A stretch of 64,000 bases of DNA from NCBI RefSeq assembly GCF_002198655.1, contig NZ_MWLN01000194.1:20815-84814 (forward strand), in the 5' to 3' direction. Below, piece after piece: positions 1-64,000 of the stretch. The position numbers and the translations under genes were made by a program. The stretch comes from Kineosporia sp. A_224. Its GTDB lineage: Bacteria; Actinomycetota; Actinomycetes; Actinomycetales; Kineosporiaceae. The notes beneath the pieces are model-generated. The model did not search any database, was not told the origin of the DNA, and saw only the letters and a list, made by a program, of their open reading frames with translations. Numbering within the stretch: position 1 is the stretch's first letter; the number at the start of each line of letters is the position of its first letter.

Positions 1-38
1 TCTACGCGGGCGTCCCGTCGGCGGGCCGGGCGGGCCGG

Positions 39-938
39 TCAGCTGACCTGCGCCGCGGTCCGCACCAGGCCGCTGCTCTGCACGCGCCCGGCGGCGAGGT
101 TCGTGAGCTCCGCGGCGAGCGAGACCGCGGAGGCGGTGCCGGCCGGGTCGTGGACCTCGACGCTGACGATGACGTCACCGACCCGGACCGCGGCCCGGAC
201 GACCCCGCTGCTCGCGTCCCCGAACGTCGCCAGCCACCGCTCGTCCCCGACCAGCCGGCGGGCCGAGACCGGTGCGGGCGGCTCCATCCAGCGGCAGACG
301 CCCGTGTTGTCGACGACCTCCGCGAAGTGCCCGGACGCCGTCCCCGGCACCCATCCCGTCACGGTGAGCGTCACGGTGAGCTGGTCGGACCGGTTGCTGT
401 CCTCCTCGGCCCACGACCACGAGTTCGCGGCGACGGGGGCCCGGGCCGGGGTGTACGTCCCGCAGCCCTGGCCGGAGACGACGGAGACGAAGCGGTAGTC
501 CCCCACCTCGAGGAGCTGCAGCAGCGGCCGGGGGAAGTCCCGGGCGGTGTAGTTCACGGTCCTCGGGACGCGGTAGGCGACGTCCAGCCCGCTGTCGCTC
601 CCGAGCACCCGGGTCAGCGGGACGACGGTCGCGGGCGGCCCCTGCTCCGGCGGCGGGACGGCGGCGTCCGCGGCGGGTACGGAGGTCGAGGGGTCCGGGG
701 TCCGCGTCCCGGAGCGGGACCGGTTCGGTGCGGAGGCGGGAGCGGACGTCGCAGCCGTCGCCGCGGCCACCGCGACCCGGCGGCGCACGGCCGCCCGGCG
801 GATCCCGGCCCGGGTCCCGGTCGCGAGCCGGGCGACGTCGACGAGCCCGTCGTCGAGGCCGCCCGCGAGGGCCCGTTCGAGCCGGGCGGCGACCTCGGCC
901 TCGACCTCCGGCGGCAGCGAGGGGTTCCGGCGGCTCAT
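39..938 (-). CDS. Hypothetical protein coupled to a SigE-type sigma factor
   Basis: Encodes about 299 aa of unknown function. Its ATG overlaps the stop of the upstream sigma-factor gene by 4 nt (ATGA at 935-938), so the two are probably translated together. The first 50 residues are acidic and helical (PEVEAEVAARLERAL). A basic stretch (RRAAVRRRVAVAAATAAT) follows that could hold one weak membrane segment, then a Pro/Ser-rich linker and a folded C-terminal half with two or three Cys. Genes in this position often encode regulators or sensors of the sigma factor, but no zinc-finger anti-sigma motif is visible, so that role is only inferred. Confidence 0.75.
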   Translation of the reverse strand: MSRRNPSLPPEVEAEVAARLERALAGGLDDGLVDVARLATGTRAGIRRAAVRRRVAVAAATAATSAPASAPNRSRSGTRTPDPSTSVPAADAAVPPPEQGPPATVVPLTRVLGSDSGLDVAYRVPRTVNYTARDFPRPLLQLLEVGDYRFVSVVSGQGCGTYTPARAPVAANSWSWAEEDSNRSDQLTVTLTVTGWVPGTASGHFAEVVDNTGVCRWMEPPAPVSARRLVGDERWLATFGDASSGVVRAAVRVGDVIVSVEVHDPAGTASAVSLAAELTNLAAGRVQSSGLVRTAAQVS

Positions 939-1549
939 CGCAGCATCTCCTGGTGCTCGGTCATCATGGCGCGCAGCGAGGCGAGCCCGCGGTGGACGTT
1001 GCTCCGGACGGTCTGGACGCTCGTCCCCATGACGGCGGCCACCTCGGCGTCGGGCAGGCCCTCGTAGTGCCTCAGGACGAGGACGGCGCGCTGCTTGGCG
1101 GGCAGCCGCCGCAGCAGGGAGAGCATGAGCTCGCGCTCGTCGACCCGGTGCGACTCGTCGGGCGCGGCGCCGCGGTGGTCCACGACGAGCGACAGCGCGT
1201 CGTCCGGCACGGAGCGCTCGCGCCGGGCTGCGCGCCGCCAGAACGAGGTGCACGCGTTGACGAGCATCCGGCGCACGTAGGCGTCCGGGACCTCCTGCCG
1301 CACGATCGTGTCCCAGTGCCGGTGCACCTTGACGAGCACGTCCTGGACGACGTCCTCGGCGTGCTGCGGGTCCCGCAGCAGCCCCCGCGCCGAGCGCACG
1401 AGCGTCGCGGCCCGCGCCGCGACGAACGCGTCGAAGTCGTCCGACGCGGACCACTGCGGTGGTCCTGCCGGGGTGTCCCGTCCGGCACGGGACGTCGCGG
1501 GGCGCCCCACGAAGGGACGCCGCACCACCACCCCCGAGGCATCGCTCAT
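935..1549 (-). CDS. SigE-family (ECF-like) RNA polymerase sigma factor
   Basis: About 204 aa. Region 2 lies near residues 40-110, with the core-binding and -10 recognition stretch RDPQHAEDVVQDVLVKVHRH. Region 4 lies at the C-terminus, with the helix-turn-helix GTSVQTVRSNVHRGL. This layout matches the SigE subgroup of ECF factors common in Actinomycetota. The ATG at 1549 (MSDASG) was preferred to an in-frame start at 1597 because the extra 16 residues are not conserved-looking. It is the first gene of a two-gene unit with the gene at 39-938. Target promoters and inducing signal cannot be read from the sequence. Confidence 0.88.
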   Translation of the reverse strand: MSDASGVVVRRPFVGRPATSRAGRDTPAGPPQWSASDDFDAFVAARAATLVRSARGLLRDPQHAEDVVQDVLVKVHRHWDTIVRQEVPDAYVRRMLVNACTSFWRRAARRERSVPDDALSLVVDHRGAAPDESHRVDERELMLSLLRRLPAKQRAVLVLRHYEGLPDAEVAAVMGTSVQTVRSNVHRGLASLRAMMTEHQEMLR

Positions 1550-1651
1550 GCCTGCATGACGCGCGGCCCCGGTCACAGGATTGCACCGGCCGCGCAACTT
1601 TCGTGATCGGCTCCCCGCCGGTGCGCGCCGGCACGCCTACGCTCACGGGCC

Positions 1652-3997
1652 GTGACGACCAGCGGCTCGCGCGGCCCCGGGGTCCGGCACGCCCTGCGGG
1701 TGCTCGCCGGCTACGCCGGCCGGGACCCGTCCGCGGCCGCGCTGCGGCACGCCGTCGGCGGCCGGGTCGTCCTCGTCACCGGGGCCTCGGAGGGGATCGG
1801 CGCCGCGACCGCCCGCCGGCTCGGGGCCGCCGGCGCGACGGTGCTCCTCGTCGCCCGCACCCGCGGCCGCCTGGAGGCGGTCCGGCGCGAGATCGTCGCC
1901 GCGGGCGGCGCCGCGCACGTCCACCCGGTCGACCTCGCGCGGCCGGAGGACGTCGGCGCCCTCGCGGCCGCCGTCCTCGCCGAGCACGGCCGCGTCGACG
2001 TCGTCGTGAGCAACGCGGGGCACTCGATCCGCCGCTCCGTGGCGGACAGCGCCGGCCGGTTCCACGACGTGGAGCGGCTGATCGGCGTCAACCATCTCGG
2101 ACCGGTCCGGCTGCTGCTGGACCTGCTGCCGTCGATGCGCGAGCGCGGCCGCGGGCACGTCGTCAACGTGTCGACCGTCGGGCTCGGCCTGCCGACCCCG
2201 AGCTGGACGGCGTACCTGTCCTCCAAGGGCGCCTTCGAGATCTGGCTGCGGACGGCGGCCCCCGAGCTGCGGGCGGACGGCGTCACGGTGAGCACGGTGC
2301 ACCTCGGGCTCGTCCGCACCCGGATGAGCGCGCCGACCGCGCAGTACCGCAACCTGCCCGCGATGACCGCGGACGAGGCGGCGGGCGTCGTCTGCCGGGC
2401 CGTCCTGCGCCGGGGCCGCTGGTACCCGTGGTGGGGCCGGCTCGCCGTCCTCGCCGCCGGGCTGGCCCCGGACGCCGCGCAGACCGTCGCGACCCTGGGC
2501 GTGCGGCTGGCCCGGGCGACCGAGCCGCTGCGGGTGGTCGCCGCGACCGGCGCGCTCGGGCCGCGCCGGCTCGGCCGGCTGCTGCGGGCCGTCGTCCGGT
2601 ACGGCCCGGCACCGGCCGCTGCGCTCGCGGCGGCCGACCCCGCCGCGGTCGTCGTCGTCGACGTGCAGGGCCCGGTCACCGCCGGCGCCCTCATGGCGGG
2701 CGCGCAGACGCTCGCCCGCCGGCTGCGCGCCGACGGGGTGCGCGCCGGCGACCGGGTCGCGCTCGACCGGCTCGACGGCCGGCACCTCGTCGTCGGCCTC
2801 GTCGGGGCGACCCTCGCCGGTGCGGACGCCGTGATGCTCGCCCCGGACCTGCCGCCCGACCGCTGCGAGCGGGTGCTGCGCACCGCCGGGGTCACCGTGG
2901 TGCTGCGGCCCGGTCCGGACGGCGCCCCGGTGCCGGAGCCGGGCCCTGCGCCGGAGGCCGGGGCGGGCCGGCGCTCCCCCGGCGGCCGGCCGGCGCGGCG
3001 CCGGGTGCCTCGCGTCGTCCCGCTCACGTCGGGGACGACGGGCACGCCGCGGGCCGTCCCGCGGGATGTGCCGCTGCGGGTGCTCGTCGGGCCGCTGACG
3101 ACCCACCTCGCCCGGATCCCGATGCGCACCGGCGAGGCCGTCGTCGTCGCCGCCCCCGTGCACCACGGGTACGGGCTCGTCTACCTCGTCGCCGGCCTGG
3201 CCCTCGGCTGCCCGGTCGTCCTCGCCGCCGGGCTGGCGCCGCAGCGCCTCCTCGAGGTCGTCGCCGAGCACGAGGCGCGGGCGGTGTTCCTCCTGCCGAT
3301 CCACCTGCGGCGGATGGCGGCCGCGGCCCGCCAGCCGGACGGAACCGTTGCGCCGCAGCACCTCCCCCGGCTGCGGGCGGTCGTCAGCGGGGCGGCCCCG
3401 CTCACGGCGTCGACCCTCGCGGACGGCCGGGCGCTGTTCGGCGAGCGCGTCTTCAACCTCTTCGGGACGACCGAGGCGGCGTGGGCCACGCTCGCGACCC
3501 CGGCGGACCTGCGGGCCGCCCCCGGCACCGTCGGCCGGCCGCCCCGCGGGGTCACCCTGCGCGTGGTCGACGCCGCCGGCGCCCCGGTGCCGCGCGGCAC
3601 GACCGGCCGCGTCCTCGTCGGCGGCTGGAGCCCGGACGGCGGGCTCGTCCCGACCGGCGACCTCGGGCACGTCGACGTCGCCGGGCGGCTGTTCCTCGAC
3701 GGCCGCGACGACGAGATGGTCGTCTCGGGCGGCGAGAACGTCTACCCGGCGCCGGTCCTCGCCGCGATCGAGGCGCACCCGGACGTCGCCGACGCCGTCG
3801 TCCGGCCGGTGCCGGACGACGAGTTCGGCACCCGGCTCGCGGCGACCGCGTGCCGCCGGCCGGGGACCACGCTCGGCCCGCAGGAGCTGCGGGAGTGGTT
3901 GCGGCCCAGGCTGTCCCGGGCCGAGATGCCGCGGGACCTCGAGGTCGTCGACGACGTGCCGCGGACGGCGACGGGCAAGCCGCGCCGGGAGCGCTGA
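1652..3997 (+). CDS. Fused short-chain dehydrogenase / adenylate-forming ligase
   Basis: A 781-aa two-domain protein. Residues ~25-260 form a Rossmann SDR with TGASEGIG, the NAG motif (SNAGHS) and a Ser-Tyr-Lys triad (STVG ... YLSSK). Residues ~320-781 form an ANL-superfamily domain with LTSGTTGTPR, LFGTTEAA, TGDLG, GRDDEMVVSGGENVYP and the C-terminal lysine motif TATGKP. The usual Lys after the P-loop is Arg here (GTPRAV). No carrier-protein domain is visible. It probably activates a fatty or related acid and has an oxidoreductase activity in the same chain; substrates are unknown. The GTG start sits 8 nt after a TACGCT -10 box (1638-1643), which suggests a leaderless mRNA. Confidence 0.85.
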   Translation: MTTSGSRGPGVRHALRVLAGYAGRDPSAAALRHAVGGRVVLVTGASEGIGAATARRLGAAGATVLLVARTRGRLEAVRREIVAAGGAAHVHPVDLARPEDVGALAAAVLAEHGRVDVVVSNAGHSIRRSVADSAGRFHDVERLIGVNHLGPVRLLLDLLPSMRERGRGHVVNVSTVGLGLPTPSWTAYLSSKGAFEIWLRTAAPELRADGVTVSTVHLGLVRTRMSAPTAQYRNLPAMTADEAAGVVCRAVLRRGRWYPWWGRLAVLAAGLAPDAAQTVATLGVRLARATEPLRVVAATGALGPRRLGRLLRAVVRYGPAPAAALAAADPAAVVVVDVQGPVTAGALMAGAQTLARRLRADGVRAGDRVALDRLDGRHLVVGLVGATLAGADAVMLAPDLPPDRCERVLRTAGVTVVLRPGPDGAPVPEPGPAPEAGAGRRSPGGRPARRRVPRVVPLTSGTTGTPRAVPRDVPLRVLVGPLTTHLARIPMRTGEAVVVAAPVHHGYGLVYLVAGLALGCPVVLAAGLAPQRLLEVVAEHEARAVFLLPIHLRRMAAAARQPDGTVAPQHLPRLRAVVSGAAPLTASTLADGRALFGERVFNLFGTTEAAWATLATPADLRAAPGTVGRPPRGVTLRVVDAAGAPVPRGTTGRVLVGGWSPDGGLVPTGDLGHVDVAGRLFLDGRDDEMVVSGGENVYPAPVLAAIEAHPDVADAVVRPVPDDEFGTRLAATACRRPGTTLGPQELREWLRPRLSRAEMPRDLEVVDDVPRTATGKPRRER

Positions 3998-4012
3998 CCC
4001 GGTGCCCGCGCG

Positions 4013-5182
4013 CTACGCCTGCGCCGCGAGGAACGCCGCGACCTCGGCGAGGGCCGGCTCCGGGTCGCGGCGGCCCAGGCCGATCCGGAACCGGTCGGCC
4101 GGCACCGTCGCCAGGTCGCTCGCGTAGAGCGAGGCGGGCAGCAGGAGCACGCCCCGCTCGTGGAGCAGCCGCGCGCAGAACTCCTCGACGCCGTCCGGCC
4201 CGCGGTAGCGCGGGAAGGCGACGCAGCCGCCGTCCGGTGCCTGCCAGTCGAACCACTGCGCGTGGTCGGCGAAGAACGCGTCGAAGGTCTTCGTGTTCGC
4301 GTCGAGGACAGCGCGCAGCCGGGCCCGCAGGGCGCCGGCGTTGCGGACGGCGAGGGTCGCGAGCAGCTCGCTGGGGCCGGCGTTGCAGATGCTCGTCCAG
4401 TGCTTGCGCGCCTCGATCCGGCCGAGCAGCGCGCGGTCACGGCTCACGAGCCAGCCGACCCGCAGCCCCGGCAGGCCGAGGGACTTCGACGTGACGTCGA
4501 GGGTCATCCCGGTCGCGCAGACCTCGACCGCGGGCGGCAGGGTGCGGGCCGGGTCGGCCTCGACGCCGCGGTAGACCTCGTCGGAGAACAGGACGATCCC
4601 GCGCTCCTCGCACAGCGCCGCGAGCGCGAGCCAGGCGTCGAGGTCGGGGACGAACCCGGTCGGGTTGTTCGGCACGTTGACCGCGACGACCTTCGTCGCC
4701 GGCCGCAGGGCGTCCCGGACCCGGTCGACGTCGAGGGTCCAGCGCAGCGACTCCCCCGAGCCGGTCCACAGCGGCAGCCCGGTCACCTCGGCGCCGGTCG
4801 CGATCGGCACCGACTCCATCGCCTGGTAGTTCGGCACCGTGACGACGGCGTGGTCGCCCGGCGAGAGCAGCTCGGAGAGCGCGAGGAGCAGCGCCTCCTC
4901 GGCCCCCGCGAAGGCGAGCACGTCGTCCGGCGCGACGGCCGCCCCGCCGCCCCGCGACGTCCCGGCGAACGTGCCGGCGACCGCCTCGCGCAGGGCGTCC
5001 GTACCGGTCGTCGGCACGTACCCGAGCTCGAGGCCGAGCAGCTCGGCCGGGTCGGTGCCCGCGATCTCCAGGAGCTCGCCGACCGTGACGGTCTGCCCGT
5101 CGGAGGCCGTGAGGTGGTGGCGCGCGGCGAACTCCCACTGCGCGAAGAAGGCCTCGAGGCGGAAGGAGGGCAGCGTCAGCAT
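4013..5182 (-). CDS. PLP-dependent aminotransferase, class I/II
   Basis: 389 aa of the fold-type I aminotransferase family. The pyridoxal phosphate lysine lies in SKSLGLPGLRVGWL, the cofactor-contacting region is NVPNNPTG, and SDEVYRG carries the Asp/Tyr that hold the ring. The start MLTLPSF at 5182 follows a TACGGT -10 box (5190-5195) by 7 nt, which supports it over an upstream in-frame start at 5257. The gene stands alone on its strand, convergent with the fused SDR/ligase gene. Substrate is not predictable; relatives include capreomycidine synthase-like and general amino-acid aminotransferases. Confidence 0.87.
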   Translation of the reverse strand: MLTLPSFRLEAFFAQWEFAARHHLTASDGQTVTVGELLEIAGTDPAELLGLELGYVPTTGTDALREAVAGTFAGTSRGGGAAVAPDDVLAFAGAEEALLLALSELLSPGDHAVVTVPNYQAMESVPIATGAEVTGLPLWTGSGESLRWTLDVDRVRDALRPATKVVAVNVPNNPTGFVPDLDAWLALAALCEERGIVLFSDEVYRGVEADPARTLPPAVEVCATGMTLDVTSKSLGLPGLRVGWLVSRDRALLGRIEARKHWTSICNAGPSELLATLAVRNAGALRARLRAVLDANTKTFDAFFADHAQWFDWQAPDGGCVAFPRYRGPDGVEEFCARLLHERGVLLLPASLYASDLATVPADRFRIGLGRRDPEPALAEVAAFLAAQA

Positions 5183-5250
5183 GGAGGTCACCGTAGCCAG
5201 TGCTGCACGCTTCGGGCCCCGCCGAAGCGTTCCGGGCCCAGGATGACGGG

Positions 5251-5862
5251 ATGCCACCCACGACGCCGACCGCGGACCCGACCGTCCGGAGCGACGTTCT
5301 CGAGGACCCGGCCTTCACGGTGCCGCCGCTGCCCGACCCGACGGCGACCAGCGGGGTCGCCGGCCTGCGGGCCGCCGTCGTCCGGTTCTGCGACGGGCCG
5401 CTGCACGCCGCGCGGCGGCGCAGCGTCGAGGTCCTCCTCGAGGGCCTCGACGTCCGGGCCGTCGCCGGGCAGCACCCGACGGCGGCCGTGCTCCACGCGC
5501 TCGGCCTGCCGGTCGCGCTGCTGGCGGACGTCGATCTCGTCGCCGCCGCCTACCAGCCGCACCTGCCGGTGAGCGCGGCCGCGGACGCCGCGGCCGACCG
5601 GCTCGTCGCCGCGTGCGGCGGCCGGTCGGAGCAGGCCGCCGCCCGGGTCTGCGTGCTCGTTCAGGCGCATGCCGCGACGTCCGCGCTCGTCGAACGGCTG
5701 CGCACGGGCTCCCACGAGCCCCCGGTCCCGGTCACGCGGCGGGTCGGCCCGGACGGCACCGAGGTGCTCGTCGACCTGACGGACGCGCCGTACGGCCGGG
5801 GCCCGCACGCCTGCCCGGGCCGCGACCTCGCGCCGCGGCTCGCGACGGCGGCACTGCGATGA
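5251..5862 (+). CDS. Short cytochrome P450-like protein
   Basis: 203 aa. The C-terminus carries a near-perfect P450 haem-ligand loop, YGRGPHACPG followed by RDLA, with the expected Cys. Upstream, VLVQAHAATSALVERL resembles a P450 I-helix, followed almost at once by EPPVPVTRRV. The K-helix ExxR segment and much of the usual ~400-aa fold are absent. Its stop overlaps the next start (ATGA, 5859-5862), so it is co-translated with a PEP mutase/isocitrate lyase-family enzyme. It may be a decayed P450 or a shortened haem protein; haem binding is an inference from the loop only. Confidence 0.75.
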   Translation: MPPTTPTADPTVRSDVLEDPAFTVPPLPDPTATSGVAGLRAAVVRFCDGPLHAARRRSVEVLLEGLDVRAVAGQHPTAAVLHALGLPVALLADVDLVAAAYQPHLPVSAAADAAADRLVAACGGRSEQAAARVCVLVQAHAATSALVERLRTGSHEPPVPVTRRVGPDGTEVLVDLTDAPYGRGPHACPGRDLAPRLATAALR

Positions 5863-6659
5863 GAGCCGGCCCGCCGCTGCGGACGCCGTTCGGCGTCCTC
5901 CACGACGGCCCCCGGCCGCTCGTGCTGCCCAACGCGTGGGACGTCGCATCGGCGCGGGCCTTCGTCTCGGCCGGGTTCCCGGCGGTCGCGACGACGAGCC
6001 TGGGCGTCTGCGCGGCCCGCGGTCTCGTCGACGGCGCGCGCGCCGGCCGCGACGGCGTCCTCGCCCTCGCGGCGGCGCTGAGCGACCTGCCCTGCCCGGT
6101 GTCGGTCGACCTCGAGGACGGCTACGCCGCCGACCCTGCCGAGGTCGCGTCGCTCGTCGGCTCGCTCGGCGTCGCCGGGATCAACCTCGAGGACAGCACG
6201 GACGGCGCCCTCGTGCCGGCCGCGGCGCTCGCCGCGAAGGTGGCCGCAGTGAAGGCGCGCTGCCCGGACGTCTTCGTCAACGCCCGCGTCGACACCCACT
6301 GGCTCGGTGGCCCGGGGCCTCTGGACGACACGCTCGACCGCGCGCTCGCCTACGTCGACGCTGGCGCGGACGGCGTCTTCGTGCCGGGACCGCTCACCGA
6401 CGCGCAGATCGCCGCCCTCGCCGCAGCGGTCATCGTCCCGCTCAACGTGCTGCCCTACCCGAACCGGTCGGTCGACGACCTCGCGGCGCTGGGGGTGCGC
6501 CGGGTGAGCACCGGGTCGCTGCCCTACCGGGCCGCGCTCCGGGCCGCCGTCGACGCGGCGCGCGCCGTCCGGGACGGGTCGGCGCTGCCGCCCGCCGTGC
6601 CGTACGCCGACGTGCAGGCCCTCGCCGTCCCGCCGGGCACGTGGTCGCTCGAGGGCTGA
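5859..6659 (+). CDS. Isocitrate lyase / PEP phosphonomutase family protein
   Basis: 266 aa with the alpha/beta-barrel core of the ICL/PEPM superfamily: the start of the barrel (LPNAWDVASAR), the Mg-binding strand SVDLEDGYAADPAEV, and INLEDS. Members cleave or form C-C or C-P bonds of 2-hydroxy dicarboxylates (2-methylisocitrate lyase, oxaloacetate hydrolase, PEP mutase). The active-site KKCGH signature of true isocitrate lyases is not seen, so a generic lyase is the safest call. The gene is coupled by a 4-nt overlap to the short P450-like gene. Confidence 0.85.
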   Translation: MRAGPPLRTPFGVLHDGPRPLVLPNAWDVASARAFVSAGFPAVATTSLGVCAARGLVDGARAGRDGVLALAAALSDLPCPVSVDLEDGYAADPAEVASLVGSLGVAGINLEDSTDGALVPAAALAAKVAAVKARCPDVFVNARVDTHWLGGPGPLDDTLDRALAYVDAGADGVFVPGPLTDAQIAALAAAVIVPLNVLPYPNRSVDDLAALGVRRVSTGSLPYRAALRAAVDAARAVRDGSALPPAVPYADVQALAVPPGTWSLEG

Positions 6660-6662
6660 CGG

Positions 6663-7361
6663 TCACTCCAGAGCAGAGAGCACCGCGGCGCCCGCGGCGG
6701 TGAGGCGCAGCGCCCGGCTCCCGGGCCGCGGCTCGACCCAGTCGTTCTCGCGGAAGACGATGAGCAGGTGGGCGCCGAGCCGGCCGGCGAGGTGCGGACG
6801 GCGGCCCGTCCAGTCCAGGCAGCCGCGGGCCACCGGACGGCGTCCGCCGGTCGGGACGGCCGCGACGGCGAACCGCTCGACGACGGGGTGCGCGGGCAGC
6901 GGCTCGGCGAGCGGGACGTCGCGCCCCGTCTCGGGGGCGGCCAGGCAGCCGGCGTGCACGAGCAGGTCGGTGACGCGCAGCCCGAGGTCACCGGCGAGGT
7001 GGTCGTAGCAGGTGCGCCCGGCCCGCAGGTCGGCCGAGACCCGTTGCTGGCGCAGCGATCGCACCGGCAGGCTCGGCGCGATCGCCTGGAGCGCCTCGAC
7101 GGCGCGCGCGACGTCCGGCCCTGCGAGCGCGAAGTACCGATGCCGTCCGGACGCCGTCGCGGTGACGAGCCCGTGGTCGGTGAGGACCTTGAGGTGCCCG
7201 CTCGCCGTCGACGCGGCGACCCCTGCGGCCCGGGCGAGCTCGGACGCCGTCCAGGCCCGGCCGTCGACGAGCGCGTCGAGCATCCGTGCCCGGGCCGGCT
7301 CGGCCATCGCCCGCGCCGGGACCGAGAGGTCCGCGGGGCCGGGAGTCACGTCGTCCGCCAT
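6663..7361 (-). CDS. ArsR-family winged-helix transcriptional regulator
   Basis: 232 aa. The N-terminal ~95 residues form an ArsR-type winged helix: ARAMAEPARARMLDALVDGR, then recognition helix VAASTASGHLKVLTDHGLV and wing SGRHRYFAL. The C-terminal half is longer than in classic metal sensors and contains scattered Cys (CYDHLAGDLG, HAGCLAAPE, RGCLDWT). The ATG at 7361 lies 6 nt from a TACCGT -10 box (7368-7373), indicating a leaderless transcript. It is convergent with the lyase-family gene, whose 3' end lies only 3 nt away. Effector unknown. Confidence 0.87.
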   Translation of the reverse strand: MADDVTPGPADLSVPARAMAEPARARMLDALVDGRAWTASELARAAGVAASTASGHLKVLTDHGLVTATASGRHRYFALAGPDVARAVEALQAIAPSLPVRSLRQQRVSADLRAGRTCYDHLAGDLGLRVTDLLVHAGCLAAPETGRDVPLAEPLPAHPVVERFAVAAVPTGGRRPVARGCLDWTGRRPHLAGRLGAHLLIVFRENDWVEPRPGSRALRLTAAGAAVLSALE

Positions 7362-7407
7362 CGGGCCACGGTAGCCCGGGCACACTTCGGTCCGGACCGA
7401 ACTGTCC

Positions 7408-8145
7408 TCAGACCGTGAAGCGGGTGAAGCTCTCGACCCCGGCGGCCTCGACCCGACCGTCCGCCCGGAGCACCGCACCGGACCGCTCGGGCAGCCCGAG
7501 CACGACCGGGTCGGGCGGCAGCACGCCGCGTGCCACGTCGAGCCACCCGCTGCCGCCGGAGAAGTGCACGAGGACGAGGTCGACCGGCACGAGCCCGAGG
7601 CCGTCGACGACGCGGGGCCGGCCACCCTCGGGCAGCACCGTCCACCGGCAGAGCACCATCGCGCCCGCGCTCGCCCCGCTCACGGCGACGCCGCGGCCCA
7701 GGGCGGCCGCGAGCGCGTCCCGGTGCGGCGCGAGGGCGCCGAGGAGCCGGGACGGCGACCCGCCGGGGAGCACGAGGAGGTCGCCGCCGCGCGGCGGGCG
7801 GACCGGCGGGCCGCCCGGGGTGCCGTCCGTGCCGTCGTCCGGCCCGGTGAGACGCGCGAGCAGGTCGCCGAAGCCGGGGCCCTCGTCGAGGACGACGTCG
7901 ACCTCGCGGGCGCCGAGCCGGCGGTACCAGCCGTCGGCGTTCGCCCCGGCGACCGCCCGCTCCCGGCCCGGACGGCCCGCGAACGGCACGACGACGACCC
8001 GTCGGGCCAGCCCCTCCGGCCCGAGCCCCGGCCCGTGCGCCCAGAGCATCGCGGCGTCCATCGCCTCGCACCCGGGCCGCAGCTCGGCCCCGCCCTGCAG
8101 ACAGACGTCGCCCGGCGTCCGGTCGGCGGGTCCTGGCGCGGTCAC
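7408..8145 (-). CDS. Type 1 glutamine amidotransferase-like / peptidase S51-like protein
   Basis: About 245 aa. The nucleophile elbow GASAGAM and the preceding LVLPGGSPSRLL match the class I glutamine amidotransferase-like fold shared with dipeptidase E and cyanophycinase (family S51), where the elbow Ser is catalytic. No cyanophycin genes are near, so the substrate is unknown. GTG at 8145 is chosen because a GAGG lies 10 nt upstream and a terminator hairpin of the pit transcript ends just before; an upstream in-frame GTG at 8163 is possible. Confidence 0.8.
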   Translation of the reverse strand: MTAPGPADRTPGDVCLQGGAELRPGCEAMDAAMLWAHGPGLGPEGLARRVVVVPFAGRPGRERAVAGANADGWYRRLGAREVDVVLDEGPGFGDLLARLTGPDDGTDGTPGGPPVRPPRGGDLLVLPGGSPSRLLGALAPHRDALAAALGRGVAVSGASAGAMVLCRWTVLPEGGRPRVVDGLGLVPVDLVLVHFSGGSGWLDVARGVLPPDPVVLGLPERSGAVLRADGRVEAAGVESFTRFTV

Positions 8146-8171
8146 CGGTGAATCCTCGCCCACGAACAGGT

Positions 8172-8198
8172 CCCAGGCACCCCGACGGGGTGCCCGGG
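8172..8198 (-). terminator. Hairpin terminator after pit
   Basis: Two 12-nt arms (8172-8183 and 8187-8198) pair with one mismatch around a 3-nt loop, core GGCACCCC/GGGGTGCC. It lies 50 nt beyond the stop of the phosphate transporter gene and just before the S51-like gene, so it probably ends the pit transcript. Confidence 0.6.
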
Positions 8199-8247
8199 AC
8201 CGGGACGTCGCGACGGTCGCGCGGACCGCCGTCGGTGGGAACAGCCG

Positions 8248-9402
8248 TCAGGCGGCGGCCTTCTCCGGCTCGAGGACGGCCCCTGCGGTCGTCGCGAGCT
8301 CGGCCTCGATCTCCTTGTGGCCCATGCTGTGGCGCATCGCCCAGACGATCCAGGTGCCGAAGCCGAGGACGACGGCGCCGACGACGATGACGTTGACCGG
8401 CGAGGGCAGCTTCGTCAGCTCGAAGGCGAGCCAGGCGATCGCTGCCGTCGACGGCAGGGTGACGATCCACGCCACGACCATCTCGCCGATGACCCGCCAG
8501 TTGACCCCGCGACGGCCGCCGATGCCGGCGCCGACGACCGACGAGGCGGCCGCGTGCGTCGTCGAGATCGGGATGCCGAGCTGGGTCGCGCCGAAGATCG
8601 CCGTCGTCGCGCCGATGTTCGCCGCGACACCGGTCCGGGCGTTGAGGTTCGTGATCTTCATGCCCATCGTGTGGACGATCCGCCAGCCGCCCCAGACGGT
8701 GCCGGCCGCGATCGCGCCGTAGGCCAGGAGCGCGACCCAGGTCGGGACCGAGATGTTCGCCGGGTCGTCGGTCGACAGGTACCCGGCGCCGACGAGCAGG
8801 GTCGCGATGACGCCCATGGTCTTCTGCGCGTCGTTCGCGCCGTGACCGAAGGAGACCGCCGCCGCGGAGACGAGCTGGAGGCCCTTGAACGGCTTGGCGT
8901 CGTCCCCCCAGCCGGTCGCCTTCTGGATGAGGATCACGAGCCCGGTGGCGAGGACGGCGACGCTCAGCGCGACGGCCGGCGACAGGACGATCGCGAAGGC
9001 GACCTTCTTGACGTTGCTCCAGTCGACCGCGTCCGTGCCGCCGGCCGCGAGGCCGGCACCGATGAGGCCGCCGATGATCGCGTGGCTCGACGAGGACGGC
9101 ATGCCGACGAACCAGGTCGCGTAGTTCCAGGCGATCGCGGCGATCAGGGCGGCGAAGACGACCCCGACCCCTTCCATGCCCGGCTTGACGACCTTGGCGA
9201 CCGTGTTGGCCACGGCCGTGCCGACGAAGAAGAAGGCGGCGAAGTTGAAGAACGCGGAGAACCAGACGGCCATCCGCGCGGACATGACCTTCGTGGCCAC
9301 GACGGTGGCGACCGAGTTGGCCGCGTCGTGGAAGCCGTTGGAGAAGTCGAAGAGGAGAGCGAGGGCGACGACAGCGATGACGCTGAGCAGGACCAGGTCC
9401 AC
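8248..9402 (-). CDS. pit: PiT-family inorganic phosphate transporter
   Basis: 384 aa, hydrophobic, about 10 membrane segments. Both PiT signature repeats are present: NGFHDAANSVAT near the N-terminus and GHGANDAQKTMG in the second half, which is the inverted-repeat fold of H+- or Na+-coupled phosphate carriers. The GTG start (VDLVLL) follows a strong GGAGG 6 nt upstream, preferred over an in-frame upstream start at 9489. A PHO-box-like direct repeat lies at 9546-9573. No DUF47 partner is adjacent, unlike many actinobacterial pit loci. Confidence 0.93.
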   Translation of the reverse strand: MDLVLLSVIAVVALALLFDFSNGFHDAANSVATVVATKVMSARMAVWFSAFFNFAAFFFVGTAVANTVAKVVKPGMEGVGVVFAALIAAIAWNYATWFVGMPSSSSHAIIGGLIGAGLAAGGTDAVDWSNVKKVAFAIVLSPAVALSVAVLATGLVILIQKATGWGDDAKPFKGLQLVSAAAVSFGHGANDAQKTMGVIATLLVGAGYLSTDDPANISVPTWVALLAYGAIAAGTVWGGWRIVHTMGMKITNLNARTGVAANIGATTAIFGATQLGIPISTTHAAASSVVGAGIGGRRGVNWRVIGEMVVAWIVTLPSTAAIAWLAFELTKLPSPVNVIVVGAVVLGFGTWIVWAMRHSMGHKEIEAELATTAGAVLEPEKAAA

Positions 9403-9747
9403 CGGAACCTCCGGGTAAGGGGCGGCGAGTCGGGGAGGGCGAAGCGGTGACGTGCAGGGTGAAGCCCGGCGGCGCACAACGTTCGTCATCGTTATCCCGC
9501 AGTTGTGTGCCCGTAAGAAGAGGCGAGAGTCCCTTTTCGACTTGTGTTCACCGTTCGTTCACCGTGTTCATCCCGGAGCCACCGTCGTACGGGGCCGAAC
9601 GGGTCGTCACGGACGACGTCCTCGGCCGCGTCGAGCGGCTCGCCCCACGACCGACCGGACGGGCGACCGAACGGACCCGCACCGGCACGGTCGGGACGCC
9701 GTCCGCTCCCTGACCTAGCGTCGAGGGGTCAGGAAAGGGGAACCACG
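9403..9747. other. Divergent intergenic region, pit / AraC-type gene
   Basis: 345 nt without a convincing gene. It holds the pit ribosome-binding site, a locally A+T-richer stretch around 9480-9550, the PHO-box-like repeat at 9546-9573, and a TAGCGT -10 box at 9716-9721 that would start the AraC-type gene's mRNA about 20 nt before its ATG. Confidence 0.7.
9546..9573 (+). promoter_or_regulatory. PHO-box-like direct repeat (PhoP binding site)
   Basis: Three GTTCA cores at 9546, 9557 and 9566. The first two units are GTTCACC and start exactly 11 nt apart, the spacing of PhoP direct-repeat units described in Streptomyces; the third (GTTCATCC) follows at 9 nt. Its place 144 nt upstream of a phosphate transporter fits Pho control. 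The repeat reads on the + strand, opposite to pit, which leaves some doubt. Confidence 0.6.
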
Positions 9748-10629
9748 ATGCCGGACCGGCTCAACGCGGCGCTCGACGAGCTCGAGCGCGGGCTCGCGGC
9801 GCACCCGGAGCAGGACCCGGACGTCACCGCGCTCGCACGCGCGGCGGCCACCTCGGAGCACCACCTGCGGCGGATGTTCTCGGCGCTGGCCGGCATGCCG
9901 CTCGGGGAGTACGTCCGGCGCCGGCGGGCCACCCTGGCCGGCGCGGCGGTGCTCGCCGGGGACGAGCCGCTGCTCGGCATCGCCGTGCGGTTCGGGTACG
10001 GGTCCGCGGAGGGGTTCGGCCGGGCGTTCCGGGCCGTGCACGGCGTCACGCCGGGCGAGGCGCGCCGGACCGGGGCGGCCCTGCGGGCGCAGCAGCGGCT
10101 CTCCTTCCGCGTCGTCGTCGAGGGGAGTGCCGTCATGGAGTACCGGATCGTCGAGCCCGGGCCGTTCAGGCTCGTCGGGCGGCGGGCCCGGGTCCCGCTC
10201 GTGCACGAGGGGATGAACCCGGCGATCGTCGCCTTCCTGCGGGGCCTGCCGCCGCAGGTCCGGGAGCAGGTCGCGGGGCTCGCGGACGGGGAGCCGGCCG
10301 GGCCGCTGAACGTCAGCGACGGTCTCGGCGCGGAGCGCAGCGAGGGCACCGAGCTCGACTACTGGTTCGCCGCGGCCCGGTACGGCGGCCCGGCCGACGC
10401 CGAGGCCGGGCTCGACAGCCTCGACGTCCCGGCCGGGCCGTGGGCGGTCTTCGCGGCGTCGGGCCCGTTCCCGGCGGTGGTCCAGGAGCTCTGGCGGGAT
10501 GTCTTCACCCAGTGGTTCCCGTCGAACCCGTGGCGGAGCAGGCCGGGGCCGGAGCTGCTCCGCAGCGAGCTGTCGGCGGACGGCACGACGGCCCGGGCCG
10601 AGCTGTGGGTGCCCGTCGAGCCGGCGTGA
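9748..10629 (+). CDS. AraC-family regulator with GyrI-like effector domain
   Basis: 293 aa. Residues ~8-105 carry the double helix-turn-helix of AraC/XylS proteins (TSEHHLRRMFSALAGMPLGEYVRRRR, then GYGSAEGFGRAFRAVHGVTPGEAR). The C-terminal ~155 residues (from MEYRIVEPGPFRLVGRRA) match the GyrI/SOUL-like small-molecule-binding fold, ending ELWVPV. This Rob/BmrR-like layout is typical of regulators responding to hydrophobic compounds. A clear purine-rich ribosome site (AGGAAAGGGG) precedes the ATG. Targets are not evident; the tRNA-like sequence follows. Confidence 0.88.
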   Translation: MPDRLNAALDELERGLAAHPEQDPDVTALARAAATSEHHLRRMFSALAGMPLGEYVRRRRATLAGAAVLAGDEPLLGIAVRFGYGSAEGFGRAFRAVHGVTPGEARRTGAALRAQQRLSFRVVVEGSAVMEYRIVEPGPFRLVGRRARVPLVHEGMNPAIVAFLRGLPPQVREQVAGLADGEPAGPLNVSDGLGAERSEGTELDYWFAAARYGGPADAEAGLDSLDVPAGPWAVFAASGPFPAVVQELWRDVFTQWFPSNPWRSRPGPELLRSELSADGTTARAELWVPVEPA

Positions 10630-10710
10630 CCGACCAGACAGCCGCGGACGCCCCGGGCAGGGACCTTCGCGCGTTCCGGCGGCCGGGCCCGGCGGGCTAG
10701 CGTCGGAGGA

Positions 10711-10811
10711 GGCCGTAGAGGTCCAGCGGAGAAAGAACTCCCGTCGAGAACGACCCTCTCGAAGCTGCCTCCCGCCCGGGACGGCCCGCGGTTCGAGTCC
10801 GCGGACGGCCA
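10711..10811 (+). other. tRNA-like sequence (T-arm plus acceptor), probably not a functional tRNA
   Basis: A textbook T-arm is present: stem CGCGG/CCGCG (10787-10791, 10799-10803) around the loop TTCGAGT, followed by GACGGCC and discriminator A (10811). GGCCGTA at 10711-10717 can pair with GACGGCC at six of seven positions. A 6-bp hairpin with a 7-nt loop sits at the anticodon position, but the loop lacks T33, and no normal D-arm can be drawn. No CCA is encoded. It may be a degraded type II tRNA or a 3' fragment left by an integration event. Confidence 0.4.
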
Positions 10812-10816
10812 CTGGT

Positions 10817-10853
10817 CAGGTGTCCGGCCGCCTCGAGGGCGGCCGGACACCTG
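10817..10853 (+). terminator. Strong 16-bp hairpin terminator
   Basis: A perfect 16-bp stem (10817-10832 with 10838-10853; CAGGTGTCCGGCCGCC and its complement) encloses a 5-nt loop TCGAG. It lies 6 nt after the tRNA-like sequence and 38 nt before the 3' end of the convergent small gene, so it could serve both directions. A U-tract is absent, as is usual for actinobacterial hairpin terminators. Confidence 0.7.
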
Positions 10854-10890
10854 CACCCCAGGAGACGCCCGACCCGTCCGGGACGTTGCG

Positions 10891-11217
10891 TCAGCCCCGC
10901 CGCAGCCGGTCGAGGACCGCCCGCGGGTCGCCGACGAGGTCGGCCCCGACCGGTCGCAGCGGGACGGCGGGCTCGTCGTCCGGGTCGTCGTCCGGGTCGT
11001 CGTCGGGGTCGGCGTCCGCAGGTACCTCGACCGCCTCGGCCGGCCCGGCGGCCTCGACTGCCGTGGGCGCGGCGTCCAGCACGGCGCGACGCTCGGTGAC
11101 CGCGGCGACGAGCCGCGCGTACACCCCGGTGTCGCGCGGGTCGGTCAACCAGGCGTCGGCGGCCTCGGCGACCCGGCGGTCGAGCCGGACCGCCGCGTCG
11201 TCCCGGTCGTCAGCCAC
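10891..11217 (-). CDS. Small acidic hypothetical protein with DPDD repeats
   Basis: About 108 aa from a GTG start (VADDRDDAAVRLDRRV). The N-terminal half is predicted helical. The C-terminal half contains a run of Asp-Pro-Asp-Asp units encoded by a 12-nt near-perfect tandem repeat (about 10977-11014), then a conserved-looking tail (LVGDPRAVLDRL). No family is recognised. Coding is supported by the amino-acid pattern and codon bias only. Confidence 0.55.
   Translation of the reverse strand: MADDRDDAAVRLDRRVAEAADAWLTDPRDTGVYARLVAAVTERRAVLDAAPTAVEAAGPAEAVEVPADADPDDDPDDDPDDEPAVPLRPVGADLVGDPRAVLDRLRRG
10977..11014 (-). repeat. 12-nt in-frame tandem repeat encoding DPDD
   Basis: About three copies of a 12-nt unit (GGGTCGTCGTCC on the + strand) inside the small acidic gene. 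Copy-number change would add or remove four acidic residues without a frameshift. Confidence 0.7.
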
Positions 11218-11437
11218 CCGGCGAGTCTGCCGTACCCGCCCCCGCCGGCGGCCCCGTACCGCCCGTCCGACCGTCCGACCGCCGTCCGCCGTCCGCCGTC
11301 CGCATCGTGGGACCGCCGTACCGCAGGCCGTCACAAGAGCGCTCCCAGCGCCGACACGCCGCGGTTCCGCCGCGTTGGTGCGTCCGGCGGTACGGGTCGT
11401 CCCAGGATCCGGACGTCACCCCGGTCGACGGCCCGCG

Positions 11438-12379
11438 TCAGTGCTCGTCGAGCAGCGCGTCGAGCGCGGCGAGGTCGTCGCCGGTCGGCAGCCAGGCCCC
11501 GGCCGCGGCGTTCGCCCGGACCTGCTCGGGGCGGGTCGCGCCGGCGATCACCGACGCGACCGCGGGCCGGGCGGCGAGGCCGCCGATCGCGACGTCGAGC
11601 AGACCGATCCCGCGCTGCCCCGCGAAGGCGGTGAGCGCCTCCACGGTGTCGAGCCGCTCGTCGGTGATGTAGTCCTGCCGGCCGTGCAGCCGGGTGCCCT
11701 CGGGGGCCGGGGTGTCGCGCCGGTACTTGCCCGTGAGCAGGCCGTTGGCCAGCGGGTAGTACGGCAGCAGACCGATGCCGAAGTGCTCGCACGCGGGGAC
11801 GAGGTCGTCCTCGGCGCCGCGCTCGACGAGGCTGTACTCGTTCTGCGCGCTGACGAACCGTTCGTAGCCGTGCGTGCGCGCCGTCCAGTCCGCGTCCGCG
11901 ACCTCCCACCCGGTGAGGTTCGACGACCCGATGTACCGGACCTTGCCCTCTCGGACGAGGTCGGTGAGCACCGAGAGCGTCTCCTCGACCGGGGTGACGA
12001 GGTCCGGGCGGTGCAGCTGGTAGAGGTCGACGTGGTCGGTGCGCAGCCGGCGCAGCGACCGCTCGACGGCCCTGCGCACGTACCGCCGTGACGCCCGCGC
12101 GCCGCCGTCGTTCCCGAGCGCGCCGTGCAGGTCCATGCCGAACTTCGTCGCGAGGACGAAGTCGTCACGACGGCCCGCGAGCACCTCGCCGAGGAACTCC
12201 TCGCTCGCGCCGTAGGTGTCGGCGGTGTCGAGCAGCGTGATCCCGCTGTCCTGCGCCGCGTCGACGACGGCGCGGGTCGCCTCGAGGTCGATCCGGCGGC
12301 CGAAGTTGTTGCAGCCCAGCCCGACCACGGACACCACGAGGCCGCTGTCCCCGAGCGGGCGGTAGCGCATGTCGCTCAT
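11438..12379 (-). CDS. Aldo/keto reductase
   Basis: 313 aa of the AKR superfamily (NADPH-dependent TIM barrel). Visible landmarks are LLDTADTYGASEEFLGEVL (catalytic Asp and Tyr), FVLATKFG (catalytic Lys), HVDLYQLHRPD (catalytic His) and the cofactor region IAGATRPEQVRANAAA. It resembles the YdhF/YghZ/general-stress AKR branch, with a broad carbonyl substrate range. The start MSDMRYRPLG at 12379 is 7 nt after a TAGCGT -10 box (12387-12392), so a leaderless mRNA is likely; ATG at 12370 is an alternative. Confidence 0.9.
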   Translation of the reverse strand: MSDMRYRPLGDSGLVVSVVGLGCNNFGRRIDLEATRAVVDAAQDSGITLLDTADTYGASEEFLGEVLAGRRDDFVLATKFGMDLHGALGNDGGARASRRYVRRAVERSLRRLRTDHVDLYQLHRPDLVTPVEETLSVLTDLVREGKVRYIGSSNLTGWEVADADWTARTHGYERFVSAQNEYSLVERGAEDDLVPACEHFGIGLLPYYPLANGLLTGKYRRDTPAPEGTRLHGRQDYITDERLDTVEALTAFAGQRGIGLLDVAIGGLAARPAVASVIAGATRPEQVRANAAAGAWLPTGDDLAALDALLDEH

Positions 12380-12389
12380 GCGCGCCACG

Positions 12390-12812
12390 CTAGACCCCGG
12401 GGTCGTCGACGGCATCCGGGTGCTCCCCGGCCGCCAGGAACGTGTCCACCAGCCGCTTCGGGGCCACCGCGAGCCAGGCCTCGACGACGACCTCGCGCAG
12501 GGTGCCGACCGCGATCTCGTCGAGGCGGACGAGGACGGCGGGGTAGCCGGCGAAGTGGGCGATGACGAAGAACACCGCCGGGTCGGCCTGGATCCACGCC
12601 TGCCGGACGCCGAGGTCGTCGACCATGGCGGCGAGCACCGGACCGGTGGGGGCCGCGTCCCCGAGCTCGGCCGTGCCGGCCCTGCCGAGCGGCCGCTCCC
12701 AGACGAACCCCTTGCGTCGCACCGACCACGACAGCGTGCCCCGCCGGCTCGTCTCCTCGACCGCCTCCGGCAGCGCGAGCGCGATCGAGCGGACGTCGTC
12801 CCAGGTCGCCAT
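12390..12812 (-). CDS. MmcQ/YjbR-family protein
   Basis: About 140 aa of the YjbR/MmcQ fold: MATWDDVRSIALALPEAVEE at the N-terminus, then WSVRRKGFVWERP, FFVIAHFAGYPAVLVRLDEI and a C-terminal WLAVAPKRLVDTFL. The family is often labelled DNA-binding from structure, but its role is unresolved. The start at 12812 follows CAGACT by 6 nt. The aldo/keto reductase starts 10 nt beyond its stop but has its own -10 box inside this gene. Confidence 0.85.
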   Translation of the reverse strand: MATWDDVRSIALALPEAVEETSRRGTLSWSVRRKGFVWERPLGRAGTAELGDAAPTGPVLAAMVDDLGVRQAWIQADPAVFFVIAHFAGYPAVLVRLDEIAVGTLREVVVEAWLAVAPKRLVDTFLAAGEHPDAVDDPGV

Positions 12813-12856
12813 CCGCCGAGTCTGCCGCGCCGGGCCGCTCCCGTCAGCGCGGCGCG

Positions 12857-13357
12857 TCAGCCCTGCTGCGACGGGTGCGGCCGCAGGACCGGGCACTCCA
12901 GTGCGTAGCCGCGGCCCGCGTAGTCGAAGTCACCGAGCTCGAGGCGGGCCAGGGACGGGTCCTGCGGCGAGGCGTAGTAGGCCCGGATCTCCTTGACGAG
13001 CAAGGACTCCGGCTCGAAGACGTACCACTCGTCACCGCGCAGCACGGTGCCCTCGGCGGTCTTGAAGTGGCTCCACTCGATGACGGCCTGGTGGCTCGCC
13101 GGGTCGCAGACGAGGCGGTCGATCGTCCACGCCGAGCCGCGGGTCGCGACCGACGCGGCCCACCGCTCGGCGATGACCCGGGCGCCGCGCCACGCGCCGC
13201 CGTACATCCCCGGCGGGAAGTAGTGGACGGCGTCCGGGACGAAGCAGGCGACCATGCCCTCGACGTCGGCGGCGTTGCAGCCGTCGAAGTAGGTGCGGAT
13301 CCGGGCCTCCATCGCCGCGGCCCGTGCGGTGAGGTCTGCGCTGTCGACGGTGCTCAT
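12857..13357 (-). CDS. NTF2-like / SnoaL-like protein
   Basis: 166 aa with the cone-shaped NTF2-like fold of ketosteroid isomerase and SnoaL relatives: AAAMEARIRTYFDGCNAADVEGMVACFVPDAVHYFPPGMY, then a middle IEWSHFK and EWYVFE strands. Such proteins hydrolyse, isomerise or bind small hydrophobic ligands; the substrate is unknown. The ATG at 13357 lies 6 nt from a TACCCT -10 box (13364-13369), suggesting a leaderless transcript. It is divergent from the MarR-type gene, with an 11-bp inverted repeat between them. Confidence 0.82.
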   Translation of the reverse strand: MSTVDSADLTARAAAMEARIRTYFDGCNAADVEGMVACFVPDAVHYFPPGMYGGAWRGARVIAERWAASVATRGSAWTIDRLVCDPASHQAVIEWSHFKTAEGTVLRGDEWYVFEPESLLVKEIRAYYASPQDPSLARLELGDFDYAGRGYALECPVLRPHPSQQG

Positions 13358-13445
13358 CGGGGCAGGGTAGGTCGGCCCGGGCAGGCGCCGGGCGGGGCGT
13401 TCGCGGCAGCCGAACGGGGCTGCCGAACAGGTCTGCCGATCGGGC

Positions 13446-13476
13446 GGCCGACCCATCGGGATTGACGATGGGTCGG
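13446..13476. promoter_or_regulatory. Inverted repeat, likely MarR-type operator
   Basis: Two perfect 11-nt arms, GCCGACCCATC and GATGGGTCGGC, separated by 9 nt. The site lies between the divergent SnoaL-like and MarR-type genes and overlaps the most upstream possible MarR start, which fits autoregulation by a dimeric MarR protein. Confidence 0.6.
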
Positions 13477-13497
13477 CACGGGCGTTGGCTTGCGGCC

Positions 13498-14010
13498 GTG
13501 GAGATCGACGGCGCCGGCGACGAGCCCGACGAGGAGCGGGACGCCGTCCGTGTGGCCCGGGCGTTCGAGCGCGCCTACCAGCAGGCCTACCTGCGGTTCC
13601 ACCGGCGCGACGGCAAGCACGCCGAGCTCAGCGGGGCCTCGCGCGCCGTCCTCACCCATCTCGCGCACACCGGGCCGCTCACCGTGGGCGAGATGGCGCA
13701 GCACCTGGACCGGGCCCAGTCGGTCGTCAGCGACATCGTCACCCAGCTCGCCGGGAAGGGTCTGCTCGCCCGCGAGCGGGACCCGGCGAACGGGCGGCGC
13801 ACGCTCGTCTGGCTCACCGACGACGGGCTGGCGTTCCTCGACCGGGACCGCGAGGTGCTGTCGGTCGACCTGCTCGCCCGCGCCGTCGCCTTGATGACCC
13901 CGCAGGACCGCGCCGCGCTCGTGCGCGGCGTCCGGGCCCTCGTCGCCGCGGACGACGAGCACCGGCAGACCACCGACGAGAACCCGACCAGCAGGAGGAC
14001 CCCGACATGA
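13498..14010 (+). CDS. MarR-family transcriptional regulator
   Basis: About 170 aa from GTG 13498 (VEIDGAG). A helix bundle flanks a winged helix: SRAVLTHLAHTGPLTVGEMAQHLDRAQSVVSDIVTQLAGKGLL with the wing RDPANGRRTLVWLT. Earlier in-frame starts (TTG 13462, ATG 13468) lie inside the 11-bp inverted repeat, so the GTG is preferred, though no good ribosome site is seen. The stop overlaps the next ATG (ATGA), coupling it to a small zinc-ribbon protein. Ligand unknown. Confidence 0.83.
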   Translation: MEIDGAGDEPDEERDAVRVARAFERAYQQAYLRFHRRDGKHAELSGASRAVLTHLAHTGPLTVGEMAQHLDRAQSVVSDIVTQLAGKGLLARERDPANGRRTLVWLTDDGLAFLDRDREVLSVDLLARAVALMTPQDRAALVRGVRALVAADDEHRQTTDENPTSRRTPT

Positions 14011-14249
14011 CGACGAGCACCGGCTGCGAGAGCTGCGGCATGCCCATCGAGACCGGGCGCTACTGCGCCCACTGCACGGACGCCGAGGGCAACCTCCAGG
14101 CGTTCGAGGAGCGCTTCGAGCGGATGGTCGCGTGGCAGGCGCGGCGCGAGCCGGACGCCCCCCGTGCCGACCTCGAGGCCGCCACCCTCGCCTACATGGC
14201 GCGGATGCCGGCCTGGCGCGACCACCCGCGCGTGCTCGCCCGCGGCTGA
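14007..14249 (+). CDS. Small zinc-ribbon protein
   Basis: 80 aa. The N-terminus CESCGMPIETGRYCAHC carries a CxxC...CxxC zinc-ribbon of the type found in small bacterial proteins with a CGMP motif (recalled as Pfam's putative zinc ribbon family). The remainder is helical (FEERFERMVAWQ). It is coupled to the MarR-type gene by a 4-nt overlap, suggesting that the regulator controls it or that it acts with the regulator. Function unknown. Confidence 0.82.
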   Translation: MTTSTGCESCGMPIETGRYCAHCTDAEGNLQAFEERFERMVAWQARREPDAPRADLEAATLAYMARMPAWRDHPRVLARG

Positions 14250-14311
14250 TCCGCCCCGGTCGACCGGATCCGGGGCCCGTGCCCGGGATCCGGTCCACGA
14301 CCGCGGATCAG
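14246..14311. terminator. Long nested inverted repeat between convergent genes
   Basis: The outer arms CTGATCCGC/GCGGATCAG (14246-14254, 14303-14311) contain both genes' stop codons. The inner arms GACCGGATCC/GGATCCGGTC (14262-14271, 14286-14295) are perfect and continue GGGC/GCCC around a short loop. It probably terminates both the zinc-ribbon and the DUF1684 transcripts. Confidence 0.7.
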
Positions 14312-14916
14312 GCGTACGGCGGGGTGCGCTCGCCGCCCGGGAGGGCCACCGTCAGGGTGTTGCCGGCCGGCGGCAGCGGGCAGGTCCACGCCGGCGAGTA
14401 CGCGCACGACGGGTTGTAGGCGAAGTTCAGGTCGACGACGAGCCGGCCGGCCCGGACGTCGCCCCCGAGGTCGGCGCCCTTCACCGTGTCGAGGACGTAC
14501 CGGCCGCCGCCGTACGTGTCGGGCGCGGCGTCCCGGACCGGCAGGAAGATCCCGCCGCCGTACGACGCGAGCCACCAGACGTCGAGGGAGCCGAGGCCCG
14601 GCAGCCGGACGACGCCGACCCGGGTGAACGGGACGTCCCCGTCGGAGCCGGTCCGCGCCGTCCACGCGTCGGGCCCGGCCCCCTCGGGGGCGGGCTCGAC
14701 GGCGACGTCGAACCGCAGGTCCGGGTCGTAGGGCGCGACTGGCAGCCCCGTGAAGGCCGCCCGGGCGTCGTCGGTGAGCGGGCTCTGCGGGTGGTGGGCG
14801 AACAGGTCGTCCCGGCCGCGCCGCCACCGGTCGTGCGCCGTCCGCGGGCTGCCGGCGGAGCGCACGTCGGCGTAGAGCGCCGCCACCCGGCGGCGCCAGT
14901 CGAGCAGGTCGAGCAC
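14308..14916 (-). CDS. DUF1684 domain protein
   Basis: 202 aa. The C-terminal signature FAYNPSCAYSPAWTCPLPPAGN, with the paired Cys and NPSCAY...CPLPP pattern, is that of DUF1684 proteins; the middle part (SLDVWWLASYGGGIFLPVRD) agrees. The function of the family is unknown. The GTG at 14916 has a strong GGAGGGG ribosome site directly upstream, so an upstream in-frame start at 15003 is rejected. It is convergent with the zinc-ribbon gene over a shared hairpin. Confidence 0.87.
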   Translation of the reverse strand: MLDLLDWRRRVAALYADVRSAGSPRTAHDRWRRGRDDLFAHHPQSPLTDDARAAFTGLPVAPYDPDLRFDVAVEPAPEGAGPDAWTARTGSDGDVPFTRVGVVRLPGLGSLDVWWLASYGGGIFLPVRDAAPDTYGGGRYVLDTVKGADLGGDVRAGRLVVDLNFAYNPSCAYSPAWTCPLPPAGNTLTVALPGGERTPPYA

Positions 14917-15059
14917 GTCCCCTCCAGACCGACCGGCTGCGCGTGCGCGGTGCCCACGGCTGTGACCCACGCCGGGCCGCCGGTCCTTCCGCCACCCTCG
15001 CACGCCGCCTACTGTTCGCAGCCAGAGGCGTCGACGAGGACCGGGAGCTGGCAGCAGGC

Positions 15060-16697
15060 ATGAGCGGGATCTACGACACCGGGCTCGAACGGACGGCCGC
15101 CAACTTCGCGGCCCTCACCCCGCTCGTCTTCCTCGACTGGGCCGCGGACGTCTACCCGCAGCGCCCGGCCGTCGTCCACGGCGCCCGCCGCTACACGTGG
15201 ACGCAGTACCGCGACCGCTGCCGCCGCCTCGCCTCCGCGCTCGAGGCGCACGGCGTCGGCCCCGGCGACACCGTCGCGGCGGTCCTCGCGAACACCCCGG
15301 AGATGCTCGAGGCGCACTTCGGCGTCCCGATGACCGGGGCCGTGCTCAACGCGGTGAACACCCGGCTCGACGCCCCGACGATCGCCCACATCCTCGACCA
15401 CGGCGAGGCGACGGTGCTGCTCGTCGACCGGGAGTTCTCCGGCGTCGTCCGGCAGGCGCTCGAGGCCGCGTCGGTGTCCCCGCTCGTCGTCGACGTCGAC
15501 GACAGCGAGTTCACCGGCGCCGGCGAGCGGATCGGCACGGTCGAGTACGAGGCGTTCCTCGCCGGCGGCGACCCCGGCTACCGCCGCACCCAGCCCGTCG
15601 ACGAGTGGCAGGCGATCTCGCTCAACTACACCAGCGGGACGACGGGCAACCCGAAGGGCGTCGTCTACCACCACCGCGGCGCGCACCTCAACGCCGTCGG
15701 GAACATCCTCACGTGGAGCATGCCCCGGCACAGCGTCTACCTGTGGACGCTGCCGATGTTCCACTGCAACGGCTGGTGCTTCCCGTGGACCCTCGCGGCG
15801 AACGCCGGCACGAGCGTCTGCCTGCGCCGGGTCGACGCGCGGGAGATCTACCGCCTCGTCCGGGAGGAGAAGGTCACGCACTACTGCGGGGCCCCGATCG
15901 TGCACAAGATGCTCGTCGACGCCCCCGCGGAGCTCCGTGACGGCATCGACCACCAGATCAGCGCCATGGTCGCGGCCGCGCCGCCGCCCGCCTCGCTCAT
16001 CGCGGCGATGGAGCGGATCGGCATCGACCTCACCCACGTGTACGGCCTCACCGAGGTCTACGGACCGGCGACGGTCGCGGCGAAGCAGGACGCGTGGGCC
16101 GACCTCGACCTCGAGGAGCGGGCCCGGGCCAACGGCCGCCAGGGCGTCCGGTACTTGCTCGAGGACGCCGTCACGGTGCTCGACCCCGACACCGGCGAGG
16201 AGGTCCCGGCGGACGGCGAGACGATGGGGGAGATCGTCTTCCGCGGCAACGTTGTCATGAAGGGCTACCTGAAGAACCCGGCCGCGACGCAGGAGGCCTT
16301 CGCCGGCGGCTGGTACCACTCGGGCGACCTCGCGGTCCGTGAGCCGGACGGGTACGTGAAGATCCGGGACCGGGCCAAGGACGTCATCATCTCCGGCGGC
16401 GAGAACATCTCCTCCGTCGAGGTCGAGGACGTCCTCTACCAGCACACCGCCGTCGCGTTCGCCGCCGTCGTCGCGACCCCGGACCCCAAGTGGGGCGAGA
16501 CCCCGCGGGCGTACGTCGAGCTGCGGGACGGCGCGACCGCCACCGAGCACGAGCTCGTCGAGCACTGCCGCGCGCACCTCGCCCACTTCAAGGTGCCGCG
16601 CAGCGTCGTCTTCGGCGCGCTGCCGAAGACGAGCACGGGGAAGATCCAGAAGAACGTGCTGCGCGAGAGCGCGCGGTCGAGCGAGTCGTTCCAGTGA
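15060..16697 (+). CDS. Acyl-CoA synthetase (AMP-forming)
   Basis: 545 aa of the ANL superfamily. Key motifs are YTSGTTGNPKGVVYHHRG (P-loop with Lys), YGLTEVYGP, GWYHSGDLAV, RDRAKDVIISGGENISSVEVED and the C-terminal catalytic lysine in PKTSTGKIQK. It resembles the medium-chain/3-methylmercaptopropionate-type fatty acyl-CoA ligase branch. It would form acyl-CoA and AMP from a carboxylate, ATP and CoA. The enoyl-CoA hydratase gene starts 19 nt downstream, so the pair probably forms a short beta-oxidation operon. A TACTGT -10 box sits about 50 nt before the start. Confidence 0.9.
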   Translation: MSGIYDTGLERTAANFAALTPLVFLDWAADVYPQRPAVVHGARRYTWTQYRDRCRRLASALEAHGVGPGDTVAAVLANTPEMLEAHFGVPMTGAVLNAVNTRLDAPTIAHILDHGEATVLLVDREFSGVVRQALEAASVSPLVVDVDDSEFTGAGERIGTVEYEAFLAGGDPGYRRTQPVDEWQAISLNYTSGTTGNPKGVVYHHRGAHLNAVGNILTWSMPRHSVYLWTLPMFHCNGWCFPWTLAANAGTSVCLRRVDAREIYRLVREEKVTHYCGAPIVHKMLVDAPAELRDGIDHQISAMVAAAPPPASLIAAMERIGIDLTHVYGLTEVYGPATVAAKQDAWADLDLEERARANGRQGVRYLLEDAVTVLDPDTGEEVPADGETMGEIVFRGNVVMKGYLKNPAATQEAFAGGWYHSGDLAVREPDGYVKIRDRAKDVIISGGENISSVEVEDVLYQHTAVAFAAVVATPDPKWGETPRAYVELRDGATATEHELVEHCRAHLAHFKVPRSVVFGALPKTSTGKIQKNVLRESARSSESFQ

Positions 16698-16716
16698 ACC
16701 GTCCAGCGAGGTGCGC

Positions 16717-17517
16717 ATGAGCCAGACCCCGACCGACGAGCCGTACGTCCTGCGGTCCGACTCCGGGGGTGTCGCGACCCTCGCGATGAACCGCGGCAGC
16801 CGGTTCAACCCGTTGTCCGCGGCGATGATCGCCGCCCTCGACGGGCACCTGCGGGACGTCGCGGACGACGCAGGCGTGCGGGCCGTCGTCCTCACCGGGT
16901 CCGGGCGGGGCTTCAGCGCCGGGCACGACCTCGCCGAGATGCGCGCGCACACCGGGGACGACGCCTGGCAGCAGGGCCTGTTCGACGCGTGCACCGCGAT
17001 GATGCTGCGCCTCACGCAGCTGCCGCAGCCCGTCGTCGCGAAGGTGCACGGCATCGCCACCGCCGCCGGGTGCCAACTCGTGTCGATGTGCGACCTCGCC
17101 GTGTGCACCGACGACGCACGCTTCGGCCTGCCCGGGGTGAACATCGGGATCTTCTGCTCGACGCCGGCCGTCGGGGTCGCCCGGAGCATCGGCCGCAAGC
17201 GCGCCATGGAGCTGCTGCTCACCGGCGAGATGGTCGACGCCGCAACGGCTCTCGACTGGGGCCTGGTGAACCGGGTCGTCGCGGCGGCCGACCTCGACGC
17301 CGCGGTGGCCCGGTTCACCGACGTCGTCGTGGCCCGCAGCGCGCCGGTCGTCGCCAACGGCAAGCGCACCTTCTACGCGCAGATCGACGCCGGGATCGGC
17401 GAGGCGTACGAGGTCGCCGGCTGCGCCATGGTCACCGACCTCGCGGGCGCCGACTCGGCCGAGGGCATCGACGCGTTCCTCGAGAAGCGGTCGCCGGTCT
17501 GGCCGTCGTCGGTCTGA
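16717..17517 (+). CDS. Enoyl-CoA hydratase/isomerase family protein
   Basis: 266 aa of the crotonase fold. The oxyanion-hole segments are FSAGHDLAEM and HGIATAAGCQLVSMCDLAV. The classical catalytic Glu pair is not obvious, so hydratase activity is likely but not certain; the sequence resembles the ECHDC3-like branch. ATG 16717 (MSQTPTD) has GCGAGG upstream; GTG 16711 is also in frame. It is probably co-transcribed with the acyl-CoA synthetase gene. Confidence 0.88.
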   Translation: MSQTPTDEPYVLRSDSGGVATLAMNRGSRFNPLSAAMIAALDGHLRDVADDAGVRAVVLTGSGRGFSAGHDLAEMRAHTGDDAWQQGLFDACTAMMLRLTQLPQPVVAKVHGIATAAGCQLVSMCDLAVCTDDARFGLPGVNIGIFCSTPAVGVARSIGRKRAMELLLTGEMVDAATALDWGLVNRVVAAADLDAAVARFTDVVVARSAPVVANGKRTFYAQIDAGIGEAYEVAGCAMVTDLAGADSAEGIDAFLEKRSPVWPSSV

Positions 17518-17552
17518 GCGAGCGAGCCGGCGGGCGGGTCAGCGGGCGCGGG

Positions 17553-20081
17553 TCAGCGGGCGACGAGGCCCTTGACGCCGCCCGCGACGAGCGCCGCGAC
17601 GTCGAGCATCATGACCGGCAGCGCGGGGCCGCCGGGCGAGGCGACGTAGCGGGTCTCCCAGACCGGGTCGAACCGCTCCTTGAACTGCCGCAGGCCCTGG
17701 AAGTTGTAGAAGTGTTCGCCGTGGGACCAGAGGAAGTGCCCGGCGCGGTCCCAGAACGTGCCCGTGCCGTCGGTGCGCAGCCCGGACAACGGCGCCATGC
17801 CGAGGCTGAACGAGGCGTAGCCCGCGTCCCGTGACCAGGTCATCGCCTCGACGAACAGGTGGCTCATGACGGTCCGCGGTGCGTCGGGGAGCCGGCGCAT
17901 GAGGTCGATCTTCACCTCGTGCCGGGCACCGCTCGTCCAGAGCGTCGCGAACGCGACGACCCGGCCCTCGAGGCGGGCGACGACGACGGGGAAGCGCCGG
18001 ACGTAGTCGGGCTCGAAGGCCCCGAGGGAGAACCGCTTCTCGCGGGCGTTGCGCTCGGCGAGCCAGGAGTCCGAGACCGCGGCGAGCTCGGGGAGCAGGT
18101 CCTCGACGTCCGCCGGCTCCACGACCTCGATCTCGACCCCCGCCCGGGTGCTCGCCCGGCACTCCGAGCGCAGCTTCGCGCGGTGCTTGCCCTCCATGGA
18201 GAACCCGGCGAGCGGGACGGTCGCCTCCTCGCCGAGCTTGACGAGGGTCAGGCCGTGCCGTCGGTAGAGGTCGGCGAGGTCCTCGCGGACGCTGTAGAGC
18301 ACCGGTCGCCCGCACGCCCGGTCGGCCTCGTCGACGAAGCGGGCGAGCAGGTCGTCGAACTCGGTCTCGTCCCCGACCGGGTCGGACATGACGACCCAGC
18401 TGCGGGCCCGCACCTGGTACATGAGCAGGGCGTTCCCGCCGCCGGAGAAGAGCACCCGCTTGTCGCCGGTCCACAGCAGGCACGCGTTGCCGTGCGTCGA
18501 CCGGGTGAGCACCTGCCCCGCCCGGCGCATCTCGTCGTCCGTCGCCGTGAGGGCCGCCCGCCCGGGGGCCTGCAGGCGGCTGCCGCCGAGGACCACCCCG
18601 ACCAGCCCGACGGCGAGCCCGACCCGGACGTGGACGGGGGCGTCGCCCGCGGCGGACGCCGCGATGACCGTCCGGCCGTCGACGAGCGCGCTGCCGGTCC
18701 ACAGGTCGTGCCACCAGACGAGGACCGAGACGCTTGCGGCGACCGTGAGCGACCACCCCCAGCCGCGCGGGTCGCTGAGCACGGACATCGTGCGGTGGAA
18801 GGCTCCGCGGGCCATGACGAGCAGGACGACGAGCAGCGCCGCGGTGCCGGCGACACCCCGTGCGTCGTGGGTCGCCGCCACGGCGAGCACGGCGGCGAGG
18901 GTCGAGAGCGAGAGCACCCACGCACCGTGCAGACGGCGGTGCAGCCCGCGGGCGAGGAGCAGGAGCAGCACCCCCGCGAGGCTCGCGGTGAACGCCGTCA
19001 TGTCCGGCGCGGCGGAGTCACCGGGGACGTCCCCGGTGACGACGAGCACGAGACCGAGCCCGCCGACCCCGAGGGCGAGCACGGACGGCGTGAGGAGCCC
19101 GGCCCGGGCGAGCAGGCTGCCGAGCGCCGCCCGGTCGCGTCGGTGCTCGAGGCCCGCGAGGACGACCGCGGCGGCCCCGAGCGGGAGGAGGAAGTAGACG
19201 AACCGGTACGCGACGAGGGCCGTGACGAGCCGCTCCGGCGGCACGGCGCCGCCGAGGGCGAGCAGGAGGACGGTCTCGAAGACACCGAGGCCGCCGGGCA
19301 CGTTGCTCACGAGCCCGGCCACCGTCGCGACGACGAAGAGCGGGGCGAACGTCGCGAAGCCGATGCCGGTGCCGTCGGGCAGGAGCACGAAGAGGACGGC
19401 GGCCATCGCGAGCCACTCGAGCGTCGACAGCGCGACCTGGGCCAGGGCGAGCGGCCGGGAGGGCCGGTCGACCCGCCAGTCCCGCACGGTCACCGGACGG
19501 CGCCCGGCGCCCGACCAGGCGACGTACAGGCCGACGGCCGCGAGCAGCGCGGCCCCGCCGGCGAGCGCGACCGGCCGCGAGGTGCCGAGCGCCGCACCGA
19601 CGACCGCAGGGTCGGCGACGGCACCGACGCCCGGGAGGAGGGCGCAACCGAGGCCGAGGGTCACGAGGTTGAAGCCGATGATCCGGGTCACCGCGAAGCC
19701 GGGCACGGCCCAGGCCGAGTAGACCCTGGCCCGCAGCGCGGCTCCGACGACGGCGGAGGCTCCGAGCGAGTTGCCGAACGCGGTCGCGACGAACGAGGCC
19801 GCGGCGTAGCGGCGCCACGGCAGCGGGTGCTCCACGTAGCGCAGCGCGAGGGCGTCGTAGCCGGTCATCGCCCCGTACGAGACCGCGGTCGCCCCGAGCG
19901 CGAGCAGCACCGGCCCGGCCCCGAGCGCGGCGAGGTCCCCGCCGAGCCGGTGCCACGGGTAGTCGGCGAGGTGCCGCTGCAGGACCACCACGGCGGCGGC
20001 GAGCACGCCGAGCACGAGGAGCGGCGCCGCGGCACGCAGCAGGCGGGCGGGCGAGGCAGGGGTCGTCGTCGAGGTGCTCAT
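17553..20081 (-). CDS. mprF: MprF-like lysyl-phosphatidylglycerol synthase/flippase
   Basis: 842 aa. The N-terminal ~500 residues form many membrane helices of the MprF flippase (SNVPGGLGVFET is typical). The C-terminal ~330 residues form the DUF2156 aminoacyl-lipid synthase: STHGNACLLWTGDKRVLFS, SWVVMSDPVG, LVKLGEEATVPL, EKRFSLGAFEPDYVRRFP and FSLGMAPLSGL. It would transfer Lys (or Ala) from tRNA to phosphatidylglycerol and move the product outward, lowering sensitivity to cationic peptides. The start at 20081 overlaps the stop of the Abi-like gene by 4 nt, an unusual coupling. Confidence 0.9.
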   Translation of the reverse strand: MSTSTTTPASPARLLRAAAPLLVLGVLAAAVVVLQRHLADYPWHRLGGDLAALGAGPVLLALGATAVSYGAMTGYDALALRYVEHPLPWRRYAAASFVATAFGNSLGASAVVGAALRARVYSAWAVPGFAVTRIIGFNLVTLGLGCALLPGVGAVADPAVVGAALGTSRPVALAGGAALLAAVGLYVAWSGAGRRPVTVRDWRVDRPSRPLALAQVALSTLEWLAMAAVLFVLLPDGTGIGFATFAPLFVVATVAGLVSNVPGGLGVFETVLLLALGGAVPPERLVTALVAYRFVYFLLPLGAAAVVLAGLEHRRDRAALGSLLARAGLLTPSVLALGVGGLGLVLVVTGDVPGDSAAPDMTAFTASLAGVLLLLLARGLHRRLHGAWVLSLSTLAAVLAVAATHDARGVAGTAALLVVLLVMARGAFHRTMSVLSDPRGWGWSLTVAASVSVLVWWHDLWTGSALVDGRTVIAASAAGDAPVHVRVGLAVGLVGVVLGGSRLQAPGRAALTATDDEMRRAGQVLTRSTHGNACLLWTGDKRVLFSGGGNALLMYQVRARSWVVMSDPVGDETEFDDLLARFVDEADRACGRPVLYSVREDLADLYRRHGLTLVKLGEEATVPLAGFSMEGKHRAKLRSECRASTRAGVEIEVVEPADVEDLLPELAAVSDSWLAERNAREKRFSLGAFEPDYVRRFPVVVARLEGRVVAFATLWTSGARHEVKIDLMRRLPDAPRTVMSHLFVEAMTWSRDAGYASFSLGMAPLSGLRTDGTGTFWDRAGHFLWSHGEHFYNFQGLRQFKERFDPVWETRYVASPGGPALPVMMLDVAALVAGGVKGLVAR

Positions 20082-20815
20082 CCCGACCCTGATCGGCACG
20101 CCGGGCCACCCCCTGTAGCCCTCGTCCGCCCCTGCGGGCCGGGCCGAGACGGACGCCGCTCGACCGCCGCCTCGACGGTCGAGCGGGCGGCGAGCCAGGC
20201 AGAGCTGTCCGGGCAGGCCCATCCGACGAGCTCGAGGGCCGCCCGGTGGTCGGCGAGCAGGTCGCGCCGGTGCACCGGCTCGTGGTGCGCCACGCGGTTG
20301 CGGAGGAAGTGCAGGCGGTCGAGGTGCCGCTCCACCAGCCGGCGGCGGGCGCGCAGGTCGGCGGGGCCGTCACGGAACGCCGCGTGGAGCGCGGGCACCC
20401 ACAACGTCGTCAGGTAGCGCACCGCGACGAGGTACCTCCAGAACCCCAGCGGCAGCTCCGCGATGACTCTCCCGGCGGACTCCGGCCGCCGGCCCCGGCC
20501 GGACGCCCGGTCCCGCGCCTTGGTGAGGGTCGCACGACCCTGGACGTCCAGCGGGAGGACGTCGAACCAGGTCTCCTCGCCGTGACGCGCGCGTGCCCAG
20601 GCGGACAGCTGGGCGTCCAGGGCGTTGCGGACGACGACCTCCGCGGAGCCGACGACCCCGAGGAACGCGGCGCTGACGTCGACGTTCCACTCGTAGCGGG
20701 CGAACGCCGGGCCCAGGCCGCCGCCCGCGGCGCGCAGGTACGACTCCATCCGCGCGCGGGTCAGACGCTCCAGGACGACCTGCTGGTCCCAGTGCTGCGC
20801 CGCGGCGCCGGTCAT
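20078..20815 (-). CDS. Abi-like (Abi_2/HEPN-type) protein
   Basis: 245 aa resembling Abi_2/AbiD-F proteins. An N-terminal RMESYLRAAGG begins a helical fold; VVRNALDAQLSAW follows; and FLRNRVAHHEP near residue 200 carries an R-x4-H HEPN ribonuclease-type motif. Homologues abort phage infection in other bacteria; here defence is inferred only from family resemblance. Its stop TGA overlaps the mprF ATG, so the two are co-translated. The last ~20 residues are low-complexity Arg/Gly/Pro. Confidence 0.78.
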   Translation of the reverse strand: MTGAAAQHWDQQVVLERLTRARMESYLRAAGGGLGPAFARYEWNVDVSAAFLGVVGSAEVVVRNALDAQLSAWARARHGEETWFDVLPLDVQGRATLTKARDRASGRGRRPESAGRVIAELPLGFWRYLVAVRYLTTLWVPALHAAFRDGPADLRARRRLVERHLDRLHFLRNRVAHHEPVHRRDLLADHRAALELVGWACPDSSAWLAARSTVEAAVERRPSRPGPQGRTRATGGGPACRSGSG

Positions 20816-21026
20816 GTCGACGGCCCGGCAAGGACCGCGGCTTGACCGGCCCCGACCGACCCGTGATCCTGGAAGGGAAAACCCCGGAACGATCCCTGGC
20901 CTCGCGGCCACATCGCCGGGGTTACGTCTTTTGCGGTCACGCGCCGGACCGTACGACCGCTTCCCGACACCCCGGGACCGTCGTCCACAGCCCCGGTCTG
21001 TGGACGGGCCGAGCCCGACCCGTTGT

Positions 21027-23093
21027 CTATCGGGCAGGCTCCTCCAGCGGCATGAGCCGCACCCGGTTGTCGTGGAACGTGGCGCCGCCGCCGTGATCCG
21101 ACAACGCGTCCGACGTCGTCGCGTTGACCGACGACCCGTCGGGGAAACGGTCGCGGGACAGCCCCTTCGTCGTCGCGGCGACCCCCGGGCGGACGGCGTC
21201 CGTCACGGTGACGACGGCGACGAAGGTGCCCCGGTCGTTGCCGACCCGCACCGTCGCCCCGTCGGCCACCCCGGCCTCGGCGGCGTCCTTCGGGTGCACG
21301 AGGACGACCGGGTCGCCGGCCCGGGCGTGCTTCGGGGAGTCGGTGAACGTCGAGTTCACGAGGTAGTGGTTCGCCGCGCTGACGAGCGCGAGGCCGCCCA
21401 GCGCCTCGTGCGGCGGCCGGTAGTCCGGCAGCCGGCCGGCCCCTGCCGTCTCGGCCGTCGCGCTCGCGAACTCGAAGCGCCCGGACGGCGTCGGGAACGT
21501 CTCGGCGAACGGCAGGAACGGCTCCGGCACGTCGATCCGCTGGAAGCCCTTCTCCTGCAACGACTCCAGCGTGACACCGGGGATCCCTCGGGTCTCGTCG
21601 CCGATGGCGGCCCGGAGCAGCTCCTCGTCGCTCGCGAGCACCGCGGGGTCGGTGATGCCGAGCCGGGCGGCGAGCCGGCGGAAGATCTCGGTGTGCGGGA
21701 GGCACTCCCCCGGCGGCGGCACCGCGGGCCGGGCGAGCTGCACGTACAGGTGGGAGTAGGAGTCGACGAGGTCGAGCTGCTCGTGCTGCATCGCGCCGGG
21801 CAGCACGAGGTCGGCGTACGCCGTGGTGTCGGTGAGGGTGTGCTCGACGACGACGGTGAAGAGGTCCTCCCGGGCCAGGCCCGCGCGCGTCGTGCGCTGG
21901 TCCGGGTTGGAGACGACGGGGTTGCCGGCCCAGACGACGAGCACCTGCACCGGCGGGTCGCTCCGCGTCAGCAGCTCGCGGCCGAGCCGGGACATCACCA
22001 GGCCGCGGCCCGGGCCGGCCGGGCGTAGGTCGGGCCGTTGGTGCGCGTCGTCGTCGAACCCGTAGAAGCGGCCCGTCGAGTACGCCGTCCCGCCGCCGAG
22101 GCGGCCGTAGTCACCGGTGACGGCCGGCAGGCAGGACACGAGCCGGACGGCGGCCGCCGCACCGCCGTGCCGCTGCACGCCCATGAGGGTGCGGATGCCG
22201 AGCGGCCGGCGGGCGGCGACGAGGTCGGCGAACGCGTCGACCTCGGCGGCACCGAGGCCGCAGACCTCGGCCGCGCGCTGCGGGCTCCACCGCGCGAGCA
22301 CCGTGTCCCGGAACTCCTCCCAGCCGAGCGCGTGCGCCGCGAGGTACTCCTCGTCGGCCGCGCCACGCGCGACGAGGCCGGCCATGACGCCGAGCGCGAG
22401 GGCGCCGTCCGTGCCGGGCCGCGGGGCGAGGTGCAGGTCGGCCCGGGCCGCCGTCCGGGTGCGGACCGGGTCGACGACGACGAGCGGGGCACCGGCGTCG
22501 CGGCCCTGCGTGACGAAGGGCCACAGGTGCAGGTTCGAGGTGAGGGTGTTCGTGCCCCAGAGCACGATCGTGCCGGAGTGCCGCAGGTCGGCCGGGTCCA
22601 TGCTCGCGGCCGCACCGACGGTGAACCCCATCCCGGCGTGGCCGGCGGGCGAGCAGATGTTGCCGACGTGCCGGCTCGCGCCGAGGGTGTTGAACAGCCG
22701 GGCGCCCGAGCCGGAGCAGCCCTGCAGGACGCTGATCGTGCCGGTCGCCGAGTACGGCCAGACCGACTCGCCGCCGTGCCGCTCGACGGCGTCCCGGACC
22801 CTCGACGCCATGAGGTCGAGCGCGTCGTCCCAGGAGATCTGCTCGAAGTCGTTGCTGCCCTTGGGCCCGACGCGGCGCAGCGGGTGCAGCAGCCGCCGCG
22901 GGGAGGCGGCGTACTCCAGGTAGGAGTTCACCTTGGCGCACAGGCCGCCCCGGGTGAACGGGTGCTCCGGGTTGCCGCGCAGCGACACCGCGCGCCGGCC
23001 CCCGGCGTCGTCCTCCTCGACGGTGACGACCCACGAGCACGCATCCGGGCAGTCGAGCGCGCACGCCCCGACGACCTCGAGCCGACGTCCCAT
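21027..23093 (-). CDS. Molybdopterin-dependent oxidoreductase with 4Fe-4S site
   Basis: 688 aa of the bis-MGD (DMSO reductase) superfamily. An N-terminal cluster site is formed by Cys11, 15, 19 and 52 (CALDCPDAC ... LCAKV). Conserved cofactor regions include NICSPAGHAG, VLWGTNTLTSN, VVWAGNP and the C-terminal binding domain from LALVSAANHYLVNS. It has the domain order of formate dehydrogenase/assimilatory-type enzymes, but no Sec or Cys of a clear FDH site was assigned, so the substrate is open. No Tat signal is present, so it should be cytoplasmic. Molybdate uptake genes lie at 59.9-63.2 kb. Confidence 0.85.
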   Translation of the reverse strand: MGRRLEVVGACALDCPDACSWVVTVEEDDAGGRRAVSLRGNPEHPFTRGGLCAKVNSYLEYAASPRRLLHPLRRVGPKGSNDFEQISWDDALDLMASRVRDAVERHGGESVWPYSATGTISVLQGCSGSGARLFNTLGASRHVGNICSPAGHAGMGFTVGAAASMDPADLRHSGTIVLWGTNTLTSNLHLWPFVTQGRDAGAPLVVVDPVRTRTAARADLHLAPRPGTDGALALGVMAGLVARGAADEEYLAAHALGWEEFRDTVLARWSPQRAAEVCGLGAAEVDAFADLVAARRPLGIRTLMGVQRHGGAAAAVRLVSCLPAVTGDYGRLGGGTAYSTGRFYGFDDDAHQRPDLRPAGPGRGLVMSRLGRELLTRSDPPVQVLVVWAGNPVVSNPDQRTTRAGLAREDLFTVVVEHTLTDTTAYADLVLPGAMQHEQLDLVDSYSHLYVQLARPAVPPPGECLPHTEIFRRLAARLGITDPAVLASDEELLRAAIGDETRGIPGVTLESLQEKGFQRIDVPEPFLPFAETFPTPSGRFEFASATAETAGAGRLPDYRPPHEALGGLALVSAANHYLVNSTFTDSPKHARAGDPVVLVHPKDAAEAGVADGATVRVGNDRGTFVAVVTVTDAVRPGVAATTKGLSRDRFPDGSSVNATTSDALSDHGGGATFHDNRVRLMPLEEPAR

Positions 23094-23098
23094 ACGGG

Positions 23099-23791
23099 TC
23101 AGGGTCGCACGGCGGCCGGACCACGGCCCAGGGCGGCCCAGGCCTGTGCCGGGTCGAAGCCCTCCGGCCGGGTGAACGTCGTGCCGAGCAGCCGGACCTC
23201 ACCGAGCCCGGCGACCGGCACCGCCCGGACGACGCTGCCCGCACGCGCGGTGTGCAGCAGCCACCAGCCGGTGCCCGCGTGGACGAGGGCGAGCGGCGCG
23301 AGCACCTCCCGCCCGCCCGCGGCGGCGGGCACCGAGATCTCCAGCCCCTCCCGGGCGGCCCGGGCGACGACGGCGAGGGCCGCGTCGAGCGCGTCGTCCG
23401 CCGCGGTGAGGTCGACGTGCAGCCAGGTCTCGAGCGCTGCGGCCGTCCGCAGGACGGCCTCGGGCAGCGCGGCCCCGACGGCTGTCCGGGCCGCCTGCGC
23501 GCCGGCGCGCATCCCCAGCGCCGCGGCCAGAGCCGGGAACCCCACGAGCCACAACGCCTCCGCGGCGTCGTGGGAGAGCTGGGCGGGGAGCCCGCGGACG
23601 CCGTCCAGCAGCGCGATCCCGCCGCCGTAGCCCTGCGTCGTGACGACGGGCAGGCCCGCCTCGCTCAGGGCCTCGACGTCGCGCAGCACCGTCCGCGGCG
23701 ACACCTCGAGCAGGTCGGCGAGCTCCTGGGCGGTCATCCGGCCGCGCCGCTGCAGGGTGAGCATCATCGTCAGCAGCCGGGCCGCGCGCAC
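23099..23791 (-). CDS. YafY-type helix-turn-helix / WYL-like regulator
   Basis: 230 aa. The N-terminal HTH (LLTMMLTLQRRGRMTAQELADLLEVSPRTVLRDVEALSEAGLPV), followed by YGGGIALLDG, is the pattern of DeoR/YafY-like regulators. The remaining part corresponds to the WYL-type effector region, though the W-Y-L residues are not obvious (GWWLLHTARA). GTG at 23791 lies 6 nt after a TAGGGT -10 box (23798-23803). A 15-nt dyad in the adjoining intergenic region may be its operator. The molybdoenzyme gene starts 6 nt beyond its stop and could be in the same operon. Confidence 0.85.
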   Translation of the reverse strand: MRAARLLTMMLTLQRRGRMTAQELADLLEVSPRTVLRDVEALSEAGLPVVTTQGYGGGIALLDGVRGLPAQLSHDAAEALWLVGFPALAAALGMRAGAQAARTAVGAALPEAVLRTAAALETWLHVDLTAADDALDAALAVVARAAREGLEISVPAAAGGREVLAPLALVHAGTGWWLLHTARAGSVVRAVPVAGLGEVRLLGTTFTRPEGFDPAQAWAALGRGPAAVRP

Positions 23792-23844
23792 CCCACGACC
23801 CTATGGCGTGAGCGGCCGCGAGGGAGATCAACAGGGCAGGGACA

Positions 23845-23859
23845 TGACAGAAGATGTCA
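23845..23859. promoter_or_regulatory. Inverted repeat TGACA-N5-TGTCA, possible regulator site
   Basis: TGACA (23845-23849) and TGTCA (23855-23859) are separated by 5 nt; a GACAT/ATGTC pair overlaps it. The site lies between the divergent WYL-type regulator and the gene at 23922. Candidate operator for that regulator. Confidence 0.45.
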
Positions 23860-23921
23860 GGTCCGTGCTGTCAGGCTGTCCGTCCGGGCCGGTCGCGGCC
23901 CGACCGGACGAGAGGACGTCG

Positions 23922-24329
23922 ATGACCGTCGAGGCCGGCACGCCGGAGAACCCCTGGACCCTGCGGACCCCGCCGCTGACGTCCGAGTACGAGGCCTGGT
24001 TCGACACCGTCGGCGGCACCGACGTCGTCGTCGTGCGGGTGGGGAAGACGGTCCTGCACTACGACCGGCGCTGCGTCGACGACCTCGCGGCGATGCTCAA
24101 GGCCCACGGGGACTGGATGGAGCTGGGCAGCGCCGACGAGCAGAAGGACGCCAGGCCCGGGACCGTCGAGGCCTGGGGGCGGGCGGCCGACAACCCGGTC
24201 GGCGGCTGGTACGGGCTCAAGAAGGGCCTGCGCGGCCGGTTCGCGATGTACGTGCCGCCGCTCATGGAGCAGCTCGGCCTCGCCGAGGTCGAGCACAACC
24301 CGCGCAACAACCGGATGCGCGCGCTCTGA
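23922..24329 (+). CDS. Conserved actinobacterial hypothetical protein
   Basis: 135 aa. The sequence looks highly conserved from end to end (NPWTLRTPPLTSEYEAW at the N-terminus; HGDWMELGSADEQK; NPVGGWYGLKKGLRGRF; VEHNPRNNRMRAL at the C-terminus) and matches my memory of a widespread family (possibly DUF6855, unverified). No catalytic motif is recognised. The ATG follows GAGAGGACGTCG. It is divergent from the WYL-type regulator, with an operator-like dyad between. Confidence 0.82.
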   Translation: MTVEAGTPENPWTLRTPPLTSEYEAWFDTVGGTDVVVVRVGKTVLHYDRRCVDDLAAMLKAHGDWMELGSADEQKDARPGTVEAWGRAADNPVGGWYGLKKGLRGRFAMYVPPLMEQLGLAEVEHNPRNNRMRAL

Positions 24330-24339
24330 CCCGCAGCGG

Positions 24340-24987
24340 TCAGGCGCCGGCGTCCGCGGCGGCGTCGGCGCAGCGGGCCGCCTTGGCCGGCGCGACGCCG
24401 ACGACGGCGAGCGCGCTCGTCGCGACGAGCCGGCCGGCGGCCGCGACGTCGACGGTGCCCTCGAGCACCTCCTCGAGGACGGCGAGCACGACCTGCCCGG
24501 CGACCCGGGCCAGGACCTCGGCCTCGGTGTCGCCCCGGAAGACGCCCTCGTCCTGCCCCGTCCGGACGAGGGCGGCCCGGCGGCGCCGCAGCGGGTCGAG
24601 ACGCTCGAGTGCCCGGTCGCGGTGCTCGGAGCGGGCGGCCAGTGCCCCGAGGAAGCGGAACGGCTCGGCGGCCCGCCACACAGCGAGCTCGAACCGGGCC
24701 AGTGCGGTCGCCGGGTCGTCGGCGGAGGTGTCCACGGCGTCGAGGGCGGAGACGAGCCGGTCGCCGGCCCGGGTCGCGATCGCCGCGACGAGCTCCTCGC
24801 GCGAGGAGAAGTGCCCGTAGACGGTGCGGCGGGACAGGCCCGCCGCACGGGCGACGCTCTCCAGGCTGGCGTCGGGGTCCCGGGTGAGGGCCGCGAGCCC
24901 GGCGTCGAGGAGCGCGATCCGGTTCGCGAGCGCGTCGCGCCGACGGACGAGGACGGCCCCCGCCGTCTCGGAGAGGGAGGTCGTCAT
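24340..24987 (-). CDS. TetR-family transcriptional regulator
   Basis: 215 aa. The N-terminal HTH reads LESVARAAGLSRRTVYGHFSSREELVAAI, a standard TetR DNA-binding domain; the C-terminal ~150 residues form a helical ligand domain. ATG at 24987 lies 7 nt from a TAGGGT -10 box (24995-25000), and a TGCAC-N6-GTGCA dyad starts 7 nt further upstream, overlapping the promoter, so autorepression is very likely. No efflux pump or enzyme sits next to it, so its other targets are unknown. Confidence 0.88.
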   Translation of the reverse strand: MTTSLSETAGAVLVRRRDALANRIALLDAGLAALTRDPDASLESVARAAGLSRRTVYGHFSSREELVAAIATRAGDRLVSALDAVDTSADDPATALARFELAVWRAAEPFRFLGALAARSEHRDRALERLDPLRRRRAALVRTGQDEGVFRGDTEAEVLARVAGQVVLAVLEEVLEGTVDVAAAGRLVATSALAVVGVAPAKAARCADAAADAGA

Positions 24988-25357
24988 GCCGGACACCCTA
25001 GAATGATGCACAGGGATGTGCAAGTTAATCACCACCTCTAGCGGCAGGATCAGTTGCACAGCCCCGTGCAACTGCCGTCAGGGTGCTCCGGCGACACACC
25101 CGGGTGCAGGATCGCCGGCACACCACCGCGCAGACCGCACCGCGGGCCGCGCAGCAGGAGGCGGGATCCCGGCCGCCTGCACGCCGCCGCGCAGGACATC
25201 CCGCGCAGCGATGCGCGATCCTGCCCGCGCCTGTGACAGAAGGTGAACTTGCGATCACATTCTGCGCCCGGGCGCCGGGTGGACCCGTCACCGACACCCC
25301 GGCTCGATAACCTTGATCATCAGCCGGCAACGGACCGCCGACCAGGGAGCGCGACAC
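24988..25357. other. Intergenic region, TetR / double-GntR genes
   Basis: 370 nt with no convincing gene. It contains two TGCAC/GTGCA operators next to the TetR gene (25007-25074), then a G+C-rich stretch with repeated CGCGCAG-like words and no clear structure. An A+T-richer patch near 25240-25320 (TTGCGATCAC, TTGATCATC) may hold the GntR-type promoter. Confidence 0.6.
25007..25074. promoter_or_regulatory. Paired TetR-type operators
   Basis: Site 1 is TGCAC-N6-GTGCA (25007-25022). Site 2 is CAGTTGCAC-N6-GTGCAACTG (25051-25074), a perfect 9-bp dyad. The centres are 48 nt apart. Site 1 lies just upstream of the TetR -10 box, so the protein probably represses its own gene. Confidence 0.7.
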
Positions 25358-26680
25358 GTGCCGAACCGCCGCAGCACGACGCTCTCCCGGGCGGACGAGG
25401 CGTACGCACTGCTGCGGCAGCGGATCACCCGGTGCGAGCTGGCCCCCGGTACGGCCGTCACGGCCCGCGAGCTCGCCGACGACCTGGGCCTCGGACTGAC
25501 ACCGGTCCGGGAGGCGCTGACCCAGCTCCACCGGGAGCGGCTCGTCGTGACGATGCCCCGGCGCGGCTACCGGGTCGCCCCGGTCACCGCGACAGGCGTC
25601 CGGGACTGCCTCGAGGTGTGGGCCGTCGTCCGGCCGCGGATCGTCGCGCTCGCGGTGACCCGCGCGTCCGCCGAGGCGGCGCGGCGGATCTGCGCCCTGA
25701 TGGACGACGGCCTCGACACCTGGGCGGACACGCCGACCGTGCACGCGGGGCTCGAGAACCGGAGCCGGGCCTGGAGCCTCATCACCGCCGAGGCCGGCAA
25801 CGGGCTGCTCGCCGACGTGTACCGGCTCCTCGACGGCGGGCTCCTGCGCCTGCGCGCGGTCCTGCCGGACGGCACCCCGCTGCCGGCGCTGCCCGCACCG
25901 GCCTGGGCCGAGCTCTTCGCGACCCGGGACGCCGAACGCGCCACGCGCCGGGCGGCGGCCGAGATCGAGGCCTTCCGGGCCGCCGTCCGGCCGTTGCTGG
26001 CCCGCCTGGAGGACGCCGGCCCCGGCGTCGACGAGCCGGACGGCGCGGGCGCCGGTTCGCTGACCGACGCGGCCTGGGCCGCGCTGCGGCGGCGGATCAT
26101 CGACGGCCGGCTCCCGCCCGGCGCACGGCTCACCGAGCGCGCGCTGTCGGCGGAGCTGGGTCTCGGGATCACGCCCGTGCGCGAGGCGCTCGCCCGGCTC
26201 GACCACGAGCGCCTCGTGCTCACCCTGCCCCGGACGGGCTACGTCGTGACCGACACGACGCCGCAGGACGTCCTCGACACCGTCCAGGTGTGGGCCTACC
26301 TGGCACCGACGCTCGTCGGGCTCGCGGTCCGGCACGCGACACCCGCCGAGGCCCGGCGCATCGTCGCCCTCATGACGGCACCGGCCGACGACCCGGTCAC
26401 CCTCACGGAGAACCGGTCCCAGGGCTGGCGGCTCGTCGCGCAGGCCGGGCGCAACGTGGTCCTCGGCGACGTCGTAGGGCTCGTGGACGGCGCGCTCTCA
26501 CGCCTGTTCGCGCGGCTGCTGACCGGCCCGGCGAGCCCGGTCCGTGCGGCGCCGCTGGACTGGGCGCGGCTCTTCGCGGAGCGGGACCAGGAGCGGGCGC
26601 GCACCGACGCCGACCGCTACGCCGCGGCGCTCGACGAGGTCGCGCACTGGGCGGTCGACGAGGTCGCCCGCCGGGCGTGA
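25358..26680 (+). CDS. Double GntR regulator (two GntR domains in one chain)
   Basis: 440 aa made of two tandem copies of a GntR/FadR-like unit. Copy 1 (residues ~10-220) has ELADDLGLGLTPVREALTQL and RGYRVAPVTATGV; copy 2 (~240-440) has ALSAELGLGITPVREALARL and TGYVVTDTTPQDV. Each winged helix is followed by a helical region with ENRSR/ENRSQGW. Normal GntR proteins are ~230 aa and dimerise; this one looks like a covalent pseudo-dimer. GTG 25358 has AGGGAG about 10 nt upstream; a TTG at 25313 is possible. Ligand and operators unknown. Confidence 0.83.
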   Translation: MPNRRSTTLSRADEAYALLRQRITRCELAPGTAVTARELADDLGLGLTPVREALTQLHRERLVVTMPRRGYRVAPVTATGVRDCLEVWAVVRPRIVALAVTRASAEAARRICALMDDGLDTWADTPTVHAGLENRSRAWSLITAEAGNGLLADVYRLLDGGLLRLRAVLPDGTPLPALPAPAWAELFATRDAERATRRAAAEIEAFRAAVRPLLARLEDAGPGVDEPDGAGAGSLTDAAWAALRRRIIDGRLPPGARLTERALSAELGLGITPVREALARLDHERLVLTLPRTGYVVTDTTPQDVLDTVQVWAYLAPTLVGLAVRHATPAEARRIVALMTAPADDPVTLTENRSQGWRLVAQAGRNVVLGDVVGLVDGALSRLFARLLTGPASPVRAAPLDWARLFAERDQERARTDADRYAAALDEVAHWAVDEVARRA

Positions 26681-26871
26681 CCGGCGCCCGCACCCGCCCG
26701 GCGGCATGGGCGCCGACAGATATATCAGGGGTCGCGCCACGTGACGACGATCATCCGTGCCTACCATCAGGCCGCAGAGGCGTGAGAAGCACGGCTCGGC
26801 GGCGGGGCCGGCCCTCCTCGCCGCAGAACCCGTCGCGCGACATGGCCCGTCGCGTCGAGGGAGGCACCGCC

Positions 26872-27828
26872 ATGCTGTCCCCGGGATCCGGCGAGGACGC
26901 GGGAGGCCTCCCGCGCAGCCAGAGCGGCGCGAACCCCCAGCACGTCATGGCGACCCTGCTCGGCGACTACTGGCTCGACCGCGACGAGCACCTGCCGTCG
27001 GCCAGCCTCGTGGACCTCGTGTGCGACTTCGACGTGACGACGGCGAGCGCCCGGGCGGCTCTGAGCCGGCTGCTGCGGCGCGGCACGCTCGACGCGCGCA
27101 AGAGCGGCCGGAACACCTTCTACCGCCTGTCGCCCCCCGCCCGGGCCGGCCTCGCGGCGACCCGTGACGCGCTCGTCGCGTCGACGGCACCCGTCGAGGA
27201 GCCCTGGGACGGCCTGTGGCTCGTCGTGGCCTTCTCCGTCTCGGAGGACCGGCGCGAGGTGCGCCACGCGCTGCGCGGCGGGCTGCGCAGGCTCGGGTTC
27301 GGGCCGCTCTACGACGGCGTCTGGGCCTCGCCCAACGCCTCCTACGACGCACTCGTCCGCCTGCTCGCCGACCTCGGCGTCGAGCAGGCGACCGTCATGC
27401 GCTCGTCCGTCCTGCACCCCGGGGACGGCGCCGGGCACCCGGCGGCGGTCTGGAACCTCGAGACGCTCGCCGACCGGTACCGCGGCTTCACCCGCACGTA
27501 CGGCCCCGTCCTCGACGACCTCGCGGGCGGCACGGTCACCCCGCGGACCGCGCTCAGGCTGCGGGCCGAGGCGCTCGAGGCCTGGCGCGGTCTCGTCGAC
27601 GACGAGCCGTCGCTGCCCGCCGCGCTCCTCCCGGCGGACTGGCCCCGCGCAGAGGCGACAACGGTCTTCGTCCGTCTCCTCGACGCCCTCGCACCCCTGG
27701 CCGAGCACCGGTTCCGCGAGGCGGTCGCGGCCGAGGCACCGGACCTCGCGCCGCTGGCCGCCGTCCGCAGGCTCGGCACGACCCTCTCCCTCGACGTTGC
27801 GGCACCGGTCGGCACCCTCCACCGGTAG
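26872..27828 (+). CDS. PaaX-family transcriptional regulator
   Basis: 318 aa. It has the PaaX layout: N-terminal winged helix (LLGDYWLDRDEHLPSASLVDLVCDFDVTTASARAALSRLLRRG), central domain DGLWLVVAFSVSEDRREVRHALRGGLRRLGFGPLYDGVW, and C-terminal domain ending with LLPADWPRAEATTVFVRLLDAL. PaaX of E. coli represses phenylacetate genes and binds phenylacetyl-CoA; no paa genes are present here. ATG 26872 follows GGGAGG; ATG 26842 is in frame. A second paralogue occurs at 39202. Confidence 0.87.
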   Translation: MLSPGSGEDAGGLPRSQSGANPQHVMATLLGDYWLDRDEHLPSASLVDLVCDFDVTTASARAALSRLLRRGTLDARKSGRNTFYRLSPPARAGLAATRDALVASTAPVEEPWDGLWLVVAFSVSEDRREVRHALRGGLRRLGFGPLYDGVWASPNASYDALVRLLADLGVEQATVMRSSVLHPGDGAGHPAAVWNLETLADRYRGFTRTYGPVLDDLAGGTVTPRTALRLRAEALEAWRGLVDDEPSLPAALLPADWPRAEATTVFVRLLDALAPLAEHRFREAVAAEAPDLAPLAAVRRLGTTLSLDVAAPVGTLHR

Positions 27829-27971
27829 ACGACCGTACGTAGGCCTACATGAACGATCAGTGACAGGTCTTCGCCGGTTCTCACCCCCCGGACCACCGCC
27901 GCACGGGAGGATCGGGCAGCCCGCTCGCCCGGGCGGGTCCGGACTCGGGGAAGGACTCGGGGGAACCACAC

Positions 27972-29996
27972 ATGAAGATCGGATCCAGCAGACGGCGCGC
28001 CGCCGTCGGCACGACGGTCGGCGCCCTGGTGGTCGTCGCGCTGGCCGCGGCCGGCGCACCCGCCGACGGGGTCACCACAGCGGGCCTGGCGAAGGCCCAG
28101 GCCGTCGCGGCCCGCAAGGCCGGCCCGGCGCCCGCATGGCTCAAGACCATGCGCGCGCAGGCCGTCATCCACACGCGGCACGGCCAGGTCGTCACGGTCG
28201 GGCCGGACCCCCGCCTGGCGACCGGCCCCGGCGTCCGGGACGTCGCGGGCTGGGCCCGCAGGGAGGCCCTCGAGAAGGAGGCCGCGCAGGCGGGCACCGG
28301 CGGCGGCGTCTCCACCCAGAGCCGGCGGTCCTCGGGCACCGTGAAGCCGCCGACCGGCTCCGGTCGGCGCGCGGTCACCGAGTCCGAGCCGGCCGGCACC
28401 CGCGGCGGCAACGACACCCGCGCGACGGCCCAGCGGATCCCCGGCTTCGGGACCCGCCGGCCCGCGAAGAACGCCGCCGACGTCACCGGCGACCAGGCTG
28501 CGGTCCCCAGGCCGACGCTGGAGAAGATCAAGCCCAACGTCGAGGACGACAGCACCTTCGAGACCGCCGGCGTCACCGGCGTCTCGGACGTCCGCGCCGG
28601 CGCGACGACGACCGGCTTCGTCGGCGACAACCCGCCGAACCCGGACGACCCCGGGGCGACCGACGCCGACCTCTACGCGCTCGACCTCACGGCGGGGCAG
28701 ATCTTCGACGCCGACTTCCGGACGACGAGCGGCGACCTGGAGCCGATCCTCTTCCTCCTCGACGAGCAGGGGAACTTCCTGGCCGACAGCTTCTTCGACC
28801 CGGACTTCCTCAACCCGTCGATCGAGACGCCGATCAAGGCCACCGGCCGCTACTACCTCGGCGTCCAGGGCTTCACGATCATCGACCTCGGCACCGGCCA
28901 GGTCACGGTGACCAAGGGCAAGTACGAGCTCGACCTCTCCGGCCGCGCGGGTGACACCGACACGTACAAGGTCGCCCTGGCCGCCGGCGACGTGCTCGGC
29001 ACGAACGTCGCGGGCTCGGGCAAGGTCGTCACGCTCCTCGACGCCAAGGGCACCGAGCTCATGGGCTCCTCGCAGGACGCGTCGGGGATCTACCCGACGA
29101 ACACCCCGCTGCCCGGCGGCGGCAACGCGGTCGCGGAGACCGTCGCGCCGAAGAAGGGCACGTACTACGTCCAGGTCGCCGGTGGCGACGGGCCGTACAC
29201 GCTGCAGATCGAGGCGTACCGGCCCGGCGGGACGGGGAAGGTCCGGCAGACGCTCTTCCTCGACTACGACGGTCAGCGGCTCAACACGAACGCGGTCTTC
29301 GGGCGGGGCGTCACGACGCTCTCGCCGCTGTCGAGCTTCCTGTCGAGCTGGGGGATCAAGGCCGGTGACCGCAAGGCGCTGGGCCGCGCGATCAAGGCGA
29401 CGGTGGTCGAGAACCTGAAGAAGGACCTCGTCGCCTCCGGCCTGAGCCGGACCGTCTCGGTCGACGTCGTCACGAGCGACGAGGTGAAGCAGGACCCGTA
29501 CGGCCGCAAGGGCGTCATGCGGGTCGTCGTCGGCGGCACGATCGACGAGGCCGGCGTCGCGACGATCGGCATCGCGCCGTCCATCGACCCGGGCAACTTC
29601 GCCCGCGAGGAGAGCGCACTCGTGCTCCTCGACGCGCTGAGCGAGCCCGGCACCCTCGGGGACGTCGAGAACAGCCCGCCGTACTCGCTCAACACCTACA
29701 TGGGCCCGCGGAGCAACCGGGTCCGGTTCGTCGGCCAGGCGGTCGGCAACGTCGTCTCGCACGAGGTCGGCCACACGCTCGGGAGCTTCCACACCGACAA
29801 CACCGACGACCAGGCGTCGCTCATGGACGCCGGCGGCTTCGGCTACGGGAACCTCTTCGGCGTCGGCGCGGACGGTGTCGGCGGCACGGCGGACGACCGG
29901 GACGTCGACTTCGTCACCGACACGTTCGACCTGTTCGAGGGCTTCACGGGCCAGGAGAACACCCTGGCCCGGACGACCTGGGCACTGAGCCGGTGA
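27972..29996 (+). CDS. Secreted metzincin-like zinc protease
   Basis: 674 aa. A signal peptide covers about residues 1-32 (RRRAA ... LVVVALAAAGAPADG). Residues ~210-430 hold two beta-sandwich, pre-peptidase C-like regions (DADLYALDLTAGQIFDADF; DTDTYKVALAAGDVL). The catalytic site is HEVGHTLGSFH at residue 597, the HExxHxxGxxH motif of metzincins, with a likely Met-turn SLMDAGG downstream. It should be an exported, zinc-dependent endopeptidase; the ~150-residue basic, Gly-rich N-terminal part may be a propeptide. No secretion partner is adjacent. A good purine-rich ribosome site precedes the ATG. Confidence 0.87.
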   Translation: MKIGSSRRRAAVGTTVGALVVVALAAAGAPADGVTTAGLAKAQAVAARKAGPAPAWLKTMRAQAVIHTRHGQVVTVGPDPRLATGPGVRDVAGWARREALEKEAAQAGTGGGVSTQSRRSSGTVKPPTGSGRRAVTESEPAGTRGGNDTRATAQRIPGFGTRRPAKNAADVTGDQAAVPRPTLEKIKPNVEDDSTFETAGVTGVSDVRAGATTTGFVGDNPPNPDDPGATDADLYALDLTAGQIFDADFRTTSGDLEPILFLLDEQGNFLADSFFDPDFLNPSIETPIKATGRYYLGVQGFTIIDLGTGQVTVTKGKYELDLSGRAGDTDTYKVALAAGDVLGTNVAGSGKVVTLLDAKGTELMGSSQDASGIYPTNTPLPGGGNAVAETVAPKKGTYYVQVAGGDGPYTLQIEAYRPGGTGKVRQTLFLDYDGQRLNTNAVFGRGVTTLSPLSSFLSSWGIKAGDRKALGRAIKATVVENLKKDLVASGLSRTVSVDVVTSDEVKQDPYGRKGVMRVVVGGTIDEAGVATIGIAPSIDPGNFAREESALVLLDALSEPGTLGDVENSPPYSLNTYMGPRSNRVRFVGQAVGNVVSHEVGHTLGSFHTDNTDDQASLMDAGGFGYGNLFGVGADGVGGTADDRDVDFVTDTFDLFEGFTGQENTLARTTWALSR

Positions 29997-30029
29997 TCTC
30001 CGCCGGCTGATCCCGGACGACCGCACGGG

Positions 30030-30060
30030 CGGGCGGCGCACCCCGAGGGTGCACCGCCCG
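30030..30060. terminator. Bidirectional hairpin terminator
   Basis: 14-nt arms at 30030-30043 and 30047-30060 pair with one mismatch around the loop CGA. It lies between the 3' ends of the convergent protease and membrane-protein genes. Confidence 0.7.
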
Positions 30061-30076
30061 TCCGCGTCCCGGCCCG

Positions 30077-31273
30077 TCAGGGCGCCGGCACCGCGAGGAC
30101 GTGCTGCTTCAGCCAGCCCTCGTCGAGGTCCCCGAACCGTTGCGGCGCACCGGGAACCGTCCAGACGTGGATCATCTCGTTGGTCAGCGCGACGGTGACC
30201 GAGCCCGCCGGGCACACCCCGAGCGGCGACGTGAGGCCGGCGAGCGACGGCGGCAGCAGCCCGAAGCAGACCTGCTCGTGGGCGTGCCACGTCGTCAGCG
30301 GCCCGCCGACCGCCGGCCCGTGCGTGCGCAGCCCCTGGGCCTGGTACATCGCCCCGAGCAGGACCGGGGTGCCGTCGTCGCGCACCGCGTAGACGAGCGT
30401 CTCGGGGCGGTCCGGGTCGAGCGTGGCGTCGTCCTTGGTGTACGCCGGGTTGTCGGCGTGGAAGTCGCGGCCCCGGATGCCCGTGGCCTTGTACCCGGCG
30501 GCGACCGCGGCCGCCGGGTCGGCGTACCGCGCGAGCGAGCGGACCGTGCTGCGGTACAGGTCCTCGGCCGCCGCGGTCTGCGCGACCGTCGGGTCCTCGC
30601 CGTCCCCGGCCGGCATGGCGACCCCGAGGGCGGGCGAGCCGGCGTGGTGCCCGTCCCCGTCGTCCCCGTGGCCGGCGCTCAGCCCGAGCGCCCAGACCCC
30701 CACGACGACGAGCGCGGTCCCCGCCGCCACGCCCGACGTCGTGAGCACCCGGCGGGCCCGGCCCGCCCCGATCGGTGCGCCGAGGGCGAGCAGCCCGGTC
30801 ACCTCGACGACCTTGCACGCCATGGCGACCTGGTCCGGCATGTGCCCGGCGGCGAGCCCCGCGAGCAGGCCGAGCAGCGACCCGCCGAGGACGAGGGCCG
30901 CTGTCAGGCCGGCCCGCCGGCGGCCCGTGACGAGCCGGTGGGCCGCCCAGCCGAGCAGCCCGGCGTCGAGGGCGAAGGCGAAGGACCAGCCCGAGAGCCC
31001 GTGCGTCGGCACGAGCGCGACGTGGACGGCGGCCGACGCGACGAGCGCCCACACCGCGAGCGCCCGTTCGGCCGGCAGCGCGCGGCGCCGGCCGAGCCAC
31101 GGCACCGGCGGCAGCGCCGCGGGCAGCCGGTGGACGAGCACCGCGACGAGCGGGAGCAGCCCGAGCACCACCAGCGCGGGCACGTGCTCGGGGGCGACGT
31201 CGTAGAGCAGCGACCCGACGTAGCTGCCGGGCGCGCCCTCCGCGTGCCCCCCGCCGTGCGCCAGCCGGTTCAC
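30077..31273 (-). CDS. Membrane protein with a C-terminal WHAH-containing domain
   Basis: 398 aa. The N-terminal ~200 residues form six or so membrane helices. A His-rich loop follows (HGDDGDGHH), then a soluble domain of ~170 residues with GIRGRDFHADNPAYTKDDATLDPDRPE, GAMYQAQGL and LTTWHAHEQVCFGL. The WHAH and nearby Cys suggest metal binding. No family name is recognised. GTG at 31273 overlaps the upstream gene's stop by 4 nt. The operon has an OmpR-type direct repeat upstream and lies beside a two-component system and a CDF exporter, so a metal or envelope-stress role is plausible. Confidence 0.75.
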   Translation of the reverse strand: MNRLAHGGGHAEGAPGSYVGSLLYDVAPEHVPALVVLGLLPLVAVLVHRLPAALPPVPWLGRRRALPAERALAVWALVASAAVHVALVPTHGLSGWSFAFALDAGLLGWAAHRLVTGRRRAGLTAALVLGGSLLGLLAGLAAGHMPDQVAMACKVVEVTGLLALGAPIGAGRARRVLTTSGVAAGTALVVVGVWALGLSAGHGDDGDGHHAGSPALGVAMPAGDGEDPTVAQTAAAEDLYRSTVRSLARYADPAAAVAAGYKATGIRGRDFHADNPAYTKDDATLDPDRPETLVYAVRDDGTPVLLGAMYQAQGLRTHGPAVGGPLTTWHAHEQVCFGLLPPSLAGLTSPLGVCPAGSVTVALTNEMIHVWTVPGAPQRFGDLDEGWLKQHVLAVPAP

Positions 31274-31698
31274 CGTTCACCGCGCAGGAGCACGAGAACC
31301 GTTGCGGGGAGCGCGATCCGGACGAGCGCCGGGAGCAGCAGCGGCGCCACTCCCTCGAACATCGCGATGACGACGTCGACGCCGGCCGCGGCGAGGAAGA
31401 CGACCTGGACGGCGAGCACGAGCCACCGCCGCCGGACGGCGCCGGGTGTGCCGCGGCCGGCGTCCCGCGCGGCCACGGCGAGGACGACGGCGACCGCACC
31501 GGTGAGCACCGCCGGCACCGGGGTGCCGAAGCCGACCGCGGCGACGATCAGCGCCTCGAGCGTCGTCACGAGGGCGACGACGAGCTCGAGGAGGAGGAGC
31601 ACCCGGACGACGCGCATCCGGTCGGAGGGCGCGGGCCCGGCGAGGGGCAGCGGCGCCGTCGGCGGCGGCGCGAGGGGAACGGTGGGAGTCGTGGTCAT
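31270..31698 (-). CDS. Small four-helix membrane protein
   Basis: 142 aa. After a Pro-rich N-terminus there are about four membrane helices (VVRVLLLLELVVALVTTLEALIVAAVGF; VLTGAVAVVLAVAA; WLVLAVQVVFLAAAGVDVVIAMF; LLLPALVRIALPATVLVLL). No family is recognised. ATG at 31698. It is translationally coupled to the next membrane protein and is the first gene of a two-gene operon preceded by a direct repeat at 31743-31759. Confidence 0.7.
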   Translation of the reverse strand: MTTTPTVPLAPPPTAPLPLAGPAPSDRMRVVRVLLLLELVVALVTTLEALIVAAVGFGTPVPAVLTGAVAVVLAVAARDAGRGTPGAVRRRWLVLAVQVVFLAAAGVDVVIAMFEGVAPLLLPALVRIALPATVLVLLRGER

Positions 31699-31742
31699 AC
31701 CGGGACGGTCGCGGGGGCCGGTGAACCGACTGTTGGGCCGGC

Positions 31743-31759
31743 ATGAGACGACGATGAGA
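31743..31759 (-). promoter_or_regulatory. OmpR-type direct repeat, likely response-regulator site
   Basis: On the minus strand TCTCAT-N5-TCTCAT, an exact 6-nt direct repeat with 11-nt period, as expected for OmpR/PhoB-type dimers. It sits 45 nt upstream of the membrane-protein operon and just after the histidine kinase gene. Confidence 0.55.
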
Positions 31760-31783
31760 GCCGGCGGCCGGCCCCCGGAGCCG

Positions 31784-33160
31784 CTACGCGGCCGGCAGGT
31801 GCAGTGTGACGACGGCCCCGCCGTCCGGGGCGTTCTGCGCCGCGACCCCGCCGCCGTGCAGCCCGGCCACCGCGCTCGTGATCGACAGCCCCAGCCCGCT
31901 GCCGCGCCCGGAGCGGGCCGGGTCGGCGCGGTAGAAGCGCTCGAACACCCGGCCCACGGCGTCCGGCGGGAAGCCCGGGCCGTGGTCCCGGACGGTGACG
32001 ACCGCCCAGTGCCCGGGGCCGCCCGGCCCGTCGGGCCGGGCCACGGTGACGAGCACCGGCGCGCCGCCGCCGTGGAGGACCGCGTTGTCGACGACGCAGC
32101 CGACCGCGCGCCGCAGCAGGTCCGCGTCGCCGAGGACGACGACGGCCGGCGCCCCGGGCGGCACCCGGACCTCGCAGGCCGCACCGGCGACCCGGGCGAC
32201 GTCCGCGGCGAGCGTCCCGAGGTCGACCGGGCGCCGGGCCGGCTCCGGGACGGCGTCGGTCCGGGCGAGCACGAGGAGGTCGTCGACGAGCCGGCTCATC
32301 CGGTCGGCCTCGGCCCGGACGTCGGCGACGGCCTCGGCGCGGTCGGAGGGTTCGGCGTCGGGCCGCTCGGCGAGGAAGCCCGCGTTGCTGCGGATCGTCG
32401 TGAGCGGGGTCCGCAGCTCGTGCGAGGCGTCCGCGACGAAGCGCTTCTGCTCCTCCAGCGCGGCGGCGAGCCGGGCCCGGCCGTCGGCGATCCGGTCCAT
32501 CATCGCGTTGAACTCGCGGGCCAGCCGCCCGACCTCGTCGCTGCGGCGGGGGACGTCGAGGCGGCGGCCGAGGTCGCCGGTCCTCGCCACCTCCCCGACG
32601 GTCGTCGCGAGGTCGCGCAGCGGCCGCAGCGCCCGGCCGCTCACGACCCACGAGGCGACCGCCCCGGCCAGGGCCGTGAAGACCGCGGCGAGGAGCACCA
32701 CGCCCCAGAGGCCCCGACGCTGACCGGCGACGTAGGCCGTCTGCTGGACGGCGACCGCGACGCCGTCCGGGCGGGCCCGCCCGACCATCCGGACCTCGAC
32801 CCCGGCCAGGCTCACGGTCGCCTTCGAGACCTGCCGGGCGAGGGCGTCCTCGACGAGCGAGAGCGGCACCCGGGGCGGCCTGCCGCCGATCCTGGCCTGG
32901 CTGTAGACGACCTCCCCGGTCCGGTCGGTGACGACGACAGCGGGGTCGAGGGACGTCCCGAGGTCGGTGACGATCGCCGGGGACGCCGAGCCGCCGGGCT
33001 CGAACCCGGCGGCGGCCGCCGTGGCGAGGGCGTCGAGGGCGTCGTCCTGGTCCTGCGGGCCGGCCGCGGTGGCGAGCGCCACGAGGAGCAGCGCGAAGAG
33101 CAGGACCGTCCCCGCGGCGAGCACGGTGCCGAGCGCCGCGAGCCGCCACCGCGCACTCAC
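31784..33160 (-). CDS. Two-component sensor histidine kinase
   Basis: 458 aa. Two membrane segments (about residues 5-32 and 165-190) flank an extracytoplasmic sensor of ~130 residues. Then come HAMP (SGRALRPLRDLATTV), the HisKA phosphoacceptor ASHELRTPLTTIRSNAGFL with His, and HATPase_c with DNAVLHGG, VRDHGPGFPP and GRGSGLGLSI. It autophosphorylates on His and passes phosphate to the response regulator encoded just upstream (4-nt GTGA overlap). The periplasmic signal is unknown. Confidence 0.9.
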   Translation of the reverse strand: MSARWRLAALGTVLAAGTVLLFALLLVALATAAGPQDQDDALDALATAAAAGFEPGGSASPAIVTDLGTSLDPAVVVTDRTGEVVYSQARIGGRPPRVPLSLVEDALARQVSKATVSLAGVEVRMVGRARPDGVAVAVQQTAYVAGQRRGLWGVVLLAAVFTALAGAVASWVVSGRALRPLRDLATTVGEVARTGDLGRRLDVPRRSDEVGRLAREFNAMMDRIADGRARLAAALEEQKRFVADASHELRTPLTTIRSNAGFLAERPDAEPSDRAEAVADVRAEADRMSRLVDDLLVLARTDAVPEPARRPVDLGTLAADVARVAGAACEVRVPPGAPAVVVLGDADLLRRAVGCVVDNAVLHGGGAPVLVTVARPDGPGGPGHWAVVTVRDHGPGFPPDAVGRVFERFYRADPARSGRGSGLGLSITSAVAGLHGGGVAAQNAPDGGAVVTLHLPAA

Positions 33161-33870
33161 CCGCCCTCCCGCAGCACGTAGCCGGCCCCGCGGACGGTGT
33201 GCAGCAGCCGCACCGGGTGCCCGTCGTCGATCTTGCGGCGCAGGTAGCCGACGTACACGTCGACGACGTTGGAGGCCGTCCGCGCGTCCAGCCCCCACAC
33301 CGCGTCGAGCAGCCGCTCGCGGGAGAGCACGACCCGCGGGTGCCGGACGAAGTGCTCGAGGAGCCGGAACTCCTGCGTCGTGAGGTCGACCGGTTCGCCG
33401 GCCCGCCGCACCGTCATCGCGGCCGGGTCGAGCTCGAGGTCGGCCAGCCGCAGGACGACGGCACCCGCGGCGTCCGGGGCGTCCGGCCCGGCGGACGTCG
33501 TCCGCCGGCGCAGGAGCGCCCGTACCCGCGCGAGCAGCTCGTCGTGGTCGAACGGCTTGACGAGGTAGTCGTCGGCGCCGGCGTCGAGCCCGGTGACCCG
33601 GTCCCGGACGGCGTCCCGCGCGGTGACCATGAGGATCGCGACGTCGTCCCCCGCCGCGCGGACCCGCCGGCAGATCTCCACGCCGTCGACGCCCGGGAGC
33701 ATGACGTCGAGGACGACGAGGTCGGGCGGGTCGTCGCGGATCGCCGCGAGGCCCGCCGGGCCGTCCGCGGCCACCCGGACCCGGTGCCCGTCGTAGGTGA
33801 GGGCACGCCGGATCGACGCGGCGAGCCGCGTGTCGTCCTCGACGACGAGGACACTCCCCCGGCGGGTCAT
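33157..33870 (-). CDS. OmpR-family response regulator
   Basis: 237 aa. The receiver domain has VVEDD, the phosphoacceptor Asp in LVVLDVMLPGVDG, a conserved Thr (MVTAR) and Lys (YLVKPF). The C-terminal winged helix reads LTTQEFRLLEHFVRHPRVVLSRERLLDAVWG ... VVDVYVGYLRRKID. It resembles PrrA/TcrA-type actinobacterial regulators. The ATG at 33870 lies 8 nt from a TAGCGT -10 box (33879-33884). The start codons of this gene and the divergent CDF gene are only 33 nt apart. Confidence 0.92.
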   Translation of the reverse strand: MTRRGSVLVVEDDTRLAASIRRALTYDGHRVRVAADGPAGLAAIRDDPPDLVVLDVMLPGVDGVEICRRVRAAGDDVAILMVTARDAVRDRVTGLDAGADDYLVKPFDHDELLARVRALLRRRTTSAGPDAPDAAGAVVLRLADLELDPAAMTVRRAGEPVDLTTQEFRLLEHFVRHPRVVLSRERLLDAVWGLDARTASNVVDVYVGYLRRKIDDGHPVRLLHTVRGAGYVLREGG

Positions 33871-33903
33871 GGTCACGGACGCTAGCCGACCTAGCATGCC
33901 TGG

Positions 33904-34890
33904 GTGGGCGCTCAGGGGTACGAGCACGGGCACGAGCACGACGGCACCGACCGCGGGCACGGCGGGGGCGCCGTCGGCGGGCACGCGCACGGCCACAGCC
34001 ACCTGCCGCCGGACGGCGCGCGCGGCCGGCTGGTCGCCGTCCTCGCGGTGTCGGTGACGATCCTCGCGGTCGAGGTCGTCGGGGCCGTCGTCTCGGGCAG
34101 CCTCGCGCTGCTCGCCGATGCCGGGCACGTGCTCACCGACGTCGCCGGGCTCGGGCTCGCCGTCGCCGCGGCGACGCTGGCGCGCCGGCCGGCGACCGAC
34201 CGGCGCACGTGGGGGTTCCGGCGCGCCGAGGTGCTCGCGGCCGCCGCGCAGGCCGCCGTCCTGCTCGCCGTCGGCGTCTTCGTCGTCGTCGAGGCGCTGC
34301 GGCGGCTCGTCGACCCGCCGGCCGTCGACGCGCCGCTCATGCTCGCCTTCGGCGGTGTCGGGCTGCTCGGCAACCTCGTCGGGCTCGCGCTGCTCGTCGG
34401 GCGCCGCGGCGAGAACCTCAACACCCGCGCGGCGTTCCTCGAGGTGCTCAACGACGCGCTGGGCTCGGTCGCCGTCGTCCTCGCGGCGCTCGCGGTCCTC
34501 GCCGGGGGCTGGCTGCGGGCGGACGGCGCCGCCTCCCTCGTCATCGGCCTGCTCATCCTGCCCCGCACGTGGAAGCTCCTGCGGGAGACCGTCGACGTGC
34601 TCCTCGAGACGACCCCGAAGGGCGTCGACCTCGCCGAGGTGCGCAGCCACGTGCTCGGGCTGCCGCACGTGCTCGGTGTCCACGACCTGCACGCCTCGAC
34701 GGTGGCCACCGGCCTGCCGGTGCTCTCCGCGCACGTCGTCGTCGACGACGCCTGCTTCCACGACGGCCACGTCCCGCGGCTGCTCGACGAGGTGCAGGCG
34801 TGCCTCGCCGGGCACTTCGACGTCGAGCACTCGACGTTCCAGTTCGAGTCCGCCGCGCACGCCGACCACGAGCACGCCGCGCACCACTGA
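33904..34890 (+). CDS. CDF-family divalent metal cation exporter
   Basis: 328 aa. A His-rich N-terminus (YEHGHEHDG, HAHGHSH) precedes six membrane helices and a cytoplasmic C-terminal domain (RSHVLGLPHVLGVHDLHASTVATG), ending with another His-rich tail. The metal-site helix II motif is intact (LADAGHVLTDVAGL). In helix V the usual HxxxD appears as LEVLNDALGS, with Glu in place of His, a variant that could alter specificity. It exports Zn2+ or a similar ion in exchange for protons. GTG lies 6 nt after a TAGCAT -10 box (33892-33897); the mRNA is probably leaderless. Confidence 0.92.
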   Translation: MGAQGYEHGHEHDGTDRGHGGGAVGGHAHGHSHLPPDGARGRLVAVLAVSVTILAVEVVGAVVSGSLALLADAGHVLTDVAGLGLAVAAATLARRPATDRRTWGFRRAEVLAAAAQAAVLLAVGVFVVVEALRRLVDPPAVDAPLMLAFGGVGLLGNLVGLALLVGRRGENLNTRAAFLEVLNDALGSVAVVLAALAVLAGGWLRADGAASLVIGLLILPRTWKLLRETVDVLLETTPKGVDLAEVRSHVLGLPHVLGVHDLHASTVATGLPVLSAHVVVDDACFHDGHVPRLLDEVQACLAGHFDVEHSTFQFESAAHADHEHAAHH

Positions 34891-35049
34891 GCGGCCGTCA
34901 CCCGGTGCGGCCGGGACGGCGCGGCCTCACCCGGCCGCCGGGTGACGCGGCGACGCTGCGCGACGGCCGCACGGTGCGCGTTGGGCCGGTCAGGGGTCCC
35001 CCGCCAGGCTGCTGTCACATCCGCGCGGCGGCGACCGACGATGTGAGAC

Positions 35050-35565
35050 GTGAGCACCCCCGCCGAGATCGAGTCGACCGTCACGGTGATGCCGCCCGAC
35101 GTCCTCGACGACCTCACCCGGGCCCAGCTCCAGGACGCCGTCCAGCGGCACGACCCGGTCGTCGACGCGCGCCGGTGGTCGAGGGTGGCGTTCTTCGTCA
35201 TGACCCTCGTCGTGTGGTTCCCGACGATGTGGTCGGGCACCAAGGGCGCCGAGCTCGCCGTCCAGCAGTGGGGTGCCGTCATCGCGCTGACGATCGGGCT
35301 GCACCTCGTGCTCGCGACGGCGAACCGGTTCGCCAAGGAGAACGCCCGCGCGGTCCTGCGACGGGACTCGATCGCCCGCTCGATCCTCGCCGCCGAGCAG
35401 CTCGCCGAGCAGCAGGCCAAGCTCGAGGCGGCGCAGGCCAAGCTCAAGGCCGACATCGACCGCAAGGCCGCGGCCCAGAAGGAGGCCGACGCCAAGGCGA
35501 AGGCCGAGCGCGAGGCCGTCGAGGCGCTCGCCGACGCGATGGCCCAGGTCGCCAGGCAGCCGTAG
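35050..35565 (+). CDS. Membrane protein with C-terminal coiled coil
   Basis: 171 aa. Two membrane helices (RVAFFVMTLVVWFPTMW; AVIALTIGLHLVLA) are followed by a long charged Ala/Lys/Glu helix (AAEQLAEQQAKLEAAQAKLK to the end), a probable coiled coil. The GTG start follows GACGAT by 7 nt. No family is recognised and no operon partner is evident; a hairpin follows immediately. Confidence 0.75.
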   Translation: MSTPAEIESTVTVMPPDVLDDLTRAQLQDAVQRHDPVVDARRWSRVAFFVMTLVVWFPTMWSGTKGAELAVQQWGAVIALTIGLHLVLATANRFAKENARAVLRRDSIARSILAAEQLAEQQAKLEAAQAKLKADIDRKAAAQKEADAKAKAEREAVEALADAMAQVARQP

Positions 35566-35588
35566 GCCGCCCGGCTCGGCCGGGTGGC
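35566..35588. terminator. Hairpin terminator between convergent genes
   Basis: 10-nt arms GCCGCCCGGC and GCCGGGTGGC (one G-U pair) around loop TCG, just past the TAG of the coiled-coil gene and touching the end of the convergent dehydrogenase gene. Confidence 0.6.
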
Positions 35589-36509
35589 TCAGCCGTACGC
35601 GTAGAACCCGCGGCCGCTCTTCTTGCCGAGCAGCCCGGCCTCGACCATCCGGCTCAGCAGCGGCGGCGGTGCGTAGAGCGGCTCCTTGAACTCCTCGTAG
35701 AGGGAGTCGGCGATCGCCTTCGTCGTGTCGAGGCCGATGAGGTCGGTGAGCGCGAGCGGGCCCATCGGGTGCGCGCAGCCCTGGACCATGCCGGTGTCGA
35801 TGTCCTCCGCCGTCGCGTACCCGGACTCGAGCATCCGGACCGCCGAGAGCAGGTACGGCACGAGCAGCGCGTTGACGACGAAGCCGGCCCGGTCGCGGCA
35901 GTGGATGACCTTCTTGGCGAGCACCTGCTCGGCGAACGACTGCGTCCGCCGGACGGTCTCGCCCGAGGTGAGCAGCGACGGCACGAGCTCGACGAGCTTG
36001 AGCACGGGCACCGGGTTGAAGTAGTGCATGCCGACGACGTGCTCGGCACGGCCGGTCGCCATCGCGACCTTCATGATCGGGATGGAGGACGTGTTCGACG
36101 CGAGCAGCGCGTCGGGCCGCTCGACGACGGCGTCCAGGGTGCGGAAGACGGCCACCTTCGCCGCCTCGTCCTCGACGACCGCCTCGACGACGAGGTCGCG
36201 GTCGGCGAGGGCGTCGAGCCCGACGACGACGCGCAGCCGGGAGAGCGTCTCGGCGGCGGCGTCCGCGGTGATCTTCCCGCGTGTGACGCCGCGCTCGACG
36301 GAGGCGCTCACCCGCTTGAGGGCGCGGGCCGCGGCGGCCTCGTCGGCCTCGGCGACGACGACGTCGCAGCCTGCGGCGGCGCAGACCTCGGCGATACCAG
36401 AGCCCATGAGCCCGCCGCCGACGACCCCGACGCGGCGGATGTCGTCCCGGGGGTCGGGAGGGGCGGCAGCGGCGGACGAGGCGGCGGACGTGGCGGCGTC
36501 GACAGTCAT
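35589..36509 (-). CDS. 3-hydroxybutyryl-CoA / 3-hydroxyacyl-CoA dehydrogenase
   Basis: 306 aa. The N-terminal NAD-binding domain (RVGVVGGGLMGSGIAEVCAAAG) has catalytic elements SNTSSIPI and GMHYFNPVPVLKLVEL with the active His. The C-terminal dimer domain includes DRAGFVVNALLVPYL and GCAHPMGPLALTDLIGLD. It oxidises (S)-3-hydroxyacyl-CoA to 3-ketoacyl-CoA with NAD(P)+, in butanoate or beta-oxidation metabolism. ATG 36509 is 8 nt from a TAGCGT -10 box (36518-36523) that overlaps the stop of the upstream monooxygenase gene, so it has its own promoter. Confidence 0.93.
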   Translation of the reverse strand: MTVDAATSAASSAAAAPPDPRDDIRRVGVVGGGLMGSGIAEVCAAAGCDVVVAEADEAAAARALKRVSASVERGVTRGKITADAAAETLSRLRVVVGLDALADRDLVVEAVVEDEAAKVAVFRTLDAVVERPDALLASNTSSIPIMKVAMATGRAEHVVGMHYFNPVPVLKLVELVPSLLTSGETVRRTQSFAEQVLAKKVIHCRDRAGFVVNALLVPYLLSAVRMLESGYATAEDIDTGMVQGCAHPMGPLALTDLIGLDTTKAIADSLYEEFKEPLYAPPPLLSRMVEAGLLGKKSGRGFYAYG

Positions 36510-36520
36510 GGTGCCTGACG

Positions 36521-38020
36521 CTAGCCGAACCGGACGCCCTCGTCGTCCACCCGTCCCCGCCGGAACATGACGCGGTCCCGGACGTAGTTCTGGTGCACCC
36601 GCCACGGCGCCCGGGGCCCTTGCTTGGGCAGCGCGTCGAGGCCGCGCCGGACGTACCCGGACCGCAGGTCGAGCAGCGGCAGCCGCTCGTCGGTCGGCGG
36701 CGGCACGGGGACGACGCGGCGCAGCCCCTTGCGGTCCATGTAGGTGAGCAGGCGGCAGACGTACTCGGCGACGAGGTCGGCCTTGAGCGTCCACGAGGCG
36801 TTCGTGTAGCCGACGGTGAAGGCCAGGTTCGGTACCCCGGTGAGCATCATCGCCTTGTACGCCACCGTCTGCGCGACGTCGACGGGCTCCCCGTCGACGC
36901 TCAGCGCGATGCCGCCGACGGGCAGCAGCACGAGCCCGGTCGCGGTGACGACGACGTCCGCGGGCAGCACCTCGCCGGACGACGTCCGCACCCCCTCGGG
37001 CACGAACGTGTCGACGGTGTCGGTGACGACCGACGCGCGGCCCGACGCGACGGCGCGGAACAGGTCGCCGTCCGGCACGAAGCACAGCCGCTCGTCCCAG
37101 GGCGCGTACCGCGGCGTGAAGTGGGTGGCGACGTCGTACCCCTCGGGCAGCTGGGCGCGCACCCCCTTGAGCAGCAACGACTTCATGAGCTCGGGACGGC
37201 GGCGGCTCACGGCGTACTGGGCCTGGGCGGCGAGGATGTTCTTCCACCGGATCGCCGGGTCGGCGGCCCGCTGCGGCAGGGCACGGCGCAGCAGGCCCGC
37301 GACCGGGTCCCGGCCCGGCAGCGAGAGCACCCACGTCGGCGAGCGCTGGAGCATCGTCACGTGGGCGGCGGTCCCGGCGAGCGCCGGCACGAGGGTCACG
37401 GCGGTCGCCCCGCTGCCGAGGACGACGACCCGCTTGCCGGCGCAGTCGAGCCCGGCCGGCCAGGCCTGCGGGTGGACGACGGTGCCGGCGAAGGTCTCCA
37501 CGCCGGGCAGGTCCGGGGTGTAGCCGGCCCCGTAGTCGTAGTAGCCCGAGCAGATGTAGAGGAACGTGCAGGTGAGCAGGACCTCACCGGCGGGGCCGAG
37601 CACCCGCACCGTCCACCGGGCGTCGGCCCCGGACCAGGACGCGCTGACCACCCGGTGCCCGAACCGGACGAGCCGGTCGACGCCGTAGGCGCGGGCGGTC
37701 TCCACGACGTACTCGCGGATCGAGTCGCCGTCCGCGAGCGCCTTGTCGCCGCGCCACGGCCGGAACGCGTAGCCCAGGGTGTGCATGTCGGAGTCCGAGC
37801 GGACGCCGGGGTAGCGGAAGAGGTCCCAGGTGCCGCCGATGGCCTCGCGGGCCTCGAGGACGGCGAGCGAGCGGCCCGGGTGCGCCGTCCTCAGCCGGCA
37901 GGCGGCGCCGACTCCGGAGAGACCGGCCCCGACGACGAGGACGTCGAGGTGCTCGGGCCGTTGCCCGGGCCCGGGTCGTCCCGGTCCGGCGGCGTCGGAT
38001 CCTGTTGCGGCGTCGGCCAT
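36521..38020 (-). CDS. Flavin-containing (Baeyer-Villiger-type) monooxygenase, EthA-like
   Basis: 499 aa. The FAD site is VVGAGLSGVGAACRL, the NADPH site is VVVLGSGATAVTL, and the segment GGTWDLFRYPGVRSDSDMHTLGY is typical of the EthA-like branch of FAD/NADPH Baeyer-Villiger monooxygenases. It would insert oxygen into ketones or oxidise sulphur groups; the natural substrate is unknown. ATG 38020 is 6 nt from a TAAGGT -10 box (38027-38032). Lying between a 3-hydroxyacyl-CoA dehydrogenase and an ABC importer, it could be part of a catabolic route, but this is inference. Confidence 0.88.
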   Translation of the reverse strand: MADAATGSDAAGPGRPGPGQRPEHLDVLVVGAGLSGVGAACRLRTAHPGRSLAVLEAREAIGGTWDLFRYPGVRSDSDMHTLGYAFRPWRGDKALADGDSIREYVVETARAYGVDRLVRFGHRVVSASWSGADARWTVRVLGPAGEVLLTCTFLYICSGYYDYGAGYTPDLPGVETFAGTVVHPQAWPAGLDCAGKRVVVLGSGATAVTLVPALAGTAAHVTMLQRSPTWVLSLPGRDPVAGLLRRALPQRAADPAIRWKNILAAQAQYAVSRRRPELMKSLLLKGVRAQLPEGYDVATHFTPRYAPWDERLCFVPDGDLFRAVASGRASVVTDTVDTFVPEGVRTSSGEVLPADVVVTATGLVLLPVGGIALSVDGEPVDVAQTVAYKAMMLTGVPNLAFTVGYTNASWTLKADLVAEYVCRLLTYMDRKGLRRVVPVPPPTDERLPLLDLRSGYVRRGLDALPKQGPRAPWRVHQNYVRDRVMFRRGRVDDEGVRFG

Positions 38021-38056
38021 TGCGCCACCTTACGTCCCGGCCGGGGCGACGGGTCG

Positions 38057-39055
38057 CTACCCGACGAGCCCCGCGACGTCCGGGGCCTTCTTCAGGGTGC
38101 CGTAGCGCCGCGCGGCCTTGCCGACGGCCAGCAAGGACTTCTCGTCGAGGCCGACGGGCCAGTCCGGGAGGTTGACGGAGACGGCGACCTCGCGCGGGAT
38201 CTTCGTGTACGTCGTGACGATCTCGCGGACCTGCACCTGGTGGTCCCGCGCGTAGGCGAGGGAGTCGTTGAGCGCGGCGACGAAGCGGTCGAGGACGACC
38301 GGCTGCTTCTCCCGGTACGACTCGGTCGTGAAGTACGCGGCGATCTGCACCTTGGAGTAGGTCTCGGTGAGGTTGTTGAAGAGGATGCGGCCGCCGCCGG
38401 CGACGACCGAGCTGACGAACGGCTCGCTGAGCCAGGCCGCGTCGACCGTGCCCGCCTTGACCGCGGCGGGCATGTCGGGGAACGGCATCGGGACGAAGGT
38501 GACCTTCGACGGGTCGCCACCCGCCTTCTCGACGGCGGCGCTGACGGTGGTGTCGCCGATGTTGTTCAGGGCGTTGACCGCCACCTTGCGACCCTCGAGG
38601 TCCTTGGCCGTCCTGAGCGGCGACCCCTTGCCGACGACGACGCCGTTGACGTCCTTCTTCGGGTCGCCGGTGGAGCTGACGCCGGCCCCGACGGCGATCA
38701 CGTCCGCGCCCTTCTCCCGGGCCGCGAGCAGGGACACGACGTTGCTGAACCCGATGTCCATCTGGCCGGCGAGCACCTTCTCGGCGATCTCGCCGCCGGT
38801 CTGCGCGATGACGGGCTGGACGTCGAGGCCGCGCTGGGCGAAGTAGCCCTTCTGGATCCCCAGGTAGATCGGCGCGACGTCGATGATCGGGATGATCCCG
38901 ACCGAGATCTTGGTGAGCGGCAGGCCGGTCGACGCGCCGGCGCCGATGGTGAGACCGGGGTCCGGCTCGGCGCACCCGGTGAGCAGCCCGGCGAGCAGGG
39001 CCAGCACGGCACCGGCGCCCGCGAGCGCGCGCGGGCGACGGGAGGGTCGAGGCAT
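38057..39055 (-). CDS. NitT/TauT-type ABC substrate-binding lipoprotein (paralogue 1)
   Basis: 332 aa. Lipoprotein signal with lipobox LTGC near residue 28. The mature protein begins KISVGIIPIIDVAPIYLGIQ and has the NMT1/SsuA-like fold (GFSNVVSLLAAREKG; NALNNIGDTT; FNNLTETY). It should deliver a small organic solute to the permeases encoded at 40100-41691. It is strikingly similar to the protein at 42528 over its whole length. GGAGG precedes the ATG. A TTGACG / 17 nt / TACGTT promoter lies just upstream, back to back with the PaaX-type gene. Confidence 0.9.
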   Translation of the reverse strand: MPRPSRRPRALAGAGAVLALLAGLLTGCAEPDPGLTIGAGASTGLPLTKISVGIIPIIDVAPIYLGIQKGYFAQRGLDVQPVIAQTGGEIAEKVLAGQMDIGFSNVVSLLAAREKGADVIAVGAGVSSTGDPKKDVNGVVVGKGSPLRTAKDLEGRKVAVNALNNIGDTTVSAAVEKAGGDPSKVTFVPMPFPDMPAAVKAGTVDAAWLSEPFVSSVVAGGGRILFNNLTETYSKVQIAAYFTTESYREKQPVVLDRFVAALNDSLAYARDHQVQVREIVTTYTKIPREVAVSVNLPDWPVGLDEKSLLAVGKAARRYGTLKKAPDVAGLVG

Positions 39056-39088
39056 GGCGGGCCTCCAGGAGGAGCGGGCGATCAAGCG

Positions 39089-39127
39089 AACGTAGGGCGG
39101 CCTCAGGGCCTCGTCAACGCGAATGCC
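39089..39127 (-). promoter_or_regulatory. Promoter of substrate-binding gene 1 with conserved upstream word
   Basis: Reading the minus strand: GGCATT, then TTGACG (-35, 39112-39117), a 17-nt spacer, and TACGTT (-10, 39089-39094). The GGCATT-N3-GTTGACGA arrangement recurs at the second binding-protein gene, suggesting common control. Confidence 0.65.
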
Positions 39128-39201
39128 CAGGTCAGGGCCGAGAGAGCGACGATCGCCGTGGCAATCTCACGCAGCGCTTGTGGTCGCCTACGATCAGCAT
39201 C

Positions 39202-40080
39202 GTGTCGACGTCCGCCGGACCGGTCCCGGCCCGTGACCCGGTCGTCGGGTCCGTCGGCGCCGCGACCCCCGTCCGGCCCCAGATCGTCCTCTACACCGTC
39301 TTCGGGGACCACCTCGTCGACGACGGCCTCGCCGTCGCGACGAGCAGCCTGCTCGACCTCGCGCGCCGGGTCGGGATCGGCGAGCACGCGATGCGGACGA
39401 CGCTGGCCCGGTTGACCGCGCGGGGCACGCTGACCCGTCTGCGGCGCGGCCGCCAGGCCTACATCGGGCTCAGCGAGCAGGGTCGGCGGACCGTGCTCGA
39501 CGGGCGGGCTCGGGCGCACGCGGACGTCGTCACGACGGACTGGGACGGGGTGTGGACGCTCGTCGCCTTCTCGCTGCCGGACAGCCTGCGCCGCCGTCGC
39601 TACGACCTGCGGGTCCGCCTGGAGTGGGCCGGCTTCGGGGTCGCCCAGGGCGGGCTGTGGGTGTGCCCGCGCGACGTCGACGTCGAGGCGGTGCTCGGCG
39701 AGGTCGACCTCGAGGGTCTCGACCTCCACGACCGGGTCCGGGCCTTCCGCGCGACGACCCTCTCGCCGACCCGGGTCTCCCGGATGGTCGCCGAGGCCTA
39801 CCCGCTGGAGGCGCTCGCCGCCGGGTACGTGGCCTTCGAGCAGCGCTGGACGGGCACCCTGGACGACCCCGGGCCGGTGGACCCGTTGGCCCGCAGGGCG
39901 CTGCTCGCGGCCGACTGGTCACGCGTCGTGCGGCGCGACCCGCGCCTGCCGGTGGAGCTGCTGCCGGCGGACTGGCCTGCCGCGCGGGCGCAGACCCTGT
40001 TCCGCGACCTCGTCGACCGGCTCACGGGGCCTTCGCGACGGCAGGCGCAGCTCGACCTGGACACCGTGCCGCAGCCGTGA
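39202..40080 (+). CDS. PaaX-family transcriptional regulator (paralogue 2)
   Basis: 292 aa. PaaX-like order: winged helix (VLYTVFGDHLVDDGLAVATSSLLDLARRVGIGEHAMRTTLARLTARG), central DGVWTLVAFSLPDSLRRRRYDLRVRLEWAGFGVAQGGLWV, and C-terminal LLPADWPAARAQTLFRDLVDRL. GTG lies 7 nt after a TACGAT -10 box (39189-39194). It is divergent from the first binding-protein gene of the ABC importer, and convergent with the importer's distal permease gene, so it is the obvious candidate regulator of that importer. Its likely effector is a CoA thioester, by analogy with PaaX. Confidence 0.87.
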   Translation: MSTSAGPVPARDPVVGSVGAATPVRPQIVLYTVFGDHLVDDGLAVATSSLLDLARRVGIGEHAMRTTLARLTARGTLTRLRRGRQAYIGLSEQGRRTVLDGRARAHADVVTTDWDGVWTLVAFSLPDSLRRRRYDLRVRLEWAGFGVAQGGLWVCPRDVDVEAVLGEVDLEGLDLHDRVRAFRATTLSPTRVSRMVAEAYPLEALAAGYVAFEQRWTGTLDDPGPVDPLARRALLAADWSRVVRRDPRLPVELLPADWPAARAQTLFRDLVDRLTGPSRRQAQLDLDTVPQP

Positions 40081-40099
40081 GCCGGCGGTGAGCCGTCCG

Positions 40100-40897
40100 T
40101 CAGCCGCCGCTGCGGTGCGCCGAGCGGATGCCCTCGTACCAGCGCAGCACCCGGGCCTCGACGACCCGGAAGACCCAGGCGAGGGTGACCCCGAGCAGCC
40201 CGAGCACGATGATGCCGGTCCACATCTGCGGCACGGCGAACGTCCGCTGGAACTGCACGACCGTGAACCCGATCCCGTTGCTCGCCGCGAACATCTCGCT
40301 GATGACCATGAGGATGATCCCGACCGACAGCGCCTGCCGCAGGCCCGTCATGATCTGCGGGCTCGCGGACCGCAGGACGAGCGAGCGGACCCGCCCGGGG
40401 CCGCGGATGCCGTAGCTGCGGCAGGTGTCGGCCAGCACGGGGTCGACGGCGCGGACCCCCTCGACCGTGTTGAGCAGGATCGGCCAGAGGCAGCCGAAGA
40501 CGATGACGAGCACCTTCATGAGGTCGTCGATCCCGGCGACGGCGACGAGCAGCGGCACGGTCGCCGGCGGCGGGACGGCCCGGAAGACCTCGAGCACCGG
40601 TTCGACGAGGGCCCGCAGCACGGGCGACGACCCGATGAGCAGCCCGGCGCCGACGCCGACGACGGCGGCCAGCCCGTACCCCGTGAGCAACCGGGCCAGG
40701 CTCGGCAGCACGTCGGAGACGATGCGCGCGTCGGCGCCGCCCGCGAACCACGTGTCGGGCAGGACGGCGACCACCTCGCGCAGCGGCGGGAAGTAGAAGC
40801 TCTCGCTCCCGTCGCTGGTGACCCACCAGGCCGCGAGGAGGACGGCGGGCAGCGCGACGACCTCCGCCGCACGGCGCAGCCGCGCGCCGACGCTCAC
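40100..40897 (-). CDS. NitT/TauT-type ABC transporter permease
   Basis: 265 aa with about six membrane helices and the SsuC/TauC-type EAA-like loop (DTCRSYGIRGPGRVRSLVLRSASPQIMTGLRQAL). The start GTG at 40897 overlaps the stop of the other permease by 4 nt. It is the last gene of the order ATPase-permease-permease and forms half of the heterodimeric channel. The transported substrate is not predictable. Confidence 0.9.
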   Translation of the reverse strand: MSVGARLRRAAEVVALPAVLLAAWWVTSDGSESFYFPPLREVVAVLPDTWFAGGADARIVSDVLPSLARLLTGYGLAAVVGVGAGLLIGSSPVLRALVEPVLEVFRAVPPPATVPLLVAVAGIDDLMKVLVIVFGCLWPILLNTVEGVRAVDPVLADTCRSYGIRGPGRVRSLVLRSASPQIMTGLRQALSVGIILMVISEMFAASNGIGFTVVQFQRTFAVPQMWTGIIVLGLLGVTLAWVFRVVEARVLRWYEGIRSAHRSGG

Positions 40898-41691
40898 GGC
40901 GCCACCTCACCGCGGACCGAGACGTGCCAGCGCAGCAGGCGTCGTTCGAGCGCGCGGACACCGACGTTGACGACGAGCCCGAGCAGCCCGGTCACCAGGA
41001 CGAGGCCGTAGACGAGGGCCGTGGCGCCCCCGCTCTGCGCCGCGGCGATCTCCCGGCCGAGGCCGGGGCTGCCGATGACGAGCTCGGCGGTGATCGCGAG
41101 GATGAGGGCGACGGCCGCGGCGAGCCGGACGCCGGTCGCGACGTACGGCTGCGCGGTCGGCCAGAGCACGTGACGGACCCGGGCCCAGCGGCCCAGCCCG
41201 TAGGACCGCGCCGTCTGCTCGGCCACCGGGTCGACGTCCGCGACGCCGTACATCGTCTGCACGAGCACCTGCCAGAACGACGCGTAGACGATGAGCAGGA
41301 GCGCCGACCGCAGCTGGGTGCCGAGCACGAGCACGGCGAGCGGGACGAGCGCCACGGAAGGGATCGGCCGCAGGAACTCCACGGTCGAGGCCGTGAGCCG
41401 GCGCAGCCAGGGCACCGAGCCGAGGACGACCCCGACGCTCACGCCGAGAACGACCGCGATCGTGAGCCCCAGCCCCCACTGGACCACGGTCGCGGCGAGC
41501 GCCGCCCGGAACTGCGGCGTCGGCAGCTCGGCGACGAGCGCGCCGAGGATGACCGACAGCGGCGGCAGCACGTCGCCGGGGACGCCGAGAGCGCGCGGCA
41601 GGACCTCCGCGGCAAGGGCGGTCAGGGCCAGGCCGGTCGCCCCCAGCACGACGGTGCGCGGGACCCGCGGCCCGGCCGGCCGGGCGCTCAC
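40894..41691 (-). CDS. NitT/TauT-type ABC transporter permease
   Basis: 265 aa, six membrane helices. The cytoplasmic loop (EQTARSYGLGRWARVRHVLWPTAQPYVATGVRLAAA) contacts the ATPase. GTG at 41691 overlaps the ATPase stop by 4 nt, and its own stop overlaps the next permease start. FLRPIPSVALVPLAVLVLG is characteristic of the SsuC/TauC family. Together with the neighbouring permease it should form the membrane channel. Confidence 0.9.
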   Translation of the reverse strand: MSARPAGPRVPRTVVLGATGLALTALAAEVLPRALGVPGDVLPPLSVILGALVAELPTPQFRAALAATVVQWGLGLTIAVVLGVSVGVVLGSVPWLRRLTASTVEFLRPIPSVALVPLAVLVLGTQLRSALLLIVYASFWQVLVQTMYGVADVDPVAEQTARSYGLGRWARVRHVLWPTAQPYVATGVRLAAAVALILAITAELVIGSPGLGREIAAAQSGGATALVYGLVLVTGLLGLVVNVGVRALERRLLRWHVSVRGEVAP

Positions 41692-42476
41692 GCGCCGTCC
41701 GGACGGCTCGCGGCCCGCTGGGCGGCCCGGATCTCGCCGTACACCCGGCTGCGCAGCTCGGTGAAGCGCGGCATGGCCCGGGTGTCGAGCTGGTCGCGCT
41801 CGCGCGGCAGGTCGACCGGCAGGTCGTCCTGGACCACGGTCGGCGACGAGGAGAGGACGACGACGCGCTCGCCGAGGTAGACGGCCTCGTCGATGTCGTG
41901 GGTGACGAACAGGGTGGTCACCCCGGTGCGGTCCCACAGCGTCCGGATGAGGTCCTCGAGGTCGGCGCGGGTCTGCGCGTCGACGGCAGCGAACGGCTCG
42001 TCCATGAGCATGACGTGGGGTTCGTAGGCGAGCGCGCGGGCGATGGCCACGCGCTGCTGCATCCCGCCGGACAGCTGCCAGGGGTAGGCGTCCGGGGTGT
42101 GCGCCAGGCCGACGTCCGCCAGCGCGCCCGTCACGAGGCGACGCCGTTCGGCCCGACCGTGCCCCTTGTGCCGCAACGGCAGCTCGACGTTCTGGGCGAC
42201 GGTCATCCAGGGGAACAGCGAGCGGCCGTACTCCTGGAAGACCACGGCCATGCCGGGGGGCGGCCCGTTCACGGACCGCCCCTCGACACGGACCTCGCCG
42301 CCCGTCGGGCCGAGCAGGCCCGCCAGGCACTTCAGCAGCGTCGTCTTGCCGCACCCGGAGGGGCCGACCAGGCACACCAGCTCACCGGCCGCCACCGAGA
42401 AGGTGATGTCGCGCAACGCCTCCACGGTCCGGTCCTGTGACGTGTAGACCTTGCGCAACCCACGGACCTCGAGCAT
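41688..42476 (-). CDS. NitT/TauT-type ABC transporter ATP-binding protein
   Basis: 262 aa. Walker A GPSGCGKTT, Q-loop VVFQEYGRSLFPWMTV, signature LSGGMQQRVAIARAL, Walker B VMLMDEPFAAVD and switch His (VTHDIDEAV) are all intact. It powers the importer with the two permeases encoded directly downstream. It begins 51 nt after the second binding-protein gene, so an operon of SBP-ATPase-permease-permease is likely. Confidence 0.93.
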   Translation of the reverse strand: MLEVRGLRKVYTSQDRTVEALRDITFSVAAGELVCLVGPSGCGKTTLLKCLAGLLGPTGGEVRVEGRSVNGPPPGMAVVFQEYGRSLFPWMTVAQNVELPLRHKGHGRAERRRLVTGALADVGLAHTPDAYPWQLSGGMQQRVAIARALAYEPHVMLMDEPFAAVDAQTRADLEDLIRTLWDRTGVTTLFVTHDIDEAVYLGERVVVLSSSPTVVQDDLPVDLPRERDQLDTRAMPRFTELRSRVYGEIRAAQRAASRPDGA

Positions 42477-42527
42477 CTGCTCCCTCTCCTGGCGGACGGA
42501 CGACGGACCGGTGGCCGGGCCGGCCGG

Positions 42528-43538
42528 TCAGGCTCCGGCGAACAGCCCCGCGACGTCCGGGGCCTTCGTGAGCGTGCCGAACGAGCGGGCCGCCTCGCCG
42601 ACGGCGGTCGCCGACTGCGCGTCGAGCTCGGCCGGCCAGGCGGGGAGGACCACCTTCGCCCCGACCTCCGGCGGGATCTTCGTGTACGTCGAGAGGACGG
42701 CCCGGGCCTCGTCCGGGTGGGCGACCGCGTACGCCAGGGACTCCTTCATGCCCTCGGTGAACGCCGTCACCGTCGCCGGGTCCTCGGCCTTGAGCTTCTC
42801 GCTCGTGAAGTACGTGGCGATCTGGAGCTTCGGGTAGGTCTCGGTGAGGTTGTCGAAGAGGATCGAACCGCCGGCCGCGAGGATCTGGCTGCGGAACGGC
42901 TCGCTCTCCCAGGCCGCGTCGACCTTGCCGGCCGCGAGCTGCGCCGGCATGTCCGGGAACGGCATCTCGACGAACGTCACCTTCGACGGGTCGCCGCCCG
43001 CCTTCTTCACGGCGGTCTTGATCGTCGTGTCGCCGATGTTGTTCAGGGCGTTGATGGCGACCTTCTTGCCCTCGAGGTCCTTCGCGGTCTTCAGGGTCGA
43101 CCCCTTGGCGACGAGGACGGCATTGACGTCCTTCGCCGGGTCTCCGGTCGAGCTGGCGCCGCCGACGACGGCGACGAGCGGCACGCCCTTCTCGCGCGCG
43201 GTGAGCAGCGAGACCACGTTGCTGAAGCCGAACTGGTTCTCCCCGGCGAGGACGGCGGGCACGATCGCGGACCCGCCCTGCGCCGGCGCCGGGGTGATCT
43301 CGAGACCGCGGGAGGTGAAGAACCCCTTCTGGATGCCCAGGTAGAGCGGCGCGACGTCGATGATCGGGATGACCCCGACGGTGATCTTCTTCGTTCCGGC
43401 GGCGGACGACGCCGCGCCCCCGGTGCCGGTCCCGGCGGCGGGCTCGGACGCGGAGCCGCCGCAGGCGGCGAGGACGGCGGTGAGGACGGCGGCCGCGAGG
43501 GCTGCTGCGCCCCGGCGGGCCGTGGTGGACGAGTGCAT
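42528..43538 (-). CDS. NitT/TauT-type ABC substrate-binding lipoprotein (paralogue 2)
   Basis: 336 aa. Lipobox LAAC near residue 26, followed by a Gly/Ser/Ala linker. The mature part starts KKITVGVIPIIDVAPLYLGIQ and tracks the paralogue at 38057 almost segment by segment, including NALNNIGDTT, PFPDMPA and FDNLTETYPK. It is the first gene of the importer operon. A well-formed TTGACG / 17 nt / TAACGT promoter lies about 107 nt upstream of the start. The two proteins probably bind related ligands and share one channel. Confidence 0.92.
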   Translation of the reverse strand: MHSSTTARRGAAALAAAVLTAVLAACGGSASEPAAGTGTGGAASSAAGTKKITVGVIPIIDVAPLYLGIQKGFFTSRGLEITPAPAQGGSAIVPAVLAGENQFGFSNVVSLLTAREKGVPLVAVVGGASSTGDPAKDVNAVLVAKGSTLKTAKDLEGKKVAINALNNIGDTTIKTAVKKAGGDPSKVTFVEMPFPDMPAQLAAGKVDAAWESEPFRSQILAAGGSILFDNLTETYPKLQIATYFTSEKLKAEDPATVTAFTEGMKESLAYAVAHPDEARAVLSTYTKIPPEVGAKVVLPAWPAELDAQSATAVGEAARSFGTLTKAPDVAGLFAGA

Positions 43539-43838
43539 CTGGCTTCTTCTCCTCGGAGATGGTGCGTCGACGGCGTGGACGAGCAGGGGCCATGCGCACC
43601 GCCGCGGGGCCGGCGCGTCCCCGGCCGGGGCCGGGAGGTGTCGGACGTTAGGCGTTCCATTCACCGTCGTCAACAAAATGCCTAAGGTTGTTCCACGATC
43701 CGCCGAACCCTGACGATCAGTGCATCTACCCCCACGAAAAGTCACCATTTGGGCCGGTACGACTCCGCCGCGCGGGGGCTCCGCGGGGTATGGCGCTCCG
43801 TGCTGCCGCGGAGCCGTCATGATCTGGTCGTGGCCGAG
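43539..43838. other. Divergent intergenic region, importer / Hsp90-like genes
   Basis: 300 nt. It contains the importer promoter (43645-43673), the shared GGCATT word, and an inverted TTAGGC/GCCTAA pair (43649-43654, 43679-43684) that brackets the -35 and spacer. On the Hsp90 side only weak -10-like sequences are seen (CATGAT at 43819-43824). Confidence 0.6.
43645..43684 (-). promoter_or_regulatory. Promoter of substrate-binding gene 2 (importer operon)
   Basis: Minus strand: GGCATT, TTGACG (-35, 43668-43673), a 17-nt spacer, TAACGT (-10, 43645-43650). TTAGGC arms flank the region (43649-43654 and 43679-43684), a possible operator. The -35 surroundings match those of paralogue 1. Confidence 0.7.
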
Positions 43839-45746
43839 ATGACCCAGGGGGTGGGCGGGGGCGTGCCCGCCGACGAGCCGGTCGACCGCGCGTTCCGCGT
43901 CGACCTGCGCGGCGTCGTCGACCTCCTGAGCCACCACCTCTACTCGAGCCCACAGGTGTACCTCCGCGAGCTCGTCCAGAACGCCGTCGACGCCGTGACG
44001 GCCCGCCGCGCCGCCGACCCCGCCGCGCCGGGCCGGGTGCTCGTCGTGCCCTCCGACGTCGCCGCCGACGGCCGGCTGCACTGCGTCGACACGGGCTGCG
44101 GCCTGTCCCCGGACGACGTCGAGCGGTTCCTCGCGACGATCGGGTCGTCGTCCAAGCGGGACGAGCTCGGCCTGGCCCGCGCGGACCTGCTCGGGCAGTT
44201 CGGCATCGGCCTGCTGTCGTGCTTCCTCGTGGCGGACGGGATCGAGCTCGTCACGACACCCGCGGGCGGCGGCCCGACGACCCGCTGGGTCGGCCGCAGC
44301 GACGGCGGGTACACCGTGACCGTGCTCGACGCGGCCGCCGTGGCCCGGGAGCGGGCGGCGCTGGCCGGACTCGTCGCGGCCGCCGGCGCCCCCGACCTGC
44401 CGACCGACGCCGGCACCTGGGTCCGGCTGCTGCCGCGCCGCGACAGCCGAGACACCACGGCTGCGGGCGAGGTCGAGCGGCTGGCCCGGCGGTTCGCCCA
44501 GATGCTCCCCGTCGAGGTGTCCGTCGCCCGCCCCGGCGGGCGCACCGAGCGGGTCACCCGTGACGTGCGGCCGTGGGACGGCGACGCCCGCTCCGCCGCG
44601 CAGATGCGCGAGGAGGCCGCCGACCTGCTCGGGGTGCCGGTGCTCGCCGTCCTGCCCGTGACCGTCCGGACCGCGGGCCTGCGCGGCGTCGTGGCGATCC
44701 TCGGGCGGCCGACGGCGCCGTCGTCCCGGCAGTCGCACCACGTGTACGCCAAGGGGATGCTCGTCGGCACGGGCGTCGAGGGCCTGCTGCCCGGGTGGGC
44801 GTTCTTCGCCCGGGCGCTCGTCGACGCGGACGGCCTGCGGCTCACGGCGTCCCGGGAGTCGCTCTACGACGACGACCTGCTCGCCGAGGTCCGGACGGCG
44901 CTCGGCGAGCACCTGCGCCGCTGGCTGCTGCGCACCGCCGACGTCGCCCCGCAGCGGTTCGGCGAGGTGCTCGCGCTGCACGAGTCCGGGATGCGGGCGC
45001 TCGCCGTCCACGACGACGACCTCTACCGGGCCTACGCCCCGCTCATGACCGTCGAGACGTCGGTCGGCACGACGACCCTCGGCGACGCCGTGCGCCGGTT
45101 CGACGTCGTCCGCTGGACCGCGACGACCGACGAGTTCCGCCAGGTCCTGCCCGTCGCGAGCGCCCAGGGCCTCGGGGTCGTCAACGCCGGGTACTCGTTC
45201 CAGGGCGAGCTCATGGAGCGGCTGCCCCTGCTCGACCCGGACGTGCGGGCGATGCAGGTGGTGCCCGGCGACCTCGACGCCCACGTCGACCTGCTCGACG
45301 ACGACGTCCTCGCCGGCTACGCGGCGTTCCTCGAGGTCGCCCGGGAGACGCTCGGCCGTCTCGACGTCGACGTCGAGGTGCGCTCGTTCACCCCGTCGAG
45401 CCTGCCCGCGCTCGTCCTCGACGACCGCGAGAGCGCGCACCGGCGCACCGCCCGGGCCGCGGCGGACGACGCGGACGACGCCTGGGCCGGGCTGCTCGCC
45501 GCCCTCGACGACGGCGGCCGCAGCGAGATCCGGCTGCTGCTCAACCACGAGCACCCCGTGGTCCGCCGGCTCGCGACGCCGATGCCCCCGCGGGTGCTCG
45601 CGCTCACGGCAGAAGCCCTGTGGTGCCAGGCCCTCCTGCTCGGCCAGCGCCCCCTGCGCCCGGCGGACCAGGCCGTCATGAACCGCTCCTTCGTCGGGCT
45701 GCTCGAGCTCGCGACGGGCACCGCCGAGGAGGGCGACCAGCTGTGA
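43839..45746 (+). CDS. Hsp90-family (HtpG-like) ATPase, non-canonical
   Basis: 635 aa. The N-terminal GHKL ATPase is intact: YLRELVQNAVDAV (Mg-binding Asn), CVDTGCGLS (DxGxG), FLATIGSSSKRDEL and LLGQFGIGLLSCF, then GTWVRL. The middle domain has HHVYAKGMLVG and LTASRESLYDDDLL. The C-terminal part diverges from E. coli HtpG. It would be an ATP-driven chaperone for specific clients. Its stop overlaps the start of the 995-aa repeat protein (GTGA, 45743-45746), so that protein is the likely partner or client. ATG 43839 was chosen; GTG 43830, 6 nt after CATGAT, is also reasonable. Confidence 0.87.
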   Translation: MTQGVGGGVPADEPVDRAFRVDLRGVVDLLSHHLYSSPQVYLRELVQNAVDAVTARRAADPAAPGRVLVVPSDVAADGRLHCVDTGCGLSPDDVERFLATIGSSSKRDELGLARADLLGQFGIGLLSCFLVADGIELVTTPAGGGPTTRWVGRSDGGYTVTVLDAAAVARERAALAGLVAAAGAPDLPTDAGTWVRLLPRRDSRDTTAAGEVERLARRFAQMLPVEVSVARPGGRTERVTRDVRPWDGDARSAAQMREEAADLLGVPVLAVLPVTVRTAGLRGVVAILGRPTAPSSRQSHHVYAKGMLVGTGVEGLLPGWAFFARALVDADGLRLTASRESLYDDDLLAEVRTALGEHLRRWLLRTADVAPQRFGEVLALHESGMRALAVHDDDLYRAYAPLMTVETSVGTTTLGDAVRRFDVVRWTATTDEFRQVLPVASAQGLGVVNAGYSFQGELMERLPLLDPDVRAMQVVPGDLDAHVDLLDDDVLAGYAAFLEVARETLGRLDVDVEVRSFTPSSLPALVLDDRESAHRRTARAAADDADDAWAGLLAALDDGGRSEIRLLLNHEHPVVRRLATPMPPRVLALTAEALWCQALLLGQRPLRPADQAVMNRSFVGLLELATGTAEEGDQL

Positions 45747-48730
45747 CGACGACCGATCTCGCCGACCGCATCGAGGCCTGCGACGAGATGCCGTACGGGC
45801 GGGAGCGGATTCTGCTCGCCGAGCGGCTCGTCGCCGAGGCCGACGCGGCGGGCGACGTCGCCCTCGGCGTGGGCGCCCGGCACGTCCTCATCCCCTCGTA
45901 CTTCTACGGTCCGGCCGCGGAGCCGCAGAAGATCTTCGCGGCGTTCGCGTGGAACCTGGCCCGCTGGGACGAGGACCCCGCGGCCTTCGAGCCCGTCGAC
46001 CGGCACTCCCTCCTCTGGTACTTCAAGTGGGTCACCGGCGAGGTGCTCAACTACCCGCAGGTGCCGTTCGCGCAGGCCGAGGCGACCCTCGCCGACATGC
46101 GGGACCGCTACGAGCGCGCCGGCGAGGGCCTCGCACCGTACGAGGGCTCGCGGTACGTCCAGGCCTCGCACCGCTACGGCGAGGCGGACCCGCGCACGGC
46201 CGAGGCCTTCGAGGCCTGGGTCACCCTGCCGCGGACCGGGCTGTCGGACTGCCGCGCCTGCGAGCCGTCGACCCGGGTCGAGCGACTCGCAGCGCTGGGC
46301 CGGCACGAGGACGCCGTCGCGGCCGCGGCGCCGGTGCTCACCGACGGCGGCTGCGAGGAGCAGCCGCAGCGGATGATCGACGCCGTCCTCGGCTCGCTGC
46401 TGGCGACCGGCGAGGTCGCCCGGGCCGCGCAGGAGCACGCCCGCGCGACGCGGCTGCACCGCCGCAACGGCCCGCAGGCCGACCTCGCGGCCCAGGTGCA
46501 CGCGTGCGCCCTCGTCGGCCGCCACGGCCGCGGCCTCGACCTCCTCGAGGACGTCCTGCACCAGGTGGAGACCTCGACGGTCCCGTGGTCGCGGATGATG
46601 CTCGCCGCCGCCGGGGCCCGGCTGCTCGACGGCCTCGTGACGGCCGGCCACGCCGACGAGCCGGTCGCCGCGACCCGGCCCGGCAGCAGGTTCTCGACGC
46701 CCCGGCCCGCGGCCGAGGTGGCCGCGGACCTGCGGGAGACCGCGCTCGGCCTCGCCGCCGCCTTCGACGACCGCAACGGGACGACGGCCGTCTCGCAGCG
46801 GGTCGCCGCGCGCCTGGCGGCCGCCGACCTCCCCGACGTGCCGGCCTGGCCGCGCACCCGCCGGCCGCGGCTGGACCGTGGCGCGGCGGCGGCCGCGACG
46901 ACCGGCGTCGCCGACGCCGCGGTCGGGGCGCTGCCGCCCGCGCAGGCCCTCGACGACCTCCTGCGGCTGCGCGACGAGGTGTCCGCCACCGGTGCCGCCG
47001 ACGGCTGGGACCGCCTCGTCGCCGGCTGGTCGGCACTGCGGTCGCGGGTCGCCGCCGAGGCCCCCGACCTGCTCGACGCGCGGGCCGCGGACGTCGCACG
47101 GCTCGACGTGGCCGCCGTCCGCCACGAGCTGACCGCCGTCCCGGACGGCGGCCGGCCCGAGCCGGCGCTGCGCGCCCGGCTCGACGCGGTCGGGGCGGCG
47201 CTGCGGGCCGCCGGCCAGGAGGCGGAGGGGCTGCTCGTCGCCCTGCAGGCGCACGGGATCGAGGCGCTCGCCCGCGCCGACGCCGGGCCCGCCTCCGTGG
47301 AGGCCGACCTCGCCGAGGGCACCCGGCTCGCGGACGCCGTCGCGGCCACGGGGGACGCCGCCGCAGCGGCCCAGGCGACCGCGGAGCTGGCGCTGCTCGC
47401 CGTCCGCCTCGGCCAGACGGTCGCCGACCCCGCGGTGGCCCGCTCCGCCCACGACGGCGGCCTGCGCGCGGCCGCCGCCGCGGCCGAGGCCTTCGCCGTC
47501 ATCGACCCCGCGGGCCTCGACGGGGCGCAGCGGGGCCGGTACGCGCTCGCACTGCTCGTGACGACCCAGCGGGCCGGCCACGAGGACGCGCTCACCCTGC
47601 TCGACCGGGCGCTCGCCGTCCTGCCGGCCGGTACCCGGGCCTACGAGCGGGCCGTCGTCCTCGACGCCTCCGCGTTCCGGCTCGCGGCCCTCGACCGGGT
47701 CGAGGAGGCCGCCGACGCGCTCGACGCCGCCGCGGCGGACGCCCGCACGGGCGGCAACGCCGCGCTCGCGGCGTCCTGCGCGGCCCGGGCCGGCGGGCTC
47801 CTGCTCGACCTCGACCGCCCCGGCGAGGCCGCGGACCGGCTCGAGCGCGCGCTGGCCGCGCTGCCGCCCACCGCCGCCGCCTGGGGCGTGCACGCCGACC
47901 TCGTCGTCGCCCTCGGCCGGGCCGGCCGGACCCTCGACGCCGCGGACCTCGCCGAGAGCGTCGAGCGGCTCCTCGCCGAACGGCCGCCGACCGGCGACGA
48001 CCCGCAGGAGGCTTTCGACGCCGGGCGGGCCGCCTTCGTCGGCGCCCTCGCGCTGCGCACCCTCGACGAGGGCGCGGCGGCCGCCCGGCTCGCCGTGACG
48101 AGCGCGGCCCTGCACGCCCTGCACCCGCAGTCGCTCGCCCGGGCCGAGGCGCTCGACCTCGCGGCGGGCTGCACCGACGACGTCCCGGAACGGGTCCGGC
48201 TGCTGGCCGAGGCCGTCGAGGTGGCCGCCGGCGCGGACGACCGCTGGTTCGCCGCCGACCTGCGGCGCCGCCACGCGGACGCCGTCGACGACGCCGACGG
48301 CCCCGACGCGGCGCTCGCGCTGCTCGCGGGCCTGCGCGCCGACGTCACCGCTGCCGACGTGCCCGCCGAGGAGGAGCGCGCCCGCACGTGGCACCTCGCC
48401 GCGATCGGCCACCTGGAGACCGCGCTGCTCCTGCGCGCCGACCGGGCGGACGCCGCGCTCGCGGCGCTCACCGGGGTCGCGCAGGCGTACGGCGACGTGG
48501 GGGACGACGACAACGCGGTGCGGGTGACCTGCCTGCACGTCCAGGCGCTGCACCAGGGCGGGCGCACGGACGCCGCCGAGGCGCTCGGCCGCGCGGTCGC
48601 GGACCAGGCGCTCGCGCAGGGCCGCGGCGAGCACGCCCGGGCGGTCGGCGGCACGGTCGCCCGGGTGCTCGACGAGTCGGGCGACCCGGAGGCCGCCGAC
48701 GAGGTCTGGTCCCGCTACAGCGGGGAGTGA
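45743..48730 (+). CDS. Large helical-repeat (TPR-like) protein paired with Hsp90-like ATPase
   Basis: 995 aa, almost entirely Ala/Leu/Arg-rich helices in repeated pairs (ALTLLDRALAVLPAGTRAYERAVVL; EAADRLERALAALPPTAAAWG; AYGDVGDDDNAVRVTCLHVQALHQGG), the look of a TPR-like solenoid. The first ~200 residues differ: aromatic-rich with YGPAAEPQKIFAAFAWNLARWDED, LLWYFKWVTGEVLNYPQVPF and a Cys pair in LSDCRACEPS, likely a separate domain. It is translationally coupled to the Hsp90-like gene. TPR proteins are classic Hsp90 co-chaperones in eukaryotes, which makes a functional pair plausible; no specific role is known to me. Confidence 0.85.
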   Translation: MTTTDLADRIEACDEMPYGRERILLAERLVAEADAAGDVALGVGARHVLIPSYFYGPAAEPQKIFAAFAWNLARWDEDPAAFEPVDRHSLLWYFKWVTGEVLNYPQVPFAQAEATLADMRDRYERAGEGLAPYEGSRYVQASHRYGEADPRTAEAFEAWVTLPRTGLSDCRACEPSTRVERLAALGRHEDAVAAAAPVLTDGGCEEQPQRMIDAVLGSLLATGEVARAAQEHARATRLHRRNGPQADLAAQVHACALVGRHGRGLDLLEDVLHQVETSTVPWSRMMLAAAGARLLDGLVTAGHADEPVAATRPGSRFSTPRPAAEVAADLRETALGLAAAFDDRNGTTAVSQRVAARLAAADLPDVPAWPRTRRPRLDRGAAAAATTGVADAAVGALPPAQALDDLLRLRDEVSATGAADGWDRLVAGWSALRSRVAAEAPDLLDARAADVARLDVAAVRHELTAVPDGGRPEPALRARLDAVGAALRAAGQEAEGLLVALQAHGIEALARADAGPASVEADLAEGTRLADAVAATGDAAAAAQATAELALLAVRLGQTVADPAVARSAHDGGLRAAAAAAEAFAVIDPAGLDGAQRGRYALALLVTTQRAGHEDALTLLDRALAVLPAGTRAYERAVVLDASAFRLAALDRVEEAADALDAAAADARTGGNAALAASCAARAGGLLLDLDRPGEAADRLERALAALPPTAAAWGVHADLVVALGRAGRTLDAADLAESVERLLAERPPTGDDPQEAFDAGRAAFVGALALRTLDEGAAAARLAVTSAALHALHPQSLARAEALDLAAGCTDDVPERVRLLAEAVEVAAGADDRWFAADLRRRHADAVDDADGPDAALALLAGLRADVTAADVPAEEERARTWHLAAIGHLETALLLRADRADAALAALTGVAQAYGDVGDDDNAVRVTCLHVQALHQGGRTDAAEALGRAVADQALAQGRGEHARAVGGTVARVLDESGDPEAADEVWSRYSGE

Positions 48731-48805
48731 GCGGGCAGGCCCAAAGCCCGGGGACGTCACGCCCTGGGGCGCAGCAGGCTGGAGGCATCGCTTCCGGAGG
48801 ACCTC

Positions 48806-49741
48806 ATGACCCGCCACCTGCTCCACCCCGGCCCGGCCGCACCGAGCGTCCGGACGTCGCCCGCCGCACCGCCGTCCCGCAGCGCACCGCCCGCCCGCGC
48901 TGCCCTGGCGCGACCCGTCGTCCGGCCCGCGGCCTTCGTCCTCACCGGCGCGCTCGCCGCGGTGACGACGGCGGCCTGCCTCCCGACGTTCTTCGTGGAC
49001 GGCGTCCTGCTCGGCCCGGCCGTCATGCGCGGCTCGGCGCGGGGCACGGCCCTCGTGCTCCTGGTGCTCGGCGTCCCGGCGCTGGTCGGCCTCATGACCG
49101 CCGTCCGCCGGGCCGGGCCGGTCTGGGCGCGGCGGGCCTTCCTCGCCTGGGTGGGGACGGCGGCGTACGTGGTCTACAACGGCGTGATGCTCGTCCTCGG
49201 GACGCCGTTCAACGCGCTCTTCCTGCTCTACGAGGCGATGCTCGCGCTCGGGATCGGCGCGCTCGTGGCCCTGCTCGCCGGGCTCGACCCGACGACGCTC
49301 GCCCCGCCCCGCGACCGTGCCCCGTACCGGGCCGTCGGTGCGTGGGTCGGCTTCGTCGCCACGGCGAACACCCTCGTGTGGCTGCGGATGGTCGTCCCGG
49401 CGCTCGGCGACCCCGCGGACGCCGCCTTCCTGCGGGGCACCGGGCTGACGACGTTCCCCACCCACGTCCAGGACCTCGCCTTCTGGCTCCCGCTCGCGCT
49501 CGTCGTCGCGGTCTGGCTGTGGCAGCGGCGGGCCTGGGGCTACGTGCTCGGCTCGGCGCTCGTCGTCTACTACCTCGCCGAGGCCGTCGGGGTGGGCGTC
49601 GACCAGTGGATGGGCTCGCGCGCCGACCCGGCGTCGGACGTCGCGACCATGGCCGGGGCGTACCTGTTCGCCGTGATGGCCGTCGTCGGCGTGGTCCCGG
49701 TCGTGGCCCTGCTGCGACACCCCGACGGGGCGGCAGTCTGA
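48806..49741 (+). CDS. Hypothetical multi-pass membrane protein
   Basis: 311 aa with about seven to eight membrane helices after a Pro/Ser/Ala-rich cytoplasmic N-terminus. Recognisable stretches include ACLPTFFVDGVLLGPAVM, WARRAFLAWVGTAAYVVYNGVMLVLG, PTHVQDLAFWLPL and YYLAEAVGVGVDQW. No transporter or enzyme signature is recognised. A strong CCGGAGGACC ribosome site precedes the ATG. It is followed by a long hairpin. Confidence 0.8.
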   Translation: MTRHLLHPGPAAPSVRTSPAAPPSRSAPPARAALARPVVRPAAFVLTGALAAVTTAACLPTFFVDGVLLGPAVMRGSARGTALVLLVLGVPALVGLMTAVRRAGPVWARRAFLAWVGTAAYVVYNGVMLVLGTPFNALFLLYEAMLALGIGALVALLAGLDPTTLAPPRDRAPYRAVGAWVGFVATANTLVWLRMVVPALGDPADAAFLRGTGLTTFPTHVQDLAFWLPLALVVAVWLWQRRAWGYVLGSALVVYYLAEAVGVGVDQWMGSRADPASDVATMAGAYLFAVMAVVGVVPVVALLRHPDGAAV

Positions 49742-49749
49742 CGGCAGTC

Positions 49750-49840
49750 ACCCACCCCGCGAACCCGTCCTCTGGCGGGACAACGACGTCAAGACTGCGT
49801 TTTGGGGTGCTTCACCCGCCAGAGGACGGGTCAGGTGGGC
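49750..49840. repeat. Long intergenic hairpin (17-bp perfect stem)
   Basis: Arms ACCCGTCCTCTGGCGGG (49763-49779) and CCCGCCAGAGGACGGGT (49815-49831) are perfectly complementary. Outside them CCCACC/GGTGGG also pair, and inside CAAGAC/GTTTTG can form a second stem. It could be a terminator for the membrane-protein gene, but it is longer than other hairpins here and looks like a mobile or repeated palindromic element. Confidence 0.6.
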
Positions 49841-49852
49841 GAGACTCGGTGC

Positions 49853-50860
49853 GTGCCACCTGCCGAGACCCGCGAGGGCGTGTCGCTGAGCAACCTCGAC
49901 ACCCCGCTCTTCGACGGTGCGGACGCGACCAAGCGCGACCTCGTCGACTACCTCGACGCCATGAGCGGCCGGATCCTGCCGGTGCTCGCCGGGCGGGCGC
50001 TGTCCGTCGTCCGGGTGCTGCGCGGCCAGGCCCCCTTCATGCAGAAGAACGTCCCGAGGTACGCGCCGGACTGGCTGCCGACGGTGCCGGCCTGGGCGCA
50101 GTCGTCGCAGCGGCAGGTCCGCTACCCGGTGTGCGACGACCGCCGGACGCTGCTGTGGCTGGCGAACCAGCGAGCCGTCGAGTACCACCCGCAGCTGTTC
50201 CGCGGTGATGCCTGGGACGCGCCGACGTCGCTCGTGCTCGACCTCGACCCGCCGGAGCCGGACGCCGCGGACGACGGGGCCGGTGCCGTCCTGCACGCGT
50301 TCCGGACGGCGGCCCGCGCCGCGCTGCTCGTGCGCGAGGTGCTCGACGCGGCGGGCATGGCGTCGGCCGTGAAGACGAGCGGTGCCAAGGGCGTGCACGT
50401 CGTCGTCCCGCTCGACGGCACGGCCCGCGGCGAGGACGTCATGGCCGCGACCCGGGCCGTCGCCGCCCGCGCCGAACGCCTCGACCCGGCGCTCGCCACG
50501 ACGGCGTACATCAAGGCCGACCGCGGCGGGAAGGTCTTCCTCGACGCGACCCGCTCCGGCGGCGCCACCATCGTCGCGACGTGGAGCCCGCGGGTGCGGC
50601 CCGGGACGACGGTCTCGTTCCCGCTGCCCTGGGCCGACCTGCTCGACGCCGACCCGCGCGACGCGACGGTCCGCACGGTGCCAGGCCTGCTCGCCGCGGC
50701 AGGCCCGGACGCCGACCCCTGGCGCGACCTGCTCCCCGCCCCGCAGACCCTCGACCCCGGCCTCGTCGAGGAGGGCCGGACGATCCCGGTCGCCCGGGTC
50801 GCGGCGATGCACGAGGGCAAGCGCCGCGCGAAGGCCCGGCGCGAGGCCGGGGAGCCCTGA
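49853..50860 (+). CDS. LigD-type DNA polymerase/primase domain protein
   Basis: 335 aa corresponding to the stand-alone polymerase domain of bacterial NHEJ LigD (archaeo-eukaryotic primase fold). Motifs: NLDTPLFDG near the N-terminus, APFMQKNVPRYAPDWL, LDLDPP (catalytic Asp pair), TSGAKGVHVVVPL with the catalytic His, and TAYIKADRGGKVFLDATRSG. It would add nucleotides to break ends. No ku or ligase domain is in the window, so partners must be elsewhere. GTG at 49853 follows GAGACT by 6 nt; the upstream in-frame region overlaps the hairpin and is unlikely to be coding. Confidence 0.9.
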   Translation: MPPAETREGVSLSNLDTPLFDGADATKRDLVDYLDAMSGRILPVLAGRALSVVRVLRGQAPFMQKNVPRYAPDWLPTVPAWAQSSQRQVRYPVCDDRRTLLWLANQRAVEYHPQLFRGDAWDAPTSLVLDLDPPEPDAADDGAGAVLHAFRTAARAALLVREVLDAAGMASAVKTSGAKGVHVVVPLDGTARGEDVMAATRAVAARAERLDPALATTAYIKADRGGKVFLDATRSGGATIVATWSPRVRPGTTVSFPLPWADLLDADPRDATVRTVPGLLAAAGPDADPWRDLLPAPQTLDPGLVEEGRTIPVARVAAMHEGKRRAKARREAGEP

Positions 50861-50956
50861 CCGACCGCCCGTCCGGTTCCCGAGCGGCCGCTCCACGCCG
50901 ATGACTTCGCGGCGGCGAGCCGGTCCTACAGGAGCCGACGCGAGAGGATGACGTCC

Positions 50957-51442
50957 ATGCCCGAGACGATCCCCTGCCTGTGGTTCGACACCGATGCGGA
51001 GCAGGCCGCCGAGTTCTACACCTCGCTCTTCCCGAACTCGTCGATCGGGGCGGTGACCCGCTACGGCCCCAACAACGCGAGCGGGCTCCCGGAAGGCAGC
51101 GTCCTCACGGTCGACATCACGCTCGACGGCCGGAGGTACACGATGTTCAACGGCGGCCCGCAGTTCCCCTTCACCGAGGCCGTCTCCTTCCAGATCTTGT
51201 GCGCCGACCAGGCCGAGATCGACCACTACTGGGAGGGGCTCGCGGCGGACGGCGGCCAGGCGAGCGTCTGCGGCTGGGTCACGGACCGGTTCGGCCTGTC
51301 GTGGCAGGTCGTGCCGACGGCCTGGATGGAGATCTCCGCGAGCGGCGACCACGAGCGCTGGCAGCGCGGCTTCCAGGCCGTCATGGGGATGAAGAAGATC
51401 ATCGTGGCCGACGTCCTCGCCGCCGCCGGCCCGGCGTCCTGA
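50957..51442 (+). CDS. VOC-superfamily protein, PhnB/YjdN-like
   Basis: 161 aa of the 3-demethylubiquinone-methyltransferase-like/PhnB branch of the vicinal oxygen chelate fold: IPCLWFDTDAEQAAEFYTSLFPNSSI at the N-terminus, YTMFNGGPQFPFTEAVSFQI, YWEGLAADGGQASVCGWVTDRFGLSWQVVP and the C-terminal AVMGMKKI. Function is unknown; family members lack methyltransferase activity despite the name. ATG 50957 has GAGAGG 9 nt upstream; ATG 50948 is in frame but too close to that site. The DUF1801-like gene follows after 30 nt, so a two-gene operon is likely. Confidence 0.9.
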   Translation: MPETIPCLWFDTDAEQAAEFYTSLFPNSSIGAVTRYGPNNASGLPEGSVLTVDITLDGRRYTMFNGGPQFPFTEAVSFQILCADQAEIDHYWEGLAADGGQASVCGWVTDRFGLSWQVVPTAWMEISASGDHERWQRGFQAVMGMKKIIVADVLAAAGPAS

Positions 51443-51472
51443 CGGCAGAGACCCCGAGAGGCAGGAGCCGCC

Positions 51473-51841
51473 GTGGCCACGAAGCACGCCAGTGTCGAGG
51501 AGTACCTCGCCTCCTTCCCGGACGACGTCCGCGCCGTCCTCGAGGAGATCCGCCGTCGGGTGCTCGTCGTCGTCCCCGACGCGGGCGAGCGGATCAGCTA
51601 CGACATCGCGGGGATGACGTGGGGGGACAAGGTCTTCCTGCACTTCGCGGGGTGGAAGAAGCACGTGAGCATCTACCCGGTGCCGGACGCCGCGGGCGAC
51701 CCCGACCTCGCCGAGGCGCTCACGCCGTACGCCGGCGCCCGGGGCACGCTGAAGTTCCCGCTCGCGCAGCCCGTGCCGTACGACCTCGTCGAGCGGGTGG
51801 CCGGGGCCCTCGCGGTGCAGCGCGGCGGCCGCCCGGGCTAG
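51473..51841 (+). CDS. DUF1801 / YdhG-like protein
   Basis: 122 aa of the DUF1801 family, which includes the Bacillus YdhG/frataxin-like iron chaperone fold: SVEEYLASFPDDVRAVLEEIRRRVLVVVPDAGERISYDIAGMTW, then FLHFAGWKKHVSIYPVP and GTLKFPLAQPVPYDLVERV. Role unproven. GTG start with GGCAGGAG upstream. Probably co-transcribed with the VOC gene; the two families are often near each other in Actinomycetota. Confidence 0.88.
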   Translation: MATKHASVEEYLASFPDDVRAVLEEIRRRVLVVVPDAGERISYDIAGMTWGDKVFLHFAGWKKHVSIYPVPDAAGDPDLAEALTPYAGARGTLKFPLAQPVPYDLVERVAGALAVQRGGRPG

Positions 51842-51865
51842 CCGGCCCGGCCCGGTCAGCCCGGG
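51832..51865. terminator. Weak hairpin between convergent genes
   Basis: CCCGGGCT (51832-51839) and AGCCCGGG (51858-51865) pair perfectly around an 18-nt G+C-rich loop, reaching into both gene ends. Possible bidirectional terminator. Confidence 0.4.
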
Positions 51866-52938
51866 AACGTCGTCCAGCGCGCGGCGGCGCCGACGCCGAG
51901 GAGCACGAAGAGCCCGGCCAGCCCGGCGAGCACGACGGTCACCTCGATGTCGCGCTGCACGACCTCGACCTGCCGGGGCAGGTCGGCGAGCACGTCCTGG
52001 AGCTGCTCGGCGCCGGTCGCGGCGAAGTACCGGCCGCCGGTCGTCTCGGCGACCTCGCGCAGCGTCGGCTCGTCGACCACGAGGAAGCCGCGCCGGCGCG
52101 GGTCGCTCGCCGCGCCGCCGCCACCGCCGAGCCCGGGCCCGAAGTTGTCGAAGCCGCTGCCGCCGAGCTGCGCGGCCGAGCAGACCAGGCTGGTCGGGTC
52201 CGTCGTCCCGAAGCCGATCGGGTAGACCCGCACGCCGCGGGCCGCCGCCACCTGTGCGGCCTCCTCCGGCGGGACCCCGCGCGTGTTCGCGCCGTCGGTG
52301 AGGAGCACGACGATCTCCGGGGCGTACCGGCCGCCGGGGCCACCGGGGCCGCCCGACGCGGCCTCGGGCAGCTCGACGTCGGACGGCGCGACGTCCGGAT
52401 CGATCGCCGCGATCGCGTCGACGGACTTGAGGATCGCGGCGCCGATCGTCGTCCCGCGCCCGGTCGTCAGGGAGTCGATCGTCGCGACGAGCTGGTCGCG
52501 CTCGGTCGTCGGCGGGACGGCGAGCTGAGCGGAGCCGGAGAAGACGACGAGGCCGATCCGGGTCCTGTCGTCCTGGTTCTCGACGAACTCGCGGACGGCG
52601 GCCTGCGCCGCGGTGAGCCGGTTCGGGTCGACGTCGGTCGCGCACATCGAGCCGGAGACGTCGAGCGCGAGGATCACCGAGGACGCCGAGACCGGGACCT
52701 GCGCCGAGACCTGCGGCCGGGCACCGGCCGCGAGCAGGCACGCGAGCGCCGCGAGGAGCAGCCCGAAGGGCGCGTGCCGCTTCCAGCCGGCGCGCCGCGG
52801 CGCCGCGGCCCGGATGAGCGCGACGTGCGGGTGCACGACGGCGACCCGCTTGCGCCGGCGCAGCGCCCACACGTACCCCGCGAGCAGCAGCGGGACGACG
52901 AGGAGCACCGGGAGCACGAACGGCCAGGCGAAGCCCAT
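51856..52938 (-). CDS. BatA/VWA-domain membrane protein
   Basis: 360 aa. Two N-terminal membrane helices (FVLPVLLVVPLLLAGYVWAL; GLLLAALACLLAAG), then a von Willebrand A domain with the MIDAS motif DVSGS and a conserved Thr/Asp (LLTDGANTRG), and a C-terminal membrane helix (VTVVLAGLAGLFVLLGVGA). Gly-rich loops lie between. It is the last gene of the htrA-moxR-DUF58-VWA-VWA cluster and would present a metal-dependent ligand-binding face outside the membrane. GTG 52944 is an alternative start. Confidence 0.88.
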   Translation of the reverse strand: MGFAWPFVLPVLLVVPLLLAGYVWALRRRKRVAVVHPHVALIRAAAPRRAGWKRHAPFGLLLAALACLLAAGARPQVSAQVPVSASSVILALDVSGSMCATDVDPNRLTAAQAAVREFVENQDDRTRIGLVVFSGSAQLAVPPTTERDQLVATIDSLTTGRGTTIGAAILKSVDAIAAIDPDVAPSDVELPEAASGGPGGPGGRYAPEIVVLLTDGANTRGVPPEEAAQVAAARGVRVYPIGFGTTDPTSLVCSAAQLGGSGFDNFGPGLGGGGGAASDPRRRGFLVVDEPTLREVAETTGGRYFAATGAEQLQDVLADLPRQVEVVQRDIEVTVVLAGLAGLFVLLGVGAAARWTTFPG

Positions 52939-52940
52939 CG

Positions 52941-53930
52941 TCACACCACCCGCCCGAACCAGACGAAGGACAGCCCGGCACCGACGAGGAGCAGCAGGGC
53001 GGCGATCCCGGCGAGCAGCGCGGTGACCTCGATCTTCTCCGTGCGGACCGTCCAGGCGAGGTCGATGCTCCGGTAGACCTGCTCGAGCGCGGCTCCGTCC
53101 GCCGCCGCGTAGTAGGTGCCGTCCGTCGTGCGGGCCACCTCGCGCAGGAGCGGCTCGTCGAGCTTCGTCGCGAGCTGGAACCCGTCGACCTGCAGCACCG
53201 TGCCGGCGGCGCTGCCGAGGCCGACCGGGTAGACCTTGACCCCGGCCGTCGAGGCGATCGCCGCGACCTCGAGCGGGTCCGGGCCGGACGTGTTCTCGCC
53301 GTCCGAGAGCATGACGACCGCGGCCGACCCGTAGTAGCCGATGTCCCCGCCGGACGCCTCGACCCCGCCGCCCCCGCTCTCGTCGACCTCGACGACCCGG
53401 CCGGCGATCGCGGACAGCGAGGTCTGGATCCCGCGGCCGATCGATGTGCCGCCCTGCGGCGACAGCCGGTCGACGGCGGCGAGCACCTGCGCCCGGTCGG
53501 TCGTCGGCTGCTGGACGACGAGGCCGCCCTCGCCGAAGGCGACGACGCCGATCCGGACCTGCGCCGGCTGCCGGCGGACGAACGTGCGGGCCGCGGCCTT
53601 CGCGGCCTCCATCCGGGTCGGGGCGACGTCGGTGGCGGCCATGCTGCTCGAGGTGTCGAAGGCGAGGACGACGGTGCCCTCCCGACGGGGTGACGCGACC
53701 GTCGCCTGCGGCCGGGCGAGCGCAACGAGGAGCAGTGTGAGCGCGGCGAGCAGCAGCGCGGGTGCGACGTGCCGGCGACGGCGGCCCCGCGCGGCCGCGG
53801 GCGCGACGATCCCTTGCGCGGCAAGGCGTTCGCGGCGCTCGTCCCGGCTGCGCAGCAGCCGCCGGTAGCCGCCGACGAGCAGCGGGACGGCGAGCAGCCC
53901 CACGAGCATCCACGGCCAGGCGAAGGTCAT
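52941..53930 (-). CDS. BatA/VWA-domain membrane protein
   Basis: 329 aa, paralogous to the next gene. Two N-terminal membrane helices, a VWA domain with MIDAS DTSSS (Ser variant of DxSxS) and LSDGENTSGPDP, and a C-terminal membrane helix. The order MoxR-DUF58-VWA-VWA is the usual one for Bat-type loci, where MoxR ATPases act as chaperones for VWA proteins. ATG 53930 overlaps the DUF58 stop by 4 nt. Confidence 0.88.
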   Translation of the reverse strand: MTFAWPWMLVGLLAVPLLVGGYRRLLRSRDERRERLAAQGIVAPAAARGRRRRHVAPALLLAALTLLLVALARPQATVASPRREGTVVLAFDTSSSMAATDVAPTRMEAAKAAARTFVRRQPAQVRIGVVAFGEGGLVVQQPTTDRAQVLAAVDRLSPQGGTSIGRGIQTSLSAIAGRVVEVDESGGGGVEASGGDIGYYGSAAVVMLSDGENTSGPDPLEVAAIASTAGVKVYPVGLGSAAGTVLQVDGFQLATKLDEPLLREVARTTDGTYYAAADGAALEQVYRSIDLAWTVRTEKIEVTALLAGIAALLLLVGAGLSFVWFGRVV

Positions 53931-54847
53931 CGGACGGCCCTGCGCCGGCGCAGCTCGGCGATCCGCGCGAGCGCGCGGACGAGGTCCTCGTCGGTGCCGA
54001 CGACGTGCAGGTCGGTGCCGGCGGTGCGCACCCCGGCGGACAGGGTCGCCTGCCGCTCCTGCGCGGCCGCGCGCAGCCGCTCCCGGAAGCCCGGGTCGTC
54101 GGTGTCGACGAGGATCTGCTCGCCCGTCTCGGCGTCCTCGACCCACATCGTCCCCGCGGACGGCAGCTCGAACTCGCGCGGGTCGACGACCTGGACCGCG
54201 ACGACGTCGTGCCGGCGCGCGAGCATCCCGAGCGGGCGCTCCCAGCCGGGCTCGCCGATGAAGTCCGAGACGAGGACGACGAGGGAGCGGCGGCGGACCA
54301 AGCCCAGCGCCGCGCGCAGCGGGACGGCGAGGTCGGTCGGCCGGCGGGCGCCGTCCGCCGGCTGCGGCTCGCGGAGCAGGTGCTCGAGGATCCGCAGCAC
54401 CTGGGTGCGGCCGTGCCCCGGCGGGACGACCCGCTCGACCTCGGCGTCGAAGAGCACCGCGCCCACCCGGTTGCCGCCCCGGGCCAGGATCCGGGCGACG
54501 GTCGCGGCGACCTCGGCGACGACGAGGTGCTTGCGGCGGTCGACCGGCCCGAAGCCCATGGACGGCGACCGGTCGAGCAGCAGCCAGGCGGTGACGTCCC
54601 GGTCCTCGACGTACTCGCGGACGTACGGCTCGTCCATCCGGGCCGTGACGTTCCAGTCGATGTGCCGCAGGTCGTCGCCGGGCTCGTACTCGCGCAGGTC
54701 CGTCACGTCGACGCCCGAACCGCGGAAGAGCGTGCGGTAGTCGCCCTGGAGCCGGCCGTCGAGCCGGCGGACGACCCGCCACTCCAGCCGCCGCAGCAGA
54801 CGCTCGGGGGTGAGCGCCGCCGGGGTCAGCGCCCCTGCGCCGGCCAC
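53927..54847 (-). CDS. DUF58 protein of a MoxR/VWA cluster
   Basis: 306 aa. The DUF58 signature FRGSGVDVTDLREYEPGDDLRHIDWNVTARMDEPYVREYVEDRD is clear and is followed by a VWA-like fold with DRSPSMGFG and VLVSDFIGE. No membrane segment. GTG 54847 gives a 22-nt overlap with moxR. DUF58 proteins accompany MoxR ATPases almost everywhere; they are thought to be part of the same metal-insertion or assembly complex. Confidence 0.87.
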   Translation of the reverse strand: MAGAGALTPAALTPERLLRRLEWRVVRRLDGRLQGDYRTLFRGSGVDVTDLREYEPGDDLRHIDWNVTARMDEPYVREYVEDRDVTAWLLLDRSPSMGFGPVDRRKHLVVAEVAATVARILARGGNRVGAVLFDAEVERVVPPGHGRTQVLRILEHLLREPQPADGARRPTDLAVPLRAALGLVRRRSLVVLVSDFIGEPGWERPLGMLARRHDVVAVQVVDPREFELPSAGTMWVEDAETGEQILVDTDDPGFRERLRAAAQERQATLSAGVRTAGTDLHVVGTDEDLVRALARIAELRRRRAVR

Positions 54848-55875
54848 GACCGGTCTCCCCCGCCGGCGCCGGCCCGGTCCCGCATCGGGATCTCGGGCAG
54901 CGGCACGGCGTCGAGGACCGGGGTGAGCAGGTCGTCGGGCGAGACGCCGTCCGCGAGCGCCTCGTACGACAGGACGAGCCGGTGCCGCAGCACGTCGCGC
55001 GCCAGGTCGCGGGCGTCGGCCGGCAGCACGTAGTCGCGCCCGCGCAGGAACGCCAGCGCCTTCGCGGCGAGGACGAGGTTGATCGGCGCCCGCGGGCTGG
55101 CCCCGAACGAGACGTAGCGGGCGAGGTCCGGCAGGCCGACGGAGGCCGGCTCGCGGGTCGCGGTGGCGAGCCGGACGGCGTACTCGATGACGCCGGGGTC
55201 GACGTACACGGCGTCCGCGGCGCGCTGGTAGTCCCGCAGCTGGTCGAGGTCGAGCACCCGCGCGGTGCGCTCGCGCGCGCCCGTCATCCGCTCGACGACG
55301 ACGAACTCCTCGGCCGGCGTCGGGTAGCCGACGAGCACCTTGAGCATGAAGCGGTCGACCTGCGCCTCGGGCAGCGGGTACGTGCCTTCGGACTCGATGG
55401 GGTTCTGCGTGGCCATGACGAGGAACGGGTCGGGCGCGGCGTGGGTCTCGCGACCGATCGTCACCTGCCGCTCCTGCATGACCTCGAGCAGCGCGCTCTG
55501 CACCTTGGCCGGGGCCCGGTTGATCTCGTCGGCGAGGAGCAGGTTGGCGAACACCGGGCCGAGCCAGGTCTGGAACTCGGCGTCCTTCTGGTTGTAGACC
55601 CGGGTGCCGACGACGTCGGCGGGCACGAGGTCGGGGGTGAACTGGATCCGCTGGAACACCCCGCCCATGGCCTCGGCCAGGGTCTTGATCGCCATCGTCT
55701 TCGCGAGCCCCGGGACGCCCTCGACGAGCAGGTGGCCGCGGGCGAGCAGGCAGACGAACATCCGCTCGAGGAGCTGGTCCTGGCCGACGATCGTCTTCTT
55801 GACCTGGTACAGCGCCTGCTCGAGCGGGTGCGTGCCCGCCGGCTGGGGGGCCGGCTGCTGCGGGGTGGCGGTCAT
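54826..55875 (-). CDS. MoxR-family AAA+ ATPase
   Basis: 349 aa. Walker A EGVPGLAKT, Walker B LLADEINRAPAKVQSALLEVMQE, sensor 1 ATQNPIESEGTYPLPEAQVDRF, Arg finger and sensor 2 (FGASPRAPINL) are all present. It is a chaperone-type ATPase that acts on VWA-domain partners; both VWA genes lie downstream in the same operon. ATG 55875 (MTATPQQ) is preceded by CGGAGCCC; an upstream ATG at 55902 is less likely. Confidence 0.93.
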   Translation of the reverse strand: MTATPQQPAPQPAGTHPLEQALYQVKKTIVGQDQLLERMFVCLLARGHLLVEGVPGLAKTMAIKTLAEAMGGVFQRIQFTPDLVPADVVGTRVYNQKDAEFQTWLGPVFANLLLADEINRAPAKVQSALLEVMQERQVTIGRETHAAPDPFLVMATQNPIESEGTYPLPEAQVDRFMLKVLVGYPTPAEEFVVVERMTGARERTARVLDLDQLRDYQRAADAVYVDPGVIEYAVRLATATREPASVGLPDLARYVSFGASPRAPINLVLAAKALAFLRGRDYVLPADARDLARDVLRHRLVLSYEALADGVSPDDLLTPVLDAVPLPEIPMRDRAGAGGGDRSWPAQGR

Positions 55876-55908
55876 CGGGCTCCGTTCCTCGGGGTGCTCC
55901 ACGACGGG

Positions 55909-56793
55909 TCAGATCGCCGGGCCGCCGGCGGCACCGCCGGCGTTCGCGATGGGGACGGCGAAACCGATCCCGACGAAGAACGACTGCTTGCCGGGGTTGG
56001 CCAGGGCGGTGACGACACCGACCACCTGGCCGTCCCGGTTGACGAGCGGGCCGCCGCTGCTCCCTGGGTTGACGGCCGCGTCGAACTGGATGAGGTCCTC
56101 GACGGTCCCCGCCTGGCTGCGGACCGTCCGGCCGGTGGCCGAGACGACGCCCGCCGTGAGCGTGCGCTCCAGGCCGAACGGGTTGCCGACCGGGTAGACG
56201 GCGTCCCCGACCTGGACCCCGCCGCCGAGCACCGCCGGGACGACGACCTCGGGCAACCGGTCGACGGCCAGGACGGCGATGTCCTTGGACGGGTCCTTCT
56301 CCGCGACCGTCGCGGTCGCCCGCGTGCCGTCGGCGAACCGGACCGTGATCGGGCCGCCTCCCGAGACGACGTGCAGCGCGGTGAGCACCGAGCCATCGGC
56401 GTTGACGACCGTGCCGGTGCCGAGCGACCCGTCGTCCTGCCCGCCCGGGTCGCCCGCGCCGCGGCCGGTCGTCACGGTGACGAGCGAGGGGACGATCGTG
56501 CCGTAGACGACGGCGGCGTCCGGCGGGGCGGCGCGCTGCTCGGCCTGGGCCGCCGCGAGCCCCTCGGCGACGGTCCGGGCGACGTCCGCCCGGGACAGCG
56601 GTGCCGGGCCGGGGTCGCGCAGCAGCCACCACGCGAGCGCGGCGACGACGACGAGGACGACGAGGACGACGAGGACGACGAGGAGAAGGGCGGGGCGCAG
56701 CCGCCGCCGGACGCGGCCCGTCGCGGCCCCTTCGGCGGGTGCGGCGTCGGCCGGGTCGTCGGCGGCGACCAGTGGGAGCACTGCCCGCGCCAT
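55909..56793 (-). CDS. Membrane-anchored HtrA-like serine protease
   Basis: 294 aa. A cytoplasmic N-terminus and one membrane helix (about residues 35-58, built from VVL repeats) lead to an extracytoplasmic trypsin-like domain with the triad His141 (LTALHVV), Asp171 (KDIAVL) and Ser246 (NPGSSGGPL). No PDZ domain is present, so it is shorter than DegP. It is the first gene upstream of moxR on the same strand (33 nt gap), so it probably belongs to the operon. The ATG is 6 nt from a TACGCT -10 box (56800-56805). Confidence 0.88.
   Translation of the reverse strand: MARAVLPLVAADDPADAAPAEGAATGRVRRRLRPALLLVVLVVLVVLVVVAALAWWLLRDPGPAPLSRADVARTVAEGLAAAQAEQRAAPPDAAVVYGTIVPSLVTVTTGRGAGDPGGQDDGSLGTGTVVNADGSVLTALHVVSGGGPITVRFADGTRATATVAEKDPSKDIAVLAVDRLPEVVVPAVLGGGVQVGDAVYPVGNPFGLERTLTAGVVSATGRTVRSQAGTVEDLIQFDAAVNPGSSGGPLVNRDGQVVGVVTALANPGKQSFFVGIGFAVPIANAGGAAGGPAI
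56649..56686 (-). repeat. 9-nt tandem repeat in the HtrA-like membrane helix
   Basis: About four perfect copies of ACGACGAGG (+ strand), encoding Val-Val-Leu units of the transmembrane helix. Slippage would change helix length by three residues and keep frame. Confidence 0.7.
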
Positions 56794-56945
56794 TCAGCGA
56801 GCGTAAGTCGCCGTCAGGGTTTGTGACACTCCCGTGACCTTCGAATTCGCTGGGAACGGCTTGGGACGGCGAAGTGACGCGCGCTGCAGGTCACGCTGCC
56901 GACCGCGCGGCGGCCGGCGGGACGGCGGCGGGCACGGCACGCCGT

Positions 56946-57782
56946 TCACCGCCCCAGGAAGGCGAGCAGGGCCGCGTTGAACTCCCGCGGGTGCGAGGCG
57001 TTGAACCCGTGCGGCCCGCCGCTCACGACGACGGCCTCCACGTCCTTGACGTGCTCGGCGACCCGCCGGCCGCTGACCTCGAACGGCACGATGGCGTCCT
57101 GGTCGCCGTGGAGCACGAGCACCGGGACGTCGACCCGCGCGAGGTCGGCGCGGAAGTCGGTGCGGGCGAAGGCGGTGATGCAGTCGGCGGTGCCCTTCGG
57201 GGACGCCGTCGAGGCGACCTGCCAGGCGAACCGGACGACGGCGTCGCTCACGGTCTGCGTGCCGCCGGCGGCGTAGAAGTTCTTGACGAAGCCGTCGAGG
57301 AACGCGAGCCGGTCGGTCGCGACGCCGTCGAGGAACTGGCCGATCGTCGCCTCGTCGAGGCCGCCGTCGGGGTTGTCGTCGGTCTTCGCGAGGTACGGCG
57401 TCACGGCACCCGCGAGGACGGCGCTGCGGACCCGGGCGGAGCCGAAGGTGCCCAGGTAGCGGGCCACCTCGCCGCCGCCCATGGAGAAGCCGACGAGCGT
57501 GACGTCACGCAGGTCGAGCCCCTCGAGGAGCGCGTCGAGGTCGGCGGCGAAGGTGTCGTAGTCGTACCCGGTCCACGGCCGGGAGGACTCCCCGAACCCG
57601 CGGCGGTCGTAGGTCACCACCCGGTGGCCGGCGTCCACGAGCGGCCCGACCTGGGCCTCCCAGGACCTGCCGGACAGCGGCCAGCCGTGGACGAGCACGA
57701 CCGGCCGGCCGGTGCCGACGTCCTCGTAGTGCAGCTCGACAGGGGTGCTCCCGACGGCGTCGGGGACGGTGAGGCGGGGCAT
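56946..57782 (-). CDS. Alpha/beta hydrolase, non-haem haloperoxidase-like
   Basis: 278 aa. VLVHGWPLSGRSW (oxyanion hole), nucleophile elbow VGFSMGGGEVARYL with catalytic Ser, Asp in VLHGDQDAIVPF, and His in SGGPHGFNASH complete the triad. The sequence is typical of cofactor-free chloroperoxidase/arylesterase-type hydrolases (YDRRGFGESSRPWTGYDYDT). Likely an esterase; perhydrolysis is a side activity of the family. A strong GGAAGGAAG ribosome site precedes the ATG. Confidence 0.92.
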   Translation of the reverse strand: MPRLTVPDAVGSTPVELHYEDVGTGRPVVLVHGWPLSGRSWEAQVGPLVDAGHRVVTYDRRGFGESSRPWTGYDYDTFAADLDALLEGLDLRDVTLVGFSMGGGEVARYLGTFGSARVRSAVLAGAVTPYLAKTDDNPDGGLDEATIGQFLDGVATDRLAFLDGFVKNFYAAGGTQTVSDAVVRFAWQVASTASPKGTADCITAFARTDFRADLARVDVPVLVLHGDQDAIVPFEVSGRRVAEHVKDVEAVVVSGGPHGFNASHPREFNAALLAFLGR

Positions 57783-57963
57783 GGGGACTTCCTTCCGTTC
57801 GGCGCTGGTGCGCGCGCGTACGGGCGCGTGCGATCGACGCTAGGCGGATGTTCCGGGCCCGCCAGGTGACCTGGCCCGGCCGGGCACGGACCCCCGTGGC
57901 AGCATCGCGGACGACGCCCCGCAGCACCCGGCCGCGGGCGACGTCGCCGAAGGAGCCGTCACC

Positions 57964-58848
57964 GTGAGCACGACCGTCTGCGTCACCGGAGCCGCCGGGA
58001 AGGTCGGGCGGTACGCCGTCCACGAGCTGCTGGAGCACGGGTACCGGGTGGTCGCGGTCGACACCGTCGCGCACCCGCCGACGCTGCCCGCGGTGTGGTC
58101 GCGGGACGACTTCACCTACCTGCGGGCCGACCTCGAGGACTTCGGCGACACCGTCGACGCGCTCGGCGGTTGCGACGCCGTCGTCCACGTCGCGAACATC
58201 CCGGCGCCGGGCCTGATCCCGCCCGCACGCACCCTCAACCGGAACAACCTCATGAACACCAACGTGTTCCTCGCCGCCGCGCAGCTGCGCCTCACCAAGG
58301 TCGTCTGGGCCTCGAGCGAGACGACGCTCGGCCTGAACTTCGGCGACGGCGGCCGGGCGCCGCGCTACGTGCCGCTCGACGAGGACCACTACCCGCACCC
58401 CGCGACGACCTACTCGCTGTCCAAGGTCGTCGCCGAGACGACGGCCGAGCACGTCGCGGCCTGGAGCGGGATCCCCTTCCTCGCGCTGCGGTTCTCCAAC
58501 GTCATCCTCCCCGAGGAGTACGCCGCGTTCCCGACCTACTGGAGCGACCCGGCCTCACGCGTGTTCAACCTCTGGAGCTACATCGACGTCCGCGACGCCG
58601 CGCTCGCGTGCCGGCTCGCGCTGGAGTCCGACGTCACCGGGGCCCGGGCCTACGTCATCGCCAACGAGGACTCGGTCATGACGACCCCGAGCGCCGACCT
58701 CGTCGAGCAGGTCTTCCCGGGGACGCCGCACAAGACGCCCGTCGAGGGCAACGCGTCGCTCATGACGAGCGCCCGGGCCCGCGCCGAGCTGGGCTTCGTG
58801 CCGCAGCACCCGTGGCGTGACCAGGTGCAGGTGCCGCCCGCGGGGTGA
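57964..58848 (+). CDS. NAD-dependent epimerase/dehydratase family protein
   Basis: 294 aa of the extended SDR fold. TGAAGKVGRYAV is the dinucleotide site, and YSLSK supplies the catalytic Tyr and Lys with Ser in ASSETTLG. Substrate unknown; nucleotide sugars or uronate derivatives are usual. The GTG start has GGAG 8 nt upstream. It is a single-gene unit between the hydrolase and a LexA-type box. Confidence 0.88.
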   Translation: MSTTVCVTGAAGKVGRYAVHELLEHGYRVVAVDTVAHPPTLPAVWSRDDFTYLRADLEDFGDTVDALGGCDAVVHVANIPAPGLIPPARTLNRNNLMNTNVFLAAAQLRLTKVVWASSETTLGLNFGDGGRAPRYVPLDEDHYPHPATTYSLSKVVAETTAEHVAAWSGIPFLALRFSNVILPEEYAAFPTYWSDPASRVFNLWSYIDVRDAALACRLALESDVTGARAYVIANEDSVMTTPSADLVEQVFPGTPHKTPVEGNASLMTSARARAELGFVPQHPWRDQVQVPPAG

Positions 58849-58868
58849 CGGCGCGGCACCACCAGAAT

Positions 58869-58884
58869 TCGAACACGCGTTCGA
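58869..58884. promoter_or_regulatory. LexA-type SOS box
   Basis: TCGAACACGCGTTCGA: perfect half-sites TCGAAC and GTTCGA with 4 nt between, matching the actinobacterial/Gram-positive LexA consensus recalled as TCGAAC-N4-GTTCGA. A weak promoter (TTCGAC / 19 nt / TACGGT at 58905-58910) overlaps it. The only gene downstream is the transglutaminase-like one at 59050. Confidence 0.6.
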
Positions 58885-59049
58885 CAACCGGGCGTCTTCT
58901 GTCGTACGGTCGGACCCGGTGGGAACGGCGCACGACTGTGCGGAGCCGTGCGCCGCCCACCGCTTCCCCGCACCAGCAGAACGTCCCGCTCGCTTCGCCG
59001 GGTCCGCCGCGGGCCCCGTCGGACGACCTCCCGACGCCCCGAGGCCGCC

Positions 59050-59931
59050 ATGCCCGCTGTCATCGACTACGCCCTCCCCGGCCCCCTCACCGACCTCACC
59101 GGGCTGCCGGACGCCGTCCTGCCGCCACCCGCGGAGCCGCTCGTGCTGTGCGGGGTCGCCCGCGGGCTCGTCGTCCCGCCGCCCGGCGCGCAGGCGCTCG
59201 GCCTGCCGCCCGGCCGGTCGACGACGCACCAGGTCAGGCCCGCCGCGGACCTCCTGCGCGCGGTGCTGGCGCTCGACCCCGCACCGCTCACCGTCGCCCG
59301 CCCGCCGGCGCGCCGCGTCGTCGGCACCTGCCGGCACGTCGCGGTGATCACCGTGGCGCTGCTGCGGCACCACGGCGTCGCGGCCCGGGCCCGGTGCGGG
59401 TTCGCGACGTACTTCGAGCCCGGCCGGGGCGTCGACCACTGGGTCGTGGAGTACCGGACGGCGCCGTCCGGCCGCTGGCGCCGGGTCGACCCCGAGCTCC
59501 CGCCCCCGGCCGATGCTCGCGCCGGGTACCGCTCCGGGGCCTCCGACGGCGCGGTTCCGGTACCGGAGGTGAGCACGAGCGACGGGGCGGCGGTGGCCGG
59601 GGAGTTCCTCACCGGCGGCGAGGCGTGGGTGGCGTTCCGGCGCGGGGCGGTCGACGCGTCCCGGTTCGGGGTGGCAGGCACCTCGGACGCCTGGGGGCCG
59701 GCGGAGATCAAGGGCAACGCGATCCGCGACCTCGCAGCGCTCAACAAGGTCGAGGTGCTGCCCTGGGACGAGTGGGGCCGGATGACCGACGCGTACGCCG
59801 GGCGGACCGGCCCCGACCACGACGCGCTCGTCGACGCGGTCGCCGCCGTCTGCGGTGCCGACGACCCCGCGTTCGTCGCCGACCTCTACGCGCGCGACGA
59901 GCTGCGTGTGCCGGAGCACCTGCAGCGGTGA
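59050..59931 (+). CDS. Transglutaminase-like protein
   Basis: 293 aa. The papain-like triad of transglutaminase-core proteins is visible: Cys ~94 in GTCRHVAVI, His ~131 in VDHWVVEY, Asp ~147 in RVDPEL. The C-terminal half (VAFRRGAVDASRFGV; GNAIRDLAALNKVEVLPWDEWG) agrees with a family of bacterial transglutaminase-domain proteins of unknown role, probably proteases or amidases. No signal peptide, so cytoplasmic. The start codon is 166 nt downstream of a LexA-type box, so damage induction is possible. Confidence 0.87.
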   Translation: MPAVIDYALPGPLTDLTGLPDAVLPPPAEPLVLCGVARGLVVPPPGAQALGLPPGRSTTHQVRPAADLLRAVLALDPAPLTVARPPARRVVGTCRHVAVITVALLRHHGVAARARCGFATYFEPGRGVDHWVVEYRTAPSGRWRRVDPELPPPADARAGYRSGASDGAVPVPEVSTSDGAAVAGEFLTGGEAWVAFRRGAVDASRFGVAGTSDAWGPAEIKGNAIRDLAALNKVEVLPWDEWGRMTDAYAGRTGPDHDALVDAVAAVCGADDPAFVADLYARDELRVPEHLQR

Positions 59932-59957
59932 CCGGGCCGGGCGGAACCCGGCCCGGT
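59931..59957. terminator. Bidirectional hairpin terminator
   Basis: ACCGGGCCGGG (59931-59941) pairs perfectly with CCCGGCCCGGT (59947-59957) around CGGAA. It separates the convergent transglutaminase-like gene and modC. Confidence 0.75.
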
Positions 59958-59962
59958 CGGGC

Positions 59963-61117
59963 TCACCCCGGTGCCGGGTAGGCCGTCACCTCGGTCGCCT
60001 TGGCGGTCAGCCAGACCTGCTGACCGGTCCGCAGCTCGAGGTCGGCGAGCGCGGCGGGCGTGATGTCCACGATCGCGTCGGGCGTGCCGTCGACGGCGAC
60101 CCGCACCCGGTCGGTGAGCAGCTCGAGGCCCGCGACGGTGCCGGTCCACACGTTGCGGGCCGACCCGGCGTCCGGGGAGTGCGTGTAGAGCGAGATCGCC
60201 GTGGGCGCGAGCGCGACGAGCATCCGGGTGGCGGGCAGCGGGACCACATGGCCGCCCTCGCCCGGGTCGTGACCGGCGGCGAAGAGCCGGCCGCCGTCGT
60301 CGAGGTCGACCCGTCCCGTCGAGCGGTCGGTCATCGCGCCGCGGTAGAGGTTGAGGCCGACGAGCCGGGCGACGTACTCGGTCGCCGGACGGCGCGCGAC
60401 GGCCGCGGGCACGCCCTCCTGGACGGCGCGGCCGCCCTCGAGCACGAGGATCCGGTCGGCGAGCACCATCGCCTCGAGCGGGTCGTGCGTGACGACGAGG
60501 GTCGGGCCGCCGAAGGTCGCGAGGTACGCGCGCAGCTCGGTGCGGATCTCCAGCCGGGTCCGGGCGTCGAGGGCGGCGAGCGGCTCGTCGAGCAGGAGAA
60601 GCTGCGGGTCGGACGCCAGGGCCCGGGCGAGCGCGACCCGTTGCGCCTGGCCGCCCGACAGCTGCCCCGGCCGGCGCCCGGCGAGCTCCTCGATCCCGAG
60701 CCGCCCCAGCACCTCCCGGGCGTGCGCGCGGGCGTCGGGCCGCCGTCCGCCCCGCACGTGCCGGGAGAACGCGACGTTGTCGAGCACCGTGAGGTGCGGG
60801 AACAGCCGGTAGTCCTGGAAGACGAGGCCGACGCGGCGGTCCACCGCGGGCACGAACGTGCCGCGGTCGGCGTCGTCCCACGTCTGGTCGCCGACCGCGA
60901 CCCGCCCCCGGGAGACCGGGAGCAACCCGGCCAGAGCCCGCAGCAGCGTCGACTTGCCGGCACCGTTCGGGCCCAGGACGGCGAGGATCTCGCCGGCCCG
61001 CACGTCGGCCCGCACCTCGAGGTCGAACCCTCCCCGGACGACCCCGACGTCGGCCCGCAGCGCCCCGCCGGCCGGCGGGGCGCCGTACGCAGGGTGGTCG
61101 TCCGACCGTGCCGTCAC
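59963..61117 (-). CDS. modC: Molybdate ABC transporter ATP-binding protein
   Basis: 384 aa. Walker A GPNGAGKST, Q-loop VFQDYRLFPHLTV, signature LSGGQAQRVALARAL, Walker B LLLLDEPLAALD and switch His (VTHDPLEA) are intact. The C-terminal ~90 residues form a TOBE/Mop-like molybdate-binding domain (RNVWTGTVAGLELLTDRVRV). GTG at 61117 overlaps the modB stop by 4 nt. It drives molybdate (or tungstate) uptake with ModA and ModB. Confidence 0.92.
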   Translation of the reverse strand: MTARSDDHPAYGAPPAGGALRADVGVVRGGFDLEVRADVRAGEILAVLGPNGAGKSTLLRALAGLLPVSRGRVAVGDQTWDDADRGTFVPAVDRRVGLVFQDYRLFPHLTVLDNVAFSRHVRGGRRPDARAHAREVLGRLGIEELAGRRPGQLSGGQAQRVALARALASDPQLLLLDEPLAALDARTRLEIRTELRAYLATFGGPTLVVTHDPLEAMVLADRILVLEGGRAVQEGVPAAVARRPATEYVARLVGLNLYRGAMTDRSTGRVDLDDGGRLFAAGHDPGEGGHVVPLPATRMLVALAPTAISLYTHSPDAGSARNVWTGTVAGLELLTDRVRVAVDGTPDAIVDITPAALADLELRTGQQVWLTAKATEVTAYPAPG

Positions 61118-61974
61118 AGCCCGGCCCCCGGTCGCAGCCACCGGTCGCGCAGCAGCACGAGCACCGCGACCGACACCGTGAGCAGCACCAGGCTCAGTGC
61201 GACGGCGGCCTGCGGGTCGGTCTCGAAGGCGCGGTAGACCGCGCTCGGCATCGCCTGGGTCACGCCGGGCAGGTTGCCGGCGAAGGTGATCGTCGCCCCG
61301 AACTCGCCGAGGGCCCGGGCCCAGCAGAGCACCGCGCCGGCGGCGAGGCTCGGCGCGACGAGCGGCAGCGTGACCCGGCGGAACGTCGTCACGGGCCGCG
61401 CGCCGAGGGTCGCCGCGGCCTCCTCGAGCCCGGCGTCGGCGGAGCGCAGCGCCCCCTCGACGGTCACCACGAGGAAGGGCATCGCGACGAACGTCTGCGC
61501 GACGACGACGGCCGCCGTCGTGAAAGGGATCTGGTAGCCGGTCCAGTCGTAGAGCCAGCGGCCGGCGATCCCGTTGCGGCCGTAGGCGAGCAGCAGCGCG
61601 ACGCCGCCGACCACGGGCGGCAGCACGAGCGGCAGCGTGACGAGCGCCCGGAGCAGCCGGATCGCGCGCGCCCGGGAGCGGGCCAGCACCCACGCGAGCG
61701 GGACGCCGACGACGACCGAGATGACCGTCGTCACCGAGGCGGTGACGAGCGAGAGCCGCAGCGCCTCGACCGCCTGGGTCTCCGCGAGGATCCGCGGCAG
61801 GTCCCGCCACGGGGCGAGCACGAACATCCCGACGAGCGGCAGGAGGAGGAACGCCACCGCCACCGCCGCCGGCACGCCGAGCGGCCAGGGGGTGCGCCGT
61901 CCGGCGTCGGTGACGGCCCGGACGGCCGACGGCGACCGGCCGTGCACGGGTGCGTGGTCGCCGTCCGCCGTCAC
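61114..61974 (-). CDS. modB: Molybdate ABC transporter permease
   Basis: 286 aa with five to six membrane helices and the ModB-type loop (EEAAATLGARPVTTFRRVTLPLVAPSLAAGAVLCWARALGEFGATI). GTG 61974 is 7 nt after a TAGGGT -10 box (61982-61987), which hints at an internal leaderless promoter; GTG 61980 is the longer option. It forms the membrane channel for molybdate and is coupled to modC. Confidence 0.92.
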   Translation of the reverse strand: MTADGDHAPVHGRSPSAVRAVTDAGRRTPWPLGVPAAVAVAFLLLPLVGMFVLAPWRDLPRILAETQAVEALRLSLVTASVTTVISVVVGVPLAWVLARSRARAIRLLRALVTLPLVLPPVVGGVALLLAYGRNGIAGRWLYDWTGYQIPFTTAAVVVAQTFVAMPFLVVTVEGALRSADAGLEEAAATLGARPVTTFRRVTLPLVAPSLAAGAVLCWARALGEFGATITFAGNLPGVTQAMPSAVYRAFETDPQAAVALSLVLLTVSVAVLVLLRDRWLRPGAGL

Positions 61975-61999
61975 GGGCACGACCCTAGAGGCGCAGGCC

Positions 62000-62794
62000 T
62001 CACGGAGCCTGGAAGCCCGCCGCAGTGAGCACCTTCTGGCCCTCGGCCGACAGCACGTAGTCGACGAACGCCTGGGCCACGGCGGTGTTCTTGCTCGTCG
62101 TGAGCGGCGCGATCGGGTACGTCGTCGAGGCGTTGACGTCGGCCGGGATCTCGATGCCCGTGACGGAGTCCCCGGCGGCGAGGACGTCGGTGACGTAGAC
62201 GACGCCGGCGTCGACCTCCCCGAGGCTGACCTTCGCGAGGGTGGCCTTGACGTCGGCCTCCTCGGTGACCGGCTTCACGGTGAGCTTCGCAGTCGCGAAG
62301 ACCTTCGCCGCCGTCGCTCCGCACGGCACCTCGGCCTGGCACAGGGCCACCTTGACGCCGGGCCTCGCGAGGTCGGAGAGCCGGGTGACGTTGCCGGGGT
62401 TCTTCGGCGGCACCGCGATCTGCATGGCGTTCTCGGCGAACGGCGTCGCGGTCGTCGCCGCCCCGGCCGCCACGACGGCGTCCATGTTCTTCTGCGACGC
62501 GGAGGCGAACACGTCGGCCGGCGCGCCCTGCGCGATCTGGGTGACGAGCGCGGACGACGCCCCGAAGCTGAAGGTGACCGTCGTGCCGGGGTTCGCCTCC
62601 TGGAACTGCTTGCCCAGCGTCTGGAACGAGCCGGTGAGCGACGCGGCGGCGAGCACGGTGATCTCGCCGGACAACCCGCCGGGCGACGCCCCGGCGGGCG
62701 ACGAGTCACCACCGGACGACGGGCCGCCGCAAGCGGCGAGGAGCAGTGCGCCGACGGTGACGAGGGGCAGGACGAGGGCAGGACGACGGCGCAC
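62000..62794 (-). CDS. modA: Molybdate-binding lipoprotein
   Basis: 264 aa. Lipobox LLAAC near residue 21, then ITVLAAASLTGSFQTLG, VTFSFGASSALVTQI and GAPADVFASASQKNMD, the standard ModA oxyanion-binding pattern, and DAGVVYVTDVLAAG in the second lobe. It captures molybdate or tungstate outside the membrane and hands it to ModB. It starts 40 nt after the regulator gene's stop, in the same operon. Confidence 0.94.
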   Translation of the reverse strand: MRRRPALVLPLVTVGALLLAACGGPSSGGDSSPAGASPGGLSGEITVLAAASLTGSFQTLGKQFQEANPGTTVTFSFGASSALVTQIAQGAPADVFASASQKNMDAVVAAGAATTATPFAENAMQIAVPPKNPGNVTRLSDLARPGVKVALCQAEVPCGATAAKVFATAKLTVKPVTEEADVKATLAKVSLGEVDAGVVYVTDVLAAGDSVTGIEIPADVNASTTYPIAPLTTSKNTAVAQAFVDYVLSAEGQKVLTAAGFQAP

Positions 62795-62834
62795 GGATGC
62801 TCCTGGCGGGCCGGGGACGGGAGGTGCGGGGCGG

Positions 62835-63242
62835 TCAGTCGGCGGGGATCTCGACGACGACGTTCGTGGACTTCACGCTGGCGACGGCGAGGACGCCGGG
62901 CTCGAGCCCGAGCTCGTCCGCGGCCTCGCGGCTCATGAGGCTGACGACGCGGAACGGGCCGGCCTGGAGCTCGACCTGGGCCATCACCGTGTCCCTGACG
63001 ACCTTCGTCACCAGGCCGCGGAAGTGGTTGCGCGCCGACTGCGCCACGGTCGGCCGCGGCTCGGTGGCGGACGCCGCCGCGACCTCCTCGGCGAACCGGG
63101 CGAGCGCCGCGCCGGCGACGACCCGGCGGCCCGCGTCGTCCACCGTGGTCTCCAGGCGCCCGGAGTCGGCCCAGCGGCGGACCGTGTCGTCGCTGACCCC
63201 GAGGAGCTCGGCGGCCTGACGCATGCGGAAGGTCGTCGTCAC
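62835..63242 (-). CDS. Molybdenum-responsive HTH/TOBE regulator
   Basis: 135 aa. The N-terminus is an excisionase/MerR-like helix-turn-helix (MRQAAELLGVSDDTVRRWADSGRL). The C-terminal ~70 residues form a single Mop/TOBE molybdate-binding domain (SARNHFRGLVTKVVRDTVMAQVELQAGPFRVVSLMSREAADELGL). This short architecture, unlike E. coli ModE, is common upstream of actinobacterial modABC. GTG 63242 is 6 nt from a TACAGT -10 box (63249-63254). A CCGCATCTGCGG palindrome abuts the box, so autorepression by molybdate-loaded protein is likely. Confidence 0.9.
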   Translation of the reverse strand: MTTTFRMRQAAELLGVSDDTVRRWADSGRLETTVDDAGRRVVAGAALARFAEEVAAASATEPRPTVAQSARNHFRGLVTKVVRDTVMAQVELQAGPFRVVSLMSREAADELGLEPGVLAVASVKSTNVVVEIPAD

Positions 63243-63255
63243 GCCTCGACTGTAT

Positions 63256-63298
63256 CCGCATCTGCGGACCTCTGACCAGTCAGTCACCGCGGATGCGG
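63256..63298. promoter_or_regulatory. Candidate operators of the molybdenum regulator
   Basis: CCGCATCTGCGG (63256-63267) is a palindrome next to the regulator's -10 box; the inverted half GGATGCGG recurs at 63291-63298. A CTGAC-CA-GTCAG dyad (63272-63283) lies between them. The arrangement suits a dimeric regulator acting on the mod operon. Confidence 0.55.
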
Positions 63299-63401
63299 GT
63301 ACTGGTTCTTTCCTGACCCGATTCTGCGGTTCCGAAGTTCCCCGTCGGCTCCTCACCCGGGGACTGTCGCCCGGCGCCGTCCGCTGCCCATGATGGCCAC
63401 C

Positions 63402-64000
63402 ATGACCACCGACGCCCGGTTCCCCCGCCTGTTCTCCCCGCTGCGGATCGGCCCCGTCGAGCTGCGCAACCGGGTGGTCTCCTCGGGGCACGACACGGTC
63501 ATGGCGCAGGACGGCGTCCCCGGCGACCAGCTCGTCGCCTACCAGGAGGCCCGGGCGCGCGGCGGGGTCGGGCTCGTCGTCGTCCAGGTGGCGGGGGTGC
63601 ACGCGTCGGCGCAGTACACGAGCCACGTGCTCATGGCGGACGACGACGCCTGCGTCCCGGCGTTCGCACGGCTCGCCGAGACCGTGCACGCCCACGGCGC
63701 CAAGGTCTTCCAGCAGCTGTTCCACGACGGGCGCGAGCTCATGGAGTCCCCCGACGGCACGCTCCCGGTGGCACTGGCGCCGTCCGCCGTGCCGAACGAG
63801 CGGTTCCACGTCATGCCGCGGGCGATGCCGGTCGGGCTCGTCCGCGAGATGGTCGGCTGCTACGCCGCGAGCGCGCGCCGGATGCGCGAGGCCGGGTACG
63901 ACGGCGTCGAGGTCGTCGCGTCCCACGGGTACCTGCCGGCGCAGTTCCTCAACCCGCGGACGAACCTGCGCACCGACGAGTACGGCGGGGACGAGGCAGG
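63402..64000 (+). CDS. Old Yellow Enzyme-family NADH:flavin oxidoreductase (5' part)
   Basis: At least 199 codons, open to the window edge. FSPLRIGPVELRNRVVSSGH is the FMN-binding start of OYE/2,4-dienoyl-CoA reductase-type proteins; HAHGAKVFQQLFHDGRE and SHGYLPAQFLNPRTNLRTDEYGG follow at the expected positions. FMN-dependent reductases of this type act on enoates, trimethylamine or dienoyl-CoA. Three in-frame ATGs exist (63390, 63393, 63402); the last gives MTTDARFPRLF and is preferred. The C-terminal half, which would tell the subfamily, is missing. Confidence 0.85.
   Translation, partial: MTTDARFPRLFSPLRIGPVELRNRVVSSGHDTVMAQDGVPGDQLVAYQEARARGGVGLVVVQVAGVHASAQYTSHVLMADDDACVPAFARLAETVHAHGAKVFQQLFHDGRELMESPDGTLPVALAPSAVPNERFHVMPRAMPVGLVREMVGCYAASARRMREAGYDGVEVVASHGYLPAQFLNPRTNLRTDEYGGDEA

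Follow-up and report, generated by a model that had tools for sequence, protein, structure and literature searches.

The window, that is, the whole stretch of 64,000 nucleotides of DNA from the soil bacterium Kineosporia sp. A_224 that was analysed, holds a gene that very probably belongs to the SOS regulon as a single-gene unit, repressed by LexA, induced by DNA damage and encoding a putative enzyme of the transglutaminase fold. The box, its context, the promoter layout, conservation within the genus and a catalytic triad recognised by sequence carry this reading, and from them we infer the rest. The features concerned are as follows.

58869 to 58884, forward strand: LexA (SOS) box TCGAACACGCGTTCGA, both arms perfect (12/12 arm positions)
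58880 to 58885, forward strand: putative -35 hexamer TTCGAC, which shares bases with the right box arm and is proposed from its sequence and its spacing to the -10
58905 to 58910, forward strand: putative -10 hexamer TACGGT, starting 20 nt after the box
58917 to 58962, forward strand: 46-nt hairpin with a 16-bp stem, an AA bulge and two further inner pairs, beginning at the predicted transcription start
58985 to 59049, forward strand: leader segment of 65 nt, reaching the start codon and invariant in three genomes
59050 to 59931, forward strand: transglutaminase-like protein of 293 aa (PF01841) with the putative triad Cys94-His130-Asp147

In the undamaged cell, LexA on 58869-58884 would cover the -35 region and block transcription. 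Upon DNA damage, RecA would bring about self-cleavage of LexA and the promoter would open. The mRNA would then carry a stable hairpin at its 5' terminus, which is placed near 58917, and its product would probably be a cytoplasmic enzyme in which Cys94 serves as the nucleophile, assisted by His130 and Asp147. Most likely, this enzyme would act on a protein or peptide in the damage response, hydrolysing or transferring amide bonds. LexA control would have arisen in the genus of the window and also, it appears independently, in a clade of the same protein family that is Streptomyces-like.

The sequence-only reading had described an ideal SOS box upstream of this gene, and a box with perfect arms is indeed present at 58869-58884. 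Its two 6-base arms are intact, its spacer, ACGC, is not palindromic, and 165 nt separate it from the ATG at 59050. It also agrees with the Streptomyces motif tCGAAC-N4-GNNCGa published in PMC9380542, as given in the available text of that paper. Searching the source genome (7.2 Mb, 242 contigs) for the arms pattern TCGAAC-N4-GTTCGA returned 14 matches versus none for the control, the same pattern reversed; with one mismatch allowed, the counts were 48 versus 8. Composition models of order 0-3, built from the window with its G+C content of 75.6%, expected the arms pattern 0.0006 to 0.011 times in 64 kb and 0.07 to 1.2 times per genome. When the whole 16-mer was searched in the window with up to three mismatches, three matches were found versus 1.23 expected, which is not significant, and two of the three were the two strands of the single site 58869-58884. 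A chance palindrome was rejected via the genome counts and the promoter layout, and the box is real and unlikely to be a product of chance. As a separate observation, the window carries at 40590-40605 the sequence TCGAGCACCGGTTCGA, which differs from the box by one arm mismatch.

A plausible target was assigned for 13 of the 14 perfect-arm sites in the genome, the window gene being one of these targets. The lexA gene has one box matching at 12/12 positions and a second one at 11/12, a dinB-type polymerase gene, identified by its IMS domains, is preceded by a perfect box, and for recA a box of 11/12 lies some 190 nt ahead of the ATG taken as its start. Furthermore, nine DUF222-type genes (L003, L005, L006 and L009-L014) each have a perfect LexA box; eight of them were assigned via Pfam, and L013, for which Pfam gave no match, is 78% identical to L012. 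A 16-mer identical to the window box occurs at L002:1501-1516, between a Fic gene and a DUF6504-HEPN_SAV_6107-PHP arrangement, and the PHP-domain gene near this box was read as the putative start of dnaE2. The perfect box at L004:1501-1516 was left without an assigned gene, and a nearby 120-aa frame on the plus strand had no match in Pfam.

The best single argument for a working operator came from the promoter layout. In all nine boxed DUF222-type promoters, TANNNT lies exactly 19 nt after the box and is followed 6 nt later by the ATG; TANNNT is likewise found 19 nt after the box in the transglutaminase-like promoters of both other genomes of the genus. Its frequency in the window is 0.00019 per position. 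With 20 nt in the window promoter, this near-equal spacing in the DUF222-type and transglutaminase-like promoters speaks for the box as a working operator over the -35.

Box and promoter were retained in 3/3 genomes of the genus examined, even with a different upstream neighbour; the closest named relative, Kineosporia sp. R_H_3, shows 90% protein identity. Both other genomes have intact arms and the spacer ACAC instead of ACGC. Over the box and leader, the three genome pairs were identical at 172/180, 160/177 and 161/177 positions, and at the fourfold-degenerate sites of the gene, they were identical at 149/190, 160/188 and 155/188 positions (78-85%). The distance from the end of the epimerase gene to the box is 483 nt in the metagenome-assembled genome of L064 (MAG L064), compared with 21 and 19 nt in the two remaining ones. 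In MAG L064, this interval carries a NADAR remnant (L064:2379-2736, minus strand) that is missing there in the other two; a 90-aa piece of it matches PF08719, and a C-terminal piece is read in another frame. This arrangement in the MAG may reflect an assembly error. Across the three genomes, the box keeps its place beside the transglutaminase-like gene rather than the upstream neighbour.

The search for related loci yielded 77, two from members of the genus and 75 others. Absence of the box in orthologues, which the sequence-only reading had named as counting against its proposal, was observed in part, since the box was kept in all three genus genomes examined but not beyond them: a box of at least 11/12 within 500 nt upstream was absent in 75/75 other relatives, a count that includes eight loci (L080, L086, L087, L088, L090, L094, L095 and L096) whose frames fall below 230 aa, which were kept out of the alignment, and whose "upstream" is partly coding where the match begins inside the gene. 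Sites of 10/12 occurred in 6/75 relatives versus 0.88 expected by shuffling, and four of the six were the same Rhodococcus site 249 nt upstream. Within the taxonomic family, the gene was matched in 5/13 genomes, and no box was found near the two distant homologues, L018 and L019, of this family-level search. Since none of the 75 other relatives has a box of at least 11/12, LexA control of the gene looks like a genus-level gain, and damage control is probably lineage-specific rather than ancestral to the protein family. Conservation across a wide orthologue set does not define an SOS gene; its lack here confines the claim to the genus.

At the class level, the protein family was found in 16 of 394 genomes searched. 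Re-scanning the relatives with the published Streptomyces LexA motif gave a full match in 4/97 loci (the two genus members, L139 and L140) versus 7/1206 control segments. L139 and L140 come from two members of genus g59, which we take to be Streptomyces because L133 (g59) lies at zero tree distance from Streptomyces aureus L069. Among 199 g59 genomes searched, 28 matches were obtained, and the proteins of this clade are approximately 33-40% identical to the window protein over the aligned part. In the first set of loci from the L140 clade, the motif was present in 11 of 16 usable loci; it was found in none of the 12 next-nearest loci and in 1/277 controls. A prediction written beforehand stated that about half of new loci would be boxed, and 11 of 15 new loci had the motif (controls, 0/180 segments; shuffled mean, 0.008), although these 15, taken from a search of 392 genomes of the genus that included the earlier ones, are close relatives of the earlier loci and hence not independent events.

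In total, the motif was found in 22 of 31 clade promoters, with nine lacking it; L156, whose locus is cut short by the end of its contig and showed no site, was excluded and would make the count 22/32, and a second gene copy in G675 stands outside the counts. Twenty of the 22 sites lie 23-24 nt after a TTTGRCA element (L139, L140, L152-L155, L159, L161, L162, L179-L188 and L192), and the motif matches of L165 and L166 lie far upstream without the promoter element. The right arm in this clade is never GTTCGA, so that LexA is likely, but not certain, to act there. Box position differs as well, being over the -35 in the window's genus and downstream of the promoter element in the Streptomyces-like clade. 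A tree of 114 rows, built by a quick method before the 15 new loci were found and omitting L037, L084, L156 and the eight short-frame loci, placed the two boxed groups far apart, with six changes needed and at least four forced by well-supported branches. LexA control was apparently acquired on at least two occasions, two gains being the simplest reading, and one old gain with many losses stays formally conceivable.

The encoded protein matched Pfam PF01841 at 27.5 bits versus a cut-off of 23 (42.1 bits for the L140 protein). PF01841 was the only Pfam family at E up to 0.1, with no match to the model of the secreted microbial transglutaminase (MTG, tga); NCBIfam gave no match at E up to 1, and the defence and phage libraries gave none. 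Weak profile matches were obtained to TgpA (6g49, E 0.0034) and 3isr (E 0.032). The structure model had a mean pLDDT of 88.2, and its top structural matches were mostly transglutaminases but partial, the best having Z 9.4 and 4.2 Å over 176 residues, with Foldseek TM scores of about 0.3 and E values of 0.004 or worse. Residues C94, H130 and D147 were invariant in the 51 aligned rows of alignment A1, made of the window protein and 50 of the 69 loci that remained once frames below 230 aa had been dropped. Across the family, the Cys-His-Asp triad was intact in 126/129 members; in L165, of the second clade, the catalytic Cys is replaced by Arg.

The ATG at 59050 was taken as the start; several relatives have an in-frame stop just before the equivalent start, in L021, L022, L023 and L027 only 12-27 nt before it. 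An N-terminal extension from GTG 58948 was rejected, though its frame is open in three genus members, because the R_H_3 leader has a 2-nt indel and the relatives have a stop near the start. By eye, no signal peptide was seen in the sequence, and the protein was therefore taken as cytoplasmic. No recurrent neighbour family emerged among 65 neighbour proteins of the relatives, picked from 192 frames found by a simple ORF caller around 34 loci; the commonest, epimerases, accounted for 3/65, two of them from the window's genus (25 of 108 families listed).

Between the putative promoter and the gene, the hairpin at 58917-58962 is identical in the three genus genomes, with local z values of -4.65, -4.01 and -3.59, and the linker between it and the 65-nt segment varies. 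Three genomes support the hairpin and, its sequence being identical in them, they offer no covariation. The region 58963-59070 was not notably structured (z +0.73), and the whole 154-nt stretch 58917-59070, when folded, was not unusual (z -0.55). Rfam returned four matches for 58800-59200 at E 0.21-4.6, all far under their gathering scores. When the leader was used as a DNA query (E up to 10), matches were obtained in 58/58 genomes, of which only the three genus members covered the full query; those listed from outside the genus were short pieces with E 1.4e-5 or worse, and no full-length leader was found outside the genus among these 58 genomes. Protection of the 5' end or adjustment of translation may be the role of the hairpin.

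Three other explanations have to be weighed against direct LexA control. A chance origin of the palindrome, or its use by another palindrome-binding regulator, with the gene outside damage control, is quite improbable. The order-2 model gives the upper expectation of 1.2 perfect-arm sites per genome, which leaves room for one chance site among the 14, the L004 site lacks an assigned gene, and an ArsR motif of E. coli is similar to the SOS box of mycobacteria according to the available text of PMC8151990; however, the window box shares its layout with nine other boxed genes, its arms were kept while the spacer changed within the genus, and the second clade again shows a LexA-type motif. We also regard it as unlikely, though deserving some weight, that a regulator other than LexA, for instance a convergent PucR-type neighbour, uses the site found in the Streptomyces-like clade, and that LexA control is confined to the window's genus. 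In addition to the deviating right arm, a homologous gene lies convergently downstream in 15/31 loci by blastp grouping, and that of L140, the one tested, is PucR-type by Pfam. Nevertheless, L155, L159, L161 and L185 are boxed without this neighbour, whereas L157, L158, L160 and L164 have the neighbour and no box, and the clade site matches the LexA motif in the available text of PMC9380542 at each of the ten fixed positions, an agreement for which the scan itself had selected.

The conserved leader, acting as a cis-acting RNA sensor or attenuator, might instead be the main control in place of LexA, for which we see only a slim chance. The hairpin and the 65-nt segment are invariant in three genomes whose fourfold-degenerate sites are 78-85% identical, the hairpin z is about -4, and among the 58 genomes searched the leader in full length was found only in the three genus members, but no Rfam match came near its gathering score, the whole-leader fold was not unusual, and no T-run follows the hairpin. 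Moreover, most boxed Streptomyces-like loci have only about 36-60 nt between the beginning of the site and the start codon, which leaves no room for a leader of this kind. LexA control through the box remains the preferred reading. The original suggestion that a cysteine peptidase-like gene had come under LexA gains support from the boxes of lexA, dinB and recA, the promoter layout, conservation within the genus and the second-clade motif.

The products chiefly associated with SOS regulons are repair polymerases, nucleases and checkpoint proteins. Among the matches listed in our literature search, which took in main texts, mostly of papers readable without subscription, there was none that described a PF01841 protein as being directly controlled by LexA. 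A wider proposal, which we consider evenly balanced between right and wrong, is that a stand-alone transglutaminase-like family was recruited to LexA at least twice in actinobacteria, at different promoter positions, forming a damage-induced protein-modifying arm of the SOS response (cross-linking, deamidating or proteolytic) that we did not find described, and that the window's genus tuned it further by a leader with a 5'-terminal hairpin. That a distant cousin has, it seems, been placed separately under this switch hints at a genuine role for the enzyme when DNA is damaged. If the proposal is true, one gene family gained the same control twice, and protein modification as a step in the response of bacteria to damage would become directly testable, with ready hosts in Streptomyces.

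The secreted microbial transglutaminase gene tga of S. mobaraensis belongs to an unrelated family. It resembles the present case in that a LexA link was reported in an actinobacterium, but, according to the available text of PMC11157053, the effect of LexA on tga is indirect and its promoter is not bound. With the actinobacterial LexA/SOS regulon, the genome analysed here shares boxed lexA, recA, a PHP-domain (dnaE2-like) neighbourhood and DUF222-type genes, and in this, it resembles the RecA-dependent list of M. tuberculosis, which in the available text of PMC8151990 includes lexA, dnaE2 and five HNH endonucleases; it differs in the gene described here, as the word "transglutaminase" does not occur in the main texts, as distinct from the supplementary target tables, of PMC9380542 (Streptomyces venezuelae) and PMC8151990 (M. 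tuberculosis). The window protein resembles the PF01841 superfamily, with its solved relatives 3isr, TgpA (6g49), factor XIII and TG2, in its Cys-His-Asp triad, a score above the cut-off and the lead of transglutaminases in fold searches, whereas it stands alone at 293 aa, has no NCBIfam match and matches the known structures in part. Finally, the boxed DUF222-type genes of the same genome have the same arms and a near-equal spacing from box to -10 (19 nt, and 20 nt for the window gene), but their ATG follows directly on the promoter, 6 nt after the -10, whereas in the window gene a leader of some 133 nt, with a hairpin at its 5' end, comes in between.
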